From contig OY282371.1 in the NCBI GenBank assembly GCA_958295715.1, positions 772,133 through 836,132 of the forward strand: a stretch of DNA of 64,000 bases, read 5' to 3'. Positions 1-64,000 of this stretch are shown in pieces (the first letter of the stretch is position 1; each line of letters begins with the position of its first letter). The translations under genes and the position numbers were made by a program. The notes beneath the pieces were generated by a model. That model saw nothing but the letters and a program-made list of their open reading frames with translations, made no database searches and had not been told where the DNA came from. This DNA comes from an uncultured Dehalococcoidia bacterium (lineage in GTDB: Bacteria > Chloroflexota > Dehalococcoidia > Lucifugimonadales > GCA-2712585).

Positions 1-1295
1 CCGCCTGGGCCCTGTCCCGCGCGCGCCGCGTCTTCTACGGATGGTGGGTAGTTCTGGCCGGCACCGTAAGCGTCGCCATCAGCGGCGGGATGTTCATGCA
101 CGGTTTCCAGTTCTACTTCGAGCCGATGCGCCAGCAGTTCGGTTGGAGCCGCACCCTCCTATCCGGCGCCTACTCCCTGTCCAGGGTGGAGAGCGGGTTC
201 CTTGGCCCCCTGGGTGGATACCTTGTCGAGCGGTTCGGCTCCAGAATCGTAATGGCCGCGGGATTCATCATACTGGCCCTCGGCCTCGTCATCCTCAGCC
301 GGACCGGGTCCGTTCCCACCTTCTACATCGCCTTCCTGATACTCTCCGTCGGCTCAGGCCTTGCCGCCTGGACCCCGGTGGTCCCGGCCATCAACAACTG
401 GTTCCGGCGCAAACGCGCCCGCGCCCTTAGCATTATGATGGTGGGCATGGGGCTTGGCGGCGTTGTCGTGGCCCCCGGGGTGGCCTTCTTCATCACCGCC
501 TTCGGTTGGGAAAAGACCGCCCTGGGCTGTGGGATATTCGCCGCCGCCGTCGGAATCCCCCTCTCCATAGTCATGCGATACAGCCCCGAACCTTACGGAT
601 ACCTACCCGACGGGGCCCAGCCCGCCACCGACCCGTCCCAAGGAGGCCCATCCAGGAGGGTCCCCCGGCCGTACTCGAGCCAGGAGGTCGACTTCACCGT
701 TGGGGAGGCCCTCCGCACGCCGGCCTTCTGGCTCCTGTCCATCGGCCACTCCATATCCCTGCTGGTCATATCCTCCCTTGGACTCCACCTGGTGCCCTTC
801 CTCGAAACCGACCTCAACTTCTCCGGCGTCTCGGCGGCCCAGGCCGTCATGGTGGTCAGCGGCTCCACCATGCTGGCCCAGCCCCTTGGCGGCTTGCTGG
901 GAGACCGCTTCCCCAAGCAGTACATAGCGGCGGGAACCATCATCGGCCACGCCCTGGCCCTGTTCCTGCTGGCCACCGCCGACGGCTTCCCCCAGGTGAT
1001 GCTCGCCTCCGCCCTCCAGGGGATTTCCTGGGGAGTCCGGGGCCCCGTCCTCTCGGCCATGCGAGGCGACTATTTCGGCAGGAAGCATTTCCCAGTCATC
1101 CAAGGCTACTCCCACGTAGTGCTCATGGGCGGGCAGATAGTGGGGCCTCTCCTCATGGGCTACATGGCGGACAACTACAGCTACAGCGCGGGGTTCAAGA
1201 TTATCGCCGCCATCACCACCGTGGGATTCTTCCTATTCCTGTTCCTGAGGAGCCCCCAACCCCCCGTGCGAGGCGCCGCGGCCGTTGGCGGCTGA
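1..1295 (+). CDS. MFS transporter, 5' end cut by the window edge
   Basis: Major facilitator superfamily permease, probably an inner-membrane exporter or monocarboxylate-type uptake system; the substrate is not predictable. The first internal Met is at 90, but the frame is open from base 3, and the upstream residues (ending FYGWWVVLAGTVSVAISGG) form a typical first MFS helix, so the real start lies left of the window. About 12 hydrophobic segments follow. A hydrophilic central loop around 590-700 divides the two six-helix halves, and WFRRKRARALS is the usual basic cytoplasmic loop after helix 4. It ends 43 bases before the PIG-L gene on the same strand, so the two may be cotranscribed. The family is secure. 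Confidence 0.9.
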   Translation, partial: AWALSRARRVFYGWWVVLAGTVSVAISGGMFMHGFQFYFEPMRQQFGWSRTLLSGAYSLSRVESGFLGPLGGYLVERFGSRIVMAAGFIILALGLVILSRTGSVPTFYIAFLILSVGSGLAAWTPVVPAINNWFRRKRARALSIMMVGMGLGGVVVAPGVAFFITAFGWEKTALGCGIFAAAVGIPLSIVMRYSPEPYGYLPDGAQPATDPSQGGPSRRVPRPYSSQEVDFTVGEALRTPAFWLLSIGHSISLLVISSLGLHLVPFLETDLNFSGVSAAQAVMVVSGSTMLAQPLGGLLGDRFPKQYIAAGTIIGHALALFLLATADGFPQVMLASALQGISWGVRGPVLSAMRGDYFGRKHFPVIQGYSHVVLMGGQIVGPLLMGYMADNYSYSAGFKIIAAITTVGFFLFLFLRSPQPPVRGAAAVGG

Positions 1296-1338
1296 ACTAC
1301 CTAATCCACTACAATGAATCGAAGAAAGCGGGTGAAGA

Positions 1339-2052
1339 ATGACCGGTAGGAAGTCCTATGAGCGAGGGATGGTGGTGGTGGCTCACGCCGACGACGCCGA
1401 GTTCGGCTGCTCCGGCACGGTGGCGTCCTGGTGCCGCCAGGGTATGGAGGTGGTGTACGTGATTTGCACCGACGGCAGCAAGGGGACGAGCGACCCTTCC
1501 ATCACCTCCCAGGAGCTTGTTCAGATACGCAAACGGGAGCAGGAAGCGGCGGCCCGGGTCCTTGGCGTTAAGACCGTCGTGTTCCTCGGATACGAAGACT
1601 CCATGCTTGAGCCCACCCTGGCCCTGCGAAGGGATATTGCCAGGGAGATACGCCGCCACCGGCCCGACGTTGTTATCTGCCCCTCTCCCACGAGGAACCT
1701 CTCCCACCAGGGTTATATCGGACACCCCGACCACATAGCCGCCGGGGAGGCGGCGCTGTCAGCCGTCTTTCCCGCCGCCCGCGACCGCCTGACCTTCCCG
1801 GAACTGCTGGCGGAGGGGCTGGAACCCCACAAGGTCAGGGAGGTCCTGATTTCCGACCGCGACAACGCCGACACCTGGATAGACGTTTCCGACACCATCG
1901 AGACGGCCATAGAGGCCCTGCAACAGCACGTAAGCCAGGTGGGCGGCTGGGACGTGGCCAAGGGAATGCGGCAGTGGCGCGCCAACACGGGAAAGCCCAA
2001 GAACATCCCCTACGCCGAGGCCTTCAAGTCCTTCCAATTCTGGGTGGACTAG
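1339..2052 (+). CDS. PIG-L/LmbE family deacetylase
   Basis: Zinc-dependent N-acetylglucosaminyl deacetylase-like hydrolase of 237 aa, about the usual family length. The N-terminal VVVAHADDAEFGCSG is the metal-binding AHPDD motif with Ala in place of Pro. A second conserved block, GHPDH, lies near residue 133 and supplies further metal ligands. The family removes acetyl groups from amino sugars, for example in mycothiol or antibiotic pathways; the substrate here is unknown. It follows an MFS permease closely, which fits a small import-and-deacetylation or export unit (inference). The ATG at 1339 has only a weak AG-rich ribosome site. A second in-frame ATG at residue 11 would also preserve the fold. 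Confidence 0.88.
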   Translation: MTGRKSYERGMVVVAHADDAEFGCSGTVASWCRQGMEVVYVICTDGSKGTSDPSITSQELVQIRKREQEAAARVLGVKTVVFLGYEDSMLEPTLALRRDIAREIRRHRPDVVICPSPTRNLSHQGYIGHPDHIAAGEAALSAVFPAARDRLTFPELLAEGLEPHKVREVLISDRDNADTWIDVSDTIETAIEALQQHVSQVGGWDVAKGMRQWRANTGKPKNIPYAEAFKSFQFWVD

Positions 2053-2492
2053 CCCTCGCCCCCTTCAGGATGGACTAGCCGCCTCGTCGGATGCCCGCCC
2101 CCACGCGGGATACCCACCCTCTAGTCGGATTGCCTGGCCCGTTTAGTCATGGCCGCTCTTTTTCCGTCATTCCCGCGCAGGCGGGAATCCATCCCCGTCC
2201 CCATTGCGCCGGGCCAACCGCGCAGGCGGGAATCCATCCCCTAACTTCTTTCCTAAAACCAGCCTAAACTAAAGACACGTATAAAGCACTCAGAAGTGGA
2301 GCCTCCAAAGAGGGCCTTCTCTAGCTTACACACGGTATACGCGTCATCCCCTCCAAGGAAGAAGAAATAGACCCCAACAGTGATGAGGTATATTACGAAC
2401 GTCCCTGTTAAGGAACCTTTCAAGTCCATTATGCAGTCCTCCTAGCCATAGAAAGAAAGTCGCCAAAACCGGTTACTGAGTCGCCCTCTAAT
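2053..2492. other. Intergenic gap with one dispersed repeat and AT-richer tail
   Basis: No convincing gene. Bases 2165-2195 hold a full dispersed hairpin repeat (CATTCCCGCG...GGCGGGAATCC) and 2219-2243 a partial second copy. From about 2250 the composition falls from about 65% to about 45-50% GC and stays low through the lipoprotein gene to about 2900, which suggests acquired DNA. Confidence 0.6.
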
Positions 2493-2963
2493 CTAAGAGT
2501 CATCTTCAAGATTAGAACGCAACTCCCTTAACTCTTTCTCCTTCTCCTTTATCTCCACTTCCCCCGGGGTGAGCCAACGAGAATCATCTATTTCCCATGC
2601 CCAAGGACTCCCTGAGGAAACCGACAAATTAGCCCCTCTATACATAACAAATTGATAATTTGAAAACAGGGGGCTACTAGGGTCAGCGTCTTTCTTAGAA
2701 AACCCACACCTGGAAGATTCTTCAGCCTGTGCCTTAGCTTCTTTCGCGCTCTGATTGAAGACATCTTCAGGAGAAAAACTCGACAAAGGTCCTAGGGAGA
2801 CGGTAGTAGTTCCTCCAAGTAAACTGTCAATTAGGGCCTCTACTTTATCCACCCTAACGTCGTCTACGTAACAAGCTCCATTGTTACGTGAAAAGGCAAA
2901 GTCAGAGCAACCGCCCAACAGGAAAAGCAAAACGGCTGCGATGAGAAACGGCTTGCTGCGCAT
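2493..2963 (-). CDS. Small secreted lipoprotein of unknown function
   Basis: A 156-aa protein with a clear lipoprotein signal: MRSKPFLIAAVLLFLLGGC, basic n-region, hydrophobic core and lipobox LGGC with Cys at residue 19. A longer in-frame start at 3050 exists, but the start at 2963 has AAGGGGG 8 bases upstream and puts the signal peptide at the N-terminus. The mature part is polar, has two further cysteines (in NGACY and SRCGF) that could pair, and ends in a highly charged EKEKELRELRSN stretch likely to be helical. I recognise no family. Base composition is much more AT-rich than its neighbours and it lies alone between oppositely oriented genes, consistent with recent acquisition. Confidence 0.75.
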   Translation of the reverse strand: MRSKPFLIAAVLLFLLGGCSDFAFSRNNGACYVDDVRVDKVEALIDSLLGGTTTVSLGPLSSFSPEDVFNQSAKEAKAQAEESSRCGFSKKDADPSSPLFSNYQFVMYRGANLSVSSGSPWAWEIDDSRWLTPGEVEIKEKEKELRELRSNLEDDS

Positions 2964-3231
2964 GTAAGAACCCCCTTGCGGCTTGGATGGGCGCCTACCA
3001 CAGCAACCGTCCAGGCGATAGACCGGCAAGGGGGTCGAAACCCATCCCATAGGTCTATCCCAGACTGGTGGGAAAGCCAGACTGTTGCTGTGGTAGCGTG
3101 GACATGATAAACGATGGCGTCGGTTTGCACAAGAAGAGGGCGTAAAGAGGGCAGGCGGGAAGGGCGCCGACGCCCTTCCACCGAAAAATGCGCCTGTTCC
3201 CGCAAACTAAAGTAATCCATCAACAATCGTG

Positions 3232-3260
3232 TTGACACTGCCTATAACCGGTAGTATTCT
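3232..3260 (+). promoter_or_regulatory. Sigma-70-type promoter for the RdhA-like gene
   Basis: TTGACA at 3232-3237, a 17-base spacer, then TATTCT at 3255-3260. This matches a housekeeping promoter well and predicts a short leader of about 30 bases before the ATG at 3299, which is preceded by a purine-rich AGGGGGCGGGCG site. Confidence 0.65.
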
Positions 3261-3298
3261 TTGAAACGATAGCCACAATCTCTCTTAGGGGGCGGGCG

Positions 3299-4582
3299 AT
3301 GATAGCCAAAAAGGTAAGCCACGTGCTCAAGCGGCCAGGTCTGCGGAAGGACGACCCAACCTACGAGATACCCGTCGCGGAGGACCTTGTAACCGAACCC
3401 GGCATCCCTCAAAACCCCACCGACGTCGACTTCTACTCCCGGCAGTATCCCTTGGAGAGCCAGAACATAGCCTACACTGCTGACCGCGCCTGGGTCTGGA
3501 CCGTCTACAGCCCGGAGGAGGAGGAGTCCCACCTGGAGCATGAGCGGCTCCAGGCCCCCCTCGTCAACGCCGCCAGCGTGTCCGGAGACATCCAGCCCAC
3601 CGTCAAGCCAACGCCCGGCAAGAACGTGACCGAGGAGATTAAGACCATGGCCCGGGAGTTGGGCTTTGGCGAGGTGGGCGTCACCAGATACGACAAGCGC
3701 TACACCTTCCAGTACAAGAAGAAGTGGGTCCACTACGAGCACGCCGTTTGCCTCGCCTTTGAGCAGGACTACGAGAGGACCCAGGCCATCCCCAGCAGCT
3801 TCGCCGAGTACACCCACTTCGGCACCTACAGGACCATGAGCCAGCTTGCCCTCATCCTGGCCGACTACATCCGCAGCCTCGGCTATCACGCCCAGATCCA
3901 CAGCCCCAACGACAACAGCGCCCCCTACATACCCATGTTCGTGGCGGCGGGACTGGGCCAGCTTGGCGCCAACGGCCAGCTTCTCTCCCCCCACTTCGGC
4001 TCCCGGGCGCGGCTGATGATAATCACCACCGACGCCCTTCTCACCTACGACAAGCCCGTCGACTACGGCATCCACAAGTTTTGCCAGGTGTGCCAGGTCT
4101 GCGTAAACCGATGTCCGGGCAGGGCCCTCATGCGGGACAAGGTGTGGTGGAGGGGTGTGGAAAAGAACAAGCTGGTCTACGAACGCTGCCGCCCCGTCAT
4201 GGCCCGCTACTCAGGCTGCGGCGTTTGCATGAAGGTGTGCCCCGTTCAGAAGTACGGGATGAAGCCCGTCATGGAGCACTATGTGGAGACCGGCGCCGTC
4301 CTCGGCAAGGGCACCCACGAGTTGGAGGGCTACAACATTGAGGGGAAGGGCTACTTCGGCCCCGGCGAGCTTCCCCACTTCAACCACGACTTCTTTGAGA
4401 TACCTCACGGCCGCTCTGAAGACGTGCTGTTCGAGGAGTTCAAGCAGAAGCTCCAGAACGCCGAGATACCCGACGGCCCGGCGGGAGACCAGGCCCTGCG
4501 CGACTTCAAGAAGGGCGTTGAGGACATCCTGGCCCGGCCCGACAGCGACTCCATGTTCGCCGTTATGCCGGAAGAGGCCTAA
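3299..4582 (+). CDS. Reductive-dehalogenase-like (RdhA/QueG-type) iron-sulfur protein
   Basis: A 427-aa protein resembling the cobalamin-binding and ferredoxin parts of reductive dehalogenases and epoxyqueuosine reductase. Residues about 105-260 are the corrinoid-domain-like region (ELGFGEVGVTRYDKRYTF; later PMFVAAGLGQLGANGQLLSP, a strongly conserved RdhA-like segment). Two 4Fe-4S motifs follow: CQVCQVCVNRCP near residue 263 and SGCGVCMKVCP near 305. There is no twin-arginine signal, and no small membrane anchor (RdhB) lies next to it, so unlike respiratory RdhA it is probably cytoplasmic. It may be a catabolic, non-respiratory dehalogenase or another corrinoid reductase. The substrate is unknown. 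A good promoter precedes it and a hairpin terminator follows. Confidence 0.85.
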   Translation: MIAKKVSHVLKRPGLRKDDPTYEIPVAEDLVTEPGIPQNPTDVDFYSRQYPLESQNIAYTADRAWVWTVYSPEEEESHLEHERLQAPLVNAASVSGDIQPTVKPTPGKNVTEEIKTMARELGFGEVGVTRYDKRYTFQYKKKWVHYEHAVCLAFEQDYERTQAIPSSFAEYTHFGTYRTMSQLALILADYIRSLGYHAQIHSPNDNSAPYIPMFVAAGLGQLGANGQLLSPHFGSRARLMIITTDALLTYDKPVDYGIHKFCQVCQVCVNRCPGRALMRDKVWWRGVEKNKLVYERCRPVMARYSGCGVCMKVCPVQKYGMKPVMEHYVETGAVLGKGTHELEGYNIEGKGYFGPGELPHFNHDFFEIPHGRSEDVLFEEFKQKLQNAEIPDGPAGDQALRDFKKGVEDILARPDSDSMFAVMPEEA

Positions 4583-4609
4583 GGGCCACTAGCCCTCGCT
4601 CTGACACAA

Positions 4610-4644
4610 AAAGGCCCTCGGCGTTCAATGCGCCGGGGGCCTTT
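4610..4644. terminator. Intrinsic terminator between convergent genes
   Basis: Inverted repeat with 14-base arms (AAAGGCCCTCGGCG at 4610-4623, CGCCGGGGGCCTTT at 4631-4644; 13 of 14 pairs Watson-Crick plus one G-T) and a 7-base loop. On the minus strand the stem is followed by TTTTT, so it terminates the leftward 4732-4932 transcript best; the plus-strand T run is only TTT. Confidence 0.75.
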
Positions 4645-4731
4645 AACTATTCGTAACCTAAGCCGATCGCCACTTCTCAAAGCGAAGACGCGTCGGACCG
4701 GTGAAAGAACCTTGTATTAACTACTCGGGTG

Positions 4732-4932
4732 CTAGGCCGCCCGCCACTTCTCAGGTTCCTCCGACAGGTCCCGGAGCCAGGCCCAGGCGTTGTCCTCCCT
4801 GATGGACCGCCGCTCCTCCTCGTCCAGGTCCCAACCCGCCAGCGTCTCCGCCGGATTCGCCGCCACGTCCGCCCGGAAGACCTCGTCGTTGGTCACCTTC
4901 ACGATAAACGCCCGCATCGCCTCCTTAGACAC
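4732..4932 (-). CDS. 66-aa Nif11/LigA-like small helical protein
   Basis: Starts at a GTG with a strong AAGGAGG upstream. The sequence (MSKEAMRAFIVKVTNDEVF, then NPAETLAGWDLDEEERRSI) follows the pattern of the Nif11-like, Os1348-like and LigA-type small domains: helix, a D-x-x-F segment, ANP, a Gly-hydrophobic-Asp-Leu turn, and a glutamate-rich helix. Such domains occur as RiPP leader regions and as small subunits of extradiol dioxygenases, but no GG cleavage site, core peptide or dioxygenase large subunit is present here. Function is therefore unassigned. It lies 60 bases downstream of the aldolase gene on the same strand and ahead of the terminator, so it is probably the last gene of that operon. 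Confidence 0.7.
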   Translation of the reverse strand: MSKEAMRAFIVKVTNDEVFRADVAANPAETLAGWDLDEEERRSIREDNAWAWLRDLSEEPEKWRAA

Positions 4933-4992
4933 CGCGCCGCCTCCTTAAAAAGGGGGATTCCTTGTGCCGCTCAGCCATCCAGCGCCCAAGGG

Positions 4993-5787
4993 CTACCGGA
5001 AGGGCAGGCCCTTCTCCTTCATGGCCTCCTCAAAGGCCCGCAACCCCGACGCCGTGGCGGATGCTATCGTGCGCACGTCGCTGGCTATCTGGCACATCAT
5101 AAACCCCATCTCCATGAGCTTGGCCGACTCGGCCGGCCCGGCTCCGTGGTGGCACGGGGCCACCCCAGCCTTTCGTCCCGCCTCAACAATCCGCCGGCAC
5201 GCCGCCAGGTGCCGTTCGTCCTCCGCCCACCCCGACAGGCTCATCCCCATGTCCAGGGACAGGTCGCTGGGCCCGACGTAAAGGCCGTCGATGCCCGGGG
5301 CCTTGGCTATCTCCTCAACGCTTTCCAGGGCCGCCACCGTCTCTATCATCACGAGGCAAAGCATCTCTTCGTTGGCGTGCTTGACATAATCTTCCATTCC
5401 CGACGCCAACGCGGCCCGGCTGCCGCCGACGCTGCGGTTTCCCACCGGCGCGTACCTGCACGCCAACCCCGCGGCCTCAGCCTCCTCCTTGGAGTTCACC
5501 ATGGGAACAATCACCCCGTAGGCCCCCGCGTCCAGGGCGTAGGATATGTAGTCAGGCTCGTTCTTGGGAACCCTAACCAGCGGAGCCGCGCCGGTGTTTC
5601 CGATGGCCTGTATGCAGCTGACTATGGAGCTGTGGGACACCCCGATTCCGTGCTGCCAATCGAGGGTCAAGGCGTCGTAACCGGCGTGGCCCATCACCTC
5701 GGCAATGTAGGGGTTTCCTGAAGAACACCAGCCCATCACCGCGGGCTTGCCCTGCCGCCACAACTCTTTAACCCTATTCGGCTTCAC
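4993..5787 (-). CDS. HpcH/HpaI family aldolase (2-dehydro-3-deoxy-glucarate type)
   Basis: A 264-aa class II pyruvate aldolase, which cleaves 2-keto-3-deoxy acids to pyruvate (or a tartronate semialdehyde-type product) and an aldehyde using a divalent metal. Family landmarks are present: DALTLDWQHG near residue 39 (usually DxEH, here with Gln), the metal-ligand glutamate in VMIETVAALES near 148, and GIDGLYVGPSDLSLDMG near 168. It starts with GTG behind GGGAGGAGG. It is 73 bases downstream of an NHL propeller gene on the same strand and upstream of the 66-aa gene. The physiological substrate is unknown; sugar-acid or aromatic meta-cleavage products are the usual choices. Confidence 0.88.
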   Translation of the reverse strand: MKPNRVKELWRQGKPAVMGWCSSGNPYIAEVMGHAGYDALTLDWQHGIGVSHSSIVSCIQAIGNTGAAPLVRVPKNEPDYISYALDAGAYGVIVPMVNSKEEAEAAGLACRYAPVGNRSVGGSRAALASGMEDYVKHANEEMLCLVMIETVAALESVEEIAKAPGIDGLYVGPSDLSLDMGMSLSGWAEDERHLAACRRIVEAGRKAGVAPCHHGAGPAESAKLMEMGFMMCQIASDVRTIASATASGLRAFEEAMKEKGLPFR

Positions 5788-5860
5788 CGCAGCCTCCTCC
5801 CACGACTTTTTGACCGCCCTTCACGGCGTTCCCGCGAAAGCGGGGCACGTCCCTAAGACC

Positions 5861-6817
5861 TTATCCCTGTCTGGCCAGCTTCACTATCCTCCGCACCTCA
5901 CCCGACCCGCGGCTCCTCTGAGCCTCCTCCATCCACTCCGACCCCATGTTGAACCTTGGCATTTCGCAGACGTACAGGTCGCCGTGAGAGTCCACCGCTA
6001 TCCCGTGGGGCGCGCTGAAGCTCCCCGGCCCCTGGCCCGGCGTCGGGGCGCCGAACCGCGTCTGCAAATTTCCCTGCTTGTCATAAACGCTCACGGCGTG
6101 GCCCACGTTGGGGGCGTCCAGCAGATACAGGGGCGGGGGCATCTCGGCGACGTACACGTTGCCGGCTCTGTCCATATCCAAGCCCGCCGCCCTCCAAATG
6201 CCGGGCCACGCGGCCAAAAACTCGCCCTTGGCCGTGAAGACCTGCACCCTGTGGTTCTCGCGGTCGGCCACGAACACGTTCTCATCCTCATCCACCACTA
6301 TATTATGAGGAACCACAAACTGCCCCCTGCCGGTCCCGGCCTCTCCCCACGAGTAGAGGAGCCGCCCGTCGGGACTGAACCGGTGGATTCTGGCGTTGCC
6401 GTAGCCGTCGGCCACGAACAGGTCCCCCGACACCGGGGACACGGCCAGGTGAGCGGGACGGTTGAAGGGCTGACCGCTGAACCTGTCCGCCGGCCCTCCG
6501 ATGGTCTGGAGGAGCTTGCCCTCAGGCGTGAACTTTCTGATGACGTGATGCTGGGTGTCGGTGCAGTAGATGGAGTCGTCGGGGCCGATGGCTATGCCGT
6601 GGGTGCCGCCAAATACCCCGTGGCCCCAGGAGGTCTGATAGCTGCCCTCGCGGTCGAAGGCCACCACCGGATGCTCTCCCCTGGTGTAGACGTAGACGCG
6701 GCCCTTGGAGTCCACCACCGCCCCGGCGCAGTCGTCAAGCAGGACTCCCTCCGGCAGCTTGGGCCACCCCTCAACCACCTGATAAGTCAAATCGCCGCCG
6801 CCCATAATCGCGCTCAT
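5861..6817 (-). CDS. NHL-repeat six-bladed beta-propeller protein
   Basis: A 318-aa propeller built of repeated blades of the form G.V.YVADG.N.RIH.F...G. Blades are visible at DCAGAVVDSKGRVYVYTRG, PDDSIYCTDTQHHVIRKFTP, DLFVADGYGNARIHRFSPDG, NVFVADRENHRVQVFTAKG and GDLYVCEMPRF. I chose the ATG at 6817 over the upstream in-frame start at 6883 because AGGAAGG precedes it and the extension is low-complexity. There is no signal peptide or membrane segment, so it is presumably cytoplasmic. Relatives include the lyase domain of peptidylglycine amidating enzyme, SMP-30-like lactonases and scaffolds. No catalytic assignment is possible. It may form an operon with the aldolase, which would fit a lactonase or hydrolase role (inference). 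Confidence 0.85.
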   Translation of the reverse strand: MSAIMGGGDLTYQVVEGWPKLPEGVLLDDCAGAVVDSKGRVYVYTRGEHPVVAFDREGSYQTSWGHGVFGGTHGIAIGPDDSIYCTDTQHHVIRKFTPEGKLLQTIGGPADRFSGQPFNRPAHLAVSPVSGDLFVADGYGNARIHRFSPDGRLLYSWGEAGTGRGQFVVPHNIVVDEDENVFVADRENHRVQVFTAKGEFLAAWPGIWRAAGLDMDRAGNVYVAEMPPPLYLLDAPNVGHAVSVYDKQGNLQTRFGAPTPGQGPGSFSAPHGIAVDSHGDLYVCEMPRFNMGSEWMEEAQRSRGSGEVRRIVKLARQG

Positions 6818-6883
6818 ATAAGACCCGCCTTCCTGCTCGTACTCAAGCCAGCCTATCCTACGGCCCCACGGAACCCGTGTCAA

Positions 6884-7574
6884 TTTTCCGGCGCCGCCCT
6901 GCCGCCTCTCCTATCCGTCATTCCCCACCTCCCTCTCGTCATTCCCGCGTAGGCGGGAATCCATCCTTTCCTCGGGGTTGGGCCGTGGCAACGGCGGCAA
7001 GGCGCCCGCCTCCCCCCCATCACTCCCGCCAAAGCGGGAATCCATCCTTTCCCCGGGGTTGGGCCGTGGGAACGGCGGCAAGGCGCGTGCCTCCCCCTCC
7101 CGTCACTCCCGCCCCCACCTGTCCGTCATTCCCGCGCCCCCCACTCGTCATTCCCGCGCAGGCGGGAATCCAGGAAACCTACATCCCCAAGACCATCGCC
7201 CAAACTCCTGCGCCAACCCCGTAGGGGGGCCTACCCCCCCTGAACAGGTGGGAAGCCTGAAGGGGGGCCTTGGCCGTAAGAGGGCTGACTCTTACGGACG
7301 CAATGGCCGTGTGCGCCGTGGCGCGGTTGTCCTGGCACAGTGGGGAGGGGATGGATTCCCGCCTTCGCGGGAATGACGGAATAGAGGGCGGGAAGGGCGA
7401 AACGGAGGGCGGGAATGACGAGCGCGGGGGCGCCGGGGAGTGACAGCGGGGCATCGGAGATGGCCGTGGCGAGGGTGAACAGATGCCGCCCTCCGCTCCC
7501 CAAAACTTAAGTGGGCGCTCGCGCCCCCCCCTCCCCGTGTTTCCTCCACCGCCCAATGATGCTAAAATCCCGCC
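6884..7574. repeat. Dispersed-repeat array filling a 690-bp gap
   Basis: No gene is supported. The gap holds several copies of the window's inverted repeat: 6938-6966 (CGTCATTCCCGCG), 7019-7049 (a degenerate CACTCCCGCC copy), 7148-7175, and an inverse copy at 7350-7379 (GGATTCCCGCC, GGGAATGACGG). A 45-base stretch around 6965-7017 (CCATCC, CGGGGTTGGGCCGTGG, CGGCGGCAAGGCGC) is repeated at about 7045-7090. Near 7500-7530 the module AAAACTTAAGTGGGCGC/GCGCCC also occurs in the 54.2-54.5 kb array. Confidence 0.75.
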
Positions 7575-8078
7575 ATGTCCACCGCCCCTACTCAGCCCTT
7601 CACGTCCGACGTGACCCTCACCGTCAACGGACGCAAGCGGACACTGACCGCGGCCCACCACTGGACCCTTCTCCACCTCCTCCGGGAGGCGCTGGACCTC
7701 ACCGGGACTAAGTCCGGCTGCGACCGTGGCGAGTGCGGCTCCTGCACCGTCCTGCTGGACGCGCTCCCCGTCTACTCCTGCCAGGTACTGGCATTGCAGG
7801 CCGGCGGCAAGGAGGTCGTGACCATTGAAGGCGTCGCCTCCGGCCCCGGCCTCCACCCCATACAGGAGGCCTTCATCAATGAGGACGCCGCCCAGTGCGG
7901 CTTCTGCACCCCTGGCTTCATCATGTCGGCCTACGCCCTTCTGCGGCGGGAACCCTCGCCCACGGAGGCAGACGTTCGCGCCGCTCTCAGTGGGAACCTC
8001 TGCCGCTGCAACGCCTACGGCCGCATAATCCAGGGGGTCCTGGCAGCCGCCAAAGCCATGAGGGAAGGGGCCTCGTGA
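7575..8078 (+). CDS. 2Fe-2S small subunit of a xanthine/aldehyde oxidase family enzyme
   Basis: A 167-aa electron-transfer subunit of a molybdenum hydroxylase. It has the plant-type 2Fe-2S motif GCDRGECGSCTVLLD (residues about 50-64, with the fourth Cys in YSCQVLAL) followed by the helical 2Fe-2S domain (QCGFCTPGFIMSA near 109, and GNLCRCNAYGRI near 143). It passes electrons between the Mo centre of the 8075-10363 product and the FAD subunit of 10360-11373. A TAAAAT sequence at 7563-7568 ends only 6 bases before the ATG and there is no ribosome site, so the message may be leaderless. Its TGA overlaps the next gene's GTG. Confidence 0.92.
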   Translation: MSTAPTQPFTSDVTLTVNGRKRTLTAAHHWTLLHLLREALDLTGTKSGCDRGECGSCTVLLDALPVYSCQVLALQAGGKEVVTIEGVASGPGLHPIQEAFINEDAAQCGFCTPGFIMSAYALLRREPSPTEADVRAALSGNLCRCNAYGRIIQGVLAAAKAMREGAS

Positions 8079-10363
8079 AGGAAGCCCTGACCGCCGTCGG
8101 GAGGTCGCTGCCGCGCGCCGGCCTCGCCGCCAAGGTGACCGGCGAGGCCCGGTACACCGCCGACGTCAAGCTCCCTGGGATGCTTCACGCCCGGCTCCTT
8201 CGCAGTCCTCATCCCCACGCGGAAATCATATCCGTGGACACCGCCGCCGCTCTGGCCCTGCCCGGCGTCCACGCCGTCCTCACCCCCTTTGACCCGGAGG
8301 CCGCCGGCCGCCTGGCCCCGGACATGACCATCCTCTCCAAAAGGGCGCGCTTTGTAGGCGATGAGGTTGCCGCCGTCGCCGCTGACGACGACAGCCTAGC
8401 CGAGCACGCTCTCCAACTATTGAGGGTCCAGTACCGGCCGCTGCCCTTTGAGACCGACCCCCAAGAGGCCCTACGGCCTGAGGCCGCGCGTATCCACCCC
8501 GGCGGGAACCTCTGCGGCGGCGCGCCCATGCTCCTCGAGCGCGGCAGCGTTGAGCGCGGCTTCGCGGAGGCCGACCTGGTTCTGGAGGAGACCTACAAGG
8601 TTCCCTGCCACTCGGCCGCCGCCCTCGAGCCACGGGCCGCCCTGGCCCGTTGGGACGGCGACGGCCTCACCCTTTGGAAGACCAGCCGCGGTGTCCACCA
8701 GGACCGTTCCACCCTTGCCCATGCCTTGGGCCTGCCCATCGACAGCGTTAGAGTGGTGGCGCCGCCCCTTGGCGCCGGTTTTGGCAACAAGGACGAGAGC
8801 CGGGGCGCCGCCATCGCAGCCCTCCTCTCCCGCAAGGCCCAAAGACCCGTCCGCTTGGACTACTCCCGCCACGAGGAGTTTGTGGCCGGGCGTGTCCGCC
8901 ACAGCGCCGTTATCAGGCTGGCCATGGGCGTGAAGAACGACGGGGCCATCACCGCCATCGATAACTCCACGCTAATGAACACCGGCGCCTATCTGGCCTC
9001 TGGCCCCGGGGTCCTGCGGCGGGCCGCCCAGGGGTCCCTCTACCTGTACCGGTGCCCCAACGTCCGGTATCAGGGCCTCCTCGTCTACACCAACGCGCCC
9101 GTGGCAGGCTCCTACCGCGGTTTGGGGGCGCCCCAGGGCCATTTTGCGTTGGAAGTTCACGTCGACCGCGTCGCCGAGGCCTTGGGCATAGACCCTCTCG
9201 AGTTTCGCCTAATGAACCACGTTGGGCCTGAGGGTCAGGAGGGAAGGCGCCGCTCCCCACGCCACGAAATCGTCGACACCCAGCCGGTGGAGGGCGGCAT
9301 CCCCTTCTCCAGCAACGGCCTCCGCGAGTGCCTTGAACGCGGAGCCGAGGCCATCCAGTGGAGGGGCAGGCCCGCTTCCAACCCCCTCCGACCCCCGGCC
9401 CTCAGGCGTGGGACGGGCGTGGCCGCGTGCATATACCGGGGCGGCCCCGGCAGGGAGTCCACCGCGAGGGTTGCGATTCACCGGAGCGGCCGCGTCACCC
9501 TGGCCACCGGGGTAATCGAAGTGGGCCAAGGCGCCCATACCGTGTTGACGCAGATGACCGCCGACGCCCTGGGATGCCGCTATGAGGATGTTGACGTGGT
9601 TAGCGGCGACACCGCCACGGCGCCCGAAGCCCCCATCACCGCCGGCTCCACCGCCACCTTCTCATCGGGTCTAGCGACGGTGAAGGCCGCCGCCAAACTC
9701 CGCGGCTCCCTTCTAGACGTCGCATCCACCCTGTTTGAGCTTCCCAGAGACCGTATCTACTTCAACCGGGGCCTCGTCTTCTCCAAAGACCGCCCCACGG
9801 AATTGGCCGCCCTCAGCGACGTGGCCGCTCAAATGCCCCGCGGCTCCCTGGAGGCTGAGGCGACGGTGACGCCCGGCAGCCCCGACTACATAGTGAACTC
9901 CTTTGCCGCCCATTTCGCTGAGGTGGAGGTCAACCTCAACACGGGAGGCGTGCGAGTCTTGCGCTACGTCGCCGCCCACGACTCTGGCAAAATCATCAAC
10001 CCCGCCACCGCCGTCAACCAGGTCGAGGGCGGCGTTTCGCAGGCCCTGGGCCTCGCCCTCACCGAGGAGCTTGTCACCGACCCCGGCTCAGGGGTCACCC
10101 TCAACGGCAGCTTCCTTGAGCACAAAAGCCCCGGCATAGCCGCGTACCCCCACTTGCAGACCATATTCGTAGAAACCGAGGATCCGTTGGGACCCTTCGG
10201 GGCCAAGGCCCTGGGGGAACCTCCCACCGTTCCCGTGGCCGCCGCCGTGGTCAACGCCCTGTACGACGCCATCGGAATCCGCTTCGCCCAACTCCCCGTA
10301 ACCCCCGATAAGGTTCTCGACGCCCTGGCCGAGGCGTCTCCCCGGCCACGGAGGGATCCATGA
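8075..10363 (+). CDS. Molybdopterin-binding large subunit, xanthine/aldehyde oxidase family
   Basis: A 762-aa catalytic subunit that hydroxylates a carbon centre (CO, aldehyde or N-heteroaromatic) at a Mo-cytosine-dinucleotide cofactor. I place the start at the GTG at 8075 (preceded by GGGAAGGGG; GTGA overlap with the 2Fe-2S gene) rather than the ATG at 7895, whose first 60 residues are an out-of-frame shadow. Family blocks: GEARYTADVKLPGMLHARL near the N-terminus, PPLGAGFGNKDESRG (cofactor loop), SYRGLGAPQGHFALE, VIEVGQGAHTVLTQM, and the C-terminal GAKALGEPP that carries the catalytic Glu. The active-site loop is SYRGLGAP, not the AYRCSFR of true CO dehydrogenase, so an aldehyde or heterocycle substrate is more likely (inference). 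Confidence 0.92.
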   Translation: MKEALTAVGRSLPRAGLAAKVTGEARYTADVKLPGMLHARLLRSPHPHAEIISVDTAAALALPGVHAVLTPFDPEAAGRLAPDMTILSKRARFVGDEVAAVAADDDSLAEHALQLLRVQYRPLPFETDPQEALRPEAARIHPGGNLCGGAPMLLERGSVERGFAEADLVLEETYKVPCHSAAALEPRAALARWDGDGLTLWKTSRGVHQDRSTLAHALGLPIDSVRVVAPPLGAGFGNKDESRGAAIAALLSRKAQRPVRLDYSRHEEFVAGRVRHSAVIRLAMGVKNDGAITAIDNSTLMNTGAYLASGPGVLRRAAQGSLYLYRCPNVRYQGLLVYTNAPVAGSYRGLGAPQGHFALEVHVDRVAEALGIDPLEFRLMNHVGPEGQEGRRRSPRHEIVDTQPVEGGIPFSSNGLRECLERGAEAIQWRGRPASNPLRPPALRRGTGVAACIYRGGPGRESTARVAIHRSGRVTLATGVIEVGQGAHTVLTQMTADALGCRYEDVDVVSGDTATAPEAPITAGSTATFSSGLATVKAAAKLRGSLLDVASTLFELPRDRIYFNRGLVFSKDRPTELAALSDVAAQMPRGSLEAEATVTPGSPDYIVNSFAAHFAEVEVNLNTGGVRVLRYVAAHDSGKIINPATAVNQVEGGVSQALGLALTEELVTDPGSGVTLNGSFLEHKSPGIAAYPHLQTIFVETEDPLGPFGAKALGEPPTVPVAAAVVNALYDAIGIRFAQLPVTPDKVLDALAEASPRPRRDP

Positions 10364-11373
10364 TTCCCTTTGAATACGTGCGGCCGGACTCCATCAGCGG
10401 GGCCGTGTCCCTCCTTCTAGAAGACCCGGAGGGAACCAGCCTCATCGCTGGGGGAACCGATATCCTGTCCGAGGTTAAGGACGGCCTTAAGAGACCGCGC
10501 CGCCTCGTGGCTCTGGACGGCCTCGCGGAGCTTCGGTCCCTAGACGTGGGGAACGGCTCCACGCGCTTGGGGGCGGGCCTCACCCTCGCCGAGCTTTCCA
10601 CCAACCCGCGCCTTGAGCGCGGCTACCCGATTCTGACGCAGGCCGCGCGGTCCGTGGCCACGCCTCAGGTCCGCAACGTGGCCACCTTGGGCGGCAACCT
10701 GTGCCAGAGGCCCCGTTGCTGGTACTACCGGGACAGGCTGTTTCCCTGCTACAAAAAGGGCGGCTCCGTGTGCTACGGGGCCACCGGCCACAACCGCTAC
10801 CTCGCCATACTGGGCGGCGGCCCCTCCTTCATGGTCCACCCCTCCGACATGGCCCCCGCCCTCATCGCCGTTGACGCGCGGCTGGAGGCCTTTGGCCCCA
10901 ACGGGTTCAGGACCATGCCCTTGGAGGACTTCTTCGACCATGGGCAAAGCAGGCCCTTGCAGGAGCACGTCTTAGGAAGCGGCGAGCTGGTGACCGCCAT
11001 TTTCCTCCCGTCACCCCCTCCGGACACCCGGAGCGTTTACCTCAAGGCGCGGGAACGCGCCGACCACGACTTTGCGCTGGCCAGCGTTGCCGCTTCCATC
11101 ACCCTTGCCGGTGGCGTAGTAGCCAAGGCTAACGTCATACTGGGTGGCGTGGCCCCCACCCCCTACCGGGCGCGCCTGGCCGAAGCCGCCATAGTAGGCA
11201 GGCCCGTTGACAAGCTGGACCTTCAGGAAGCCGCGCGCCTGGCGGTTTCGGAGGCCCGGCCCCTTGAGTTCAACCGGTACAAGGTCTCCCTGACCGCGAA
11301 CCTGGTCGGGCAGGCCCTTCAGAGTCTTCTAACCCAATTAAAAGGAGGAACATCCCATGCCGATAGACTCTAA
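10360..11373 (+). CDS. FAD-binding middle subunit with extra cysteines (PaoB/HcrB-like)
   Basis: A 337-aa flavoprotein subunit that completes the molybdenum hydroxylase. The FAD loops LIAGGTDILSEVKDG (residues about 29-43) and ATLGGNLCQRPRCWYY (near 109) are present. Unlike CoxM, it has the extended loop known from E. coli PaoB and 4-hydroxybenzoyl-CoA reductase beta subunit, where four cysteines hold an additional 4Fe-4S cluster. Here CWYYRDRLFPC and GSVCYGATG supply three, and the family's fourth position (before HPSDMA) is Phe; the extra Cys in GNLC may substitute. It starts in an ATGA overlap with the large subunit and its end overlaps the next gene by 17 bases. This argues for a PaoABC-like aldehyde oxidoreductase. 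Confidence 0.9.
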   Translation: MIPFEYVRPDSISGAVSLLLEDPEGTSLIAGGTDILSEVKDGLKRPRRLVALDGLAELRSLDVGNGSTRLGAGLTLAELSTNPRLERGYPILTQAARSVATPQVRNVATLGGNLCQRPRCWYYRDRLFPCYKKGGSVCYGATGHNRYLAILGGGPSFMVHPSDMAPALIAVDARLEAFGPNGFRTMPLEDFFDHGQSRPLQEHVLGSGELVTAIFLPSPPPDTRSVYLKARERADHDFALASVAASITLAGGVVAKANVILGGVAPTPYRARLAEAAIVGRPVDKLDLQEAARLAVSEARPLEFNRYKVSLTANLVGQALQSLLTQLKGGTSHADRL

Positions 11374-11710
11374 CTACCTTTTCATAGCCAGTATGGACGT
11401 GGACGCCGGCAAGGAGGACCTTTTCAACGAGGTCTACGACCAGGAGCACGTGCCGAACCTGTTGGAGGTCCCCGGCGTCATTTCCGTGGCCCGCTTCAAA
11501 ATGAGGGAGCTAACGATGCTCATCGGCGGCGAAAAGAAGCGTATGCGCTTCGAGAACGAGCCGGCCTACCATGCCCTATACGAGATCGAAAGCCCCGACG
11601 TCCTCCTGTCCGACGGGTGGGGGAAGGCCGTGGAGTTGGGACGGTGGCCCGAGCAGGTGAGGCCCTACACCAAAAACCGGCGCCACATCCTCACGCGCCG
11701 CACAGACTAG
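11357..11710 (+). CDS. 117-aa protein, ferredoxin-fold (EthD/DUF4286-like) candidate
   Basis: A small soluble protein beginning MPIDSNYLFIASMDVDAGKE and containing FNEVYDQEHVPNLLEVPGV, a pattern shared by dimeric alpha-beta barrel proteins (EthD, DUF4286 and related), in which a conserved His sits in the HVPxLL segment. It has an excellent ribosome site, AAAGGAGGAAC at 11340-11350, inside the end of the FAD-subunit gene, so it is translated with the molybdenum hydroxylase operon. Members of this fold act as small hydrolases, isomerases or dioxygenase-like accessory proteins; a role in handling the oxidoreductase product is inference. Confidence 0.75.
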   Translation: MPIDSNYLFIASMDVDAGKEDLFNEVYDQEHVPNLLEVPGVISVARFKMRELTMLIGGEKKRMRFENEPAYHALYEIESPDVLLSDGWGKAVELGRWPEQVRPYTKNRRHILTRRTD

Positions 11711-12425
11711 CCCCCCACCCCAATCCAATGCGGTCGCGGGGCTGCCGCGTTCCCTTGGCGCGGGGCGGTTGCCGGCGCCACTATCCCGTCATTCCCGTGA
11801 AAACGGGAATCCAGGAAGCCCTCAACGCAGGCCCAACGCCTCAAGTCCTAGCGCCACCCGTAGGGACGCCTAGGGTGCGGGTGTCGCCATAGCGGGACTA
11901 GCCCTTACCGACGCAAGGCTCCAAGGCGTCGTAGCCCTGGGGATTCGGAGCGTTGCTCTTAGACGAGTGTTCCTGGATTCCCGTTTTCACGGGAATGACG
12001 GAAAGGGATAAGCGGGAATGACGGGAGGTGGTGTCGTGGGGCTGACGTGGCCCCTTGGCGCGGGGCGGTCGCCGGCGGTTGGCCTCTCAAGAGGGATGGA
12101 TTCCCGCCTTCGCGGGAATGACGGGAGGTGGTGTCGCGGGGCTGGAATGGCCCCTTGGCGCGGGGCGGTCGCCGGCGGTTGGCGTCTTAAAGAGGGGATG
12201 GATTCCCGCCTTCGCGGGAATGACGGGTAGGCGGGGAGGCGTGGGAATCGCGGTAGGGGGGTGAGCGTGGAGTGACGGCAGAAGCGCGCCGGAGTGAGGG
12301 GGTGAAGGGGCGCGGGCCGTTGACCCGTGGAGATGGCGGGTATAAACTGACGGGGCGGCGCTTGGCGGCCCTTGGCAGATAGATGAGTGTCGCGCCGCCG
12401 GTAAAGACAAAGACGGAGGTTCAAA
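11711..12425. repeat. Gap filled by hairpin repeats and a 100-bp tandem duplication
   Basis: No gene is supported. Copies of the dispersed repeat lie at 11787-11815 and 11971-12001 (the variant with a GTGAAAAC or GTTTTCAC centre) and at 12097-12123 and 12199-12226 (the GCCTTCGC centre). Bases 12014-12216 are two units of about 100 and 102 bp (GGGAATGACGGGAGGTGGTG, then GGCCCCTTGGCGCGGGGCGG, then the hairpin), so the hairpin is duplicated with its flank. A diverged, differently ordered copy of the GGCGCGGGGCGG module lies at 11755-11770. Confidence 0.75.
12320..12346 (+). promoter_or_regulatory. Possible promoter for the BNR propeller gene
   Basis: TTGACC at 12320-12325 and TATAAA at 12341-12346, with a 15-base spacer, shorter than the usual 17. 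It lies 80 bases upstream of the ATG at 12426 and just after the repeat array. Confidence 0.4.
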
Positions 12426-15560
<3,135 letters not shown>

Positions 15561-15631
15561 ACCCGCGGGGCGCAGGCAGACCTTAATAGCCTTCCCTCAG
15601 GCCGGTAGTCGCTGAGCCCGTCCTTCCCTCC

Positions 15632-16896
15632 ATGAGCGCCTCCTCGCCTCGCCCGCCTGATCCCGAGCGTCCCCCCGCCACCATGCTGGGGCGGCTCTTC
15701 GTCTCCTTTTCCAGCCCCGACTACCGCCTTGTTTGGAGCTACTTCGTGCTCAACTTCATGGGCATGAGCATGGAGATGCTGGCCCAAGGCTGGCTCGTGC
15801 TGGTGGTGACCGACTCACCCTTCTGGGTTGGCGGCGTGGCGGGGCTGTGGGGCGCCGGGCAGGTGGCCTTCGGGGTTATCGGCGGCGTGATAGTGGACCG
15901 CTTCAACCGCCGTATCATCATCGCCGTGGTGCAGGTCCTGAGGGCGGCCATCTTCCTCACCCTTGGGCTGCTTCTCATAGCAGACTCCATACAGCTTTGG
16001 CACCTGCTGGTGGCCGCGCTGGTACAGGGTATGCTCATGTCCACCGGGCTGCCGGCCGGAGAGGCCCTAATCTACGACACCGTTGGACCCAAACGGCTGC
16101 TCAACGCCATAGCCGTCAAACAGGGGGCCTTCAGTCTGGCCCGCATACCCGGCTCTATCCTGGCGGGAACCCTCATCGACGCCACGGGATTCGGCCCCTG
16201 CTACATGGTCATAACGGGCGTCCTCCTGTTCAGCCCCCTCCCCGTTCTGCTGATAAAGACGCGATATCGCAGACCCCCGGCCGTAGAGTCCCTATGGCGG
16301 AACATAACCTCGGGGCTGAGCTACGCCTCCCGCACCAGCTCCCTCAGGTCCCTGCTCCTCTTCAGCACGGTGGTTGAGCTATTCGGCTTCTCCTACTTCG
16401 TCATGCTTCCCGTCGTCGCCAGAGACGTGCTTCACGTAGAGGCGTCGGGTCTGGGCTACCTGTCCGCCGCCGGCAGCGTTGGCGGGCTTGGGGCCACCGT
16501 CATCCTGGCCGCCCTTGCGAATTCGCGGTCGAAGCATCTCATGCTGGCGGTGACGAGCGCCTGTGTGGGAACTTTCCTGCTTCTATTCGGCATCTCCTCC
16601 TGGTACGCCGTGTCCCTGGTCCTCCCGGCCTGGTGGGAGGGGCCTTGGCCGCTTACGACGCCACCATGGGCGCGAATCTGCAACTCATCTCCTCCGACGC
16701 CATGCGGGGGCGCATCCTGGGCCTCTACGGCCTCACCTTCGGGTTCACCCCTCTCGGCGGCTTCCTAAGCGGCGTCATCGCCACGGCGGTTACCGCTTCC
16801 TTCGCCGTTGGAATGGGCGGCGTTGTGATACTGGGCGCCGTATCTGTTATGCTTGTCGCCAACCGGAGTTTCCGGGAGCCAACTAAAGGGGGATAG
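15632..16896 (+). CDS. MFS transporter with one frameshift
   Basis: An MFS permease of about 420 aa, similar to the enterobactin-exporter/TMEM group (FSSPDYRLVWSYFVLNFMGM; GGVIVDRFNRR is the loop after helix 2). The frame from 15632 loses membrane character after VSLVLPAWW and becomes Pro/Arg-rich. The next frame continues as GLVGGALAAYDATMGANLQL, DAMRGRILGLYG and three more helices to the stop at 16896. The switch falls at about 16626-16632 in CTCCCGG, where one missing C would restore LVLPGLVGGALAAY. It is either an assembly error or a recently broken gene. It begins 71 bases after the propeller gene and ends 6 bases before the rhodanese gene. Confidence 0.85.
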
Positions 16897-16902
16897 CGGC
16901 GT

Positions 16903-17628
16903 ATGGCCACCTTAGCCGACCCGACTTGGGTCAAGTACTGGATAGAGCTTGGCGACGTTCACATCCTCGACCCGCGCCCGCCCGCTCAGTACGCGGAGGG
17001 ACACCTCCCGGGGGCCGTTAACCTGCCCTTGGAGCGAATCCTGAACGCCGGCGGGTTCCTCCTGCCCGTTTCCCGCATGGCTCAGGCCTTTGGTGAGGCC
17101 GGGCTGGACGAATCCAAGCGGTCCCTCGTTTATGATGCCGCCGACGGGAGGCGGGGCGCCATGATGGCCTGGGTCCTTGAGTACCTGGGCCGCGGTGAAG
17201 TGGCCCTCTGTGCCCTGCTTTACGAGGGCTGGGCCCGCCAGGGTTTCGTCGTATCCACCGAGCCTGTGACCCCTCAGCCGCGCCAATTTCAAGCCGCGGT
17301 GAGCCCGGGGAAGCGTATAACCCTTGAGGAGCTTCGCGCCGGTGAGGACGTCAAGCTCCTGGACCTGCGAAGCCCTGAAGAGCGCCGCGACGCCGGGGGA
17401 AGTCTGCCCGGCTCCATCAATCTGCCGTGGACGGAGCTCCTGGGCAGCGACGACTACCTCTTGGGCTCGGACACCGACCTGTGGCTGCGAATGAAGGCCC
17501 TGGGCATGAGTCGCATGGACACGGTCGCCGCCTATAGCGCCACCGGCCTAAGCGCCTCCATCGGCTACCAGGCCCTCAAGCGGGCCGGCTGCGGCGCGCG
17601 ACTCCTCGACCTAGGCCCCGGTTCCTAA
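16903..17628 (+). CDS. Tandem rhodanese-domain protein lacking both catalytic cysteines
   Basis: A 241-aa protein with two rhodanese folds like thiosulfate/3-mercaptopyruvate sulfurtransferases: domain 1 residues about 5-115 (HILDPRPPAQYAEGHLPGAV), domain 2 about 130-240 (KLLDLRSPEERRDAGGSLPG). In active enzymes the C-terminal loop reads C-[RG]-x-G. Here it is YSATGLSAS, with Ser where Cys is expected, and domain 1 has YDAADGRRG with no Cys. Sulfur transfer by the normal persulfide route is therefore unlikely, and a binding or regulatory role is possible. It follows the frameshifted MFS gene by 6 bases, so they were probably cotranscribed. Confidence 0.85.
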   Translation: MATLADPTWVKYWIELGDVHILDPRPPAQYAEGHLPGAVNLPLERILNAGGFLLPVSRMAQAFGEAGLDESKRSLVYDAADGRRGAMMAWVLEYLGRGEVALCALLYEGWARQGFVVSTEPVTPQPRQFQAAVSPGKRITLEELRAGEDVKLLDLRSPEERRDAGGSLPGSINLPWTELLGSDDYLLGSDTDLWLRMKALGMSRMDTVAAYSATGLSASIGYQALKRAGCGARLLDLGPGS

Positions 17629-17725
17629 CCCACGCTTCCGCCTACCGTTATTATGGATGATGGGGGGAATCGGGAAGTCCGCCCTGCAAAGGCCGGCGCC
17701 TGAAGGCCCGTGGCCGCGCGCCGCG

Positions 17726-17754
17726 TTGCCCCGCCCCCGTTCCCCCGCTATAAT
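17726..17754 (+). promoter_or_regulatory. Promoter for the acyl-CoA dehydrogenase/CoA-transferase operon
   Basis: TTGCCC at 17726-17731, a 17-base spacer and a perfect TATAAT at 17749-17754. It lies 48 bases upstream of the ATG at 17802 and is the only promoter seen before four closely spaced genes. Confidence 0.55.
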
Positions 17755-17801
17755 CTGAAAATCCCGCAGTCCGCGTCCATGACCGACCTAAAGAAGCCCA
17801 A

Positions 17802-18969
17802 ATGCGAATCCGATTCACCAAAGAGCAGCAGGAGTTCCGGCAAGAGGTCTCCGCCTTCCTGGAGGCTGAAACGCCCCCCGAGCGCCGCACTATATACGGC
17901 GAGTTCTCCGAGGAGAAGTACTGGTTTGGCCGCGCCCTCGCCCGGAAGCTGGCCGGCAAGGGGTGGCTCACCGTCGGGTGGCCCAAGGAGTACGGCGGCG
18001 GCGGCAAGACCTTCATAGAGCAGTCCATCCTGGACGAGCAGATAGGCTATCACCGCGTCCAACGGGTCGGCCTAACCGGTCTGAACTTCGCCGGGCCGGC
18101 CATTATGAAGTTCGGCTCCGAGGAGCAGAAGAGCCGGTTCCTTCCCCCCATCGCCCGGGGCGAGGTGGAGTACTGCCAGGGATTCACGGAGCCCAACGCC
18201 GGCTCCGACCTGGCCTCCCTGGAGATGCAGGCCAGGCGGGATGGCGACTCCTACGTCCTCAACGGCTCCAAGATGTTCACCAGCTACTACGCCCACGCCG
18301 ACTACATATACCTGCTGGCCAGGACCGACCCCCACGCCCCCAAGCACCGGGGCATTAGCCTTTTCATAGTTGAGATGAGCGCCCCGGGCGTGTCCACGCG
18401 CCCCCTTCCCTACATCAACGGGGAGGTTGCGGCCCAGACCTTCTTCGACGACGTGCGCGCGCCTGCGTCCGCTCTGGTGGGGGAGGAGAACCGCGGCTGG
18501 TATCACGCCATGACTACTTTGGACTACGAACGCGCCGGCCTTGAGCGGTACGCCCGCGTGCGCCGCGCCTTCGACGACTTCGTGGACTTCTGCCGCGGCT
18601 CCCACTACGACGGAAAGCCGCTCAGCCATGACCCCGTGGTACGGCGCAAACTCGCCATCCTCAAGGTGGGGTATGGAGGCTTGGGCCTTGCTCTGTTGGA
18701 AGGTGGCGTGGATGCAGAGCCGCGGCCAGGTTCCCAACGCGGAGGCGTCCATAGCCTTTCTCTACGGCACACAGCAGAGGTTGAGATTCGCCCAAGAGGC
18801 CATGGAGATACTCGGCCCACTGGGGACCCTCACCCACCCGTCCGAGCTTGCCCCCCTCCAGGGAGCCATCGAAGGTCTCAGCAGGGAGAGCCTGCACCTG
18901 CACGGCGCGGGCACCATGGAGATACACCGCAACATCATCGCCCAGCGGGGCTTGGGACTCCCCCGGTAG
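17802..18969 (+). CDS. Acyl-CoA dehydrogenase, frameshifted near the 3' end
   Basis: FAD-dependent acyl-CoA dehydrogenase of about 388 aa. The N-terminal and middle domains are intact (RFTKEQQEFRQEVSAFLEAE; QGFTEPNAGSDLASLEMQAR, the flavin/substrate strand region; GDSYVLNGSKMFTSY). After LAILKVG (about 18669) the starting frame degenerates, and the next frame continues MEAWALLCWKVAWMQSRGQ, QQRLRFAQEAMEILGPLG and HGAGTMEIHRNIIAQRGLG to the stop at 18969. One extra base at about 18670 explains this. It is followed after 6 bases by a second, different dehydrogenase. Such pairs form heteromeric enzymes in steroid side-chain degradation (FadE26/27 type); applying that model here is inference. Confidence 0.88.
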
Positions 18970-18975
18970 CCGCCT

Positions 18976-20094
18976 ATGGACTTCGCCTTCACCCAAGCCC
19001 AGGAGATGCTGAGACGCTCGGCCCGTGACTTCCTGGAATCCAACTGCCCCACCGCCGTGGTCCGGGAGCTGGAGGCGAAGGGCGTTCCCTACTCCGCCGA
19101 CCTGTGGCGCCGCGTGGCGGACATGGGCTGGCTCGGCGTCGCCCTCCCGGAGGAGCACGGCGGCTCCGGGGACATCATGGACCAGATGGTCCTTGCCGAG
19201 GAGATAGGGCGGGCCCTGCTGCCGTCCCCCCTGCTGACCTCCGCCGTGACCTGCGGCCGTCTGCTGCTGCTCGCGGGGGACCCGTCCCAGCGCGCCGCAT
19301 TGCTGCCTCCCCTGATACGGGGCCAATCCGTTATGAGCCTGGCCCTTGAGGAGCCTGGCGCTCGTTCGCCTCTCAAGCACCCCTCCACCACGGCCCTGCG
19401 CCACGGCGAAGGATACCTAATCAACGGCGTCAAGGCCTTCGTCCCCTACGCGTCGTCGGCGGACGTGTTCATCTGCGCCGTCAGGTCGGAAGACCCTCAA
19501 GGGATTACCCTGGCCCTCGTTGAGTCCAACAGCCCGGGGGTTGCCGTCACGCCGGTGAAGTCCATCGCCAACTTTCCCCAAGCCCTCGTCAAGTTCGACA
19601 ACGTGGCGGTGGGTGAGGAGAAGGTCCTCGGTGGGGCCGGAAAGGGCCGCGCTCCCCTGGTCGAGGCCCTGGAGTGGGCAACCATCGTCCAGTGCGGCGA
19701 GATGGTGGGACGCGGGCAGAAGATTCTTGAGATGGTGGTGGACTACTCCAAGTCCCGCGTCCAGTTTGGCCGTCCCATAGGCGCCTTCCAGGCCATCCAA
19801 CACCAGTGCGCGGACCTGCAAGTGGCTGTGGACGCGGCGCGGCTGTTGACCTATAGGGCCGCCTCGAATCTGAGGGACGGCCTGCCTTCCTCCCAAGAGA
19901 TAGCCATGGCCAAGGCGGCCGCCAACGAGATGAGCCGCCTCTCAACGGTGGCCGGCCACGGGATATACGCCGGCGTTTCTTACACCCTTGAGCACGACAT
20001 GCGGCTTTACAGCGCCCGCAACATGTTGGCCGAGGCCGGCATGGGAGCCGCCGCCCGTCACGTGGACGCCATCGCCGGGATGATGGGCCTCTAG
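18976..20094 (+). CDS. Acyl-CoA dehydrogenase, second of a pair
   Basis: A 372-aa acyl-CoA dehydrogenase with N-terminal helical domain (MDFAFTQAQEMLRRSARDF), LGVALPEEHGGSG, a short beta domain (GYLINGVKAFVPYASSADVF), and the C-terminal helical domain with RVQFGRPIGAFQAIQHQCAD. It lies 6 bases after the preceding dehydrogenase and 21 before a CoA transferase. The sequence is clearly diverged from its partner, not a recent duplicate. In heteromeric acyl-CoA dehydrogenases one subunit carries the catalytic base; which does so here cannot be decided by eye. The operon suggests beta-oxidation of an unusual or cyclic acyl-CoA (inference). Confidence 0.9.
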   Translation: MDFAFTQAQEMLRRSARDFLESNCPTAVVRELEAKGVPYSADLWRRVADMGWLGVALPEEHGGSGDIMDQMVLAEEIGRALLPSPLLTSAVTCGRLLLLAGDPSQRAALLPPLIRGQSVMSLALEEPGARSPLKHPSTTALRHGEGYLINGVKAFVPYASSADVFICAVRSEDPQGITLALVESNSPGVAVTPVKSIANFPQALVKFDNVAVGEEKVLGGAGKGRAPLVEALEWATIVQCGEMVGRGQKILEMVVDYSKSRVQFGRPIGAFQAIQHQCADLQVAVDAARLLTYRAASNLRDGLPSSQEIAMAKAAANEMSRLSTVAGHGIYAGVSYTLEHDMRLYSARNMLAEAGMGAAARHVDAIAGMMGL

Positions 20095-20115
20095 CGCGGC
20101 GGCCCGTGAACTGAC

Positions 20116-21315
20116 GTGACCGAGCAGGCGCTATCCGACGTTAGGGTCCTGGACCTCAGCGACAACGTCGCCGGCGCCTACTGCGCCCGGATGCTGGCCG
20201 ACTACGGGGCGGAGGTCGTCAAGGTTGAGCCGCCTCTCCACGGCGACCCCGCCCGGCGGGTTGGCCCCTTCCCGGCTGACCTCCCCGATCCGGAGAAGAG
20301 CGGCCTGTTCATCCACCTTAACGGCAACAAGAGGGGCGTCACCCTGAACGTGGCGTCTAAGGCCGGCCGCCGCATTCTGAAGGAACTCGCGGCTGGCGCG
20401 GACGTTATCGTAGAGACCTTCAGCCCCGGTTATCTGCCCTCTCTTGGCCTGGGCTTTGCAGACCTGCGACCCCTTAACCCCGCCCTGGTGATGACCTCCA
20501 TAACCCCCTTCGGACAAAGCGGCCCTTACAGAGGCTACAAGGCCTCCGAGGCGGGAGTGTTCGCCATGAGCGGCAGGATGCATCCCCACGGCCTGGCCGA
20601 ACGCGCGCCCCTTCCCTACGCCCCCGACGTGGTATGGCGGCAGGTGGGCGTCACCGCGGCGGCGGCCACCGTGGGCGCGCTGTTCGGCGCTAGGCTCCAA
20701 GGTATAGGCCGCCAGGTGGACGCGTCGTCCCTTGAAGCCCTGGCAGGCAACGTGGATAACCGGCCCCTGTTCTACGCCTATACCGGCGTGAAGACCCCGC
20801 GGGAGCGGTGGCCCGGCGGCATACCCCAAGGCGCCTATCCCTGCGCCGACGGCTACGTGGTCTTCGGCGTGGGATACGACGTCTACTTTCGCCGCCTCTG
20901 CGACGCCATGGGCCGCCCCGACATATTCCGAGACCCCCGGTGGGCCTCCATTCAGGCCCGGACGCGAAACGCCGAGGAGTTCGAAGCCATCTTCATTGAG
21001 TGGCTGATGCAGCGCTCCAAACGGGAGGTCTTTGAACTATGCCAAGCCCACCGGGTCATGTGCGCCCCCGTCCTCTCCTTTGAGGAGATGCTTCAGGACC
21101 CGCAGTTGAAGGCCAGGTCCTTCTTCACCACCTTGGACCACCCCGGCGTTGGGCCGCTCCCCGCTCCCGGATTTCCCTTTAAGATGACCCGGACGCCCGC
21201 CCGGGAACGCCTTCCCGCCCCGCTGCTTGGACAGCACAACGTCGACGTTTTCTGCAAGGGGTTGGGCTACAGCCGCGCGGAGATGGCGCGACTCAGGGAA
21301 GGCGGCGTGATATGA
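20116..21315 (+). CDS. Class III CoA transferase (CaiB/BaiF family), copy 1
   Basis: A 399-aa CaiB/BaiF-type enzyme moving CoA between acyl groups through an aspartyl-CoA anhydride. Family features: VRVLDLSDNVAGAYCARML, GAEVVKVEPPLHGDPARR, LNGNKRGVTLNV, VIVETFSPGYL, and a C-terminal LLGQHNVDVFCKGLGYS. The catalytic Asp, expected about residue 170, corresponds to YAPDVVWRQVG. It starts with GTG at 20116, 21 bases after the dehydrogenase gene. Its stop overlaps an ATG (ATGA at 21312) that once led directly into the second CoA transferase; a repeat-bearing insertion now lies between. The 3' 112 bases are duplicated downstream. Confidence 0.92.
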   Translation: MTEQALSDVRVLDLSDNVAGAYCARMLADYGAEVVKVEPPLHGDPARRVGPFPADLPDPEKSGLFIHLNGNKRGVTLNVASKAGRRILKELAAGADVIVETFSPGYLPSLGLGFADLRPLNPALVMTSITPFGQSGPYRGYKASEAGVFAMSGRMHPHGLAERAPLPYAPDVVWRQVGVTAAAATVGALFGARLQGIGRQVDASSLEALAGNVDNRPLFYAYTGVKTPRERWPGGIPQGAYPCADGYVVFGVGYDVYFRRLCDAMGRPDIFRDPRWASIQARTRNAEEFEAIFIEWLMQRSKREVFELCQAHRVMCAPVLSFEEMLQDPQLKARSFFTTLDHPGVGPLPAPGFPFKMTRTPARERLPAPLLGQHNVDVFCKGLGYSRAEMARLREGGVI

Positions 21316-21670
21316 GCGGCGCCGCGTTGGCTTTGGGATGTGAGGGGGGATGGATTCCCGCCTGCGCGGGAAGGGCGCGCGCGCCCGTTTTGGTTTTGAA
21401 GACCGTTGGTCCTGGGTTGCGGGCTTCCTGGATTCCCGCCTGCGCGGGAAGGGCGCGTGCGCCCGTTTTAATTTTGAAGACCGTTGGTCCTGGGTTGCGG
21501 GCTTCCTGGATTCCCGCCTGCGCGGGAATGACGGAGGGGAAGGAGCAGGAACGCCTTCCCGCCCCGCTGCTTGGACAGCACAACGTCGACGTTTTCTGCG
21601 AGGGGTTGGGCTACAGCCGCGCGGAGATGGCGCGACTCAGGGAAGGCGGCGTGATATGAGCGGCGCCGCG
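21204..21670. repeat. 123-bp direct duplication bracketing a 78-bp tandem hairpin array
   Basis: Bases 21204-21326 recur at 21548-21670 with essentially one difference (AAG to GAG, Lys to Glu). The copied piece is the 3' end of the first CoA transferase plus the ATGAGCGGCGCCGCG start of the next gene. Between the copies are hairpin repeats spaced 78 bases apart (GGATTCCCGCC at 21352, 21430 and 21508), each of the first two followed by AAGGGCGCG(C/T)GCGCCCG and GACCGTTGGTCCTGGGTTGC. An open frame from 21312 to 21659 reads through everything but is a chimera, not a gene. Confidence 0.9.
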
Positions 21671-22936
21671 GTGGCTCATCCCCTGCAAGGCGTGCGGGTC
21701 CTCGACATGACCGAGGTTTGGGCCGGCCCCATGGCCGCGTCGCTCCTTGGGGACCTGGGCGCGACGGTCATCAAGTTGGAGTCCTTCCCCAGGCCGTCCC
21801 TCACCAGGCTGAAGGGCCTATCCATTGGCTACAGCGACAACGACCCCAACGCCCCCCGCCCTTGGGACCGCGCGGCCCTGCACAACATGGCCAACCGCAA
21901 CAAGCGCGGCGTGACCCTAAACCTGCGCCACCCGAAGGGCATGGACGTTTTCAGGAGGCTGGCCGGCAAGGTCGACGTCCTGCTGACCTCATTCGCCGCC
22001 GGCGCCGCCGCCCGCTTGGGGGTCGACTACCCCGCCGTTAGCAGGATGAACCCCGATATCGTCATGCTGTCCATGTCCGGCTGGGGTGAGGAGGGGCCTT
22101 ATAAGGGATACAGCGCCTTGGGCAGCGCTTTGGACGGCTTCACCGGGCATCACGCCATGCGCGGCTACCCCGACACCGACGACTCCACGACCCCCATAAT
22201 CCAGCACGCCGACGCCGTGGCCTGCGTGACCGCCGCCTTCGCCGTCCTCACGGCCCTCCACCACAGAAACCGCACGGGAGAGGGCCAGTGGATAGACATG
22301 TCGCAGGTGGAGTCCTTCCTGCCTCACCTGGGCGGCGTCTTCATGGACTACGCGATGAACGGCCGCTCCCCCACGCGTCTGGGCAGCCGCCATCGATACC
22401 TGGCCCCCCACGGCTGCTACCGGTGCCGCGGCGACGACAATTGGCTTGTGATAAACGTCTCCTCTGAGGAGGAGTGGCTGAGCCTGTGCAGGGTCACTGG
22501 GCACGACGAGTGGGCGCGGGACCCACGCTACACCGACCCCATCAGCCGCCTTGAAAATCAGGACAGCCTGGACGAGGCCATTCAAGGCTGGACCCTTGGG
22601 AAGGACAAGCTGGAGGCCATGGGCCTGCTCCAGGAGGCCGGCGTCCCGGCCCATGCCGTTCTAGATGACGCCGACCTCTATAACGACCCTCACCTGAAGG
22701 CGAGGGGGTTCTTCAAGAAGCTGAATCATCCCGTGGTGGGGGAGCGCGACTATCCGGGCTTCTTGTGGGACCTTGGCGATGGGCCTCAGGAGCCGCTTCC
22801 TCCCAGCGCGTTGGGAGAGCACAACGACTATGTCTACGGCAAGTTTCTGGGACTGAGCACGGAAGATATCCAAGCCCTCTGGGATGAGGGCGTCATCGGC
22901 GAGGAGTTCCCGCCGGAGACCTACGACGTGGCTTAG
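21656..22936 (+). CDS. Class III CoA transferase (CaiB/BaiF family), copy 2
   Basis: A 426-aa family III CoA transferase: VRVLDMTEVWAGPMAASLL, LGATVIKLESFPRPSL, NRNKRGVTLNLRHPKG, VDVLLTSFAAGAAARLGVDY, and IIQHADAVACVTAAFAVLT around the catalytic Asp region. The start is the ATG at 21656 (MSGAAVAHPLQG). The long in-frame extension upstream is translated repeat DNA. The start codon sits in the duplicated ATGA junction, so translational coupling to a C-terminal stop is preserved even after the insertion. Together with copy 1 and the dehydrogenases it should activate and oxidise carboxylic acids without ATP. Confidence 0.92.
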   Translation: MSGAAVAHPLQGVRVLDMTEVWAGPMAASLLGDLGATVIKLESFPRPSLTRLKGLSIGYSDNDPNAPRPWDRAALHNMANRNKRGVTLNLRHPKGMDVFRRLAGKVDVLLTSFAAGAAARLGVDYPAVSRMNPDIVMLSMSGWGEEGPYKGYSALGSALDGFTGHHAMRGYPDTDDSTTPIIQHADAVACVTAAFAVLTALHHRNRTGEGQWIDMSQVESFLPHLGGVFMDYAMNGRSPTRLGSRHRYLAPHGCYRCRGDDNWLVINVSSEEEWLSLCRVTGHDEWARDPRYTDPISRLENQDSLDEAIQGWTLGKDKLEAMGLLQEAGVPAHAVLDDADLYNDPHLKARGFFKKLNHPVVGERDYPGFLWDLGDGPQEPLPPSALGEHNDYVYGKFLGLSTEDIQALWDEGVIGEEFPPETYDVA

Positions 22937-22958
22937 CCTAACGCGCCGGCGAGACCCG

Positions 22959-24116
22959 TCACCCGAAGGCGTTGTGCCCCGTTATCTCCCGGCCAAGGGC
23001 CAGCGTGTGAATGTCGTAGGTCCCCTCGTAGGTGTCCACCGTCTCCAGATTCAGCATGTGGCGTATGGAGTCGTGCTCCAAGGTGATGCCGCTGGCCCCC
23101 AGAATCTCGCGGGCGGTCCTGGCCCCCTCCAAGGCGGCGCGCACGTTCTCGCGCTTGGCCAGGGATACCTGGTTGTAGTCCATCCTGCCCTGGTCCTTCA
23201 GCCGGGCCAACCGCCAGGCCAGGGTCAGGCCCTGGGTGTGCCGGGCCAGCATCCCCGCAAGTTTGGCCTGGACAAGCTGCCGCGCGGCTATGGGCTTTTG
23301 GAAGGTGACGCGGCTCAGGGCAAACCTCAGCGCCTCCGAATAGACCGCCTCCAGGCAGCCCAGGGCGCCCCATGCGATGCCGTAGCGCGCCTGCGTTAGG
23401 CAGGAGAGGGGGCCGCGCATCCCCTTGACGTTGGGCAGGACCTGGGACTCGTGGACCCGCACTTCGTCCAGGACCAGTTCGCTGGTCACCGACAGGCGGA
23501 GGCTCATCTTGCGCTTGATGACGTTGGCCCTGAAGCCGGGGCTGTCGGTGGGAACCAGGAACCCGCGCACCGCGTCCTCCTCGTCCTTGGCCCAAATCAG
23601 GGCGACGTCGGCGATGCTGCCGTTGGAAATCCACATCTTGGCGCCGTTCAGCACGTGGCAGCCGCCGTCCCTGTGGGAGCGGGTCGTCATGGCTCCGGGG
23701 TCGGAGCCGCCCTCGTGCTCCGTGAGGCCGAAGCACCCCACAAGCTCCCCCTTGGCCATCTTGGGCAGGTAACGGGACTTCTGCTCCTCGGAGCCGTAGG
23801 CGTAAATGGGGTGCATCACCAGCGCGCTCTGAACGCTGGCGAAGCTGCGAAGCCCCGAATCCGCCCGCTCAAGCTCGTACATGAGGAGCCCGTAGGCCGC
23901 GCTGGAAATCCCGGCTCCCCCGTGCTCCGGCGGGAGGGTCGCGCCCAGAAATCCTTGTCTTCCCAGTTCCACTGCCAGCCCTTCGGGAAAGGTCTCCTCC
24001 TCCCACCACCCGCTCACGTTGGGCATAACCCGCCCCTCCAGGAACTCGCGAGCCGCGGCCTGCACCTGACGCTCCTCCGGCGATAGCTCATCCAGTATTC
24101 GATAGTAGTCCAGCAT
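22959..24116 (-). CDS. Acyl-CoA dehydrogenase, glutaryl-CoA dehydrogenase-like
   Basis: A 385-aa dehydrogenase closest in pattern to glutaryl-CoA dehydrogenases: GFLGATLPPEHGGAGISSA, GCFGLTEHEGGSDPGAM, GAKMWISNGSIADVALIWAK, FGL-type fatty-acid binding strand replaced by RVTFQKPIAARQLVQAKLA, and the C-terminal ETVDTYEGTYDIHTLALGR, whose Glu is the catalytic base. I use the ATG at 24116 because family homology begins there and it lies 5 bases after the upstream gene's stop; the in-frame extension to 24359 is unlike any dehydrogenase N-terminus. It is convergent with the CoA transferase operon. Substrate may be a dicarboxylyl-CoA, oxidised and decarboxylated. Confidence 0.9.
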   Translation of the reverse strand: MLDYYRILDELSPEERQVQAAAREFLEGRVMPNVSGWWEEETFPEGLAVELGRQGFLGATLPPEHGGAGISSAAYGLLMYELERADSGLRSFASVQSALVMHPIYAYGSEEQKSRYLPKMAKGELVGCFGLTEHEGGSDPGAMTTRSHRDGGCHVLNGAKMWISNGSIADVALIWAKDEEDAVRGFLVPTDSPGFRANVIKRKMSLRLSVTSELVLDEVRVHESQVLPNVKGMRGPLSCLTQARYGIAWGALGCLEAVYSEALRFALSRVTFQKPIAARQLVQAKLAGMLARHTQGLTLAWRLARLKDQGRMDYNQVSLAKRENVRAALEGARTAREILGASGITLEHDSIRHMLNLETVDTYEGTYDIHTLALGREITGHNAFG

Positions 24117-24121
24117 ATCCG

Positions 24122-25363
24122 CTACTCCAGGACGGCCCACGCCTCCATTCCGAAGTTCGCCCCCGTTGGAAGGACCTGGTTGGCCGTTATCGTGGTTACG
24201 GCGGGCAGGGAGTCGCCGAAGGCCCGGCGCCGTGCCTCGCTGAGGATGTCTTGGCGGTAGGCGTTCTGCGGGTCGGTGAACTCCAAGGTTCTCACCACGT
24301 CCCCCGCCCCGGCTCCCGCCGCTTGAAGGACTTGGAACAAATTCTCGTAGGTCTGACACATCTGGGCCTCAAAGTCACCCCGTCCCACCAGGTCGCCGGT
24401 GGCATGGTCCACGGGGCCTTGGCCTGAGCAGAACAGGAGCTTGCCGCAGCGCACGGCGGCGGGCGGCGTTGGGGTTCCCCTCGCCCGTTCCCGCCAGCCC
24501 GGCACCCTGATGACCTCCCTGTCCTCGCCGAGGTAGCAAAGGGCGTCGGTTTCCAGCATGGCCTCCCTGTGCAAGAGGCGCGAGATCACCAGACTGGTGG
24601 AGGCGGTCTCCCCTCCGCGAGTCCAAGACCCCCGGACCGCCTGAGCGCCGGCGTACTCCTCAAGACCGGCGGGGTGGATATAGTCGAAGGTCTTGGCCGT
24701 TCGCGCCGCGTCCACCGATGCGTCCCTCATCACCTGGCCCAGCGCGCCGCGCCAGATGGCCTGCGCCTGGCTGATTATTCCTGGGGGGTAGGCCTCTTGG
24801 CCGGTTGCCTCGTCGTAGGTCTTGCCCGTGGAGCCTGAGAGCCAGAACCAGTCGTCGCCCACGAAGAATCCCGGCCAGAAGGTCCGCGACCGGTATCGCT
24901 CCCACGTGGGCGTTCCCTCAGGAAAGACGCCACGCTTTTCCCTGCCGCCGCGCATGGCCGTTGCGCTGACGGTGAGGAGGGAGGATGAGTTGGGAATCCC
25001 GTCTACGATTACCCCCACCGACGCCGGCATACTGGGGCCAAAGCTGCGCCGCCGCACCGCGCCGCTGGCGCGATAGCCGGGCATGGCCGCCTCCAAGGCG
25101 TAGTCGACGGTGTAGACCACGTCTTCAAAGCTGTATCCGGCGGCGTTGAGAATGGCCCCCATCTTTTGGAATATAACCTCCGTCTGCTCAACCAAGTCCG
25201 TGCTGTTGACGACGCGCCTGCCGCGAGCGGGGTCGTGGGTTTCCGCCGTCAGACCGGAGACGCACAGCAGGCCGTTGCGCTCCACCGCCAGAGAGTAGGG
25301 TTGGAAGTCGAAACCGGGGTCCCAAGGGTAGTCCAGGGGGCGTATTACTCGCTTCGTAGTCAT
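24122..25363 (-). CDS. Fused RidA-like (YjgF/endoribonuclease L-PSP fold) protein
   Basis: A 413-aa protein formed from RidA-type modules. The first part has NGLLCVSGLTAETHD and ILNAAGYSFEDVVYTVDYAL; the last has GKLLFCSGQGPVDHATGDLVG and VLQAAGAGAGDVVRTLEFT. The middle is a more diverged module. RidA proteins hydrolyse reactive enamines, but the active-site Arg near the C-terminus (usually in VARLP-x-x-ALVEIE) is not evident here, so the activity is uncertain. The ATG at 25363 has GGGAGGAGG just upstream, overlaps the stop of the MaoC-like gene (ATGA), and is preferred over an in-frame start at 25453. It is part of a minus-strand operon from the SDR to the dehydrogenase. Confidence 0.82.
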   Translation of the reverse strand: MTTKRVIRPLDYPWDPGFDFQPYSLAVERNGLLCVSGLTAETHDPARGRRVVNSTDLVEQTEVIFQKMGAILNAAGYSFEDVVYTVDYALEAAMPGYRASGAVRRRSFGPSMPASVGVIVDGIPNSSSLLTVSATAMRGGREKRGVFPEGTPTWERYRSRTFWPGFFVGDDWFWLSGSTGKTYDEATGQEAYPPGIISQAQAIWRGALGQVMRDASVDAARTAKTFDYIHPAGLEEYAGAQAVRGSWTRGGETASTSLVISRLLHREAMLETDALCYLGEDREVIRVPGWRERARGTPTPPAAVRCGKLLFCSGQGPVDHATGDLVGRGDFEAQMCQTYENLFQVLQAAGAGAGDVVRTLEFTDPQNAYRQDILSEARRRAFGDSLPAVTTITANQVLPTGANFGMEAWAVLE

Positions 25364-25816
25364 GCCTCCTCCCGTCTGGATGGCATTAGGAGGGTGGCGC
25401 TGGCCGGCCTCACCACGGTGACGCCCTGCTGGTTGTCGATCCAAAGGTCGCACTCCACCAGATTGCGCCCCTCCACGCGCCGGGCGGCCCTGACCGCGCC
25501 GCGACAGATAACGGAATCCCCCTCAAAGACGGCGGCCCGGTTTTGAAAGCTGAGCTTCCATAGGCGGCTCCTTGGGCCGGCCCAGTCCTGGACCAACTGG
25601 GCCAGAAAGGCGCCAAGCATCTGCCCCATCAACCGGCGGCGCCGGGAATCCGAGTCTCTGAGCGTAGGCGGCGTCGTAGTGGAGACGTACGAAGTCCCAA
25701 GTGGCCGCGCCGTAGGCCACCATGTTGACCAGGCTGACGCGCTTCTCCACCGGGGGCAGGGGTTCGCCAACCCGCACGTCCTCAAACCATTTAGCTCCGG
25801 CCGCTGCGGTCGTCAA
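25360..25816 (-). pseudogene. MaoC-like hot-dog dehydratase, C-terminal unit, frameshifted
   Basis: The first part (AKWFEDVRVGEPLPPVEKRV, VAYGAATWDFVRLHYDAAYA, GFPAPPVDG) and the second (QMLGAFLAQLVQDWAGPRSR, FQNRAAVFEGDSVICRG, ECDLWIDNQQG) form one MaoC/hydroxyacyl-CoA dehydratase domain read in two frames. The shift lies at about 25635 in GATGGGGCAGATG, where one extra G separates them. The likely start is the TTG at 25816, overlapping the stop of the preceding unit (TTGA). The stop overlaps the RidA-like ATG. The residue pattern is conserved on both sides, so this is an assembly error or a very recent mutation. Confidence 0.75.
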
Positions 25817-26333
25817 GGGGTCTCGCGTCCGGTGGGCGATTGGGCGGGCGCGTAGTAAAGGAGTTCGTTGTTCCTGGCCAGAGCCTCCCTTCGCTGGTTG
25901 TAGTAGGTGTTCTCGACCTGCTGGAATATGAGGGCGCCGGAACGTCCCTCCTTCTCCCACACCCGCTTAACCTTGCGTCGCAGGGTGATGACGTCGCCGG
26001 GATGGACGGGTTGGAAGAACTCGTACTCATTTCCGGCCCGCAGCGGCGCGATGGCCCCCTCCGGGGCAAGGGCGACCGGATGGCCGGTCTCGTCGACGCC
26101 GGGGCCAAGGGCTTGAAAGGAGTCGCATATCAGCGTGGGGCGGGGCCATGACCTCCTTCAGGCCCACCGCGCGGGCGGACTCGTCGTTCGTGTAGAGGGG
26201 GTTAGGGGTCTTGGATGGCCTGGGAGTACATGCGGATGGCGGCGCGCCCCACCTCTTCGGGGGCGGTGAAGACCGATTCGCGGCCGACGGTGGCCTTGAG
26301 CCTCAGCAGCAGGTCGTTATGGGGGGAACTCAA
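25813..26333 (-). pseudogene. MaoC-like N-terminal hydratase unit, two frameshifts
   Basis: Conceptual joining gives an N-terminal MaoC-dehydratase domain of about 170 aa: LRLKATVGRESVFTAPEEVG, RMYSQAIQDP, then (shift at about 26196) NPLYTNDESARAVGLKEVMA, then (shift at about 26146) TLICDSFQALGPGVDETG, EYEFFQPVHPGDVITLRRK and ENTYYNQRREALARNNEL. Each shift is explained by one extra base (a T in CCCCTAACC and a C in CGCCCCACG). The probable start is the TTG at 26333, overlapping the stop of the SDR frame. Paired N and C MaoC units are known as two-part enoyl-CoA hydratases. Confidence 0.7.
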
Positions 26334-27117
26334 GACCGCTCAACCGGTTCTCTATGGACTGACGCCGGGTCCCCAGGTCTTGCCGAAGCCGTCGGACGTG
26401 AACGTATTGACCCCGTCATCGTTCCGGCGTTCACGCAGGCCAGATAGACGGCGCAGGGGCCGTTGTCGGCGGTTCGATGCGCGCGTCCCAGTTGGCGCGG
26501 TTCCAGGGTATGGCCCACGACCCCTCGCTTCGGAGGCTTCGGGGCTAAGCACGTTGACGGCGACGTTGTGCCCCCGCACCTCCTCGGCCAGGGCGTGGCT
26601 GAACATGTGAAGGGCGGCCTTGCTGGCGCTTGTAGGCCGTCCCCGCCGCCGCGCATGACCTCCAACCCCATCCTGGAGCCGATGTTGATTACGCTTCCTT
26701 TGCGCTGCTTCATCATTACGGGGAGAACGTGCCGGCAGCACAGGTAGGGGCCGGTGACGTTGACGGACATCAGCCTGTCCCACCTGTGGGGGTCGATTTC
26801 GAGGAACGGCTCGCCGATTATCATCAGCCCGGCGTTGTTCACCAGGGCGTCGATGCGCCCGTAGCGTTCCACCACCAACTCCACAGCCGCCTTCACCTGG
26901 GCTTCTTGGGTGACGTCGCAGGCAATGCCAAGGGCCTCGCCGCCCATGGCCTGTATCTCGGCGCGGTTTCCGAAGCCGTCCCCGGCAGGCCGGCTGTGGA
27001 GTTGGGCCTGGAGCAGGCGGGCCACTATCGCCCCCTCGGACGCGTAGGCCAAGGCGATGGCCTTCCCAAGCCCCGGCTTGCGCCGGTGACCATGGCCACC
27101 ATTCCCTTCATCCGCAT
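26330..27117 (-). pseudogene. Short-chain dehydrogenase/reductase broken by several frameshifts
   Basis: Pieces of one SDR lie in different frames in the correct order: MRMKGMVAMVTGASRGLG (cofactor TGxxxGxG; start at 27117), KAIALAYASEGAIVA, then IACDVTQEAQVKAAVELVVE, IDALVNNAGLMIIGEPF, SVINIGSRMGLEVMRGGG, and ASKAALHMFSHALAEEVRG in another frame with a Tyr codon just upstream (TAYK) before a further shift. At least three or four single-base indels are required. The gene heads the minus-strand operon with the MaoC, RidA-like and dehydrogenase genes, consistent with acyl-CoA oxidation. The true C-terminal residues are uncertain. Confidence 0.75.
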
Positions 27118-27258
27118 GCAGGACCTCTGGCTTCGCCCGACGCCTTCCGCGTCTAGGGGCCTCTCCTGAGGCTGGCACGGGGCCATTCTAACCTCTAGGC
27201 AGGACGCAAACAAGGGCGCGCGGTTCCCAACGCTATTCAGGGGTTGCTTGCGCCGCTA

Positions 27259-27287
27259 TTGACAGGGCATGATGGGGGCAATAACTT
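27259..27287 (+). promoter_or_regulatory. Promoter for the amidase gene
   Basis: TTGACA at 27259-27264, a 17-base spacer and TAACTT at 27282-27287. It places transcription start near 27294, which makes the GTG at 27314 (with AAGGGAGG upstream), not the ATG at 27269, the start of the amidase. Confidence 0.5.
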
Positions 27288-27313
27288 TGGTGAGTCGCAA
27301 GGGAGGGTGTCTA

Positions 27314-28743
27314 GTGGCCGGGTTGGACCTGAGCGTCGCGTCTATCATGGATATGAGCCGCCTCATCGGGGATGGCCGGCTGTCTCCGGTGGAGCTTGTT
27401 CAGGCCACCTTGGAGCGCGTTGAGCGGTTGGACCCAACGCTGAAGGCCTTCATAACGGTGAGCGGTGACCACGCCCTGAAGGAGGCACGCAGGTTGGAAC
27501 AGGAGGCCGCGGCGGGCCGGCTCCGAGGCCCCCTCCACGGCATCCCCTTTACGCTGAAGGACGTGATAGCCACCAAGGGCATCCGCACCACCTACGGGCA
27601 TCCGCGGCTGTTGGACTTTGAACCGCAGGAGGAGCGCGACGGTCCGCAGGCTTCTGGAGGACGCGGGGGCCGTTCTGATAGGCAAGGTGTACTCGCAGAT
27701 AGGCCGCGGCGACGGGCTTATCGACTGCCGCAATCCGTGGGACATCAGCAGGAGCCCGGGGCACCTCCAGCAGCGGCTCCGGGGCGGCGGTGGCCGCCTC
27801 GCTGGGGCTGCTGTCCATAGGCACCGACACCGGCGGCTCCGTGCGCCATCCCGCCGCCAACTGCAACCTGGTGGGGCTGCGGGCCACCTTCGGGCGCGTC
27901 AGCCGCCACGGTGTCCTGGCCCCCGCGTGGAGCTACGACCAGGCGGGGCCTCTGACCAAGACGGTGGAGGACAACGCCTTGGCGGCCCAGACCCTGTCGG
28001 CCTTTGACCCCAAGGACCCGGTAAGCGTCAACGCGCCGGCGCCGGACTACCTTTCCGGTCTGCGGAGCGGGGCGCGAGGTGTGCGGGTGGGTGTCCCGTC
28101 GGACCGGTGGATTTGGGAGCGCGAGACGGAGGAGGTGGAGGAGCTGGTCAGAGAGGCGATAGGTGTCCTGGAGGGGTTGGGATGCCGGGTTAGCCGGGTG
28201 TCGCTGCCCTTGGCCGCCGAGACGCGGGCGGCCCACTTCAAGATCAGCCTTCCGGAGTCCTGCGTCTACTGGACGCGGAACTTCAGCGCGGAGACCATTG
28301 AGGGCTGGCCCGAAGTCCGGCAGGGCATAGAGCAGGGGAGGGAGCAGCCATTCGCCGAGTATCTCGCTGGGCTTGAGCAGTCGGCTGTCATCGGGCAGGA
28401 GCTTGCCGCCGCGTTTAGGGAGGTGGACGTCATAGCCCTGCCCACGGGCGGCACCCTCAACGACCGCTGCGACGCAGACACGGCGGTCATCAGGGGCAGG
28501 GAGGTCCCCGCCCGCTCCCGCGCGGTTTACATAAACGGCATGGCCAGCCTCGCGGGAACCCCGGCGATTTCCGTTCCCTGCGGCTTCGCTGTGGACAACC
28601 GGCTGCCCGTGGGTCTACAGTTGATGGGCCGCAGGATGGAGGAGGGCCTGCTCTTCCGGACTGCCTACGCTTATGAGCAGGCGACGGGTTGGTATCTTAG
28701 GCGCCCTCCCATTGAGGAGACTGTTGGAAGGCTGCCGGAGTAG
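27314..28743 (+). CDS. Amidase-signature hydrolase, two frameshifts
   Basis: A member of the amidase signature family (Ser-cisSer-Lys triad), about 475 aa when joined. The Lys lies in HGIPFTLKDVIATKG in the first frame. After LLDFEPQEE (about 27635) the next frame reads ATVRRLLEDAGAVLIGKV, and from about 27755 a third frame gives GTSSSGSGAAVAASLGLL and SIGTDTGGSVRHPAANC, with both catalytic serines. The remainder to 28743 is intact (GLRATFGRVSRHGVLAP; AGTPAISVPCGF). All catalytic residues are present, so function would return if two single bases were corrected. I use the GTG at 27314. The family hydrolyses many amides; the substrate is unknown. Confidence 0.85.
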
Positions 28744-28779
28744 GCCGGCGCCTTGGTCATGGCAGACCGGGATGCCGGG

Positions 28780-28810
28780 GGATGGATTCCCGCCTTCGCG
28801 GGAATGACGA
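28780..28810. repeat. Dispersed hairpin repeat, single copy
   Basis: GATGGATTCCCGCCTTCGC followed by GGGAATGACGA: one complete copy in the 130-base gap between the amidase and SDR genes. Confidence 0.85.
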
Positions 28811-28873
28811 AAAAGAGGGGCGGGATGATTACTTGAAGGCGTTATTGATGGGTGACGAGGAAAGGAGAGTCCA

Positions 28874-29626
28874 ATGAGACTAAAGGACAAGGTTGCGCTC
28901 ATAAGCGGGGGCGCTCGGGGGATGGGGGCGGAGGAGGGGCGGCTCTTCGCCAAGGAAGGGGCCAAGGTTGTGCTGGGGGACCTGCGCGAGGAGTTGGGCC
29001 GCGCGGTGGCCGAGGAGATAGCGGCCAATGGCGGCGAGGCGCTGTTCGTGACCCTTGACGTGGCCAGCGAGGAGTCGTGGCGCCAAGCCGTCGCCGCGAC
29101 GGTGGGCAGGTTCGGCAAGCTGGATATCCTGGTGAACAACGCCGGCGTCTCGGCAAGCGGAGGTGTCCTTGACACCACGGCCGCCGAGTGGGACCGGGTG
29201 ATGGCGGTCAACGCCAAGGGGGTCTTCCTGGGGACCAAGGCGGCAATCCCGGAGATGCAGAGGAACGGCGGCGGTTCCATCATAAATATATCGTCTCAGA
29301 TGGGGCTGGTGGGCAGCGACACCGGCAATCCCGCCTATAACGCCTCCAAGGGGGCGGTGCACATATTCACCATGTCCGCCGCCCTGCGCCACGCCAAAGA
29401 CGGGATACGCGTCAACTCGGTGCACCCGGGGCCTATCAACACGCCCATGCTCAGCGATGGGTTCGCGGACCCGGAGCGGGGAAGGCGAGTCCTGGCCCTG
29501 ACTCCCATGGGACGGCTTGGGGAGCCGGCGGAGGTGGCCTACGGGGTCCTCTACCTCGCCTCCGACGAGTCGTCCTACGTCACCGGGTCGGCCCTCGTCA
29601 TAGACGGAGGCTACATCGCTCAGTAG
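28874..29626 (+). CDS. SDR family NAD(P)-dependent oxidoreductase
   Basis: A 250-aa classical short-chain dehydrogenase. The cofactor motif is ISGGARGMGAEEGRLFAK (TGxxxGxG with Ser-Gly-Gly), followed by LDVAS, LVNNAGVSASGGVLD, IINISSQMGLVGSD, the YNASKGA active site with the Tyr-x-x-x-Lys pair, and the C-terminal YVTGSALVIDGGY. An acidic residue after the second beta strand (GDLREELG) suggests NAD preference. The start is supported by GAAAGGAGAG. It is followed after 31 bases by the GYD gene and then a DUF1028 gene, probably one transcript. It is intact, unlike the SDR at 26330-27117. Confidence 0.92.
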   Translation: MRLKDKVALISGGARGMGAEEGRLFAKEGAKVVLGDLREELGRAVAEEIAANGGEALFVTLDVASEESWRQAVAATVGRFGKLDILVNNAGVSASGGVLDTTAAEWDRVMAVNAKGVFLGTKAAIPEMQRNGGGSIINISSQMGLVGSDTGNPAYNASKGAVHIFTMSAALRHAKDGIRVNSVHPGPINTPMLSDGFADPERGRRVLALTPMGRLGEPAEVAYGVLYLASDESSYVTGSALVIDGGYIAQ

Positions 29627-29657
29627 CGGCTAACAGCATCGTAATAAGGAGGCTTTC

Positions 29658-29951
29658 GTGCCTACGTACATAGGAATGGTCAGTTTCAGAGATGGCGGGA
29701 AGTCCGGCGGCGACGCGCTGGCCGTCGGCAGGGCGGCCCGTGCCCTCATAGAGACCCACGGCGGCCGGATTCTCAGCATTTACTGGACTGAGGATACCCC
29801 CGACATGGTGATAGCCTTTGAGGGAAGGGACAGGGCCCAGGCCGCCGCGGTCTATGACGACTTGGCGTCGCAGCAGGGCGTGGATATCCGTATGGCCCGT
29901 GCCCTCACTGAAGGCGAGAAGGAACGGCAGTTAAGCGGACAGGATGTCTGA
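29658..29951 (+). CDS. GYD-domain protein
   Basis: A 97-aa ferredoxin-fold protein of the GYD family: MPTYIGMVSFRDGGKSGGDA, then GGRILSIYWTEDTPDMVIAF. The usual pattern is a YxxTxGxYD-type strand with an arginine-rich helix and ALTEGE at the end. These small proteins occur in operons with dehydrogenases but have no assigned reaction. The start is a GTG with a perfect AAGGAGG 6 bases upstream. It lies 31 bases after the SDR gene and 27 before the DUF1028 gene. Confidence 0.82.
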   Translation: MPTYIGMVSFRDGGKSGGDALAVGRAARALIETHGGRILSIYWTEDTPDMVIAFEGRDRAQAAAVYDDLASQQGVDIRMARALTEGEKERQLSGQDV

Positions 29952-29978
29952 CAACACGGGAGTGGGGGAGATAGGCTT

Positions 29979-30653
29979 ATGACGATGACCATAGTTGGCT
30001 ACGACCCTCGAACCGGGCAGTTCGGCGGCGCGGTGGCGACCAAGAACATAGGCGTTGGCTCCCGGGTGCTGCGGGGCCTGGGGGAGGTGGGCATGGTGGG
30101 TTTCAGCAGCCACGAAATCCAGAGGCGACGCGGCATTGCCCTGCTGGAACTCGGATTCCCCGCCCCGGTGGCCCTTGAGGCCCTGATAAAGGTGAGCGAC
30201 GGCAAGGGGCAGTACAGCCTCATCGACCGCGCCGGGACGCCGGCGGCCTACAGCAGCCCGGCGGCCATGCCCTGGTTTGGCAGCCGCACCGGGGTCAACT
30301 ACGCCTGCGGGGCCAACACCATGGTGGGTCCCGCCGTGGTCCAGGCCCTGGGCGACGAATTCGAGGCCACTGAGGAGAGCGGCCTCCCGCTGGAGGAGCG
30401 TCTCCTGCGCTGCCTGGAGGCCGCCCAAGCCACCGGCGGAGACAACCGGGGGCGGCAGTCTGCGGCCATCCAGGTTCACTGGAAGCGCATTGACGCCAAC
30501 CCCCATCTGGACCTGCGAGTTGACGACCACCCGAACCCCATCCCGGAGCTTAGGGCCATCGTGCACGTGTACCGGCAGACCTACCCGGTGTACGCGTCCA
30601 GGACCTGGCCCAAGCTGGAGGACACGGGCGGGTATCCCATTCTCTACCCTTAA
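29979..30653 (+). CDS. DUF1028 Ntn-hydrolase-fold protein
   Basis: A 224-aa DUF1028 protein. The typical N-terminus is TIVGYDPRTGQFGGAVATK followed by GSRVLRGLGEVGMVGFSS; the family resembles Ntn hydrolases, and its conserved central block is here YACGANTMVGPAVVQALGD (normally G.NM). C-terminal DLRVDDHPNPIPELRAIV is also diagnostic. No enzymatic activity is established for the family. It is downstream of the SDR and GYD genes and 18 bases upstream of an epimerase-like gene, so the five genes from 28874 may be one operon. Confidence 0.85.
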   Translation: MTMTIVGYDPRTGQFGGAVATKNIGVGSRVLRGLGEVGMVGFSSHEIQRRRGIALLELGFPAPVALEALIKVSDGKGQYSLIDRAGTPAAYSSPAAMPWFGSRTGVNYACGANTMVGPAVVQALGDEFEATEESGLPLEERLLRCLEAAQATGGDNRGRQSAAIQVHWKRIDANPHLDLRVDDHPNPIPELRAIVHVYRQTYPVYASRTWPKLEDTGGYPILYP

Positions 30654-30671
30654 AACAGAGGAGCAGCCATT

Positions 30672-31424
30672 ATGAAGAAGGTTCTTGTCACCGGCATGAG
30701 CGGGAAGATTGGGCGGGCGGCCCTGAAGCGTTTGGGCCACAAGTACGACTTCACGGCCCTTAACCGGAACCCCATGGAAGGCGTCCGGTGCGTGGCCGCG
30801 GACATAACGGACTTCGAGTCCATCCGTCCCAGCTTTGAGGGTCAGGAGACGGTGGTGCACCTGGCCGCGGCCTTGAGCGAGGGCGAGAACGCAAGGGACA
30901 TTATAGACCGCAACGTTTTGGGGACCTACAACGTCTTCGAGGCGGCTAGGCAGGCCGGCGTCAAGCGGGTCATCTTCGCCAGCAGCGGCTCGGTGATTCT
31001 GGGCTATACCCAGGAGTCGCCTTGGAGGGAGCTTGAGAACGGTGAGTACGACAAGCTGCCTCCTTCCTGGCCCATGCTGACTCACGAAACGCCCCATCGT
31101 CCCAACTCCATCTACGGGTGCAGCAAGATTTGGGGGGAAGCCCTAGCGCGGCACTACTCCGACGCCTACGGGATTTCGGCCCTATGCGTGCGCTTCGGAT
31201 GGATACCCGAGACGGACCGGCCGGGGCCCAGCCGCACCTTTGCGGTGTGGTGCAGCCACGACGACGCGGCGCAGATGATTGAGCGGTGCATAGAGGCCGG
31301 CGAGGACGTGCGCTTTGACGTGTTTTACGCCGTGTCGGATAACAGGTACGGCTACCGGGACTTGGGGCGCGCCAAAGAGGTGATTGGGTTTGAGCCGCGA
31401 AGCCGGGCCGAGGACTACCGGTAG
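30672..31424 (+). CDS. NAD-dependent epimerase/uronate dehydrogenase-like SDR
   Basis: A 250-aa extended SDR: KKVLVTGMSGKIGRAALKRL (Rossmann motif with GxSGxIG), TVVHLAAALSEGENARD, RVIFASSGSVILGY, and the catalytic YGCSKIWGEALARH (Tyr-x-x-x-Lys). The compact length and the absence of a C-terminal dimerisation extension resemble uronate dehydrogenases and small epimerases more than UDP-galactose epimerase. The substrate is probably a sugar or sugar acid. It starts 18 bases after the DUF1028 stop, with AGAGGAGC upstream. Confidence 0.87.
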   Translation: MKKVLVTGMSGKIGRAALKRLGHKYDFTALNRNPMEGVRCVAADITDFESIRPSFEGQETVVHLAAALSEGENARDIIDRNVLGTYNVFEAARQAGVKRVIFASSGSVILGYTQESPWRELENGEYDKLPPSWPMLTHETPHRPNSIYGCSKIWGEALARHYSDAYGISALCVRFGWIPETDRPGPSRTFAVWCSHDDAAQMIERCIEAGEDVRFDVFYAVSDNRYGYRDLGRAKEVIGFEPRSRAEDYR

Positions 31425-31463
31425 CTTGGCCCTTGGCCGGGCCATCGCGCCACGCCGCAAGCC

Positions 31464-32615
31464 GTGAACCAGCCCAACGGCGGGCGTGAGGAGACCCGGC
31501 CCCAGACTCCGGAACAGGCGGGCGACCCGGCGTCGCAGGCCGGCGGCGGCGCGCCAAGGTTTCATGACCTAGACGCCCTACGCGCGGTGGCGATGCTGTT
31601 GGGCATAGTTCTCCACGCCGCCATCTTCTTCATCCCGGAGTTGTGGCCGGTCTACGAGGAGGAGGACGCCCAGGCCGCGGACGGCGGCGACTTTTACGCC
31701 ATACTGCTGCTTGGCATCCACGGCTTCCGTATGCCGGTGTTCTTCCTGCTGAGCGGGTTCTTCACCGCCATGCTGTGGCAGAGGCGCGGGCTGCGCTCCC
31801 TGGGAGTCCACCGGCTCAAGCGCATCGGCCTGCCCCTCCTCATTGGCTGCTTCACCATCCTGCCCCTGGACGCCTGGCTGTTCCGCGAGGGTGAGCCGCC
31901 CCTTACTGACCTGCTGCTGGCGTGGACCCAGAGCTTTGACCACCTGTGGTTCCTATGGATTCTGCTGTGGCTGGCGGCCCTGTTCATAGTGGCGGCCCGC
32001 TTGGGCGTCGGGTTCACCCACAAGCTGTGGTGGCTGGCCGTCCCGTTGGTCCTTGTTCCCCAACTGCTCATGTCGGAGGATGTGTTCGGCCCCGACACGT
32101 CGGAAGGGTTGCTGGTGGACCCGGTGGTGCTGGGCTACTACGCCCTCTTCTTTGCCTTCGGGGCCTTCGCTTACCGGCGGAATATCGAGATGCCCAACTG
32201 GTGGGTGGTCGCCATGCTTCCCGCCATGTTCCTATTCCTGGTTGGACTGGGCCTGTACGAGGCGGAGGGCGAGTGGGTGTGGGCCGTGAGCGCCGTGATA
32301 CAGGCCGCCTACGCCTGGATGATGTCCCTGGGCATGATTGGGTTGTTCCGGTGGATAGCCATGCGGGAGCGGCCTTGGGTGCGATACCTGTCGGACTCGT
32401 CCTACTGGCTGTATCTGTGGCACCTGCCGCTTATATTCGTGGGCGTCTTGCTCTTGCAGGACTGGCCCGTCAGCGTCCACCTCAAGTTCTTGCTATTATG
32501 CGTGACGGCCCCGGCCCTGCTGCTGGTGACGTACCAGTACGGCGTCCGCTACACCCTGATAGGAACGATGCTAAACGGCAAGCGGACGCGGCCCCGCCGC
32601 AACACTAGGGTCTAG
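31464..32615 (+). CDS. Acyltransferase 3 family membrane protein
   Basis: A 383-aa integral membrane acyltransferase (OafA/MdoC group), which transfers acyl groups to periplasmic or surface glycans. The hallmark helix FHDLDALRAVAMLLGIVLH with the DxLRxxA motif and catalytic His is at residues about 33-51. Further segments include FRMPVFFLLSGFFTAMLWQR, FDHLWFLWILLWLAALFI and SSYWLYLWHLPLIFVGVLLL; about ten helices in all. The N-terminal 30 residues are a Pro/Gly-rich cytoplasmic tail. The start is GTG at 31464. It may decorate the polysaccharide made by the 38-49 kb locus (inference). Confidence 0.88.
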   Translation: MNQPNGGREETRPQTPEQAGDPASQAGGGAPRFHDLDALRAVAMLLGIVLHAAIFFIPELWPVYEEEDAQAADGGDFYAILLLGIHGFRMPVFFLLSGFFTAMLWQRRGLRSLGVHRLKRIGLPLLIGCFTILPLDAWLFREGEPPLTDLLLAWTQSFDHLWFLWILLWLAALFIVAARLGVGFTHKLWWLAVPLVLVPQLLMSEDVFGPDTSEGLLVDPVVLGYYALFFAFGAFAYRRNIEMPNWWVVAMLPAMFLFLVGLGLYEAEGEWVWAVSAVIQAAYAWMMSLGMIGLFRWIAMRERPWVRYLSDSSYWLYLWHLPLIFVGVLLLQDWPVSVHLKFLLLCVTAPALLLVTYQYGVRYTLIGTMLNGKRTRPRRNTRV

Positions 32616-32628
32616 CCGAGCGGCGGGC

Positions 32629-33636
32629 CTAAAGGTTGAACTGGGCCTCCTGAAAGTTCGGCTCCTTTTCGTACACCTGCACCCGCATGTGCTGGGCCTC
32701 GCCTATCAGTATCTTGTAGTCGGCGCCCACGTGGAGGGCCGCCGGCCTTCTCAGCCGCCATTCGGGTTCCAGGTCGACCCGGTCCCGCGCCTTCTTCAGG
32801 TCGGGGTTGGCGTCGACGGCGTCCTGCGCCCACCGCGACAGGTTGATGGCGTCGCCGATGATGCTGGCCAGGAAGGTCCCGTCGGGCTCATAGACCACCA
32901 CCCGCTCGTTGCCCCAGTCGGCCACGTACACGTCGCCGTCGGCGTCCACGGCCACCGCGCTGGGGTGGTCCACGTTGGCCTCCCGGTGGGCTGACTGGCC
33001 GAAGGTGGCCAGATGCTCGCCCTCGGGGGAGAGCTTTTGGACCCGGTTGTTGCCCCAGTCGGCCACGTATACGCTGCCCTCGGAGTCGACGGCCACGCCC
33101 CAGGGCTGGTCGAAGCAGCCCTCGCAGGAGCCGCCTTGCCCGAACTGCCCCAGGAACTGCCCGTCCCTGGTGTATCGCTGGACGCGGTGGTTGCGGCTGT
33201 CCACGACCCAGAGGTTCCCGTCCGGGTCAAGGGCGATGCCGGTGGGCATGTGGAACTGGCCCTCGCCGCAGCCCTTAACGCCCCACTTCCCCAGGAAGTC
33301 GCCATCCTTGGTGAACATAACCACCTTGCTGGCCGCCTGGTCGGTGACGTAGAGGTTCTCCTGCGAGTCGACGGCCAGGCCGCCGGGCCAGAGGAATTCG
33401 CCGTCACCGTCGCCTGTGGTTCCGATGTCTCTGATGAATTCCTGTGTGGTTAGCGTGCACTTGGTGATGCGCGTGCTGCTGCTGAACTCGTTGCCCCAGT
33501 TGAGCACGTACAGCGCGTCATCCTGGCCCCGACCCAGCCCCACGGGGTGCCAGAAGGTGGTGCCGGATACGCCGATTCGGCCGAGATTGTCCAGGTAAGT
33601 GAAGGCCCGTCCCTTGGCTACTTGAGTTTGTGGCAT
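32629..33636 (-). CDS. NHL-repeat beta-propeller protein, second copy
   Basis: A 335-aa six-bladed propeller with strong NHL blades: GGLAVDSQENLYVTDQAASK, GIALDPDGNLWVVDSRNHRV, GVAVDSEGSVYVADWGNNRV and AVAVDADGDVYVADWGNERV. The N-terminus (QVAKGRAFTYLDNLGRIGVS) lacks a signal peptide. The C-terminus (LRRPAALHVGADYKILIGEA) closes the last blade. The start has AGGAG about 10 bases upstream. It differs in sequence from the propeller at 5861-6817, so it is a family member and not a recent duplicate. The role is unknown. It is convergent with the acyltransferase gene. Confidence 0.87.
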   Translation of the reverse strand: MPQTQVAKGRAFTYLDNLGRIGVSGTTFWHPVGLGRGQDDALYVLNWGNEFSSSTRITKCTLTTQEFIRDIGTTGDGDGEFLWPGGLAVDSQENLYVTDQAASKVVMFTKDGDFLGKWGVKGCGEGQFHMPTGIALDPDGNLWVVDSRNHRVQRYTRDGQFLGQFGQGGSCEGCFDQPWGVAVDSEGSVYVADWGNNRVQKLSPEGEHLATFGQSAHREANVDHPSAVAVDADGDVYVADWGNERVVVYEPDGTFLASIIGDAINLSRWAQDAVDANPDLKKARDRVDLEPEWRLRRPAALHVGADYKILIGEAQHMRVQVYEKEPNFQEAQFNL

Positions 33637-33812
33637 GTCGTCGCTGCTCCTAAATAGCGTTGACCTCTATAGTATCGGTAACGGGCGCGGGAATCAACTT
33701 GGCGTCGGGCCTTTCTTGGGGGGAGGGAGTGGGGAATGCCGTCAGCCCGCGCCCCCCTCCCGTCCATTCCCGCCCCCCCTTTCCGTCACTTCCGGCGCGC
33801 GGCCTCGGGTCT

Positions 33813-36362
33813 CTAAGAGCGGGGGGTGTAGGCGTGGACCAGGTTAGCCGTTGTTGTGTGGAACTCCTCCTCGTTGAAGACCAGGCGAAAGGTCCCCTTG
33901 GCGGGGCCGTCCCGGACGGTCATGGTCCCGCAGTTGAAGGCCTTTTCCAGGGTGTCCAGCACGCTGCGCTTGTAATCGGTGTCGTCGTTGCCGCGTAGGT
34001 GCTCGCCCTTGGTCTCAAAGACCAAGACGTGGGGCTTTCCGTTGGTCTCGCCGGCCATGGCCACGAAATCGGGCCAGATGCGTTCCTGCTTCCACCCGCG
34101 CAGGTAGTACTCACCGCGCTGCCGCACGGCTACCCGGTGCCACCAGCTTAGGGCCTTTTGCTCGTCGAGGTAGCGGGCGAACTTGCGCTCCAGATCCGAG
34201 TCGAACTGCCCCGTATAGATGGGTTCGAACAGGCTGATTTGAATGGGTTCGTGGCCGTTTCTGCGGGCCAGCAGCCCCGAGTGCTGGGAGGCGGGCATTT
34301 CGTACCGTTCGACCATGCGGAAGCTGGGGCGGCCCGTTTCCAGGTCGAACCGTATCAGGCCCTCTTGCAGCTTGCGGCGGAAGACCAGTTCCGCCTGCTT
34401 CTCCACCTCGGCGGCCACGTGTTTCCGCAGCTCGTGGGCGAGGTAGGAGCGGTTGTCGTAGATGTCGTCGCCGGTATGGCCGCCCTTTCGCAGCCCGGCC
34501 AGCAACTCTTGGGCCATGCGCGCGGCCTGCCAGGGGTTGGGCACAAGGTCGGAAAGGCGGCGGGCGTGCCAGCCGATGCTCACCGACTTGTCGACTATCA
34601 ACTCGCGGTCGGGGTGGAAGGTGGGGGCGTCGCCGCCCACGTCAACGATGGCCGATTGCCAGGCGGGTCTGTTCCAGCCGGTGAGAACGCTTTGGGAATC
34701 CGGGGCCTTTATGGCGTCCCAGTCTATGGCGGCCTGGATGTGCCGGTGGTAGTCCAACTCCACCCACTCATTGCCCTTGGCGTGGAGCACCAGGGGCAGG
34801 AAGATGTCCTTGCCTTGGAACTGCTTGCGCCGGTGGGCGGTGACGCGCTGGAGGTCGCCGGAGGCCGCCGTGACCATGTCGCCGAGGCCCGTAAGCCCCT
34901 CGCGCTCCAGGCCGTTCTTGACCTGCTGGACAGCCGTTCCCACGTCGGCGCTGGAGCAGTAGACGTAGCACTGGTCCAGGGCCTCCCGCTTGGAGCGGCG
35001 GGCGTAGGGCTGCCTTAAGACGCGCCCCACCAGCTGGGTGATGGCCCGCTGGGCCTTGGTGTTGTCCAGCATGACCAGCATATAGGCGAAGGGGCAGTCC
35101 CACCCCTCCATGAGGGCCGACTTGGTGATAACCCACCGCACCGGCGAGAGCTCCGACAGCAGGTCGGCGCCGCCCAGTTCGTCCAGTTCCGATGACTTGA
35201 CGGCCACGGCTCCGGCGGGAACGCCCAGGTCCTGGACCAGGCATTCCCGCACGTCCTCGGCGTGGACCCGCTCGCCGTCGCGCTGGTCTTTGCCGGTTCG
35301 CTCCACCCTCACCACGGCCAGGGGTCGGATGTAGCGGTTCTCGCTGTGCTGGAGGGACTGGGCCTCTGCGTCCAGCCCCTCCAACTGGTCGTAGGCCTGG
35401 GCGAGGGTGTGGCGCCAGTCGTTGTTGGTGAAGGAGTTCACCTGCACCGGCAACTTTATCATCTCCTCCTGCTTCAACTCCACGCCGGTGACGTCCACCA
35501 GCAGGTTGCTGACGCCGCGGTTGGGGGTGGCGGAAAGCTCGATGACCAGGCTGGGGTCCAGGCGGTTGACGGAGCGGACGAACTCCTGGTTGGCCTCCCC
35601 CTTGGCGGCGCCGTAGGCCTTGTGGGCCTCGTCGAGGATCACCACGGGCCGCAGCGTCTTGAATACGTTGAAGAGGCTGTGCTTGACAGGCCCGTTCTCG
35701 CCGGCGCGCTCCAGGTCGGGATGCCGTTCCAAGAGCCGTCCGTCGGAGAGGGCGTCGTCGCTGTCCGGGAACAGCGTAGGATACCGCCCGGAGTCGCGGA
35801 ACATGCGCAGGAACTCCCGTCCCTTCTGCCGGTTGGCGGCGGGCAGCATCAGCAGCATGACGCACAGGTAGCTGACGACGTCGTCCCTCGTGAAGGGGTC
35901 GTCCTTTTCCAAGAGCTTCACCCTGCCGCCGCTGGCCCGCTCCAGCATCTGCCGGTAGGGGGACTCCCGGTTCTTCAGGGCGATCATGGTCTGCTGGTAT
36001 ATGGCCTTGGTTGGGGTTATCCACAGGGTCAAGCCCGTCTGCCGGCCCAGGCGCTCCAGGGCGGCGGCGGCCAACAGCGTCTTCCCGCCGCCGGTGGGAA
36101 CCTTGAAGCAGACGTGGGGGATGGGCCGCCCGGCGTCATCGGCGCGGCTCACGTACTCCCCGGCGGTCTTGGCCGCGCCGCCGGCTCCGGTCAGCTGCCG
36201 CCAGGCCGTCCTGGGGTAGTTGCGAGTCTCGCTAGGGACGTCGAGACCCTCCTTTTCGAGGATGGCGATGGTCTTCTCCGACTGGGCTTGGGCCTCCTTC
36301 AGGGCGTCCAGCCACCGGCCAAAGGAGTCGAGGGCGGCGGACTGGTACTGCTTCAGTTCCAC
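33813..36362 (-). CDS. Type III-like restriction enzyme, Res (helicase-nuclease) subunit 1
   Basis: An 849-aa protein with a superfamily 2 helicase core: KVPTGGGKTLLAAAALERL (Walker A, residues about 86-104), LDEAHKAYG (Walker B), LSATPN (motif III), GWDCPFAYMLVMLDNTKAQR, and QLVGRVLRQPYARR (motif VI). The C-terminal nuclease has the PD-(D/E)xK layout: WPDFVAMAG followed by HVLVFETKGEH. It forms the restriction half of a type III system with the methyltransferase encoded immediately upstream (10-base gap). Type III Res needs Mod for DNA recognition, so if Mod 1 is off, restriction is off too. GC content is like the surrounding genome, unlike the Mod recognition block. Confidence 0.9.
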   Translation of the reverse strand: MELKQYQSAALDSFGRWLDALKEAQAQSEKTIAILEKEGLDVPSETRNYPRTAWRQLTGAGGAAKTAGEYVSRADDAGRPIPHVCFKVPTGGGKTLLAAAALERLGRQTGLTLWITPTKAIYQQTMIALKNRESPYRQMLERASGGRVKLLEKDDPFTRDDVVSYLCVMLLMLPAANRQKGREFLRMFRDSGRYPTLFPDSDDALSDGRLLERHPDLERAGENGPVKHSLFNVFKTLRPVVILDEAHKAYGAAKGEANQEFVRSVNRLDPSLVIELSATPNRGVSNLLVDVTGVELKQEEMIKLPVQVNSFTNNDWRHTLAQAYDQLEGLDAEAQSLQHSENRYIRPLAVVRVERTGKDQRDGERVHAEDVRECLVQDLGVPAGAVAVKSSELDELGGADLLSELSPVRWVITKSALMEGWDCPFAYMLVMLDNTKAQRAITQLVGRVLRQPYARRSKREALDQCYVYCSSADVGTAVQQVKNGLEREGLTGLGDMVTAASGDLQRVTAHRRKQFQGKDIFLPLVLHAKGNEWVELDYHRHIQAAIDWDAIKAPDSQSVLTGWNRPAWQSAIVDVGGDAPTFHPDRELIVDKSVSIGWHARRLSDLVPNPWQAARMAQELLAGLRKGGHTGDDIYDNRSYLAHELRKHVAAEVEKQAELVFRRKLQEGLIRFDLETGRPSFRMVERYEMPASQHSGLLARRNGHEPIQISLFEPIYTGQFDSDLERKFARYLDEQKALSWWHRVAVRQRGEYYLRGWKQERIWPDFVAMAGETNGKPHVLVFETKGEHLRGNDDTDYKRSVLDTLEKAFNCGTMTVRDGPAKGTFRLVFNEEEFHTTTANLVHAYTPRS

Positions 36363-36372
36363 CCGTGGCCGC

Positions 36373-38026
36373 CTACTGGCCGGCCCGGTGCATTTCGTAG
36401 GGCAGTTGGCAGAAGACTATGCCCATGCCGGAAAGCTGCCGCTGGCCGATATACTTGCCTGGCCCGAAGACAACGGCCTTCCTGCCCCTCTTTTTGGCGG
36501 CGGCGGAAATGCGCTTGGCCCGCTCCTCGTTGAGCATGGCGTCGGGGCTGGAGAGCCAGCCGGCGCGGGGCTCGTAGAGGAGGTGGTAGTCGACGTTGGC
36601 GCTGCTGTAGAAGAGGCCGTCCCGGCCCCGGCGTTCCAGGGCCTCGGCCCCGGCGGAGACGCCGGAGGCGGTGTGGAGCAGGTGGGCGGCGAGGGTGGAG
36701 AAGGTGGGAAGGGCCTCGCCGTTGAGCATCCCGTCCACCTGAATGGGTTGGCCCAACTCGCAGTAGGTGAAGGAGCCGCCCAGCCCCTCCTTGAGGGCCG
36801 GGTCGCGGGCGGCGGGGACGCCCCGGATGACGCGGCGGACCCGCTCGGCGGTGATGGCGTCGGCGTACTCCTCGCACTCGACTAGGATGAATCGGCGGCT
36901 GCCGCCGTCGGCCTTGTTGAGGGCCAGGACGGCGTGGGCGGTTGTCCCGGAACCCGCGAAGGAGTCTAGGACGAGGGCGTCTTTGTCAGTGGCCATTCTG
37001 AGCAAATGTGCAATTAGCTCAACAGGTTTCGGAGTTTCAAACCCAATGTCATTTAGAATCCTAATTAGTGACTTGTTTGCACTGTCACTACTCCCGCAAC
37101 TCTCAGGAAGTAGAGAAGGATTCGCCGATCTAGTGTCTTTATCTTCAAAGTCATAAATTTTGAGCTTTACTACCCCGTTATCACTGACGAACCGATTCCT
37201 TTGCTCTAATTTCCTTGCGGTATTCTGTCCAATTTGCCATCTACGGCCTTCACGAGGGTAATGTCCAAGTATCTGAAATTGCATAGTCCCACGTGCATAT
37301 GACCCGATATTCTTTTTCTCTATAATCGTAGTTCTATAACATCCCTCTGCGTCGCTATTTGGATACTTGCGCGTTTCTTTCCGAGTTACACGCTGGTTAA
37401 GAGACGCAGAAGCTGATTTTCTGTAGCAGATTTGATAGTCGGTCACAGAACTAACATCTGCCCCCCTAACATTAGTAGAGGTGCCCTTTTTCCTCCAATG
37501 AAACGCTGAGAGAAAATTCTCCTCGCCAAACACCTCGTCCATGAGCATACGGAGGTGATGCTGCTCGTTGTCGTCAATGGATACGAAGATAACGCCGTCG
37601 TCGGACAGCAGTTCGCGGAGGAGTTGGAGGCGGGGCCACATCATGCAGAGCCACTTGTCGTGGCGCTCCAGGTCCTCCCCGTCCACGGGGCCGTTCTCCT
37701 TCAGCCACGCCTTCATCAGGGGGCTGTTCACCCGGTCGTTGTACGCCCACCCCTCGTTGCCCGTGTTGTAGGGCGGGTCAATGTACACGCAGTTGACGCG
37801 GCCGGCGTAGCGGGGCAGCAGGGCCTTGAGGGCGTGGAGGTTGTCGCCGTGGATTATTAGGTTGTCGTCGGGGGAGCCGGCCGTTGGGGTTTGCGAATCG
37901 TTAGAACTCTTGTTCGGGGGGGGGGGGGCGAACGGACTTAGAAGCGTCGGGAACTAGGGGGCGGTATGGCACGCTGAGGTGGTGGGCGTATACGTGGTGC
38001 TTGCCTTTCCAGTCGAGGGTGGGCAT
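36373..38026 (-). CDS. Type III-like DNA methyltransferase (Mod) 1, split by a G13 tract
   Basis: A beta-class adenine methyltransferase: DPPYNTGNEGW (catalytic motif IV) precedes FAGSGTTAHAV (SAM motif I). An ATG at 37788 opens at MYIDPPYN, but homology extends upstream (NLIIHGDNLHALKALLPRYA) without a start codon. The genuine N-terminus begins at the ATG at 38026, MPTLDWKGKHHVYAHHLSVP, typical of this family, with AGGA 8 bases upstream. The frames are separated by 13 G (37916-37928). With 13, translation from 38026 ends at TAA after 41 residues; with 12 or 15 the protein is one 550- or 551-aa enzyme. The middle (about 36985-37515) is AT-rich and is the probable target-recognition domain. 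Confidence 0.87.
37916..37928. repeat. Homopolymeric G13 tract inside the Mod 1 coding region
   Basis: Thirteen consecutive G on the plus strand (C13 in the sense of the gene), at codons 33-37 of the methyltransferase. It is the longest homopolymer I see in the window and the exact point where the N-terminal and catalytic frames diverge. Confidence 0.9.
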
Positions 38027-38388
38027 TGACAGTCCTGTTGGTGTTTGTGAGGGTGAGCCTATCATAACAAGGGGCGCTTGTTAAGAGCCGGTGGGGATTG
38101 GGATGGATTCCCGCCTTCGCGGGAATGACGGACGGGGGAGGGGATGGCGGCGCGCCACGGGCGGGAGATATGCCGCCTATGGTAGGCGTCCACCCCAGAG
38201 GGGGGAGGGGGCGGATTCCTGTTTTCACGGGAATGATGGAAAAGAGGCGCGGTGGCCTAGAACAGGCGGCGCTTGCTACTTCATCGTTGGGGCGGGTATG
38301 ATTCCGTTGGTGGCATTTGTATCTGCGCGAGGGCCGCAGGCGGAAGGGGGAGTCCAACCAGGGTGACTCGGCTTAGGGGAGTTTTCAC
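38027..38388. repeat. Gap with two hairpin repeats and one half of a 38-bp direct repeat
   Basis: No gene. Dispersed repeat copies lie at 38102-38131 (GCCTTCGC centre) and 38213-38240 (GTTTTCAC centre). Bases 38138-38174 (GAGGGGATGGCGGCGCGCC, ACGGGCGG, GATATGCCG) recur at 39363-39400, on the other side of the methyltransferase gene. Confidence 0.75.
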
Positions 38389-39348
38389 GTGAGGGTTAAG
38401 CAGGCAGCCTACGGGTTGGCCACTATGGCGCCGGTCCTGGGGCCTTTGCTGGTCCGCTTGCGGCGCGGCGTTAGGGGTGGAGAGGGCGGCGGGTCTAATT
38501 CGGCCCGGTACTGCTACTCCGTTTGGCTGCGCCACCTAGTCCACGCCGATAAGAGCGGACTTAACACCCGGCCCGCGACCGTCGTAGAGATGGGGCCGGG
38601 CGACTCGCTGGGGATGGGTCTGGCCGCCCTGCTGTCGGGTTCCGAAAGGTACTACGCCCTTGACCTAGTGGAGTTCGCCAATCCTACGAAGAACCTTCAG
38701 ATATTCGACGAGTTGGTGGGTCTGTTTCGTCGCCGGGAGCCGATTCCCGACAACGATGAGTTTCCTAAGGTAAGACCGCCGGTTGAGACCTACGACTTTC
38801 CCGCCCAAATTCTGGATGAGGCCCGCCTGAGCACCGCTTTGGCCGAGGACAGGCTGAAGCTTATCAGGGAGTCTATCCTCAATATGGGAGGGCGGGACTC
38901 GATGATTAGCTACAAGACCCCCTGGTCGGACGCGGGCGTTATGGAGGCGGGGAGCGTGGACGTGGTGTGCTCGCAGGCGGTGATGGAGCACGTGGATGAC
39001 CTGTCCACCGCCTACGGAGCCATGAAGCTGTGGCTGAAGCCGGGTGGTTACGTCTCCCATGAAATAGACTTTAAGTCTCACGGTCTGGCCATCGGGTGGA
39101 ACGGCCACTGGGCCTACCGGGACGCTACGTGGAAGCTGATTTGCGGACGCAGGCCCTACCTGTTGAACCGGGAGCCTTTGTCGACCCACGTGGGCCTGCT
39201 GGAGAAGCGCGGTTTCGAGATTAGGAGCCTGGTTAGGGCCAAGGCTGAGCCTGCCGTCCCCCGGGAGAGGCCGTCCCCCAGATTTCGGGGCGTGTCTGAG
39301 GACGACTTGACCACGCCCAGCGCGTTCATACAGGCGTCAACGGGGTAG
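38389..39348 (+). CDS. Class I SAM-dependent methyltransferase, polysaccharide locus
   Basis: A 319-aa methyltransferase. Motif I is ATVVEMGPGDSLGMGLAALL (residues about 63-82), followed by RYYALDLVEFANP and the post-motif block VDVVCSQAVMEHVDDLSTAY, then LKPGGYVSHEIDFKSHG. This pattern resembles sugar or small-molecule methyltransferases near O-antigen loci. The start is GTG with AGGGGAG upstream. It is first in the glycan gene group and lies between two copies of a 38-bp direct repeat, so it could move as a unit (inference). The acceptor substrate is unknown. Confidence 0.83.
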   Translation: MRVKQAAYGLATMAPVLGPLLVRLRRGVRGGEGGGSNSARYCYSVWLRHLVHADKSGLNTRPATVVEMGPGDSLGMGLAALLSGSERYYALDLVEFANPTKNLQIFDELVGLFRRREPIPDNDEFPKVRPPVETYDFPAQILDEARLSTALAEDRLKLIRESILNMGGRDSMISYKTPWSDAGVMEAGSVDVVCSQAVMEHVDDLSTAYGAMKLWLKPGGYVSHEIDFKSHGLAIGWNGHWAYRDATWKLICGRRPYLLNREPLSTHVGLLEKRGFEIRSLVRAKAEPAVPRERPSPRFRGVSEDDLTTPSAFIQASTG

Positions 39349-39443
39349 GGTCTCCGGGCGTGGAGGGGATGGCGGCGCGCCACGGGCGGCGGATATGCCG
39401 AAAAGGGCGAAGGGGAAAGGCGGATAAGCGGGAGGGCTGCTGG

Positions 39444-40346
39444 CTACAGCAGTTGGCGCAGGCCCTGTTCCAGCGGGACCAGCGGCTCCCAGCCGATGGC
39501 CGCCTTGGCCTTGGAGTAGTCGGCGGACTTGCGCATCTCTTCGAACATGGCCCTGGGGTTGGGGACTATGCGCTCCACCACGCCGCCCGTAATCGCCGCT
39601 ATGTCGTTCACCGAAGTCTCCTCCCCGGGGCCGATGTTGAGGACCAGGTGGGACGCCGGGGGGAGGTCGGCGCGGGCCGCCAACAGATTGGCCCGCGTCA
39701 CGTCGGACACGTGGGTGTAGCCGCGGGTCTGGGAGCCGTTCCCGTAGATGGTGAGGGGCTTCCCCTGGTCGCGTAGGCGCAGGAACCGGGGGATGACCAG
39801 GGCGTAGTCCCCCTCTGCCGGCTGCCGCGGCCCGTAGACGTTGAAGTACCTGAGCGAGACTATCCGCAGTCCGAACAGTCCCGCGAACATGGAGGCGTAC
39901 AGCTCGCCGGCGAGCTTCTGTAGGGCGTAGGGCGACTTCGGGTTGGGGGCCATGTCCTCGTTCACCGGGTTGGAGGGCTGGTCGCCGTACACGCTGGATG
40001 ATGAGGAGTTGATGACCCTGGCGACGCCCCTCTCACGGGCCGCCTGCAACACGTTGAGGGTTCCCGTAACGTTTACGAGGTGAGTTCCGATGGGGTCGTC
40101 GACGGACCTGGCTATCCGCGGCAGGGCGGCGGCGTGGAACAACCAGTCGACGCCTTGAGCCGCCGAACTGACCAGGTTGGCGTCGGTTATGGACCCCTCT
40201 ATTAGAGACGCGGCGGGGTTTAGGAAGGACTTGTCGCCGGTGGAGATGTCGTCTAGGACCGCCACTTGGTGCCCGGCCTCTATCAGCCCGTCAACCAGGT
40301 GGGAGCCGATGAAGCCGCAGCCCCCGGTGACGAGGCATCTCATCAT
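39444..40346 (-). CDS. NAD-dependent epimerase/dehydratase (UDP-glucose 4-epimerase-like)
   Basis: A 300-aa extended SDR: CLVTGGCGFIGSHLVDGLIE (GxxGxxG), VDWLFHAAALPRI, SSSSSVYGDQPSNPVNEDM, YALQKLAGELYASMF (Tyr-x-x-x-Lys), LRYFNVYGPRQ and the C-terminal GWEPLVPLEQGLRQLL. It converts one nucleotide sugar to another for glycan assembly. It is divergent from the dehydrogenase gene at 40520, with the 170-base gap holding signals for both. Confidence 0.9.
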   Translation of the reverse strand: MMRCLVTGGCGFIGSHLVDGLIEAGHQVAVLDDISTGDKSFLNPAASLIEGSITDANLVSSAAQGVDWLFHAAALPRIARSVDDPIGTHLVNVTGTLNVLQAARERGVARVINSSSSSVYGDQPSNPVNEDMAPNPKSPYALQKLAGELYASMFAGLFGLRIVSLRYFNVYGPRQPAEGDYALVIPRFLRLRDQGKPLTIYGNGSQTRGYTHVSDVTRANLLAARADLPPASHLVLNIGPGEETSVNDIAAITGGVVERIVPNPRAMFEEMRKSADYSKAKAAIGWEPLVPLEQGLRQLL

Positions 40347-40462
40347 GCCGGCCTGTGGCCCTGCGCCGGCGGGACGACGGGGCTGGCGCGGCCCTTCACC
40401 GTGATTTGGCCTTTTCGACGGGCTTTTGGGCGTGGGTAGGGGATTTATTCAGCGACTTAGCT

Positions 40463-40468
40463 TATAAT
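40463..40468 (+). promoter_or_regulatory. TATAAT -10 element upstream of the UDP-sugar dehydrogenase
   Basis: A perfect TATAAT 52 bases before the TTG start at 40520. No good -35 at 17 bases; the local T-rich stretch (TTTATTCAGC) may compensate. Confidence 0.4.
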
Positions 40469-40519
40469 AGCCTTTGGTCTGCTACGATCCCTCTCCCGAG
40501 GGGCGCAAGGGGTACGAGT

Positions 40520-41893
40520 TTGGATGAGTTGAAGGACTTGACCATTGGCGTAATCGGCCTTGGCCACGTGGGTCTCCCAACGGCCTTGGGGCTGGCCGAC
40601 CTGGGGTGGAGCGTCGTTGGGGCCGATGACGACGACGCCAAGGCTAGGGGAATCGCCGAGGGCCGCGCCCCCTTCTACGAGCCGGGCCTGGACCTGCTGC
40701 TCCGCAAGGGATTGGACACCGGCAAGTTTCAGGTCGCGCCGAACGGGGCCGCCGCCGCGCGCCGCTCCACCGTTCTGATGGTGTGCGTGGGCACGCCCCA
40801 GCGGGAGAACGGCAGCGCGGACCTCTCGCGCATCGAGTCGGCGGGCAGGACCATCGCCGCCAATTTAGATGGCTACAAGCTGATTGTTGAGAAGAGCACC
40901 ACCCCCGTCCAAACGGCGGATAGGCTGAGACAGAGCATCATCAGATACTCCAGGAGAAGGAGTCCGGACACGGGCAACGGGGCTGCGCCGGAGTTCGACG
41001 TGGCGGCGAACCCTGAGTTTCTCCGCGAGGGGACTGCCTTGGACGATTTCTTCAACCCGGATAGGATAGTTATAGGCACGGCCAGTCAACGCGCCGCTGA
41101 TCTGCTGAGCAGAATTTACCAGCCCCTTTTTGACAGGGCAGGCAGGAAAGCTGAAGAGGCTTTAGTGGTCACGAGCGTGAACACCGCCGAGATAATCAAG
41201 CACGCCTCAAACGCCTTTCTGGCCTCCAAGGTGTCATTCATCAACATGGTGGCGGACCTGTGCGAAGCCACCGGCGCCGACGTCACCGACGTCGCCCACG
41301 GCCTTGGGCTAGACCCGCGCATCGGCCCCCACTTCTTGGAGGCGGGCATAGGCTTCGGCGGCTACTGTCTGCCCAAGGACATCCGGGCCTTTCAGAAGGT
41401 GGCTCAGGACCACGGGGTGGACTTTTCCCTTATGAATGAGGTGGACAGCATCAACCGACGCAGGATAGACGCCTTCATTGAGAAGATAAGGAAGGCGCTG
41501 TGGGTCATCAGAGGCAAGTCCATTGCCCTTTGGGGCCTGTCTTTCAAGCCGGGAACCAACGACATTCGCGACGCGCCCAGCGTGTCGGTGGTGGAGCGGC
41601 TCATGGCGGAGGGGGCGTTGTTGCGCCTCCACGACCCCCAGGCCATGGGCGAGTTCCAGACCAGGTTCCCCGCCAGTCCGCCCCAGCTGGTCTACGCAGA
41701 CACCGCGGAATCGGCGGCGGAGGGGGTGGACGCCGTGGCCCTGGTGACGGAGTGGCCGGAGTATGGCGAGGTCGACCTGCGGCGGCTGCGGGGCCGGATG
41801 TCGATTCCCCTGATAATAGACGGGCGGAATATGATGGACCCGGAGGCCGTCCGCTCCCTGGGGTTCGAGTACTATGGCGTTGGCAGGCCCTAG
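40520..41893 (+). CDS. UDP-sugar 6-dehydrogenase (UDP-Glc/UDP-ManNAc dehydrogenase family)
   Basis: A 457-aa nucleotide-sugar dehydrogenase that oxidises C6 twice to a uronate. Motifs: TIGVIGLGHVGLPTALGLAD (NAD site), VEKSTTPVQTADRL, AANPEFLREGTALDDFFNPD, TAEIIKHASNAFLASKVSF, GIGFGGYCLPKDIRAF with the catalytic Cys, and GLSFKPGTNDIRDAPSV. I set the start at the TTG at 40520 (LDELKDLTIGV) because AAGGGG lies upstream; a longer in-frame ATG at 40355 would add a non-homologous extension running into the divergent promoter region. It supplies uronic acid for the surface polysaccharide. Confidence 0.9.
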   Translation: MDELKDLTIGVIGLGHVGLPTALGLADLGWSVVGADDDDAKARGIAEGRAPFYEPGLDLLLRKGLDTGKFQVAPNGAAAARRSTVLMVCVGTPQRENGSADLSRIESAGRTIAANLDGYKLIVEKSTTPVQTADRLRQSIIRYSRRRSPDTGNGAAPEFDVAANPEFLREGTALDDFFNPDRIVIGTASQRAADLLSRIYQPLFDRAGRKAEEALVVTSVNTAEIIKHASNAFLASKVSFINMVADLCEATGADVTDVAHGLGLDPRIGPHFLEAGIGFGGYCLPKDIRAFQKVAQDHGVDFSLMNEVDSINRRRIDAFIEKIRKALWVIRGKSIALWGLSFKPGTNDIRDAPSVSVVERLMAEGALLRLHDPQAMGEFQTRFPASPPQLVYADTAESAAEGVDAVALVTEWPEYGEVDLRRLRGRMSIPLIIDGRNMMDPEAVRSLGFEYYGVGRP

Positions 41894-41962
41894 GCGCCGC
41901 CTTGGAGGGGAGGCCCTGTGTGTGTGCCGGAACTGTTGAACGATGAAATGTGATAAGGGTAT

Positions 41963-43222
41963 ATGACGGTCCCGGCGGATAGCCTGCACGTGGGGTTTGT
42001 GCTGTCTAGCCTGACGGGAGGGGGGGCGGAGCGGGCCGTTCTTACCTTGGCCCAGTCGCTCATTGAGGGCGGCCATAAAGTGGATCTGGCCTTGGGGCGG
42101 CTGATTGGGAGCTACCGGAGCGTCATTCCCAAGGGGATACGGTTGTATCACACGCGGCTCTGGAATTCGGACGGGGAGCTTGCGCGTCACTGCCGTGAGC
42201 AGGGCATCCCGGTGAACGGGATAGCCATTAACCCCTTGGGGGCGGCCCGGGCCTGGCTTTCCATCAGGCGAAGGAGCGGCGGGGCCCACGTGCCTTGGAA
42301 GACGGCCGTCTTCGCCTGGGTAATCGCCCAGTACATTCGCCGGGCGCGTCCCAGGATTCTGGCCCCGGCCTCCGCGATCATTCCCGCCGTCTACGGGGCG
42401 GAGTTGGCGGGACGCTCCGTTCCCGTGGTCGCCGCGGAGCACAGCAACGTCAGCCTGCGTCTCACCAGAGACCAGCTATCGGAGGCGAGGGCCGTCTATC
42501 CCAGGGCCGAAGCCGTGGTCGCGGTCTCCAAGGGCGCGGCGGCCGAGGCGCGGCGGTCTCTTGGATTGAAGGCTGAGCGCGTGCGCGCCATCTACAATCC
42601 CGTGCCGGCCGGCGAGATATGGCGGTTGGCTCATGAGGAGGCGTCCCATCCCTGGTTCAAGGACGGGGGGCCGCCTATAATTATCAGCGTGGGCAGAGAG
42701 GCGCCTGTGGGAGAGACGGCCAGCAAGGACTACCACACCTTGATAGAGGCCTTCGCTCTGGCCCGCCAACGGCTGACCGCTCGGCTGGTTATCATTGGGA
42801 ACCTTTCTGAATCGTACCGGATGAGGCTGACGGTTCAGGCTAGGACTCTGGGCGTTGAAGGGGACTTGGGGTTTATCGGGTTTGATGAGAATCCTTACCG
42901 CTTCATGCGCCGCGCCGGTCTCCTCGTCCTTTCATCGGTCCGCGAAGGGCTGCCGACGGTCCTCATTGAGGCCTTGGCCTGCGGAACGCCGGTGGTCAGT
43001 TCCGACGCGCCCTACGGCCCCCGCGAGATACTGGAGCGGGGCAGATGGGGCAGGCTGACGCCGGTGGGCGACGCCTCGGCCCTCGCCGAGGCTATGGTGG
43101 AGACGCTGGAGGGCGACAGGCCGCCGGAGGAGGCCCTGCGCCGCCGCGCCGCCGACTTCTCTTGCGAGCGGGCCGCCGGCGAGTACCTGCGACTGTTCCG
43201 GAAGGTGGCAAGACGGACGTGA
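41963..43222 (+). CDS. GT4-family glycosyltransferase
   Basis: A 419-aa retaining glycosyltransferase with GT-B fold. The N-terminal acceptor domain begins HVGFVLSSLTGGGAERAVLT. The C-terminal donor domain has IISVGREAPVGETASKDYHT, DLGFIGFDENPYRFMRRAG and EGLPTVLIEALACGTPVVS with the E-x7-E donor motif. It is cytoplasmic or membrane-associated and adds one sugar to the repeat unit. Its TGA overlaps the GTG of the next gene (GTGA), so the two are translationally coupled. Confidence 0.9.
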   Translation: MTVPADSLHVGFVLSSLTGGGAERAVLTLAQSLIEGGHKVDLALGRLIGSYRSVIPKGIRLYHTRLWNSDGELARHCREQGIPVNGIAINPLGAARAWLSIRRRSGGAHVPWKTAVFAWVIAQYIRRARPRILAPASAIIPAVYGAELAGRSVPVVAAEHSNVSLRLTRDQLSEARAVYPRAEAVVAVSKGAAAEARRSLGLKAERVRAIYNPVPAGEIWRLAHEEASHPWFKDGGPPIIISVGREAPVGETASKDYHTLIEAFALARQRLTARLVIIGNLSESYRMRLTVQARTLGVEGDLGFIGFDENPYRFMRRAGLLVLSSVREGLPTVLIEALACGTPVVSSDAPYGPREILERGRWGRLTPVGDASALAEAMVETLEGDRPPEEALRRRAADFSCERAAGEYLRLFRKVARRT

Positions 43223-45642
43223 CCGGGCTTAGGCTGAAAACGGCAACGGGGTCGGTATTCATCCTGGCCTTGGCCGCCGTGTTCGCCAACCTCTGGTTAG
43301 CCAGCTCTCCCCTGCCCCTGGGAGGGCCTAACGTAGTCCTCGCAGGCGCCGCCATAGTTCTGGCGGTGGCCCTTTTCCTGGTGAGTCTCCTGTCTTGGAA
43401 GAGGGGAGAGGGGAAACGGTTCGCCGTTAACGCCGGGTTCCTCCGGGAGTTCCGCCCGGTGATTCCCGCCCTTGTGGTGTCGGCCCTCATAATGGCGTGG
43501 GCCCTGGCGGTTTATCTGCTCAACGACAGCTTCGACGCCACCCGGTTCCTCCAGATGTTCCTTGGCGTCGGACTCCTGTTCGCCGTCTACCTGTCGGTGG
43601 ACAGCGCGCAGAGGGCGCGGCTGATGGTGATGGCGATAGTTGTCGCGACCTTTGTCTCTGCGCTCTTCGGCATTGCCGTGGCCCTCTTTGGAGACCCCTT
43701 TCTGACCGTCTGGCTGCAAATCGCAAGCGTGCGGGATAAAGACCTGGAACTCATTTTGACCGGGGGCAGGATAGCCGGGCTTGCCGCGCACACGGGCGTG
43801 TTCGGCTACCAGTTGGCGGCCGCCGTGCCCTTGGCCTTTGCCGCTCTTCTGCTCAACCCCTTTGGACGGGACGAGGCGTCCCGCAGGATGTACGACGCGG
43901 GGCTGTTCGTGATGCTGATGACCCTGTTGACGGCCCTGGTTATGAACGCCACCCGCTCCGCCATCCTTGGCGTCGTGCTGAGCGCAGTGGTCATAGCCTT
44001 CGTCTTTCTGCGAGGTTCCCAGCATCGACGGCGCATTCTGGTCACCGTTCCCCTGGGCGCGGTCTGGCTGTTTGCGTTCTTCAATCCGGTTTACGGCTTT
44101 GACGACCTGAGAGAGGCCCTCTTCGACAGAGGGGAGGCTGCGGTCTCTGAGGATGGCGGCGACACCGGGGACCGCCTAGTCGCCGTGGATAGCGTTCCAA
44201 CGCCCGTCCCCACGCCCGTGGTTCCCGGTGGTCAGGCGACGCCGGTGGTTCCGGGTGGTCAGGCGACGCCGGTGGTTCCCGGTGGTCAGACAACGCCCGT
44301 GGCCCCTGGTGGTCTGGCGACGCCGGCCGCCACGCCCGTGGCTCCCGGGAGTCTGGCGACGCCCGTGGCTCCCGGTGGTCAGGCGACGCCCGTGGCTCCG
44401 CCTGTTTCCGTCGCCATAGATAAAGGCGTCTTCGATGGTCTCTCCGCCGGCCCCTGGGGACTGAGGGCCGACCGCGGGGCCACGGTTATAGGACACACCT
44501 TCATGGGCATGGCGGCCAATAGAGAATACGCGGTGCAGCTGCGCGCCCGGATGGGAGATGGGTACGGGGCTCCGAGCGCGGAGATCACCAACAGGCCCAA
44601 TGAGGAGGGCGGCATAGTGTTGACGTGGCGCGAACCGGAGGACGCCGCGGCCATTATCGCCTACCAGTTTCGACTGCGGCCCGTTGAAGAAAGCCGGTGG
44701 CTGTCCTGGCGTGACTTCACGCCTACCATGAGCAGCCTCGGCCCGTCCATCGACCTCCTCTCCATCGCGGAGGCCGCCTCATCCGAGAGCGGCGGCCTCC
44801 CGGTCATCCGTCACAGTCTTGTGGGCCTTGTCCCCGGGTTGGAGTACAGGGCGCAGATGCGCGCGCGGAACCGGCACGGTTTCGGGGCCACCAGCCGCGA
44901 GACCGCCGCCCCGGCGGACGAGAACGGCGACCTGGCTTTGGCCTGGCGCGAACCGGAGAGCCCCGAGGCCGTTACCGCCTACGAGTTCCGGTTGTGGTCG
45001 CCCCACTTTGGGAAATGGTTGCAGTGGCAGGGCCTGGCCCCTTCTTCGGTGGCCACCCGCGTGACCGGGTTGGGGGACATCAAAGAGAGGATAGCCATGG
45101 CTCGCACGGCCCTTGAGGTTTCCGCGGGCGAGACGGGAGAGGTTGACGAACGCGGCTTCAACATCTTCGGATGGTCCGCCGGAAGCCGTATACATCAGAT
45201 GACCACGGCTTTGCGATACCATTTGGACTATCCCCTTGGGACCGGCGTATACGCCCCAAGTGAGTCACACACCGCGAAGGGACTGAGCGACTCAGAGAGG
45301 GAGGCCTTGTTGCTGTTTTGGCCCCATAACCAGTTTTTGCACTTTCTGACGCTGTATGGACTTCCCGGTCTGATTTTGCTCATCCTCTTCTACGGGCTGG
45401 TCATCCGGTCCGTTGTCCGGTCGGGAAGGTTGGTCCTGCTCTCCAAGGACGCTGCTTTGCGGCTCCTAATGGCCGCCGTCGCCGGGGCGCTGATGGGCTA
45501 TACGATAACCAGCCTGTTCACCCCCTCGGGACCCTTCATAGTGGACTGGAACCACTTCTTCATTCTTGGGCTGGCCTTCGCCATCCACAGGATCGCGGTC
45601 GCGCGAAAGGGAAGTGAGGAGCCGTCGCAGGAACAGGAATGA
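43219..45642 (+). CDS. O-antigen ligase/Wzy-like membrane protein with FN3-like insert
   Basis: An 807-aa membrane protein. The start is the GTG at 43219 (GTGA overlap); an earlier in-frame ATG at 43045 only shadows the glycosyltransferase. Residues about 8-300 form nine or ten helices (VFILALAAVFANLWL to VTVPLGAVWLFAFFNPVYG). Then comes a long extracytoplasmic region: a Pro/Gly repeat (44221-44394) and two fibronectin-III-like modules (YAVQLRARMGDGYGAPS, IVLTWREPEDAAAIIAYQFR; then EYRAQMRARNRHGFGATSRE). The polymerase domain resumes with PHNQFLHFLTLYGLPGLILL, the HN-x-x-L block of the PF04932 O-antigen ligase family, and three helices. It likely polymerises or ligates the glycan; the insert may bind carbohydrate or the envelope. 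Confidence 0.85.
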   Translation: MTGLRLKTATGSVFILALAAVFANLWLASSPLPLGGPNVVLAGAAIVLAVALFLVSLLSWKRGEGKRFAVNAGFLREFRPVIPALVVSALIMAWALAVYLLNDSFDATRFLQMFLGVGLLFAVYLSVDSAQRARLMVMAIVVATFVSALFGIAVALFGDPFLTVWLQIASVRDKDLELILTGGRIAGLAAHTGVFGYQLAAAVPLAFAALLLNPFGRDEASRRMYDAGLFVMLMTLLTALVMNATRSAILGVVLSAVVIAFVFLRGSQHRRRILVTVPLGAVWLFAFFNPVYGFDDLREALFDRGEAAVSEDGGDTGDRLVAVDSVPTPVPTPVVPGGQATPVVPGGQATPVVPGGQTTPVAPGGLATPAATPVAPGSLATPVAPGGQATPVAPPVSVAIDKGVFDGLSAGPWGLRADRGATVIGHTFMGMAANREYAVQLRARMGDGYGAPSAEITNRPNEEGGIVLTWREPEDAAAIIAYQFRLRPVEESRWLSWRDFTPTMSSLGPSIDLLSIAEAASSESGGLPVIRHSLVGLVPGLEYRAQMRARNRHGFGATSRETAAPADENGDLALAWREPESPEAVTAYEFRLWSPHFGKWLQWQGLAPSSVATRVTGLGDIKERIAMARTALEVSAGETGEVDERGFNIFGWSAGSRIHQMTTALRYHLDYPLGTGVYAPSESHTAKGLSDSEREALLLFWPHNQFLHFLTLYGLPGLILLILFYGLVIRSVVRSGRLVLLSKDAALRLLMAAVAGALMGYTITSLFTPSGPFIVDWNHFFILGLAFAIHRIAVARKGSEEPSQEQE
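44221..44394 (+). repeat. 27-bp in-frame tandem repeat (PGGQATPVV) in the ligase-like gene
   Basis: Six units of about 9 residues (consensus PGG-Q/L-ATPV-V/A), one with a 4-residue extension, read without frame breaks. Since the period is a multiple of three, copy-number changes would lengthen or shorten the linker without stopping translation. Confidence 0.85.
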
Positions 45643-48023
45643 CGGCCCGCCGGCTCCTTGACTCCTTAGGCGTGAACCGGCGCGTGGGTGTCTTGGCCTT
45701 TATGCTCGCGGCGGCCCTCCTTGCGCTGAACCTGTACGCCCCCGCGAGTCCCACCGCGTGGCAGCGGTTCTTGGCGGGACTGCTCATCGTCCTGTGCTCC
45801 CTGCCAACCCTCATGTGGGCCTCCAACCGGGAGTGGCGCCATTCCATCATGCCCTTCGTCGGCGGCGCCTACGCCCTCTACTTCGCCTCACCGGTCTTTC
45901 TGCGGAACGGGTTTTGGGGGTACTGGCTCTTTGAACCGCTCATTGAGGATTCCCTTATAAACACGGCGCTCCTCTTGGCTCTGGGCGGATGGGTCCTCCT
46001 GATGGTTGGATACTTCGCGGTCTTCCGCGGGCGGTTGGCCCGTAAACTCCCGCGCGTCAACGTCCTTCCGGAGGATGGCCGGCGGCCTGCGCTGGTCTTG
46101 GCCGTGGCCCTGGGGCTAGTCGCCGCGCCGTTCCTCTACCTCGACAATTCCGCCGTGGCGGCCTTTTACAGCGGGCGGGAATTTCTGCCGTCGGCCGTGG
46201 CCTTTCCCGTTCATCTGGTGGGGCAGCTCACCGTTCTATCCATCCTCATACTCTTCTATCTACAGAGGCGGGGCGAGCTTGGGCCGGCCGGCAGGGCGTT
46301 TATGTGGGGGCTGGTCGCCTACTACGTCCTCAGTGGTCTGAGCACAGGCCTTCTCCTTACGGGCATAACCGCCGTCATTGCCCTGTTTGTGGCCTATGCG
46401 GTAGCCGCTCCCGCGCCGACTTGGCGGATGGCGGGTTACGCCGCGCTGGCGGCGGCGGTCTTTCTGCTGGTCCTGGCGCCGGTGCGAGACCAGTTCCGCT
46501 TTCTAACGTGGACTCACGGGGTTGAAGCGAACGCACAGGGGATCTACCGCGTCTCAAGTCACGAAATCATACCGGGGAGCGAGGAGGCGTCTATCAGGAC
46601 TTCCGACTATGACGTGTCCCTCTCCGACAACGTCCTCACCTACTCACACCGGACCCCCGACGTGTGCTACCCGGGGCCGGAGGGGGAGGCCTACCTGGTG
46701 TTCTTCCTGCACCTGTATCCCGTTGACGCCGGCAGTCTTTCGGGCGAGAGGCACGATTACGGCTACGACGCGCTGGACTTCAGGCTATCGGAAGGTGGGC
46801 GTGACGTTGGGGGGCGGTGCGTTCACCAAGTGAGGCTGCCCGATTACGATATTGAGCGCATCACCACGGGTCTGTTCTGGCTGCTCCCTCAGGACGCGCC
46901 GGACTCAGGCGCGGATGAGCCGGAAGCCTCCCTTGCCGTTGAGCGGCGGGTCACTGAGGAGGATTCTCCCCTTAGCAAGGAGTTGCTCCACTTAATAGAT
47001 CGCGGCAGTTACACCGACATTGACGAGGACGGCGAGTGGCAGCTGCGCACCGCCGACGAGACCACCTGGGAGATCGACACGTCTGCCTTAAATAAAAGCA
47101 GGCTGTTGATAGCGGCGGCCGATGAGACGGAGCGGGCGGCGTTGGCAGCCGTGGAGCCGGGAGACACGGTTTTGGTGGTGGCTGACTCGGACAACTGGAG
47201 CGAGTACCTGGTGGGGAGGGCCCTTGAAAGAGGCGTGCGGGTGCACTTCTGGTTAGATGAAAGGGTGGACTCGGCCGGCGACAGGTCCTCGCTGGTGGTT
47301 GGCGCCTCCGCGACCCTGTACTACCTGGCCCCGGAGCCGGAGGTTGTAACGGCCCGGGACGTCCTGAGAGGGGCCGGTAATCCTGAGGCTGAGAGGGGAA
47401 GTCTGTCCCTGGCGGGCAGGGTCGGCGCCTTCATGGAGACCGTACAGGGATTTGTCAATCCTTGGGACGACTCCTCGGATTCCCCCCAGTCTTCACCGGC
47501 CTTCTTGGCCAGGCGCCTGGATATGCTGACCCCCCTGGCCTGGCTCACCGGCCGGGGGCCGGAGGACGCCCCCCGTTTGGGTGGAGAGACCTACCTGCCG
47601 ATTCTGTTCAAGCCCGTTCCCAGGTTTATTTACGGGGACAAGCCGGCGGACGTGGTTGATATTGGACAGCGTTACGGGTTTCTGCCCAGAGAAAATACGG
47701 TCAACGCCTTTAAGATACATCAGGTTGGGGAGCTGTACGTAAACTTCAGCGTGACAGGCGTTTTACTAGGGATGCTGGTTCTAGGAATCATGTACGGCGC
47801 TGTGCGCGGGTTGTTCTTTCACTCCGGAGCCTCGGTGGTGACCATGGCCGCGGGGGCTCACGCGCTGACTGAGTTGTTGGTGGGGATGGAGGACTTGGCC
47901 TCCGTTTCCTGGGGTTTCCTTCTCTGGTACGGGGTCCTTCTGGCGGTCCTGGGAGTGGGGGTCCGGGTTGTCCTGCGCGCGAGGCGGCGCCGCGCCGTCA
48001 GTTCCCCTAGCCCCGGCGAATAG
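45639..48023 (+). CDS. Wzy-like polysaccharide polymerase with large extracytoplasmic insert
   Basis: A 794-aa membrane protein starting in an ATGA overlap with the previous gene. Residues about 15-280 contain roughly eight helices (GVLAFMLAAALLALNLYAPA; LLLALGGWVLLMVGYFAVF; AALAAAVFLLVLAPVRDQFR). Then about 330 residues are soluble and acidic, with no family I recognise (residues about 290-620). The C-terminal part, PILFKPVPRFIYGDKPADVV and HQVGELYVNFSVTGVLLGML, matches the conserved end of oligosaccharide repeat-unit polymerases. Two polymerase-like proteins side by side suggest one polymerises and the other ligates, or two chain types. Its end overlaps the convergent gene by 17 bases. Confidence 0.82.
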   Translation: MTARRLLDSLGVNRRVGVLAFMLAAALLALNLYAPASPTAWQRFLAGLLIVLCSLPTLMWASNREWRHSIMPFVGGAYALYFASPVFLRNGFWGYWLFEPLIEDSLINTALLLALGGWVLLMVGYFAVFRGRLARKLPRVNVLPEDGRRPALVLAVALGLVAAPFLYLDNSAVAAFYSGREFLPSAVAFPVHLVGQLTVLSILILFYLQRRGELGPAGRAFMWGLVAYYVLSGLSTGLLLTGITAVIALFVAYAVAAPAPTWRMAGYAALAAAVFLLVLAPVRDQFRFLTWTHGVEANAQGIYRVSSHEIIPGSEEASIRTSDYDVSLSDNVLTYSHRTPDVCYPGPEGEAYLVFFLHLYPVDAGSLSGERHDYGYDALDFRLSEGGRDVGGRCVHQVRLPDYDIERITTGLFWLLPQDAPDSGADEPEASLAVERRVTEEDSPLSKELLHLIDRGSYTDIDEDGEWQLRTADETTWEIDTSALNKSRLLIAAADETERAALAAVEPGDTVLVVADSDNWSEYLVGRALERGVRVHFWLDERVDSAGDRSSLVVGASATLYYLAPEPEVVTARDVLRGAGNPEAERGSLSLAGRVGAFMETVQGFVNPWDDSSDSPQSSPAFLARRLDMLTPLAWLTGRGPEDAPRLGGETYLPILFKPVPRFIYGDKPADVVDIGQRYGFLPRENTVNAFKIHQVGELYVNFSVTGVLLGMLVLGIMYGAVRGLFFHSGASVVTMAAGAHALTELLVGMEDLASVSWGFLLWYGVLLAVLGVGVRVVLRARRRRAVSSPSPGE

Positions 48024-49209
48024 TCACGCCTTCTTTGCCCGACCTGTCCTCCATAATCCTGCGGTAGTGGCCCAGCATGGACCCGGCTACTGAGGCCCAG
48101 GTGTACCGGTGGGCCACCAGTTCCCGCCCGTTTTCGCCCATGCGACGCCGCATGGTTTCGTCGGACAGGAGCGCGCTCATGGCCTCGGCCACGGCCGCGC
48201 CGGTGTTCTCTATGACGAGGCCCGCGGAGCTTTGGGCCGCTTCCGGGAAGTTGCACTGTTCGGATATGACCACGGGCGTCCCGGCGGCCATGGCCTCGAG
48301 AATCGCGTTGCTGAATCCCTCAGAGTGGGAGGGCAGGACGAATAGGTCGGCGCGCTTCAGGGCGGCCAGCTTGTCGTCGCCGGTCAGCGCGCCGGTGAAG
48401 GTGACGCGGCCGCGCAGCCCGGCGGACTCCAGGGCTGATTCCATCGTTGCGCGAGAATCGTCCTGCTCGGGGCCGGCCACAACCAGTGCGGCGTCGGGGA
48501 ACCGGCCCGCTATCATGGCGAAGCCCCGCGCCAGGGCTTCCAGTCCCTTCATGGCGTGTATCCGACCCATGAACAGGATAACCCGCTTGTCCCTGAGTTC
48601 GGGGCGGCTCTTGATGAACGCCGAGGCTTCAAGGGGGCGGGTTGGCGTAATGAGGTCTGCCCCGTTGGGCGACACGAACACCCGGCCCCGGAAGCCCAGC
48701 TTGCGAATGCGCGCCCTTTCCTGTTGGGTCAGCGCGTGAAGGGCGTCGGCAGACCTTATAACGCGGCCCTGTATCATCCGCATGTAGAGGCCCTTCTTGA
48801 GGCCCTTGGTTCGAAGCCGCCACTCATCCAAGGCCCCTAGAAAGCTGAGCACGTAGGGAACCCGCCGTCGGCGGGCGGCGCGGTAGGCCGCGTAACACGG
48901 ATAGTGCCAGATCTCCTTGATGTGGACTAGGTCGAAGGCGCCGGCCAGCCGTTCATCCAGGAAGCGGGAAAGCTGGCGCGAGTAGGCGGGCCAGAAGCGG
49001 GCCAGGAACCCCGTATCGAAGTGGTGTACCGTGGTTCCCAAGAAGGAGGACAGGTCCCCGCCGCCGTCCTTCTGCCCGGTCACCGCCGCCACCTCGCAGT
49101 GGACCCCCAGTTTCGTTAGGGCGGAGGTGAGGCCGCGCAGGGCCACCATGGGGCCGTTCACTTCCGGGGCCACGCTGGGGATGGTGTGAACGACGAATAG
49201 GACTCTCAA
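48007..49209 (-). CDS. GT4-family glycosyltransferase, minus strand
   Basis: A 400-aa GT-B enzyme: MRVLFVVHTIPSVAPEVNGP at the start, then KRVILFMGRIHAMKGLEALA, RGRVTFTGALTGDDKLAALK and SHSEGFSNAILEAMAAGTPV (E-x7-E donor motif). This matches the WcaL/RfaG-type group. It is convergent with, and overlaps by 17 bases, the polymerase gene at 45639, so antisense transcription could couple them. It belongs with the polysaccharide locus. Confidence 0.9.
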   Translation of the reverse strand: MRVLFVVHTIPSVAPEVNGPMVALRGLTSALTKLGVHCEVAAVTGQKDGGGDLSSFLGTTVHHFDTGFLARFWPAYSRQLSRFLDERLAGAFDLVHIKEIWHYPCYAAYRAARRRRVPYVLSFLGALDEWRLRTKGLKKGLYMRMIQGRVIRSADALHALTQQERARIRKLGFRGRVFVSPNGADLITPTRPLEASAFIKSRPELRDKRVILFMGRIHAMKGLEALARGFAMIAGRFPDAALVVAGPEQDDSRATMESALESAGLRGRVTFTGALTGDDKLAALKRADLFVLPSHSEGFSNAILEAMAAGTPVVISEQCNFPEAAQSSAGLVIENTGAAVAEAMSALLSDETMRRRMGENGRELVAHRYTWASVAGSMLGHYRRIMEDRSGKEGVTIRRG

Positions 49210-49241
49210 GGCGTGTCCGTTGGGCGAACCGGATTGGGGCT

Positions 49242-49667
49242 CTACTGCTGGACGGGTCCGAAGAAGAACATCCAGTTGACGCCGAACTTGTCGGTGCAGG
49301 AGCCGAAGTAGTCGCCCCAGAACATGTCCGCCGCGGGCATGGTGACGGTTCCTCCCTCAGACATCTTGGCCATGAGTTCGTCCGTCTGCTCCCTGCTCTC
49401 GGTGGAGAAGCTGATGGAGAAGTTGCTGCCCGTGACGGGTGGCGGGCCGAACTGGGACGGCATGTCGCTGCCCATGAGCACGGTGGGGCCGACGGGAAGG
49501 GAGACGTGCATGATGTTGTCGCGCTCCTCCTCAGGAAGGGTCATGCCCGCGCTCGGGGGTATGCCGCCAAAGGTCGCGAAGCTGGTGAACTCGCCGCCAA
49601 AGACCGACCGGTAGAACTCAAAGGCCTCCCGGCAGTCGCCGTTGAAGTGAAGATAGGGATTCAGCAA
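49242..49667 (-). CDS. VOC-superfamily (PhnB/glyoxalase-like) protein
   Basis: A 141-aa protein of the PhnB-like vicinal-oxygen-chelate group: LNPYLHFNGDCREAFEFYRS, FGGIPPSAG, HVSLPVGPTVLMGSDMP, and the ending WGDYFGSCTDKFGVNWMFFF. Members bind a metal but most have no known substrate. The start is a TTG with a perfect AAGGAGG 7 bases upstream. A TATAAT on the minus strand (49727-49732) lies a suitable distance upstream. Confidence 0.88.
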   Translation of the reverse strand: MLNPYLHFNGDCREAFEFYRSVFGGEFTSFATFGGIPPSAGMTLPEEERDNIMHVSLPVGPTVLMGSDMPSQFGPPPVTGSNFSISFSTESREQTDELMAKMSEGGTVTMPAADMFWGDYFGSCTDKFGVNWMFFFGPVQQ

Positions 49668-49739
49668 TATACAACCTCCTTAATAATGCTTTACGCTTTG
49701 CTCCCGGCCGTCGCCTGAGCCAGGTTATTATACTGGATG

Positions 49740-50347
49740 GAGCGCTAAGCCAACTAGCGGGATGGGGCGTTCTTGCCTGAATAACGCCGGCTTAAGGCGG
49801 CCCTAGTTCTCCCTGGGCCTGGGCGGGAGGACCCAAGGCTTGGGTCTTATTCCGGCGCCGACGCGCGCAAGGTCGACATGCGGGTCTATCAGACGGGCCG
49901 CCCCTCTTTCCGTCATTCCCGCGAAGGCGGGAATCCAGAAACCCTTCATTGCAAGACCGGCGTTCCTCAAAACAAGGTAGACGCCCCCGCGCAGTTAGGC
50001 CACCCTTCCCTTCAAGGGGGAGAGCTGGTGAGGGCGAAAGCCGTTGGTGACAACTGACCTTATCCTTGGCCTCCCTCCGCCAGGGCGGAAGCCACTTTGT
50101 AAAGCCGTTGGCCCCCTCCCCTGGATTGCCGTTTTCACGGGAATGTCAGAGCGAGGCGCGGAAAGGAGCGCGGGGTTGGGCGATAAGCCAAGGCGGCCGC
50201 GGAGGCGGGGGACGCGGGCTGGCCGCCGGCGCGCGTGGCCCGGCCCAAAAGGCCCAAGAGACTGAAGAGGCCGAAGGCCTCCGACGTGACGCGGCCGGCC
50301 CCGCGTCGCAGCCTTGAGAAAGGGGAAGGCGGCATTACGGCGCCGCG
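49740..50347. repeat. 600-bp gap with hairpin repeats and a 106-bp repeated segment
   Basis: No gene. Bases 49896-50001 (from GGCCGCCCCTCTTTCC, through the hairpin CATTCCCGCGAAGGCGGG, to GTAGACGCCCCCGCGC) are nearly identical to 52574-52679 inside the 5' end of the COG3488 gene. A hairpin variant (GATTGCCGTTTTCACGGG) lies at 50122-50150. Around 50170-50200, GGGCGATAAGCCAAGGCGGCCGC matches GGGGCGATAGGCCAAGGCGG at 52557-52577. Confidence 0.8.
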
Positions 50348-51444
50348 CTAACGCATACTGTCGCCGTCGGTGTCCGAGAACCCTACGGACACGCCCAGGA
50401 GGCTGACCACCTCGGTGGCCAGCGTGCGCTGCACGTCTAGGAGCCGCTCATAGACGCCGCGGGCCTGGTGGGGCCGCTCGACTATGGCCGCGCGCAGGGG
50501 GCCTTCAACGGAGTCGATGGCTAGGATGGCGGCCGCGAACTGGTCGCGAAGACGGCGGTCGGTTTCTTCCGACAGTGGAAGCACGAGGCCGGAAAGCCCA
50601 AGGCCGTCTTCCCCGGGGCCTTCGTAGACGGCCCGCATACCCAGCAATTCGTTGCGGATGTCTTGTAGGCCGTTGCCCGCGTCCGTTCCCGGAATGGCCG
50701 TCAGGTCGGGCGCGTCGCCTCTGAGGCCCAGGGCCGACGCCAGTCGCAGGTCGGCCATGTTCCGGATGAGGAAGACCTGGGCCCGCACGAGTTCCGCCAC
50801 GGCTGCGCTGGATAACATGGCGGAGCTCGCCCGGTCCGTGAAGTAGTCCTGGTATGGTGGGCGGCCATCCGACCCTGCGGTCCATTCGGACAGGATGGCG
50901 CCCGTCTCCTCCTCGGCCACCTCAGCCAACGCGGTCAGGTAGGAGCAGCGCAGGGCGGAGGCGCTGAGGTTGGCGAGGGCGTCGTCGCCGAACAGGAACC
51001 ACTCCATGGCGCCGAAGCCGCGGCGGTTGGCCGCCAGCGTATTCCGCACGTCGCCGGCTGTTACGGGGCGGCCCCGGGCCAGCGTCTCCTCGATGCCGCC
51101 GGTGTCCACAGGGGACCAGTCCAGGAGGCTGAGGGACCGCCTGTCCATCACCGGGCCGGACCACACGGCCGCCGAACGCATCCAGGAGGCGCGGGCGTCG
51201 CGCCACGACAGCCGCGCGGCGTCCAGCGAGCCTTGGCTGGGGGCTTGACATAACGCGGTTGCGTCGCGTCGCAGCTTCGCCGCGTCATCCGCGGCGGCCC
51301 GGTAGGCGGGAACTATCACCCCGTCGGTGAGGCTTATCAGGACGTCCCTGTCCGAGGGGCGTTGGAGCCGCAGGCCGCTAACAAGAGGGCAAGCAGGCCC
51401 AAGGCGGGGGCCGGTGATTTGATGACGCTGATGACGCGGTTCAT
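50348..51444 (-). CDS. Imelysin-like (IrpA/peptidase M75 family) lipoprotein A, frameshifted
   Basis: A helical-bundle imelysin-family protein of about 365 aa. The intact frame (from 51319) starts late, at IVPAYRAAADDAAKLRRDAT. Upstream, a lipoprotein signal (ATG at 51444, LGLLALLLAACG) lies in another frame and is joined by one missing base in GCCCCTCGG at about 51358. The family's GxHxxE motif appears as RRGFGAMEWFLFG, with Gly instead of His; QDIRNELLGMRAVYEG resembles the second conserved block. Imelysins are surface proteins tied to iron or haem uptake in several phyla. The gene begins 1 base after the stop of the COG3488 gene. A missing His may mean altered metal binding. Confidence 0.82.
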
Positions 51445-51445
51445 G

Positions 51446-52672
51446 TTAGAGGGACTCCAGGAACCGGATTAGGGCCTGCCGCTCCCCGGCGGTTAGGCTG
51501 GTGAAGCGGCGCCGCGACTCCGCGGCCTCGCCGCCGTGCCACAGAATGGCCTCCTCTATGCTGCGGGCGCGGCCGTCGTGCAGAAACATGGTGTGGCCGT
51601 TCACCGTTTCCACAAGGCCGATGCCCCACAGGGGCGGGGTGCGCCACTCAGAGCCTGACGCCTGGCCGTCGGGCCGGTGGTCGGCCAGGCCGGGCCCCAT
51701 GTCGTGAAGCAGCAGGTCGGTGTAGGGGAAGATGACCTGGTTCCGCAGCGGCTCAATAGGGTGGTCGTCCCCCGTCACGTGCCGGGGCGTGTGGCACGCC
51801 GAGCACTGGGACTGGACGAACAGCCGCGCTCCGCGTTTCACCTCCTCATCCCCGGCGTCGCGCATGGCGGGGACCGCCAAGGTCTGAATGTAGACGGTCA
51901 CCTTCTCTAACCGGCTGTCGGGAATCTCCGGGGAGCCTCCGCTGGCGGCGCGGCGGCATTCCTGTTGGCTGGACGGGCAGTTCTCGTTGGGGAACAGGCT
52001 GGAGGTGATGCCGATGTCTCCGAGAAAGGCGCTGGCCGCCTGCTGCTCAACGGTGGGTTGGCTGGCCTTCCAACCGAACCGGCCAAGGGCGGTCTGGCCG
52101 CTCCGGATGTCCCACACAAAGTTGGGGCGTCCGGAGCGGCCGTCGTCGTCGTCGGGGTCGGCCAAGGAGAGGACGCGGGACTCCGGCACGGCTTCCAGCA
52201 ACCCTAGGCCGATGGTGGCGGGGGCCACCCGCGGCGATATCCGGACATCCGGGCGCGCGGGGCCGAAGGCGAGGTCTCCGAGGCTATAGGTTGGTTGGCG
52301 CAGGCTGAACTCAACTCCGTCGGGATACCGGCCCGGCGCCTCCCGGTAGGATAGCGCTATGCGGCCTTCGGCGGGCACGTTTAGGATGGAGCGGTCTTGC
52401 AGCTGTCCCCCGTAGGTGGGTTCGTCCATGGGGCCATCCGCGCCGGGGATGCTGAGGCGAAGGAGCAGGCCGCGCTCCGGGTCGCCGGGGTGGTCGGGGG
52501 GCTTTCCCCGGCCGTCGTGGCTGTGGCAGGAAGAGCAGGAGAGGGCGTTGTGGGTGGGGCGATAGGCCAAGGCGGCCGCCCCTCTTTCCGTCATTCCCGC
52601 GAAGGCGGGAATCCAGAAACCCTTCATTGCAAGACCGGCGTTCCTCAAAACAAGGTGGACGCCTCCGCGCAA
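51446..52672 (-). CDS. COG3488 di-heme oxidoreductase with repeat-disrupted 5' end
   Basis: A member of the di-heme thiol-oxidoreductase family (COG3488), related to cytochrome c peroxidases. Two c-heme sites: CSSCHSHDGRGKPP near residue 47 and CSACHTPRHVTGDDHP near 290. Conserved segments include AEGRIALSYREAPGRYPDG, RFGWKASQPTVEQQAASAFL, LHDMGPGLADHRPDGQASG and SIEEAILWHGGEAAESR. The family normally has a signal peptide and about 80 residues before the first heme. Here those are missing: the first 36 codons are translated hairpin-repeat DNA (GFWIPAFAGMTE). The protein as read could not be exported, so it is a 5'-truncated gene or has an unseen start. It is followed at once by imelysin A. 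Confidence 0.82.
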   Translation of the reverse strand: MRGGVHLVLRNAGLAMKGFWIPAFAGMTERGAAALAYRPTHNALSCSSCHSHDGRGKPPDHPGDPERGLLLRLSIPGADGPMDEPTYGGQLQDRSILNVPAEGRIALSYREAPGRYPDGVEFSLRQPTYSLGDLAFGPARPDVRISPRVAPATIGLGLLEAVPESRVLSLADPDDDDGRSGRPNFVWDIRSGQTALGRFGWKASQPTVEQQAASAFLGDIGITSSLFPNENCPSSQQECRRAASGGSPEIPDSRLEKVTVYIQTLAVPAMRDAGDEEVKRGARLFVQSQCSACHTPRHVTGDDHPIEPLRNQVIFPYTDLLLHDMGPGLADHRPDGQASGSEWRTPPLWGIGLVETVNGHTMFLHDGRARSIEEAILWHGGEAAESRRRFTSLTAGERQALIRFLESL

Positions 52673-52756
52673 TCAGGCCCAAGGCGAGGCTTCTGATTTG
52701 ATGACGCTGATGACGCGGTTCATGTCAGAGGGACTCCAGGAACCGGATTAGGGCCA
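52574..52756. repeat. Two adjacent duplicated segments at the COG3488 5' end
   Basis: Bases 52574-52679 repeat 49896-50001 (hairpin plus 70 bases of flank). Directly adjoining, 52674-52756 repeats 51394-51476, the junction of the COG3488 stop and imelysin A start (ATGACGCGGTTCATG, GGGACTCCAGGAACCGG), with a few differences. The second is thus a stranded fragment of a former neighbour. Confidence 0.88.
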
Positions 52757-52822
52757 CTGGCGGCCGCGCCCTGAGCTTACCGGAAAGGCTGCGGGGTCGC
52801 ATATGTTTATTGTTTTGCTTGG

Positions 52823-53977
52823 TTAGCTGACGCTAATGGCGATTCCCACTTCTTGAGCGGCCCTGACTATGGTGTCCGTCTGGTTCTCAAGGGCGACTAT
52901 GGCGTCGAGGACGGCGCGCCGGCCGTGGTTGCTGTCCGGCAGCCCCTGGGTCAGCAGCCTGTCGAAGGGGGCTGGAATCGCCCTGGCCAGGACCACCGAG
53001 CGGTTTATCTCGTCGGCCAGGCTGTCCGCTAGGAAGGGGTCCTTCGCCGCGACTAGGTCCATTACGCCTGGGCCGGAGACGTCTCCATAGTGGCCAAGGT
53101 ATACGCGCTGGACGCCCAGGGCGTTGGCGATAATGTCCGCCGTCGTGTTGTCGGAGAAGGAGGACTGCTCGTACTCCTGGGAGCGCTGCTCGTAGGCGAC
53201 GGTCATCCGCTCACCCGCCAGTTCGCCCCGGCTCATTTCGCCGATGCCGGTGAAGATGTTGTTGAGGGCCTCGTTGGAGTTCTTGGCGACGAAGCGGGAG
53301 CGGTAGTTGTCGGCGCCGGGGGCCCAGGCGTCCGCCATCTGCTGGAGGTGTGTCACCAGGAGATCGGAGGCCACGGCCAGATATGTCCCGCGGCGGCCGG
53401 CGTTGTCATTGACGGTGTAGTCCTCTACGGGCCGGTAGCCGGGCCCGTCGGCGTTCAGGTCCTGTCCCCAGAGCAGGAATTCGATGGCGTGCCATCCGGT
53501 GGAGACGTTCTCTTCGCCGCCCTCTTCGTTGAGGGAGACCAGCAGGGCCGCGTCTATGACGGGGAACTCCCCGGGCTTGTTGATGACGCCGGCGTTGGGG
53601 TCGCCGTCAACGTAGTCTATGTAGGCTTCGTCAAGGGGCCAGGCGTTGATGAGACCCTCCGGGCCGTCGGCTTCGTTGTCGATGGGGCCATCGTAGAAGC
53701 GGTATATCTCGGTGACGCCGTAATCGTCGCGGGCGCGGAGCCACGCGTGTTTGGCGGCGTCAAGGCGGGGCTGGGACGGAGCCGCTAGGAACCTGTCGAT
53801 GGCGTCGTCCAAGGCCCAGGCGGACGCCAGACTTCGGGCGTAGGAGGAGTGGGCGCCGGCCGCGTAGTTTTCCACCACCGCCGACTTGAGAGGGTCATTT
53901 CCGCCCACGCCGTCGCAGGCCGCGAGGGCCAGGGCTAGAAGGGGTAAAACCAGCAGCGAAGCCGTCTTTTTAAGCAT
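52823..53977 (-). CDS. Imelysin-family (IrpA-like) lipoprotein B
   Basis: A 384-aa lipoprotein: MLKKTASLLVLPLLALALAAC, with the lipobox LAAC at residues 18-21. The start is the ATG at 53977 (GGGAGAAAGG upstream), not the longer frame at 54067. The diagnostic GWHAIEFLLWGQDL (GxHxxE) and the later NIFTGIGEMSRGELAGERM show an intact imelysin domain (COG3487/IrpA type). It is exported and tethered to the membrane. COG3487 and COG3488 genes commonly sit together in iron-related loci (established co-occurrence), supporting an iron or metal function. Its promoter region has overlapping inverted repeats that may bind a metal regulator. Confidence 0.9.
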   Translation of the reverse strand: MLKKTASLLVLPLLALALAACDGVGGNDPLKSAVVENYAAGAHSSYARSLASAWALDDAIDRFLAAPSQPRLDAAKHAWLRARDDYGVTEIYRFYDGPIDNEADGPEGLINAWPLDEAYIDYVDGDPNAGVINKPGEFPVIDAALLVSLNEEGGEENVSTGWHAIEFLLWGQDLNADGPGYRPVEDYTVNDNAGRRGTYLAVASDLLVTHLQQMADAWAPGADNYRSRFVAKNSNEALNNIFTGIGEMSRGELAGERMTVAYEQRSQEYEQSSFSDNTTADIIANALGVQRVYLGHYGDVSGPGVMDLVAAKDPFLADSLADEINRSVVLARAIPAPFDRLLTQGLPDSNHGRRAVLDAIVALENQTDTIVRAAQEVGIAISVS

Positions 53978-54070
53978 CCTTTCTCCCTGCCTTTCTGTGC
54001 CCCGTCGCCCAGACCGGGATGGCCGTCCCTCGGCCTTGTCCGTTGGGCTTGAAGCGGATATCCGCATACA

Positions 54071-54100
54071 TACTAATACATTTTATTTAGTAGAGACTAA
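54071..54100. promoter_or_regulatory. Overlapping inverted repeats upstream of imelysin B (candidate metal-regulator operator)
   Basis: TACTAA at 54071-54076 pairs with TTAGTA at 54087-54092, and TTAGT at 54087-54091 pairs with ACTAA at 54096-54100 (TTAGTAGAGACTAA). The stretch is strikingly AT-rich, about 95 bases upstream of the imelysin start on the minus strand, where a promoter must lie. The regulator is unknown. Confidence 0.4.
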
Positions 54101-54192
54101 TTCGGTTGACACGGTACACTAACAGAGTCTGCGCGTCTGTCCACCCGCCCTCCAGCATCACGGCGGGACCACACCGTCATGGCTATAGCCCG

Positions 54193-54595
54193 CGCGCGGT
54201 GGCGCGGTTGCCTGTCGCGGTGGAGGCAAGGGAGATGGATTCCCGCCTGCGCGGGAATGACGAGAGGGGGTGCGGGAATTCGGAAGCCCCCAACGCTCTT
54301 CAAAACTAAGTGGGCGCACGCGCCCTTCCCGCCTGCGCGGGAATGACGAGATGGGGGTGCGGGAATTCGGAAGCCCCCAACGCTCTTCAAAACTAAGTGG
54401 GCGCACGCGCCCTTCCCGCCTGCGCGGGAATGACGAGATGGGGGTGCGGGAATTCGGAAGCCCCCAACGCTCTTCAAAACTAAGTGGGCGCACGCGCCCT
54501 TCCCGCCTGCGCGGGAATGACGGGCGGGGTGGCGCGGTTGCCTGTCGCGGTGGAGGCAAGAGGGATGGATTCCCGCCTGCGCGGGAATGACGAGA
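54193..54595. repeat. Array of three 87-bp tandem repeats with flanking direct repeats
   Basis: Hairpin starts (TCCCGCCTGCGCGGG) at 54241, 54327, 54414 and 54501 give units of 86, 87 and 87 bases. Each unit holds the hairpin, GGTGCGGGAATTCGGAAGC, CCCCAACGCTCTTCAAAAC and TAAGTGGGCGCACGCGCCC. The array is flanked by a 69-bp direct repeat (54193-54261 and 54527-54595, from GGTGGCGCGGTTGCCTGTCG to the hairpin). No unique spacers, so it is not a CRISPR. The gap of about 660 bases from 53978 to 54635 contains nothing else recognisable. Confidence 0.9.
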
Positions 54596-54635
54596 GGGAT
54601 GCGGCGGCGGCGGCGGCGGCGTTCGTCCATCCATC

Positions 54636-55181
54636 CTACTTGTAGTAGACGGCGATGTAGGCGTGGAAGAGGCCGAGAATTATGGTCAGGGCCGCGAGGA
54701 GCACGTGCATCACGACCCAGAAGGCTGTGTAGGCCCGGTTGTGAATCCTGATTCCCACCGGGCTGGCGACCCCCACGATGACGTTGGTCAGGAGAACCCA
54801 ACTCAGCACGGCCAGGTAGCCGTAGCCTATCTGCACGCTGTGGAGGTAGAAGAGGACGGGGGCGACAACGCCGCTGCGCTGGTGCAGGGCCATTAGACGG
54901 TGAACCCTCATGCCCCGCTGCCGCGCCAGAAAGAGGCACCACTGCCAGCAGACGTAGGCCAGCAGGCAGGAGCCGGTGACGTACTTGTACAGGTCGACGG
55001 TCTGGAGTTGGGCCAGCCACTCCCAGCGCAGCCCGGCGGCGTCTTGGACAAGGTAGGCCAGCAGCAGAAGGACCCCTGCCAGCCGCCACCGCCATTCCGA
55101 CAGCCGCGACGAGGTTATCCTCTTGACGGGGAACCGCAGCCTGAAGCCGGCGGGTCTCTCGGCGCGCCCGGCCGCGCTCAC
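54636..55181 (-). CDS. Small membrane protein with histidine ligands (b-type cytochrome candidate)
   Basis: A 181-aa membrane protein with about four helices after a basic 30-residue tail: RLAGVLLLLAYLVQDAAG, KYVTGSCLLAYVCWQWCLFL, SGVVAPVLFYLHSVQIGYG, YLAVLSWVLLTNVIVGVAS and WVVMHVLLAALTIILGLFH. Histidines in MALHQR, FYLHS, MHVLL and GLFHAY are positioned in or near helices as in cytochrome b561/ferric-reductase-like domains, so it may bind heme. It starts with a GTG in a GTGA overlap with the upstream gene. A role as a quinol-facing partner of the two c-type cytochromes is inference. Confidence 0.72.
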   Translation of the reverse strand: MSAAGRAERPAGFRLRFPVKRITSSRLSEWRWRLAGVLLLLAYLVQDAAGLRWEWLAQLQTVDLYKYVTGSCLLAYVCWQWCLFLARQRGMRVHRLMALHQRSGVVAPVLFYLHSVQIGYGYLAVLSWVLLTNVIVGVASPVGIRIHNRAYTAFWVVMHVLLAALTIILGLFHAYIAVYYK

Positions 55182-55990
55182 TCTTGGGCCTGTTCTAACT
55201 CGAGGATGGCGCGCATGGTTCCGGCGGATATCCTCCCCTCAGCCTCCCCCATGAAGACGTCGGCGGAGGGCACGTAGTAGCCGTCGGATGGCCAGTTCTC
55301 GCCCACGGCGGGCGGATTGGCGAAGGTTGCCGCCTTGTCCAGGTACTGCCGGTAGGCGTCGCGGAATCCCTGACGCAGCGCGCCCACCAGCGATAAGGCC
55401 TCCTCCATGCTCACCTCCGGCTTGGGGTATGACCAGGTCGTCGCGCCCATGATATCGCCCAACTTCCAATCGGTCTTGGGGGTCTCCGGGTCGTTGTTGT
55501 GGCAGGTGACGCAGGGTTGAGCCACGGCGAGGTCGGGGAACATGGCGCTGTGCAGGTTGACGTCCTCATCCAGAAAGCGCTGGGGCTGGCCGGTCCGCTT
55601 GATTTCTGCGAAGTGGGCCTGCTGCGCGCCGGTGAACCGGTTGGCGTCGTTCACGGGGAAGTCGGATCCCAGGAAGAGGTAGAGGGGGGCCGGGCTGCGG
55701 CGCAGGCTCTCGGCCGTCTCCCGGAGGAACAGGGCGGGCAGTGGGCCGGCGTCTACGCCGGGCTGCCGCCAGTCCTTGTCGAACATCAGGCCCTGTTCGG
55801 AGCCTGCGCCGACAATCTCCTTGGTCCACAGCTCGCGCACCGCGTCGTTCTCCGCTTCTAGAAGGGCGAACACGGCGGCTATGGGAATGGGCGTCCCGCC
55901 GGAGACCTCCGCGTCGGGCGGCGGGGCGTTGACGATGATGAGGGCGACCAGGGCCGCCGCGACCACAAAGGCACCCGCGGCCCACTTCAC
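55178..55990 (-). CDS. Tll0287-like (DUF3365) monoheme c-type cytochrome
   Basis: A 270-aa exported protein with an N-terminal membrane anchor (WAAGAFVVAAALVALIIVN) and a single heme motif CVTCHN near residue 160. The region from AVFALLEAENDAVRELW through FLGSDFPVNDANRFTGAQQA fits the Tll0287-like/DUF3365 sensor or electron-transfer domain. A KTDWKLGDIMGATTW segment after the heme is typical. It starts with GTG overlapping the stop of the pentaheme gene (GTGA) and its stop overlaps the next GTG, so the three proteins are made together. Confidence 0.85.
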   Translation of the reverse strand: MKWAAGAFVVAAALVALIIVNAPPPDAEVSGGTPIPIAAVFALLEAENDAVRELWTKEIVGAGSEQGLMFDKDWRQPGVDAGPLPALFLRETAESLRRSPAPLYLFLGSDFPVNDANRFTGAQQAHFAEIKRTGQPQRFLDEDVNLHSAMFPDLAVAQPCVTCHNNDPETPKTDWKLGDIMGATTWSYPKPEVSMEEALSLVGALRQGFRDAYRQYLDKAATFANPPAVGENWPSDGYYVPSADVFMGEAEGRISAGTMRAILELEQAQE

Positions 55991-56685
55991 GGCCGGTCTC
56001 CCCGCGTCTCGGAGGGTTCGGCGAACTTCTCCGACGAGTAGGGCGACGGGCCGCCGTCAAAGTACCGCCACACCTCCTCTTCCGACACGCCGTCTTCCAA
56101 GCGGGTGGGCGTGGTCATCTTGTGGTTCCCGTGGAAGTCGTGGCACTGTAGGCACGTGTTCCACGACTGGCTCCGGATGATGTCCGCGTGGGTGGGAAGG
56201 ATGGGGTCGTCCTTCAACTCCGTGTCCTCGTGGCAGTTGGAGCAGTAGCCCATGGTGGAAAGGGTCACCCGCTTCCCCTGGTGTTCCGTGTGACAGGTCA
56301 CGCAGTCGTAGGCCTTGATGTTCTGGCGGGCCTCGGCGAAGCGGGGTTCCAGGAAGCGGGAGATGGGGTGCCTGTCGTCGGGGCGTTCGTGGCAGGCGAG
56401 GCAGTCGCCGCTATCCACGTCCTTGGACCCGAAGCCCATGGACCTCTCGCGCAGGCCAAGCCACCGGTACACGTTGGCGCTCACCTGCTGGGCCGCGGTC
56501 CCGTCGAGGGGGACGTGGCACTGCTCGCAGCCGACGCCTTCGTGCCCGGCGTTCATCGGGCCTTTGGCGACCAGGCGGTTCCTCTCCGGGTAGGTGAAAA
56601 ACATCAGGAGGAGCAGTCCCAGGATGACGCCGGCGAGCAGGCCAACGTTCCTCCACTGTGTCAGAATTTTTTTGAATGAGGCCAT
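55987..56685 (-). CDS. Membrane-anchored pentaheme c-type cytochrome
   Basis: A 232-aa NapC/NrfH-like or DmsE-like cytochrome: an N-terminal helix (NVGLLAGVILGLLLLMFFTY) and five CxxCH sites, CEQCH, CLACH, CVTCH, CSNCH and CLQCH, over residues about 50-190. A hydrophobic anchor without a cleavage site keeps it on the outer face of the membrane. It heads a three-gene GTGA-coupled operon with a monoheme protein and a b-type membrane protein, which suggests electron transfer from quinol to an extracytoplasmic acceptor, perhaps ferric iron given the nearby imelysins (inference). Confidence 0.9.
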   Translation of the reverse strand: MASFKKILTQWRNVGLLAGVILGLLLLMFFTYPERNRLVAKGPMNAGHEGVGCEQCHVPLDGTAAQQVSANVYRWLGLRERSMGFGSKDVDSGDCLACHERPDDRHPISRFLEPRFAEARQNIKAYDCVTCHTEHQGKRVTLSTMGYCSNCHEDTELKDDPILPTHADIIRSQSWNTCLQCHDFHGNHKMTTPTRLEDGVSEEEVWRYFDGGPSPYSSEKFAEPSETRGDRP

Positions 56686-57109
56686 CTTGACGGGGGCATG
56701 TATGCGATGGGGTGAGGGAAGCGCGCCGGCTCGCGGGGGCTTGGGGCCGCCTGCGCGCCGCGTTGGCAGGCCCGGTTGTGGGGGCCAGAACTTTCCGATG
56801 GAAGGTCAAGCCGCGCCAGCCGTGAGGTCTCCCTCTGCGCCGCAAGTATACCCTATGGAGCGCGCGCGTGTCCTGACGCCGGGGCTAGCCGGGCGTTACG
56901 CCGGGGGTGGGCGGGCGGGGGCAGGAGGGATTCATGCCTGGCGCTTTCTTGGGTAAACTGAACCAAGAATCCAAACAAACTATTGACATGATGAGCCTAC
57001 TCTGCCTAAGCTGTGAGTGCGGCGCCACAATTTGCCGCACATGTGACTATCCCATCATGGGAGGCTGGGGGCCGAATAGGCCCCCATCTTTTTAGGAAGA
57101 ACGCTTACC
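56686..57109. other. Divergent 424-bp region: GC-rich half, hairpin element, then AT-richer leader
   Basis: Between divergent genes. The left half is GC-rich with no signal I recognise. Bases 56921-56944 (GCAGGAGGGATTCATGCC) match an element at 63751-63782. A TTGACA lies at 56983-56988, with a weak TAAGCT 18 bases later. An inverted repeat GTGCGGC/GCCGCAC (57017-57040) and an intrinsic terminator (57066-57093) come before the NYN gene. A 35-codon Cys-rich frame (56988-57095) overlaps them but lacks a ribosome site. Confidence 0.55.
57066..57093 (+). terminator. Intrinsic terminator inside the NYN gene leader (possible attenuator)
   Basis: A perfect 8-bp stem TGGGGGCC/GGCCCCCA (57066-57073 and 57079-57086), a 5-base loop and then TCTTTTT. 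It ends 17 bases before the ATG at 57110 and overlaps the approach to the ribosome site AGGAAG, so it would stop transcripts before the gene. Confidence 0.7.
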
Positions 57110-57958
57110 ATGCCCCTTAGAACAGCGATATTCGTTGACGGAGCAAATTTTCGAGGCAATCTCCGTAACTTCTCATTTGCATCAGTGTCGCCTCCCAGCG
57201 GGCGCAGGTACAGGCTAGAAGAACGACACTTCGATTGGAAGCGATTCTTTGACGGAGTGCTTGCGAAGTTCAAGCAGGCGACCGGTTGGGAGCATCAACT
57301 GCTCCGCATTCACTGGTATTATGCTGAGAGCATATCCCCCTGGATCTCATCAGATACTATGAGGCTCCGTCTGGCGCGACGAGTGGTGGACAGGCATCCT
57401 GAGATAAACGGGCTTACACCCCAGAAGGTAATCGACATGGCTCATAGCTGGTACACGCATGAGCGAGATTACTTCGAGCGGTTGAGAGAAGATATCTTCG
57501 AGAATATCCAAAGACAAACGGATTTCCTGGAATTCCGGTACGTGGGTCAATACCAGGTTAACCCATTCCGTGTCCATCGTATCGAACAGAACGAGAATGG
57601 AGAGATTATCTATAAGGGTGTTCAGATAGGTGAAAAAGGGGTGGATACAGGCATCGCCGTGGACATGATTGCTAAGATGCCCCACTACGATGTTGCTATC
57701 CTCGTCAGCGGGGACGCTGATTTCCTTCCAGTGGTCGGATACCTAAAGGACCACCTTAAGTACGTCTATCAGTTCTCCGTGGCGCAGGGAGTCCCTCCTT
57801 CAATCCGATACCTCTCCCCATATCTCAAAGGAAAAGTCGATTGCTTTGCATCATTCGACGAGGCGGAGCTTTTGAGTCAGTATCTGATAAGGCACAGTGG
57901 GATTCCACCGGCTATACTTGCCGCTATTGACGCCAGAATCCTGAAGCTTTCGGCATAG
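57110..57958 (+). CDS. NYN-domain (LabA/DUF88-like) PIN-fold protein
   Basis: A 282-aa protein with the NYN fold of putative metal-dependent RNases: AIFVDGANFRGNLRNFS (first Asp and Asn), EKGVDTGIAVDMIAKMP (second acidic cluster) and VAILVSGDADFLPVVGYL (third). All three acidic positions of the PIN/NYN active site are present. AGGAAG lies upstream. Composition is near 50% GC, well below neighbours, indicating transfer. It converges on the second type III-like R-M pair with an 80-base gap, and NYN proteins occur in defence and toxin-like contexts (established), so it may be an accessory RNase; this is inference. Confidence 0.88.
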   Translation: MPLRTAIFVDGANFRGNLRNFSFASVSPPSGRRYRLEERHFDWKRFFDGVLAKFKQATGWEHQLLRIHWYYAESISPWISSDTMRLRLARRVVDRHPEINGLTPQKVIDMAHSWYTHERDYFERLREDIFENIQRQTDFLEFRYVGQYQVNPFRVHRIEQNENGEIIYKGVQIGEKGVDTGIAVDMIAKMPHYDVAILVSGDADFLPVVGYLKDHLKYVYQFSVAQGVPPSIRYLSPYLKGKVDCFASFDEAELLSQYLIRHSGIPPAILAAIDARILKLSA

Positions 57959-58038
57959 GATTCGAGTGGCCTGATACTCGGCTACCGTTAGGCGGTGCGC
58001 CGTTGGGAGGAAGTGTAGGTTTATTGTGGGAGCGCGCG

Positions 58039-60861
58039 TCACCGGGGCTTGCCGACCCGAGCCCCCTCGTGCTTCCCTAGTATGTCTTTCACGTCCGAAG
58101 GGTTGTAGGAAACGGCGGATGACCAGCGCCCGAAGCCTCCGTGCTGGTTGACGGCCTCGGCCCACTGTTCCAAGGCGCGACGCTTGGCGTGGCTTTCTTG
58201 GTCCGGTTGCCCCTTCGTCTCCAGAACCAGCATGTCCCCTGACTTCAGACGGATTATGAAGTCGGGGCGATATTTCCGCACCACGCCCCGGTACACGTAG
58301 AGGATCTCAAAGCCCAGGTGGTCGTTCTTCACCCAGGCGTCGACCAAGGGGCTACGGTCTAGTTGGAAGGCCTCCGAAGCTTCCCACGTGCTATCGTATA
58401 CACACATGTTGACGTGGCTGCGGGCGGTGAAGTGGCACGGTTTGCCCGTGTGCCAGGTCGCCATGTTGGCGGTGGAGCGTATCGGGTGGTCCCGGTCGAA
58501 CACGGGCTCAAGACGCTCTGTGTTCTCGACGCGTATGGATTCCCATAGGTGCTGAACAACCTTCGTCATGTTGAGGGTGATGATGAGCCGCCGAGGGGGG
58601 CCTTCCTGATAGAACATGGGCGGCGTTACGCTAAGCCTGTTTGACATAAGAAAATGCTCGACGAGCTTCACCAACTGGGCGATGAGCGACTCCCGGCTCC
58701 CCGACCAGGACGTTTCCATCTGGTCGTAGACGTCCCGCGCCGTCTCAAAGATGATCTTCTGAGTCCGGTACTCTTTGGCGAGGGCCTCCAGGTCGATTTT
58801 ACTCAACTTGGTCACGTCCGGCTTGCCGTCCACTATGGGGGCGAGTTCGGCCAACTGCGGTGTTTTGCCGGCGTCGAGTTCTAGACCCTCCACCCGTTCC
58901 CAGTCGAGAGAGAGGCGGGGCCTGTAGACGTGTTCAACGCGTATGACGTTGGGCCACCTGATTTCGAAGTCGGCCTTTTTCGCCACCGGCTCAATGGCGG
59001 TCTTAGGCGTTGGCGGTCTCGGCGCCACGCCGTCGCCGGACTCGTGGGGCAGGAAGGTGAACGGCACGCCGAATATGTTGACGTACTCAGGTTCGAACAT
59101 GCCGGTCTTCGCATTCACTTCGTAGGAGGTGCGACGAAGGCCCCGCCCCACCACCTGCTCGCACAGCAATTGACTGGTGAACGCCCGGAGTCCCATGATG
59201 TGCGTCACCGTCTTGGCGTCCCAGCCCTCTGACAGCATCCCTACGGAGATGACGTTCTGTATCCCCTCGCCGGGCTGTCCCGGCTGGCCTACGGTGTCCA
59301 CCATCCGCCTGAGCCGCTCGGCCCGCTGGTCTGCCGTGAGCTTCGGGCCGGACGCCTCTTTGGGAGGAACCCCCTTGTCCCGCGGCGCGACCTCTGCTAT
59401 GGGTTCCTCGGACTCCTCGGCGCGTTTCAGGGCTCCCGAGTCGATATGCAGGGTCCGTTCGGCGTCGCAGAGCTCTTCGATGCGGATTTGCCTGCGGTCG
59501 AAGGCCCGTTTGACGCGAGCCGCCGTTTCGGTGCGGTTAGCGACGGTTATCATAACCGGTGGAGCGCTTAATCCGCAGTTCTTCCACTTTCTCGCGGTCT
59601 CCCGCCAGTCGTAGCCCAGCAGGTAGTAACCGTTGGTCACCAGGTCCGGAAGCGGCGCGGTGGGCGGCGCGCGGCGATTCAGGTCGTCCTTCACCTCCGG
59701 GTCGTTGTATATGTGGTACAGGCGCGACTTATACGTCTTAACGTCGGGCGCCGCGTCATCGCGGACCACCACCCGCGGCGTCTTCACCAGGCCCGACTCT
59801 ATGGCGTCGTTCAGTCCAAAATCGCTCACAATCCAGTTGAACAGGGCCTCATCCGAGCTTTTCTTGCCCGACGGGGCGAAGGGCGTGGCCGAGAAGTCGT
59901 AGCAGGTGAGGATGCCCCGTGTCTGGTGGATCCTGTCCAGGCCGCCCAGCCACTTGGTCGCTTCCTCAATGTCGGCCTTGGCGACGCCCCTCACCTTGGA
60001 TTCGGCTGGAACGCGCCAAGCGTGGTGCGCCTCGTCGTTGATGACCAGCAGGTTCCGGCAGCCGGCCATATCGTCGCCCAACGCTTGGCGGACATAGGCT
60101 TCGTCGCTCTTGACCCCGCGCTTGTCCACGCTACGCTTCCTCGAAATCTGTTCCTCCGTCTCCCAGTTGAGGGCGTGCCAGTTGCGGACAAGCGCCTTCC
60201 CGCTGCGGAGCCTGTCCATCATGGGTGAAGGGACTATGTTGAAGGCCTTGTAGTAGTTTTGGGGATGGGACGGTTCGAGGACGGCGAGGCGGCTCTTGAC
60301 CGTGAGGCCGGGGGCTATGACCAGCGCGTTCTTGGCGAAGCGGGTGTCCTGGGGATTGGCGACCTTGTTCAGGATTTGCCAGGCGATAACCATGGCCATG
60401 ACCACGGTCTTGCCCGTGCCCGTGGCCATCTTGGCGCACAGACGCCGGAACTGCCCGCCGTCACCCGGCACGTCTATCCCCACCCTCTCGCTATCGTGGG
60501 CTTCGGTCAGCCAAATCAGCGTCTCGGCGGCCTCGAGTTGGCAGAAGAAGAACCGGCGGTTCTCGAACTCCTCCGGGTCGTTCCAGTGTTCCAGCAGGCG
60601 CTTGGTAATTGCGGTCACGCCGGGGTAGCTGGCCTCCCGCCACGCCTTCACCCGCGGCCGGATCCGGTTGACCAGAGGGATTTCGACGAAGACGCCCGGG
60701 TCGTCAAAGGTCTTGGAATCCCCCGACGCTATGAGGTAGCCCGCGGGCCGACGGCCGGCCGCGCGCGAGAAGGTCCGCCTCTCCCGGCTGTAGCTCCAGT
60801 GCTCGGCAGGCTCCTCGTAGGGCCTGTTGATGATGAGCCGGTCAATTGATGACTGTTCCAT
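58039..60861 (-). CDS. Type III-like restriction enzyme, Res (helicase-nuclease) subunit 2
   Basis: A 940-aa protein. A novel-looking N-terminal 130 residues precede the SF2 helicase core: AKMATGTGKTVVMAMVIAWQ (Walker A near residue 145), NLLVINDEAHHAWRVP, CYDFSATPFAPSG, ISVGMLSEGWDAKTVTHIMG and LCEQVVGRGLRRTSYE (motif VI). The C-terminal nuclease reads YRPDFIIRLKSGDMLVLETKG, a PD-(D/E)xK pattern. It is distinct from Res 1 in its long middle region and resembles the BPTD_3080-type restriction helicases. It lies 70 bases downstream of Mod 2 and should restrict DNA not modified by it. Confidence 0.9.
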   Translation of the reverse strand: MEQSSIDRLIINRPYEEPAEHWSYSRERRTFSRAAGRRPAGYLIASGDSKTFDDPGVFVEIPLVNRIRPRVKAWREASYPGVTAITKRLLEHWNDPEEFENRRFFFCQLEAAETLIWLTEAHDSERVGIDVPGDGGQFRRLCAKMATGTGKTVVMAMVIAWQILNKVANPQDTRFAKNALVIAPGLTVKSRLAVLEPSHPQNYYKAFNIVPSPMMDRLRSGKALVRNWHALNWETEEQISRKRSVDKRGVKSDEAYVRQALGDDMAGCRNLLVINDEAHHAWRVPAESKVRGVAKADIEEATKWLGGLDRIHQTRGILTCYDFSATPFAPSGKKSSDEALFNWIVSDFGLNDAIESGLVKTPRVVVRDDAAPDVKTYKSRLYHIYNDPEVKDDLNRRAPPTAPLPDLVTNGYYLLGYDWRETARKWKNCGLSAPPVMITVANRTETAARVKRAFDRRQIRIEELCDAERTLHIDSGALKRAEESEEPIAEVAPRDKGVPPKEASGPKLTADQRAERLRRMVDTVGQPGQPGEGIQNVISVGMLSEGWDAKTVTHIMGLRAFTSQLLCEQVVGRGLRRTSYEVNAKTGMFEPEYVNIFGVPFTFLPHESGDGVAPRPPTPKTAIEPVAKKADFEIRWPNVIRVEHVYRPRLSLDWERVEGLELDAGKTPQLAELAPIVDGKPDVTKLSKIDLEALAKEYRTQKIIFETARDVYDQMETSWSGSRESLIAQLVKLVEHFLMSNRLSVTPPMFYQEGPPRRLIITLNMTKVVQHLWESIRVENTERLEPVFDRDHPIRSTANMATWHTGKPCHFTARSHVNMCVYDSTWEASEAFQLDRSPLVDAWVKNDHLGFEILYVYRGVVRKYRPDFIIRLKSGDMLVLETKGQPDQESHAKRRALEQWAEAVNQHGGFGRWSSAVSYNPSDVKDILGKHEGARVGKPR

Positions 60862-60931
60862 TGTCCGGCCTATTGGTCGCCCTCCCGCGTAATCGCAATC
60901 AGGCGCGCAGTATCGACGAAGGCTTTGCTCA

Positions 60932-63697
60932 CTAGCGACGGTCCGCTCCTGAAGTATAGTGGTCCAGATTATCTATCAGGTCGTCGGGCAAGTTGGCCCA
61001 TTCCTCTTGGGGCACCCTGCTGGCATGTTTTGCGAGTATCTCTTCCACTGTGGGCCGCTTCTGGCCCTTGGCGGCTTCCAACCCTATAACCTTCAGGCTC
61101 TCGATGCCCCGGTCGTCCACTATCTTCACCGCGACGCGGCGATGCTCGCCGGGCTCGAAGGGCAGGGAGGTGGTTCCCCTATACGCTTCGATAAGCTCCT
61201 CGTCAATCTCCGCCCTTAGGTTGCGCGCCAGACGCGCCCACCCGTCTTTGGAGCCGGCCATGGGGAAGAACACCTGCCGCGGGTACAGGCTGCGGCCGTC
61301 GTAGTCCGTATCCAGCATCCACATGGCTATCCTGTCCCGGCCGCCCGACTCCACCCCGCCGCTCTTGGTGTTGTAGTAGTCGAACCCCTGAACGGATACC
61401 CGCGCTTTGCCTGAGTCGGGCCCGTCGACAATCGTCTCCACCTCCACGTCAGGCTGCCCAATTAGCCAAAAACTCTCGTTGCTGGCCCGCTTGCGCTTCA
61501 GGTCCCCGGTGAGCAGGTCGGCGTTCATCTGCGCCTTGAGCAGGCTAATGCCCGGCCAGTTGGTCTCGTCAATGTCCTTGGCCGCCTCGGGGTCGAACTG
61601 AAAGGCCGCAAAGACTATCACTCGCGGCCTTGGCATCAGGGTCTGGGCTTCCTGAAGGGCTAGGTTCACCTGCTGCTGCTCCAAGGGGGCGTGTTCCGGC
61701 CCGAAGGACACGACAACGCGTTGGGATGCCCGGGCCGCGCCCTCGCCAATAGACTCGGCGCCGTCTTTGTTGGGAAGGGACTCGCCGTCGGCGTGGAGAT
61801 AGGGATAGTGTGGTAGCGGCTCCAGGCGGGCGAAGCGGATGAACTGCCCCGCCTTGCCCCGGATGCCGGTTCTCAACAGTTCGTCCCGCCAGTCCGACTG
61901 GCGCAGCGTTTCGCCGGAGCGGGACACCGTGTCATCGGCGAGGGCCGGCTCCGCGTCTTCAACGTCGTCAATGGGCTTCACCGCCGGGGCGGGGACGGCC
62001 TCAACGCTGAAGGGGCCGGTGACCCGCTTCTTGCCCGTGTCCACCAGTGGCTGGTCGTACAGCGTCTCCCGGGGCGCGTGGCGGGCTATGGCCGCGTCTA
62101 TCTCGGCCTGGGTCATGCCCTCCCGGATGTCGGGGTTGTTGGCGATGGAGCCCAGGGTGACGTGGGGCACAGTTTTGTAGTTGAAGCCGCTGCCCACGCC
62201 CTCATCCGGCTGGGCCAACTCGTAATAGTCGAATAGGGCGGTCATCAGGCGCTGCTTGGCGAGAGACACGGCCACGCGGGAGGTGTCGCAGGTAATCCAG
62301 CGCCGGCCCCACTGCTCGGCGACGTAGGCCGTGGAGCCGGAGCCGCAGGTGGGGTCGAACACCAGGTCGCCGGGGTCGGTGGTCATCAGGATGCAGCGCT
62401 CGATGATTTCGGTCGAACTCTGGACTACATACACCTTCGGGTCTGACCTGCTTTGTACGGCTCCACTGATATCGTTCCACAGATTGCCAATTGCCGCAAT
62501 CGGGAAGTCTGACTTGAACCTCCGGTAGTTTAATGTGTCTCCTGCCGTGTCGTGCAACCGTCCTGCGTTAGCCAACCGCATTAAGCCGACGAGATTGGTC
62601 TTGAAGGTGCCTCTGCCCGGGATGTATTTGCGACCGCGAAATTCGAACTCCCTTACGTCGCCATCCCCGGCAGGACGTGAACTCGTCAGATTGTCGACAC
62701 GGAATACCTTCGCATGATTGGTTTGCTTGTCGTCCAGTGTTTTGGTCGGAACAAAAGAACCGTCCGCGAGCAATGCTTGATCATATCGTTCATCTGCTGT
62801 ATCACTGCGAGAAATGAAGATCTGTCGGTACTTGGCGACATTCCGGTCACGGGCATACCAAATTATGAAATCCGTCGTTGTACCTAGAAGTACAGCAGTG
62901 CCTTGGCTAGTTGTTTTCCGGATGGAAATTATGGAGACAAAATTACGCTGACCAAACACCTCGTCCATCAACTCACGAACGTGATGCACATTCTCATCGC
63001 TAATCTGCACAAAGCAGGAGCCGCTCTCGGTCAGCAACTCCCGGGCCAGCATCAGGCGGTCGCGTAGGTAGCTCAGGTATGAGTGGATGCCCAACTCCCA
63101 GGTGTCGCGGAAGGCCTTGATGGTCTCCGGCTCCTGGGTCAGGTCCTCGTCCCGGCCGTCCCGCACGTCGCGCCGGTTGACGAAGGGCTGGAAGTTGGAG
63201 CCGTAGCGGATGCCGTAGGGCGGGTCCATGTACACCATCTGCGTCTTCCCCGCCATGCCCTCCTTCTCCAGCAGGCTGTTCATCACCAGCAGACTGTCGC
63301 CGGCCACCAGGCGGTTGGTCCAGTTGAGGCGGTGCCGGTAGAACTTGATGGCGCTGCGGATGGGCGGGTTCTCCTCGGGCAGTTCGAACAGGCTGGGTTG
63401 CTGGATGGCGCCGTTGCCGTTGCGCTTCCGGGCGGCCTCAATGATGGCGCGCGGGTCTATGCGCTCGTGAACGTGGAGCGACACGGTGGGGACCTCGAAG
63501 GAGCCGCGCTCCGTCTTCCCCGCCCATTGCAACTGCGGGTCCAGGTGGGGGTCGTAGGCGTAAGTCTTCCGGCCCGCGTCGGGGTCGGTCTCAGACGTGA
63601 CCAGGCCCACCGGCGGGTTGTTCAGCCTATCCTTATCCCGGTGGTCATAAGACCTGATGGGTCGCTTGGCTCCCTTAGTCCTTCTTCTTGGCGGCAT
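60932..63697 (-). CDS. Type III-like DNA methyltransferase (Mod) 2
   Basis: A 921-aa beta-class N6-adenine methyltransferase: VYMDPPYGIRYGSNFQPF (catalytic motif IV near residue 157) precedes VFDPTCGSGSTAYVAEQWG (SAM motif I near 445). Between them, bases about 62400-62985 are AT-rich, unlike the flanks, and encode the probable target-recognition domain. The C-terminal 400 residues (QVNLALQEAQTLMPRPRVIV and beyond) are an extra domain found in the larger Mod proteins of this type. The ATG at 63697 has GGGAGG 6 bases upstream. No homopolymer of more than 8 is visible, so this system looks constitutively readable, in contrast to Mod 1. Confidence 0.9.
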   Translation of the reverse strand: MPPRRRTKGAKRPIRSYDHRDKDRLNNPPVGLVTSETDPDAGRKTYAYDPHLDPQLQWAGKTERGSFEVPTVSLHVHERIDPRAIIEAARKRNGNGAIQQPSLFELPEENPPIRSAIKFYRHRLNWTNRLVAGDSLLVMNSLLEKEGMAGKTQMVYMDPPYGIRYGSNFQPFVNRRDVRDGRDEDLTQEPETIKAFRDTWELGIHSYLSYLRDRLMLARELLTESGSCFVQISDENVHHVRELMDEVFGQRNFVSIISIRKTTSQGTAVLLGTTTDFIIWYARDRNVAKYRQIFISRSDTADERYDQALLADGSFVPTKTLDDKQTNHAKVFRVDNLTSSRPAGDGDVREFEFRGRKYIPGRGTFKTNLVGLMRLANAGRLHDTAGDTLNYRRFKSDFPIAAIGNLWNDISGAVQSRSDPKVYVVQSSTEIIERCILMTTDPGDLVFDPTCGSGSTAYVAEQWGRRWITCDTSRVAVSLAKQRLMTALFDYYELAQPDEGVGSGFNYKTVPHVTLGSIANNPDIREGMTQAEIDAAIARHAPRETLYDQPLVDTGKKRVTGPFSVEAVPAPAVKPIDDVEDAEPALADDTVSRSGETLRQSDWRDELLRTGIRGKAGQFIRFARLEPLPHYPYLHADGESLPNKDGAESIGEGAARASQRVVVSFGPEHAPLEQQQVNLALQEAQTLMPRPRVIVFAAFQFDPEAAKDIDETNWPGISLLKAQMNADLLTGDLKRKRASNESFWLIGQPDVEVETIVDGPDSGKARVSVQGFDYYNTKSGGVESGGRDRIAMWMLDTDYDGRSLYPRQVFFPMAGSKDGWARLARNLRAEIDEELIEAYRGTTSLPFEPGEHRRVAVKIVDDRGIESLKVIGLEAAKGQKRPTVEEILAKHASRVPQEEWANLPDDLIDNLDHYTSGADRR

Positions 63698-63747
63698 AGC
63701 AACCTCCCAAAGCCTATTCTACCACCCGCCGCCAACCCTCGGAATAC

Positions 63748-63781
63748 GCCGGCAGGAGGGAGGCATGGATTCATGCCGGCG
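63748..63781. repeat. Hairpin element at the right border of the R-M island
   Basis: Nested inverted repeats: CGCCGGCA (63748-63755) with TGCCGGCG (63774-63781), enclosing GGCATG/CATGCC (63762-63777). Its GGATTCATGCC core matches 56928-56938 at the other side of the NYN/R-M island. Confidence 0.65.
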
Positions 63782-63787
63782 CCGGGG

Positions 63788-64000
63788 TTAGTACTGGGGT
63801 TTGCGGTAGAATTTGAGGTAGAAGAAGGCGCCGCCGGCTGCGATGGCCATGGCCGCGAGGACTCCGCCGATGACCAGCCACAGTGAGCCGCCCACGACTC
63901 CGTCGTCTTCAGGCTGGACGGGTGGCGTTGGCGTCACGGGCGCCGGGGTCTCGGCGGGGGTCGGGGCCGGCGTTGCGGTCGGCTCCGGCGTTAGGGCCGC
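63788..64000 (-). CDS. C-terminal end of a Pro/Thr-rich membrane-anchored surface protein (partial)
   Basis: Only the last 70 codons are in the window: a Thr/Pro/Ala linker (TPEPTATPAPTPAETPAPVT) and then one hydrophobic segment, SLWLVIGGVLAAMAIAAGGA, followed by FFYLKFYRKPQY and the stop at 63788-63790. This is the typical tail of an extracellular protein held by a C-terminal helix with a short positively charged cytoplasmic end. The N-terminal domain, and so the function, lies beyond the right edge. The gene is upstream of Mod 2 on the same strand with a 90-base gap holding a hairpin. Confidence 0.8.
   Translation of the reverse strand, partial: AALTPEPTATPAPTPAETPAPVTPTPPVQPEDDGVVGGSLWLVIGGVLAAMAIAAGGAFFYLKFYRKPQY

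What the first reader, a model, noticed from the sequence alone, without database searches (positions are those of the whole stretch)
62390..62990. Same AT-rich recognition block in the unrelated Mod 2
Seen: GC content in the middle of Mod 2 (for example TTGATCATATCGTTCATCTG) drops relative to both flanks, again between motif IV (DPPYG) and motif I (DPTCGSGST). Two independent R-M systems sharing the pattern argues for a general process of specificity-domain exchange in this genome and against chance.
Basis: partly seen in the sequence, partly recalled or inferred. Interest (0 to 1): 0.6.

Follow-up and report, generated by a model that had tools for sequence, protein, structure and literature searches.

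The report
AT-rich swappable target-recognition block in methyltransferase
The stretch of this DNA-methylating enzyme's gene that decides which DNA sequence it reads looks like a swappable cassette with its own AT-rich composition, and nearly all relatives examined show the same, which raises the question why exchanged gene pieces stay AT-rich.

Summary
In Mod 2 (window 60932-63697, minus strand) third-position GC falls from 0.86 to 0.55 over codons 229-430 (window 62408-63013). It is the second-deepest within-gene dip among 92 long ORFs sampled from this genome; Mod 1 is the deepest. The block is the target-recognition region of a beta-class Type III-like methyltransferase paired with a BPTD_3080-family Res. 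Exchange is supported: the flanks place Mod 2 beside L009/L011, the block beside L095/L008, and the region tree contradicts the flank trees. The 'this genome' part is wrong. The dip occurs in 148 of 151 distinct relatives from bacteria, archaea and viral contigs, 13 of 13 Mod 1-type genes and 19 of 23 Type I HsdS segments, but not in CcrM-like methylases (lower in 11 of 30). It is synonymous, step-edged, independent of site conservation, and present in AT-rich hosts. Exchange within a closed pool cannot give a deficit everywhere, so an AT-rich reservoir or a block-specific AT drift is also needed; I could not decide which. Type III domain exchange, and low GC in one allele (modA12), are already published. 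The breadth of the pattern is the new part.

The parts
60932..63697 (-). Mod 2: beta-class DNA methyltransferase, 921 aa (P0001)
   Evidence: Pfam N6_N4_Mtase 6.7e-31; PADLOC MTase_III 1.1e-157; best fold matches 6k0w and EcoP15I Mod 4zcf, model mean pLDDT 58.8
62408..63013 (-). AT-shifted recognition block, codons 229-430 by GC3 likelihood in this gene; family-wide edges at codons ~251 and ~430 (window 62408-62947)
63212..63226 (-). catalytic motif IV DPPYG (residues 158-162)
   Evidence: translation; motif name recalled
62330..62356 (-). motif I DPTCGSGST (residues 448-456)
   Evidence: translation; invariant columns; motif name recalled
63014..63475 (-). N-side flank (residues 75-228): conserved, GC3 0.95 over residues 75-222
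61088..62407 (-). C-side flank (residues 431-870): conserved, GC3 0.82-0.91 in the two parts measured
58039..60861 (-). Res 2: partner helicase/nuclease, BPTD_3080 family, 940 aa, GC3 0.82, no comparable dip
   Evidence: NCBIfam NF046055 score 1111.8, cut-off 800; Pfam ResIII 3e-8; GC3
36373..37950 (-). Mod 1: second Type III methyltransferase (open frame used, 525 aa)
   Evidence: PADLOC MTase_III 2.3e-144
36982..37518 (-). AT-shifted recognition block of Mod 1, GC3 0.38 inside, 0.89 outside
33813..36362 (-). Res 1: partner of Mod 1, GC3 0.90
   Evidence: PADLOC REase_III 2.8e-186; GC3

Best explanation
The block is the exchangeable target-recognition cassette of a Type III-like methyltransferase. 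Shown: close relatives with nearly identical flanks carry unrelated cassettes, and in one pair the cassette alone has moved. Cassettes of three recognition-protein families are AT-shifted at third codon positions; CcrM-like methylases, taken as fixed in specificity, are not. In a low-confidence model the cassette runs between two core helices (residues 234-248 and 429-439). Inferred: recombination in the DNA coding for the conserved motifs replaces the cassette and so changes the recognition sequence of Mod, and with it that of the bound Res. Also inferred: because a cassette is replaced faster than its composition adjusts, it keeps the AT-rich make-up of the shared accessory pool it circulates in. 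Not settled: whether that pool is AT-rich by origin or because cassettes escape a GC-raising force that acts on the recombining flanks.
For: GC3 lower in the region in 148 of 151 distinct Mod relatives and 125 of 127 region homology groups; below the expectation from own flank codon usage in 80 of 81, and below the flank at fourfold sites in 78 of 81; lower for 18 of 18 amino acids. Step edges at residues ~251 and ~430 in the family mean; conserved sites inside -0.23, variable sites outside -0.05. Nucleotide-identity breaks fall at the same edges. 53 of 61 Mods whose flank-nearest relative is at least 85% identical there share less than 50% of the region with it. L076/L085: flanks 0.99, region 0.46. 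L040/L044: region nucleotide identity 0.96, flanks 0.75. Tree conflict. Mod 1-type 13 of 13; HsdS 19 of 23; CcrM-like control no dip.
Against: Cassette stability does not significantly predict a smaller dip (12 stable against 100 others, p 0.17). Regions shared by L001, L008 and L095 are synonymously saturated yet still AT-shifted. Regression of region on flank GC3 meets the diagonal only at GC3 0.10 (95% -0.06 to 0.21), more AT-rich than the sampled flanks, so no sampled compartment looks like the reservoir. Viral-contig Mods show the dip too (43 of 45). No AT-rich donor of Mod 2's own region was found: plasmids best 43% identity, phages none. Exceptions: L070, L188, L220 and 4 of 23 HsdS segments.
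Confidence: 0.82

Rival explanations
1. Exchange is real, but the AT shift is a local equilibrium: cassettes rarely meet a homologous partner, so they escape GC-biased gene conversion (or another recombination-linked GC-raising force) that acts on the flanks, and drift towards the AT-biased mutational equilibrium.
For: Deficit present even where flank GC3 is below 0.4 (12 of 12); fixed point at GC3 ~0.1; dip kept at saturated synonymous sites; flanks slightly above their own Res (+0.033) and neighbour ORFs (+0.085); no dip in CcrM-like genes, which can recombine along their whole length. Lassalle 2015 (PMC4450053, abstract) reports higher GC in recombining genes.
Against: Hildebrand 2010 (PMC2936529, passages) argues against gene conversion as the GC-raising force. 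Region GC3 still follows host flank GC3 (slope 0.60).
Confidence: 0.3
2. Recent import of the Mod 2 region from one AT-rich donor into this genome.
For: Sharp composition block in a GC-rich genome; flanks closest to L009/L011 but region closest to L095/L008.
Against: Region distance to L095 (0.30) equals the flank distance (0.30) and fourfold sites are saturated; both relatives also carry the dip in GC-rich genes.
Confidence: 0.1
3. No exchange: a fast-evolving, weakly constrained domain loses preferred codons, or AT-ending codons are selected there for translation or folding.
For: The region is the least conserved long stretch of the protein and rare codons are enriched (AGA 0.067 to 0.223 of Arg).
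Against: Conserved sites inside are nearly as AT-shifted as variable ones (-0.23 and -0.26) while variable flank sites are not (-0.05); the shift persists where AT-ending codons are the common ones; trees conflict.
Confidence: 0.04
4. Amino-acid composition or assembly artefact.
For: First codon position also drops (152 of 152 rows), partly reflecting amino-acid change.
Against: Composition-controlled test 80 of 81; the same pattern in unrelated assemblies.
Confidence: 0.01

Closest known systems
modA DNA recognition domains of Neisseria and Haemophilus (Gawthorne 2012, PMC3311624; passages and Table 2 read)
   Same: Type III Mod, conserved flanks, exchanged central domain; modA12 domain 28% GC against 40% on both sides, read there as horizontal transfer
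   Different: Low GC reported there for modA12 only, in the passages read; the present pattern spans phyla and AT-rich hosts and does not fit a simple foreign-origin reading. No phase-variation repeat tract was found in Mod 2
Type III TRD movement and Type I DoMo in Helicobacter pylori (Furuta 2014, PMC3983042, passages; Furuta 2011, PMC3077401, search listing with abstract start only; the 2012 paper on movement between non-orthologous proteins was not held)
   Same: Recognition domains move as units by recombination at conserved-motif DNA, also across species
   Different: No composition rule in the passages read ('GC content' occurs 0 times in PMC3983042)
EcoP15I Mod/Res (PMC4490356, passages; PDB 4zcf)
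   Same: Beta-class order, recognition domain inserted between motifs IV-VIII and X/I-III
   Different: EcoP15I TRD is aa 263-384; the AT block here is longer and includes core strands before it. Res 2 is BPTD_3080 family, with only a weak PADLOC Type III Res match (4e-10)

Membership tests
Type III beta-class methyltransferase (Mod) | N6_N4_Mtase domain with motif IV before motif I and a recognition domain between | tested here: met
Type III beta-class methyltransferase (Mod) | adjacent Res gene with helicase and nuclease parts | tested here: met
   ResIII domain and BPTD_3080 equivalog; classical PADLOC Type III Res model only 4e-10
Type III beta-class methyltransferase (Mod) | methylation of one strand of an asymmetric site | not testable with these tools
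   needs methylome data
Exchangeable recognition domain | conserved flanks, divergent centre with sharp edges | tested here: met
Exchangeable recognition domain | conflicting phylogeny of centre and flanks | tested here: met
   FastTree, 105 taxa including three near-duplicates at most; no AU-type test was run
Exchangeable recognition domain | direct en-bloc transfer | tested here: met
   seen in L040/L044, not for Mod 2 itself
Phasevarion mod gene | simple sequence repeat tract giving on/off switching | tested here: not met
   only three weak arrays of 2-3 copies in 57900-64000
Recent foreign import by low GC | AT shift fades in long-resident regions | tested here: inconclusive
   p 0.17, 12 against 100

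The most novel reading that the evidence does not exclude
Recognition cassettes are a natural experiment on what holds bacterial GC content up. They share gene, promoter, expression and mutation regime with their flanks and differ mainly in having few homologous recombination partners. Their near-universal synonymous AT shift would then mean that the GC-raising force is tied to homologous recombination (biased gene conversion) rather than to selection for GC. The same would be expected of other swapped modules.
Probability: 0.2. Interest if true: 0.78.

Novelty: new member of a known kind. Interest (0 to 1): 0.5.

Why it matters
Low GC in a recognition domain has been read as a sign of foreign origin (PMC3311624). 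If nearly every exchanged domain has it, including those in AT-rich hosts and those that may have long stayed in place, that reading is unsafe. The pattern also offers a simple way to spot exchangeable specificity segments from one genome sequence. And it gives a within-gene contrast for testing why bacterial GC content is higher than mutation alone would make it.

Tried and rejected
Amino-acid composition (rejected). Site conservation or codon preference (rejected). Position in a beta-class fold (rejected by the CcrM-like control). Ordinary gene-to-gene variation (rejected; also Res as control: its lowest 180-codon window, chosen after the fact, averages -0.082 against -0.226 for the region, the region deeper in 69 of 82). 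Viral genomes as a uniform AT-rich donor pool (not supported: viral Mods have a dip too, smaller by 0.088, SE 0.021, at equal flank GC3). Fading with residence time (inconclusive). Tandem, direct or inverted repeats at the block edges (nothing beyond one imperfect 16-nt pair). Literature searches that led nowhere.

Limits: relatives were found by similarity to P0001 or to alignment A1, so the sample is not random. Region bounds 236-436 came from the finding; 251-430 were read off the family mean of the first 81 sequences and then applied to later sets. Rows dropped: L106 and L123 (incomplete), L096, L098, L089 and L209 (near-duplicates), L225 and L226 (too short), and 7 of 49 new viral loci without a long enough ORF. 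In the HsdS set, L135/L145 and L144/L147 look like segments of the same genes, and one of 24 segments lacked the helix part. The dips of the five in-genome methylases (Mod 2, the other four) were judged by eye. The query of the CcrM-like control, L148, matches NCBIfam CcrM over its length (627 bits) but below that model's cut-off of 830; the other 29 loci were found by similarity to it and not scanned; that CcrM has one fixed recognition sequence is recalled.

Full report
What is there. The finding lies in a 921-codon minus-strand gene, window 60932-63697, encoding a methyltransferase with Pfam N6_N4_Mtase and PADLOC MTase_III (1.1e-157). Motif IV (DPPYG) precedes motif I (DPTCGSGST), the beta-class order described for EcoP15I (PMC4490356, passages). 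Downstream lies its partner, a 940-aa BPTD_3080-family restriction enzyme (score 1111.8 against a cut-off of 800). The best fold matches of a low-confidence model (mean pLDDT 58.8) are the Type III Mods 6k0w and EcoP15I.

GC3 is 0.545 in codons 229-430 and 0.858 outside, with a log-likelihood gain of 41.4 against at most 10.5 in 300 shuffles. Mod 1 and Mod 2 have the two deepest within-gene GC3 dips of 92 long ORFs sampled from about 464 kb of this 2.40-Mb genome.

It is not specific to this genome. I collected relatives of Mod 2 from species genomes (80 loci), viral contigs (7 loci; 56, of which 49 were new) and genomes of the same phylum (31 of 301 with a match, the window's own included). 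In the first 81 sequences the region's synonymous GC3 is 0.398 against 0.641 expected from each gene's own flank codon usage, lower in 80 of 81; at fourfold sites 0.409 against 0.670, lower in 78 of 81. After removing duplicates the total is 148 of 151: 105 of 106 cellular and 43 of 45 viral. Grouping by region homology leaves 125 of 127 groups negative. All 18 amino acids with a choice at that position shift.

Shape. The family-mean profile drops at residue ~251 and returns at ~430, flat between at about -0.25. These are the places where nucleotide identity breaks between relatives with similar flanks. Inside, highly conserved sites are shifted (-0.23) nearly as much as variable ones (-0.26); outside, variable sites are hardly shifted (-0.05). 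So the property belongs to a DNA segment, not to relaxed constraint. The crystallographic recognition domain of EcoP15I is narrower (aa 263-384), so the segment also takes in part of the methylase core.

Exchange. For 61 Mods the flank-nearest relative is at least 85% identical in the flanks; in 53 of those the region is under 50% identical. L076/L085 share 0.99 of flank residues and 0.46 of the region; L040/L044 share 0.96 of region nucleotides and 0.75 of flank nucleotides, a recent transfer of the region alone. Trees of 105 sequences: of 23 splits with support of at least 0.9 in the N-flank tree, 16 are in the C-flank tree (3 contradicted) and 5 in the region tree (17 contradicted). Mod 2 is nearest L009 (0.14) and L011 (0.19) by flanks, and L095 (0.30) and L008 (0.41) by region, the next being 1.17 away. 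The direction of the Mod 2 swap is not determined.

Generality and control. Mod 1-type genes: 13 of 13, mean -0.26. Type I HsdS (PF01420 in 19 of 201 genomes): recognition part 0.37, following conserved helix 0.65, lower in 19 of 23 segments (the split of the Pfam model at positions 120 and 140 is my own, from recall). Four further methylases of this genome (Mod 1, L002, L003, L005) show a central dip by eye. CcrM-like methylases, same motif order but taken to have one fixed recognition sequence (recalled), show no dip in 30 alphaproteobacterial genes: 0.767 in the block against 0.738 outside, lower in 11 of 30 (a second choice of block gives 14 of 30). The query of that set matches NCBIfam CcrM at 627 bits, below its cut-off of 830. 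The dip therefore goes with exchangeability.

Why AT-rich. Swapping among a closed set of hosts conserves the average, so it cannot make the region poorer in GC than the flanks in nearly every host. Yet even where flank GC3 is below 0.4 the region is lower (12 of 12, mean -0.07), and the regression meets the diagonal only at GC3 0.10 (95% -0.06 to 0.21). Either an unsampled AT-rich reservoir feeds the pool, or cassettes drift AT-wards because a GC-raising force does not reach them. For the first: turnover is fast (53 of 61). Against it: viral Mods are not uniformly AT-rich, no AT-rich donor of Mod 2's region was found, and three Mods sharing Mod 2's region have saturated synonymous sites and keep the dip. 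For the second: those same facts, plus flanks slightly above their Res (+0.033) and neighbouring ORFs (+0.085). Against it: region GC3 follows the host (slope 0.60), and the role of gene conversion in bacteria is disputed (PMC4450053 abstract for; PMC2936529 passages against). I lean to a pool kept young by turnover but hold this loosely.

What is known. Exchange of Type III recognition domains, and low GC in one of them (modA12: 28% against 40% and 40%), is in print (PMC3311624), as is movement of Type III and Type I domains in Helicobacter (PMC3983042). In ten full-text searches I saw no statement of a family-wide rule; that covers the held open-access library only, mostly as listings.

Noticed in passing
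window 63788-64000 (-), continuing into L257 1-5868: A very long protein of fibronectin type III-like repeats (by eye; open frame of at least 1956 codons) lies directly upstream of Mod 2.
   Followed up: partly
window 57110-57958 (+): NYN-domain gene (Pfam 7e-14) next to Res 2 with GC3 0.57 against about 0.80 for the genome sample; weak PADLOC matches to HEC-09 and a LabA-like NYN nuclease.
   Followed up: partly
window 54097-55095 (-): Gene with GC3 0.54 and a 60-codon minimum of 0.35, the lowest gene GC3 among the 33 window genes listed.
   Followed up: no
window 17802-19028 (+), from codon 316: Local 60-codon GC3 minimum of 0.45 in a gene averaging 0.76.
   Followed up: no
L124-L147: In several HsdS genes the conserved spacers reach GC3 0.85-0.95, above neighbouring ORFs (e.g. 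L125 against 0.53, L131 against 0.67).
   Followed up: no
L035, L037, L056, L064: A group of Mods whose region and flanks diverge together and whose dip is small (-0.01 to -0.14), as expected if long-resident cassettes adjust; too few to test.
   Followed up: partly
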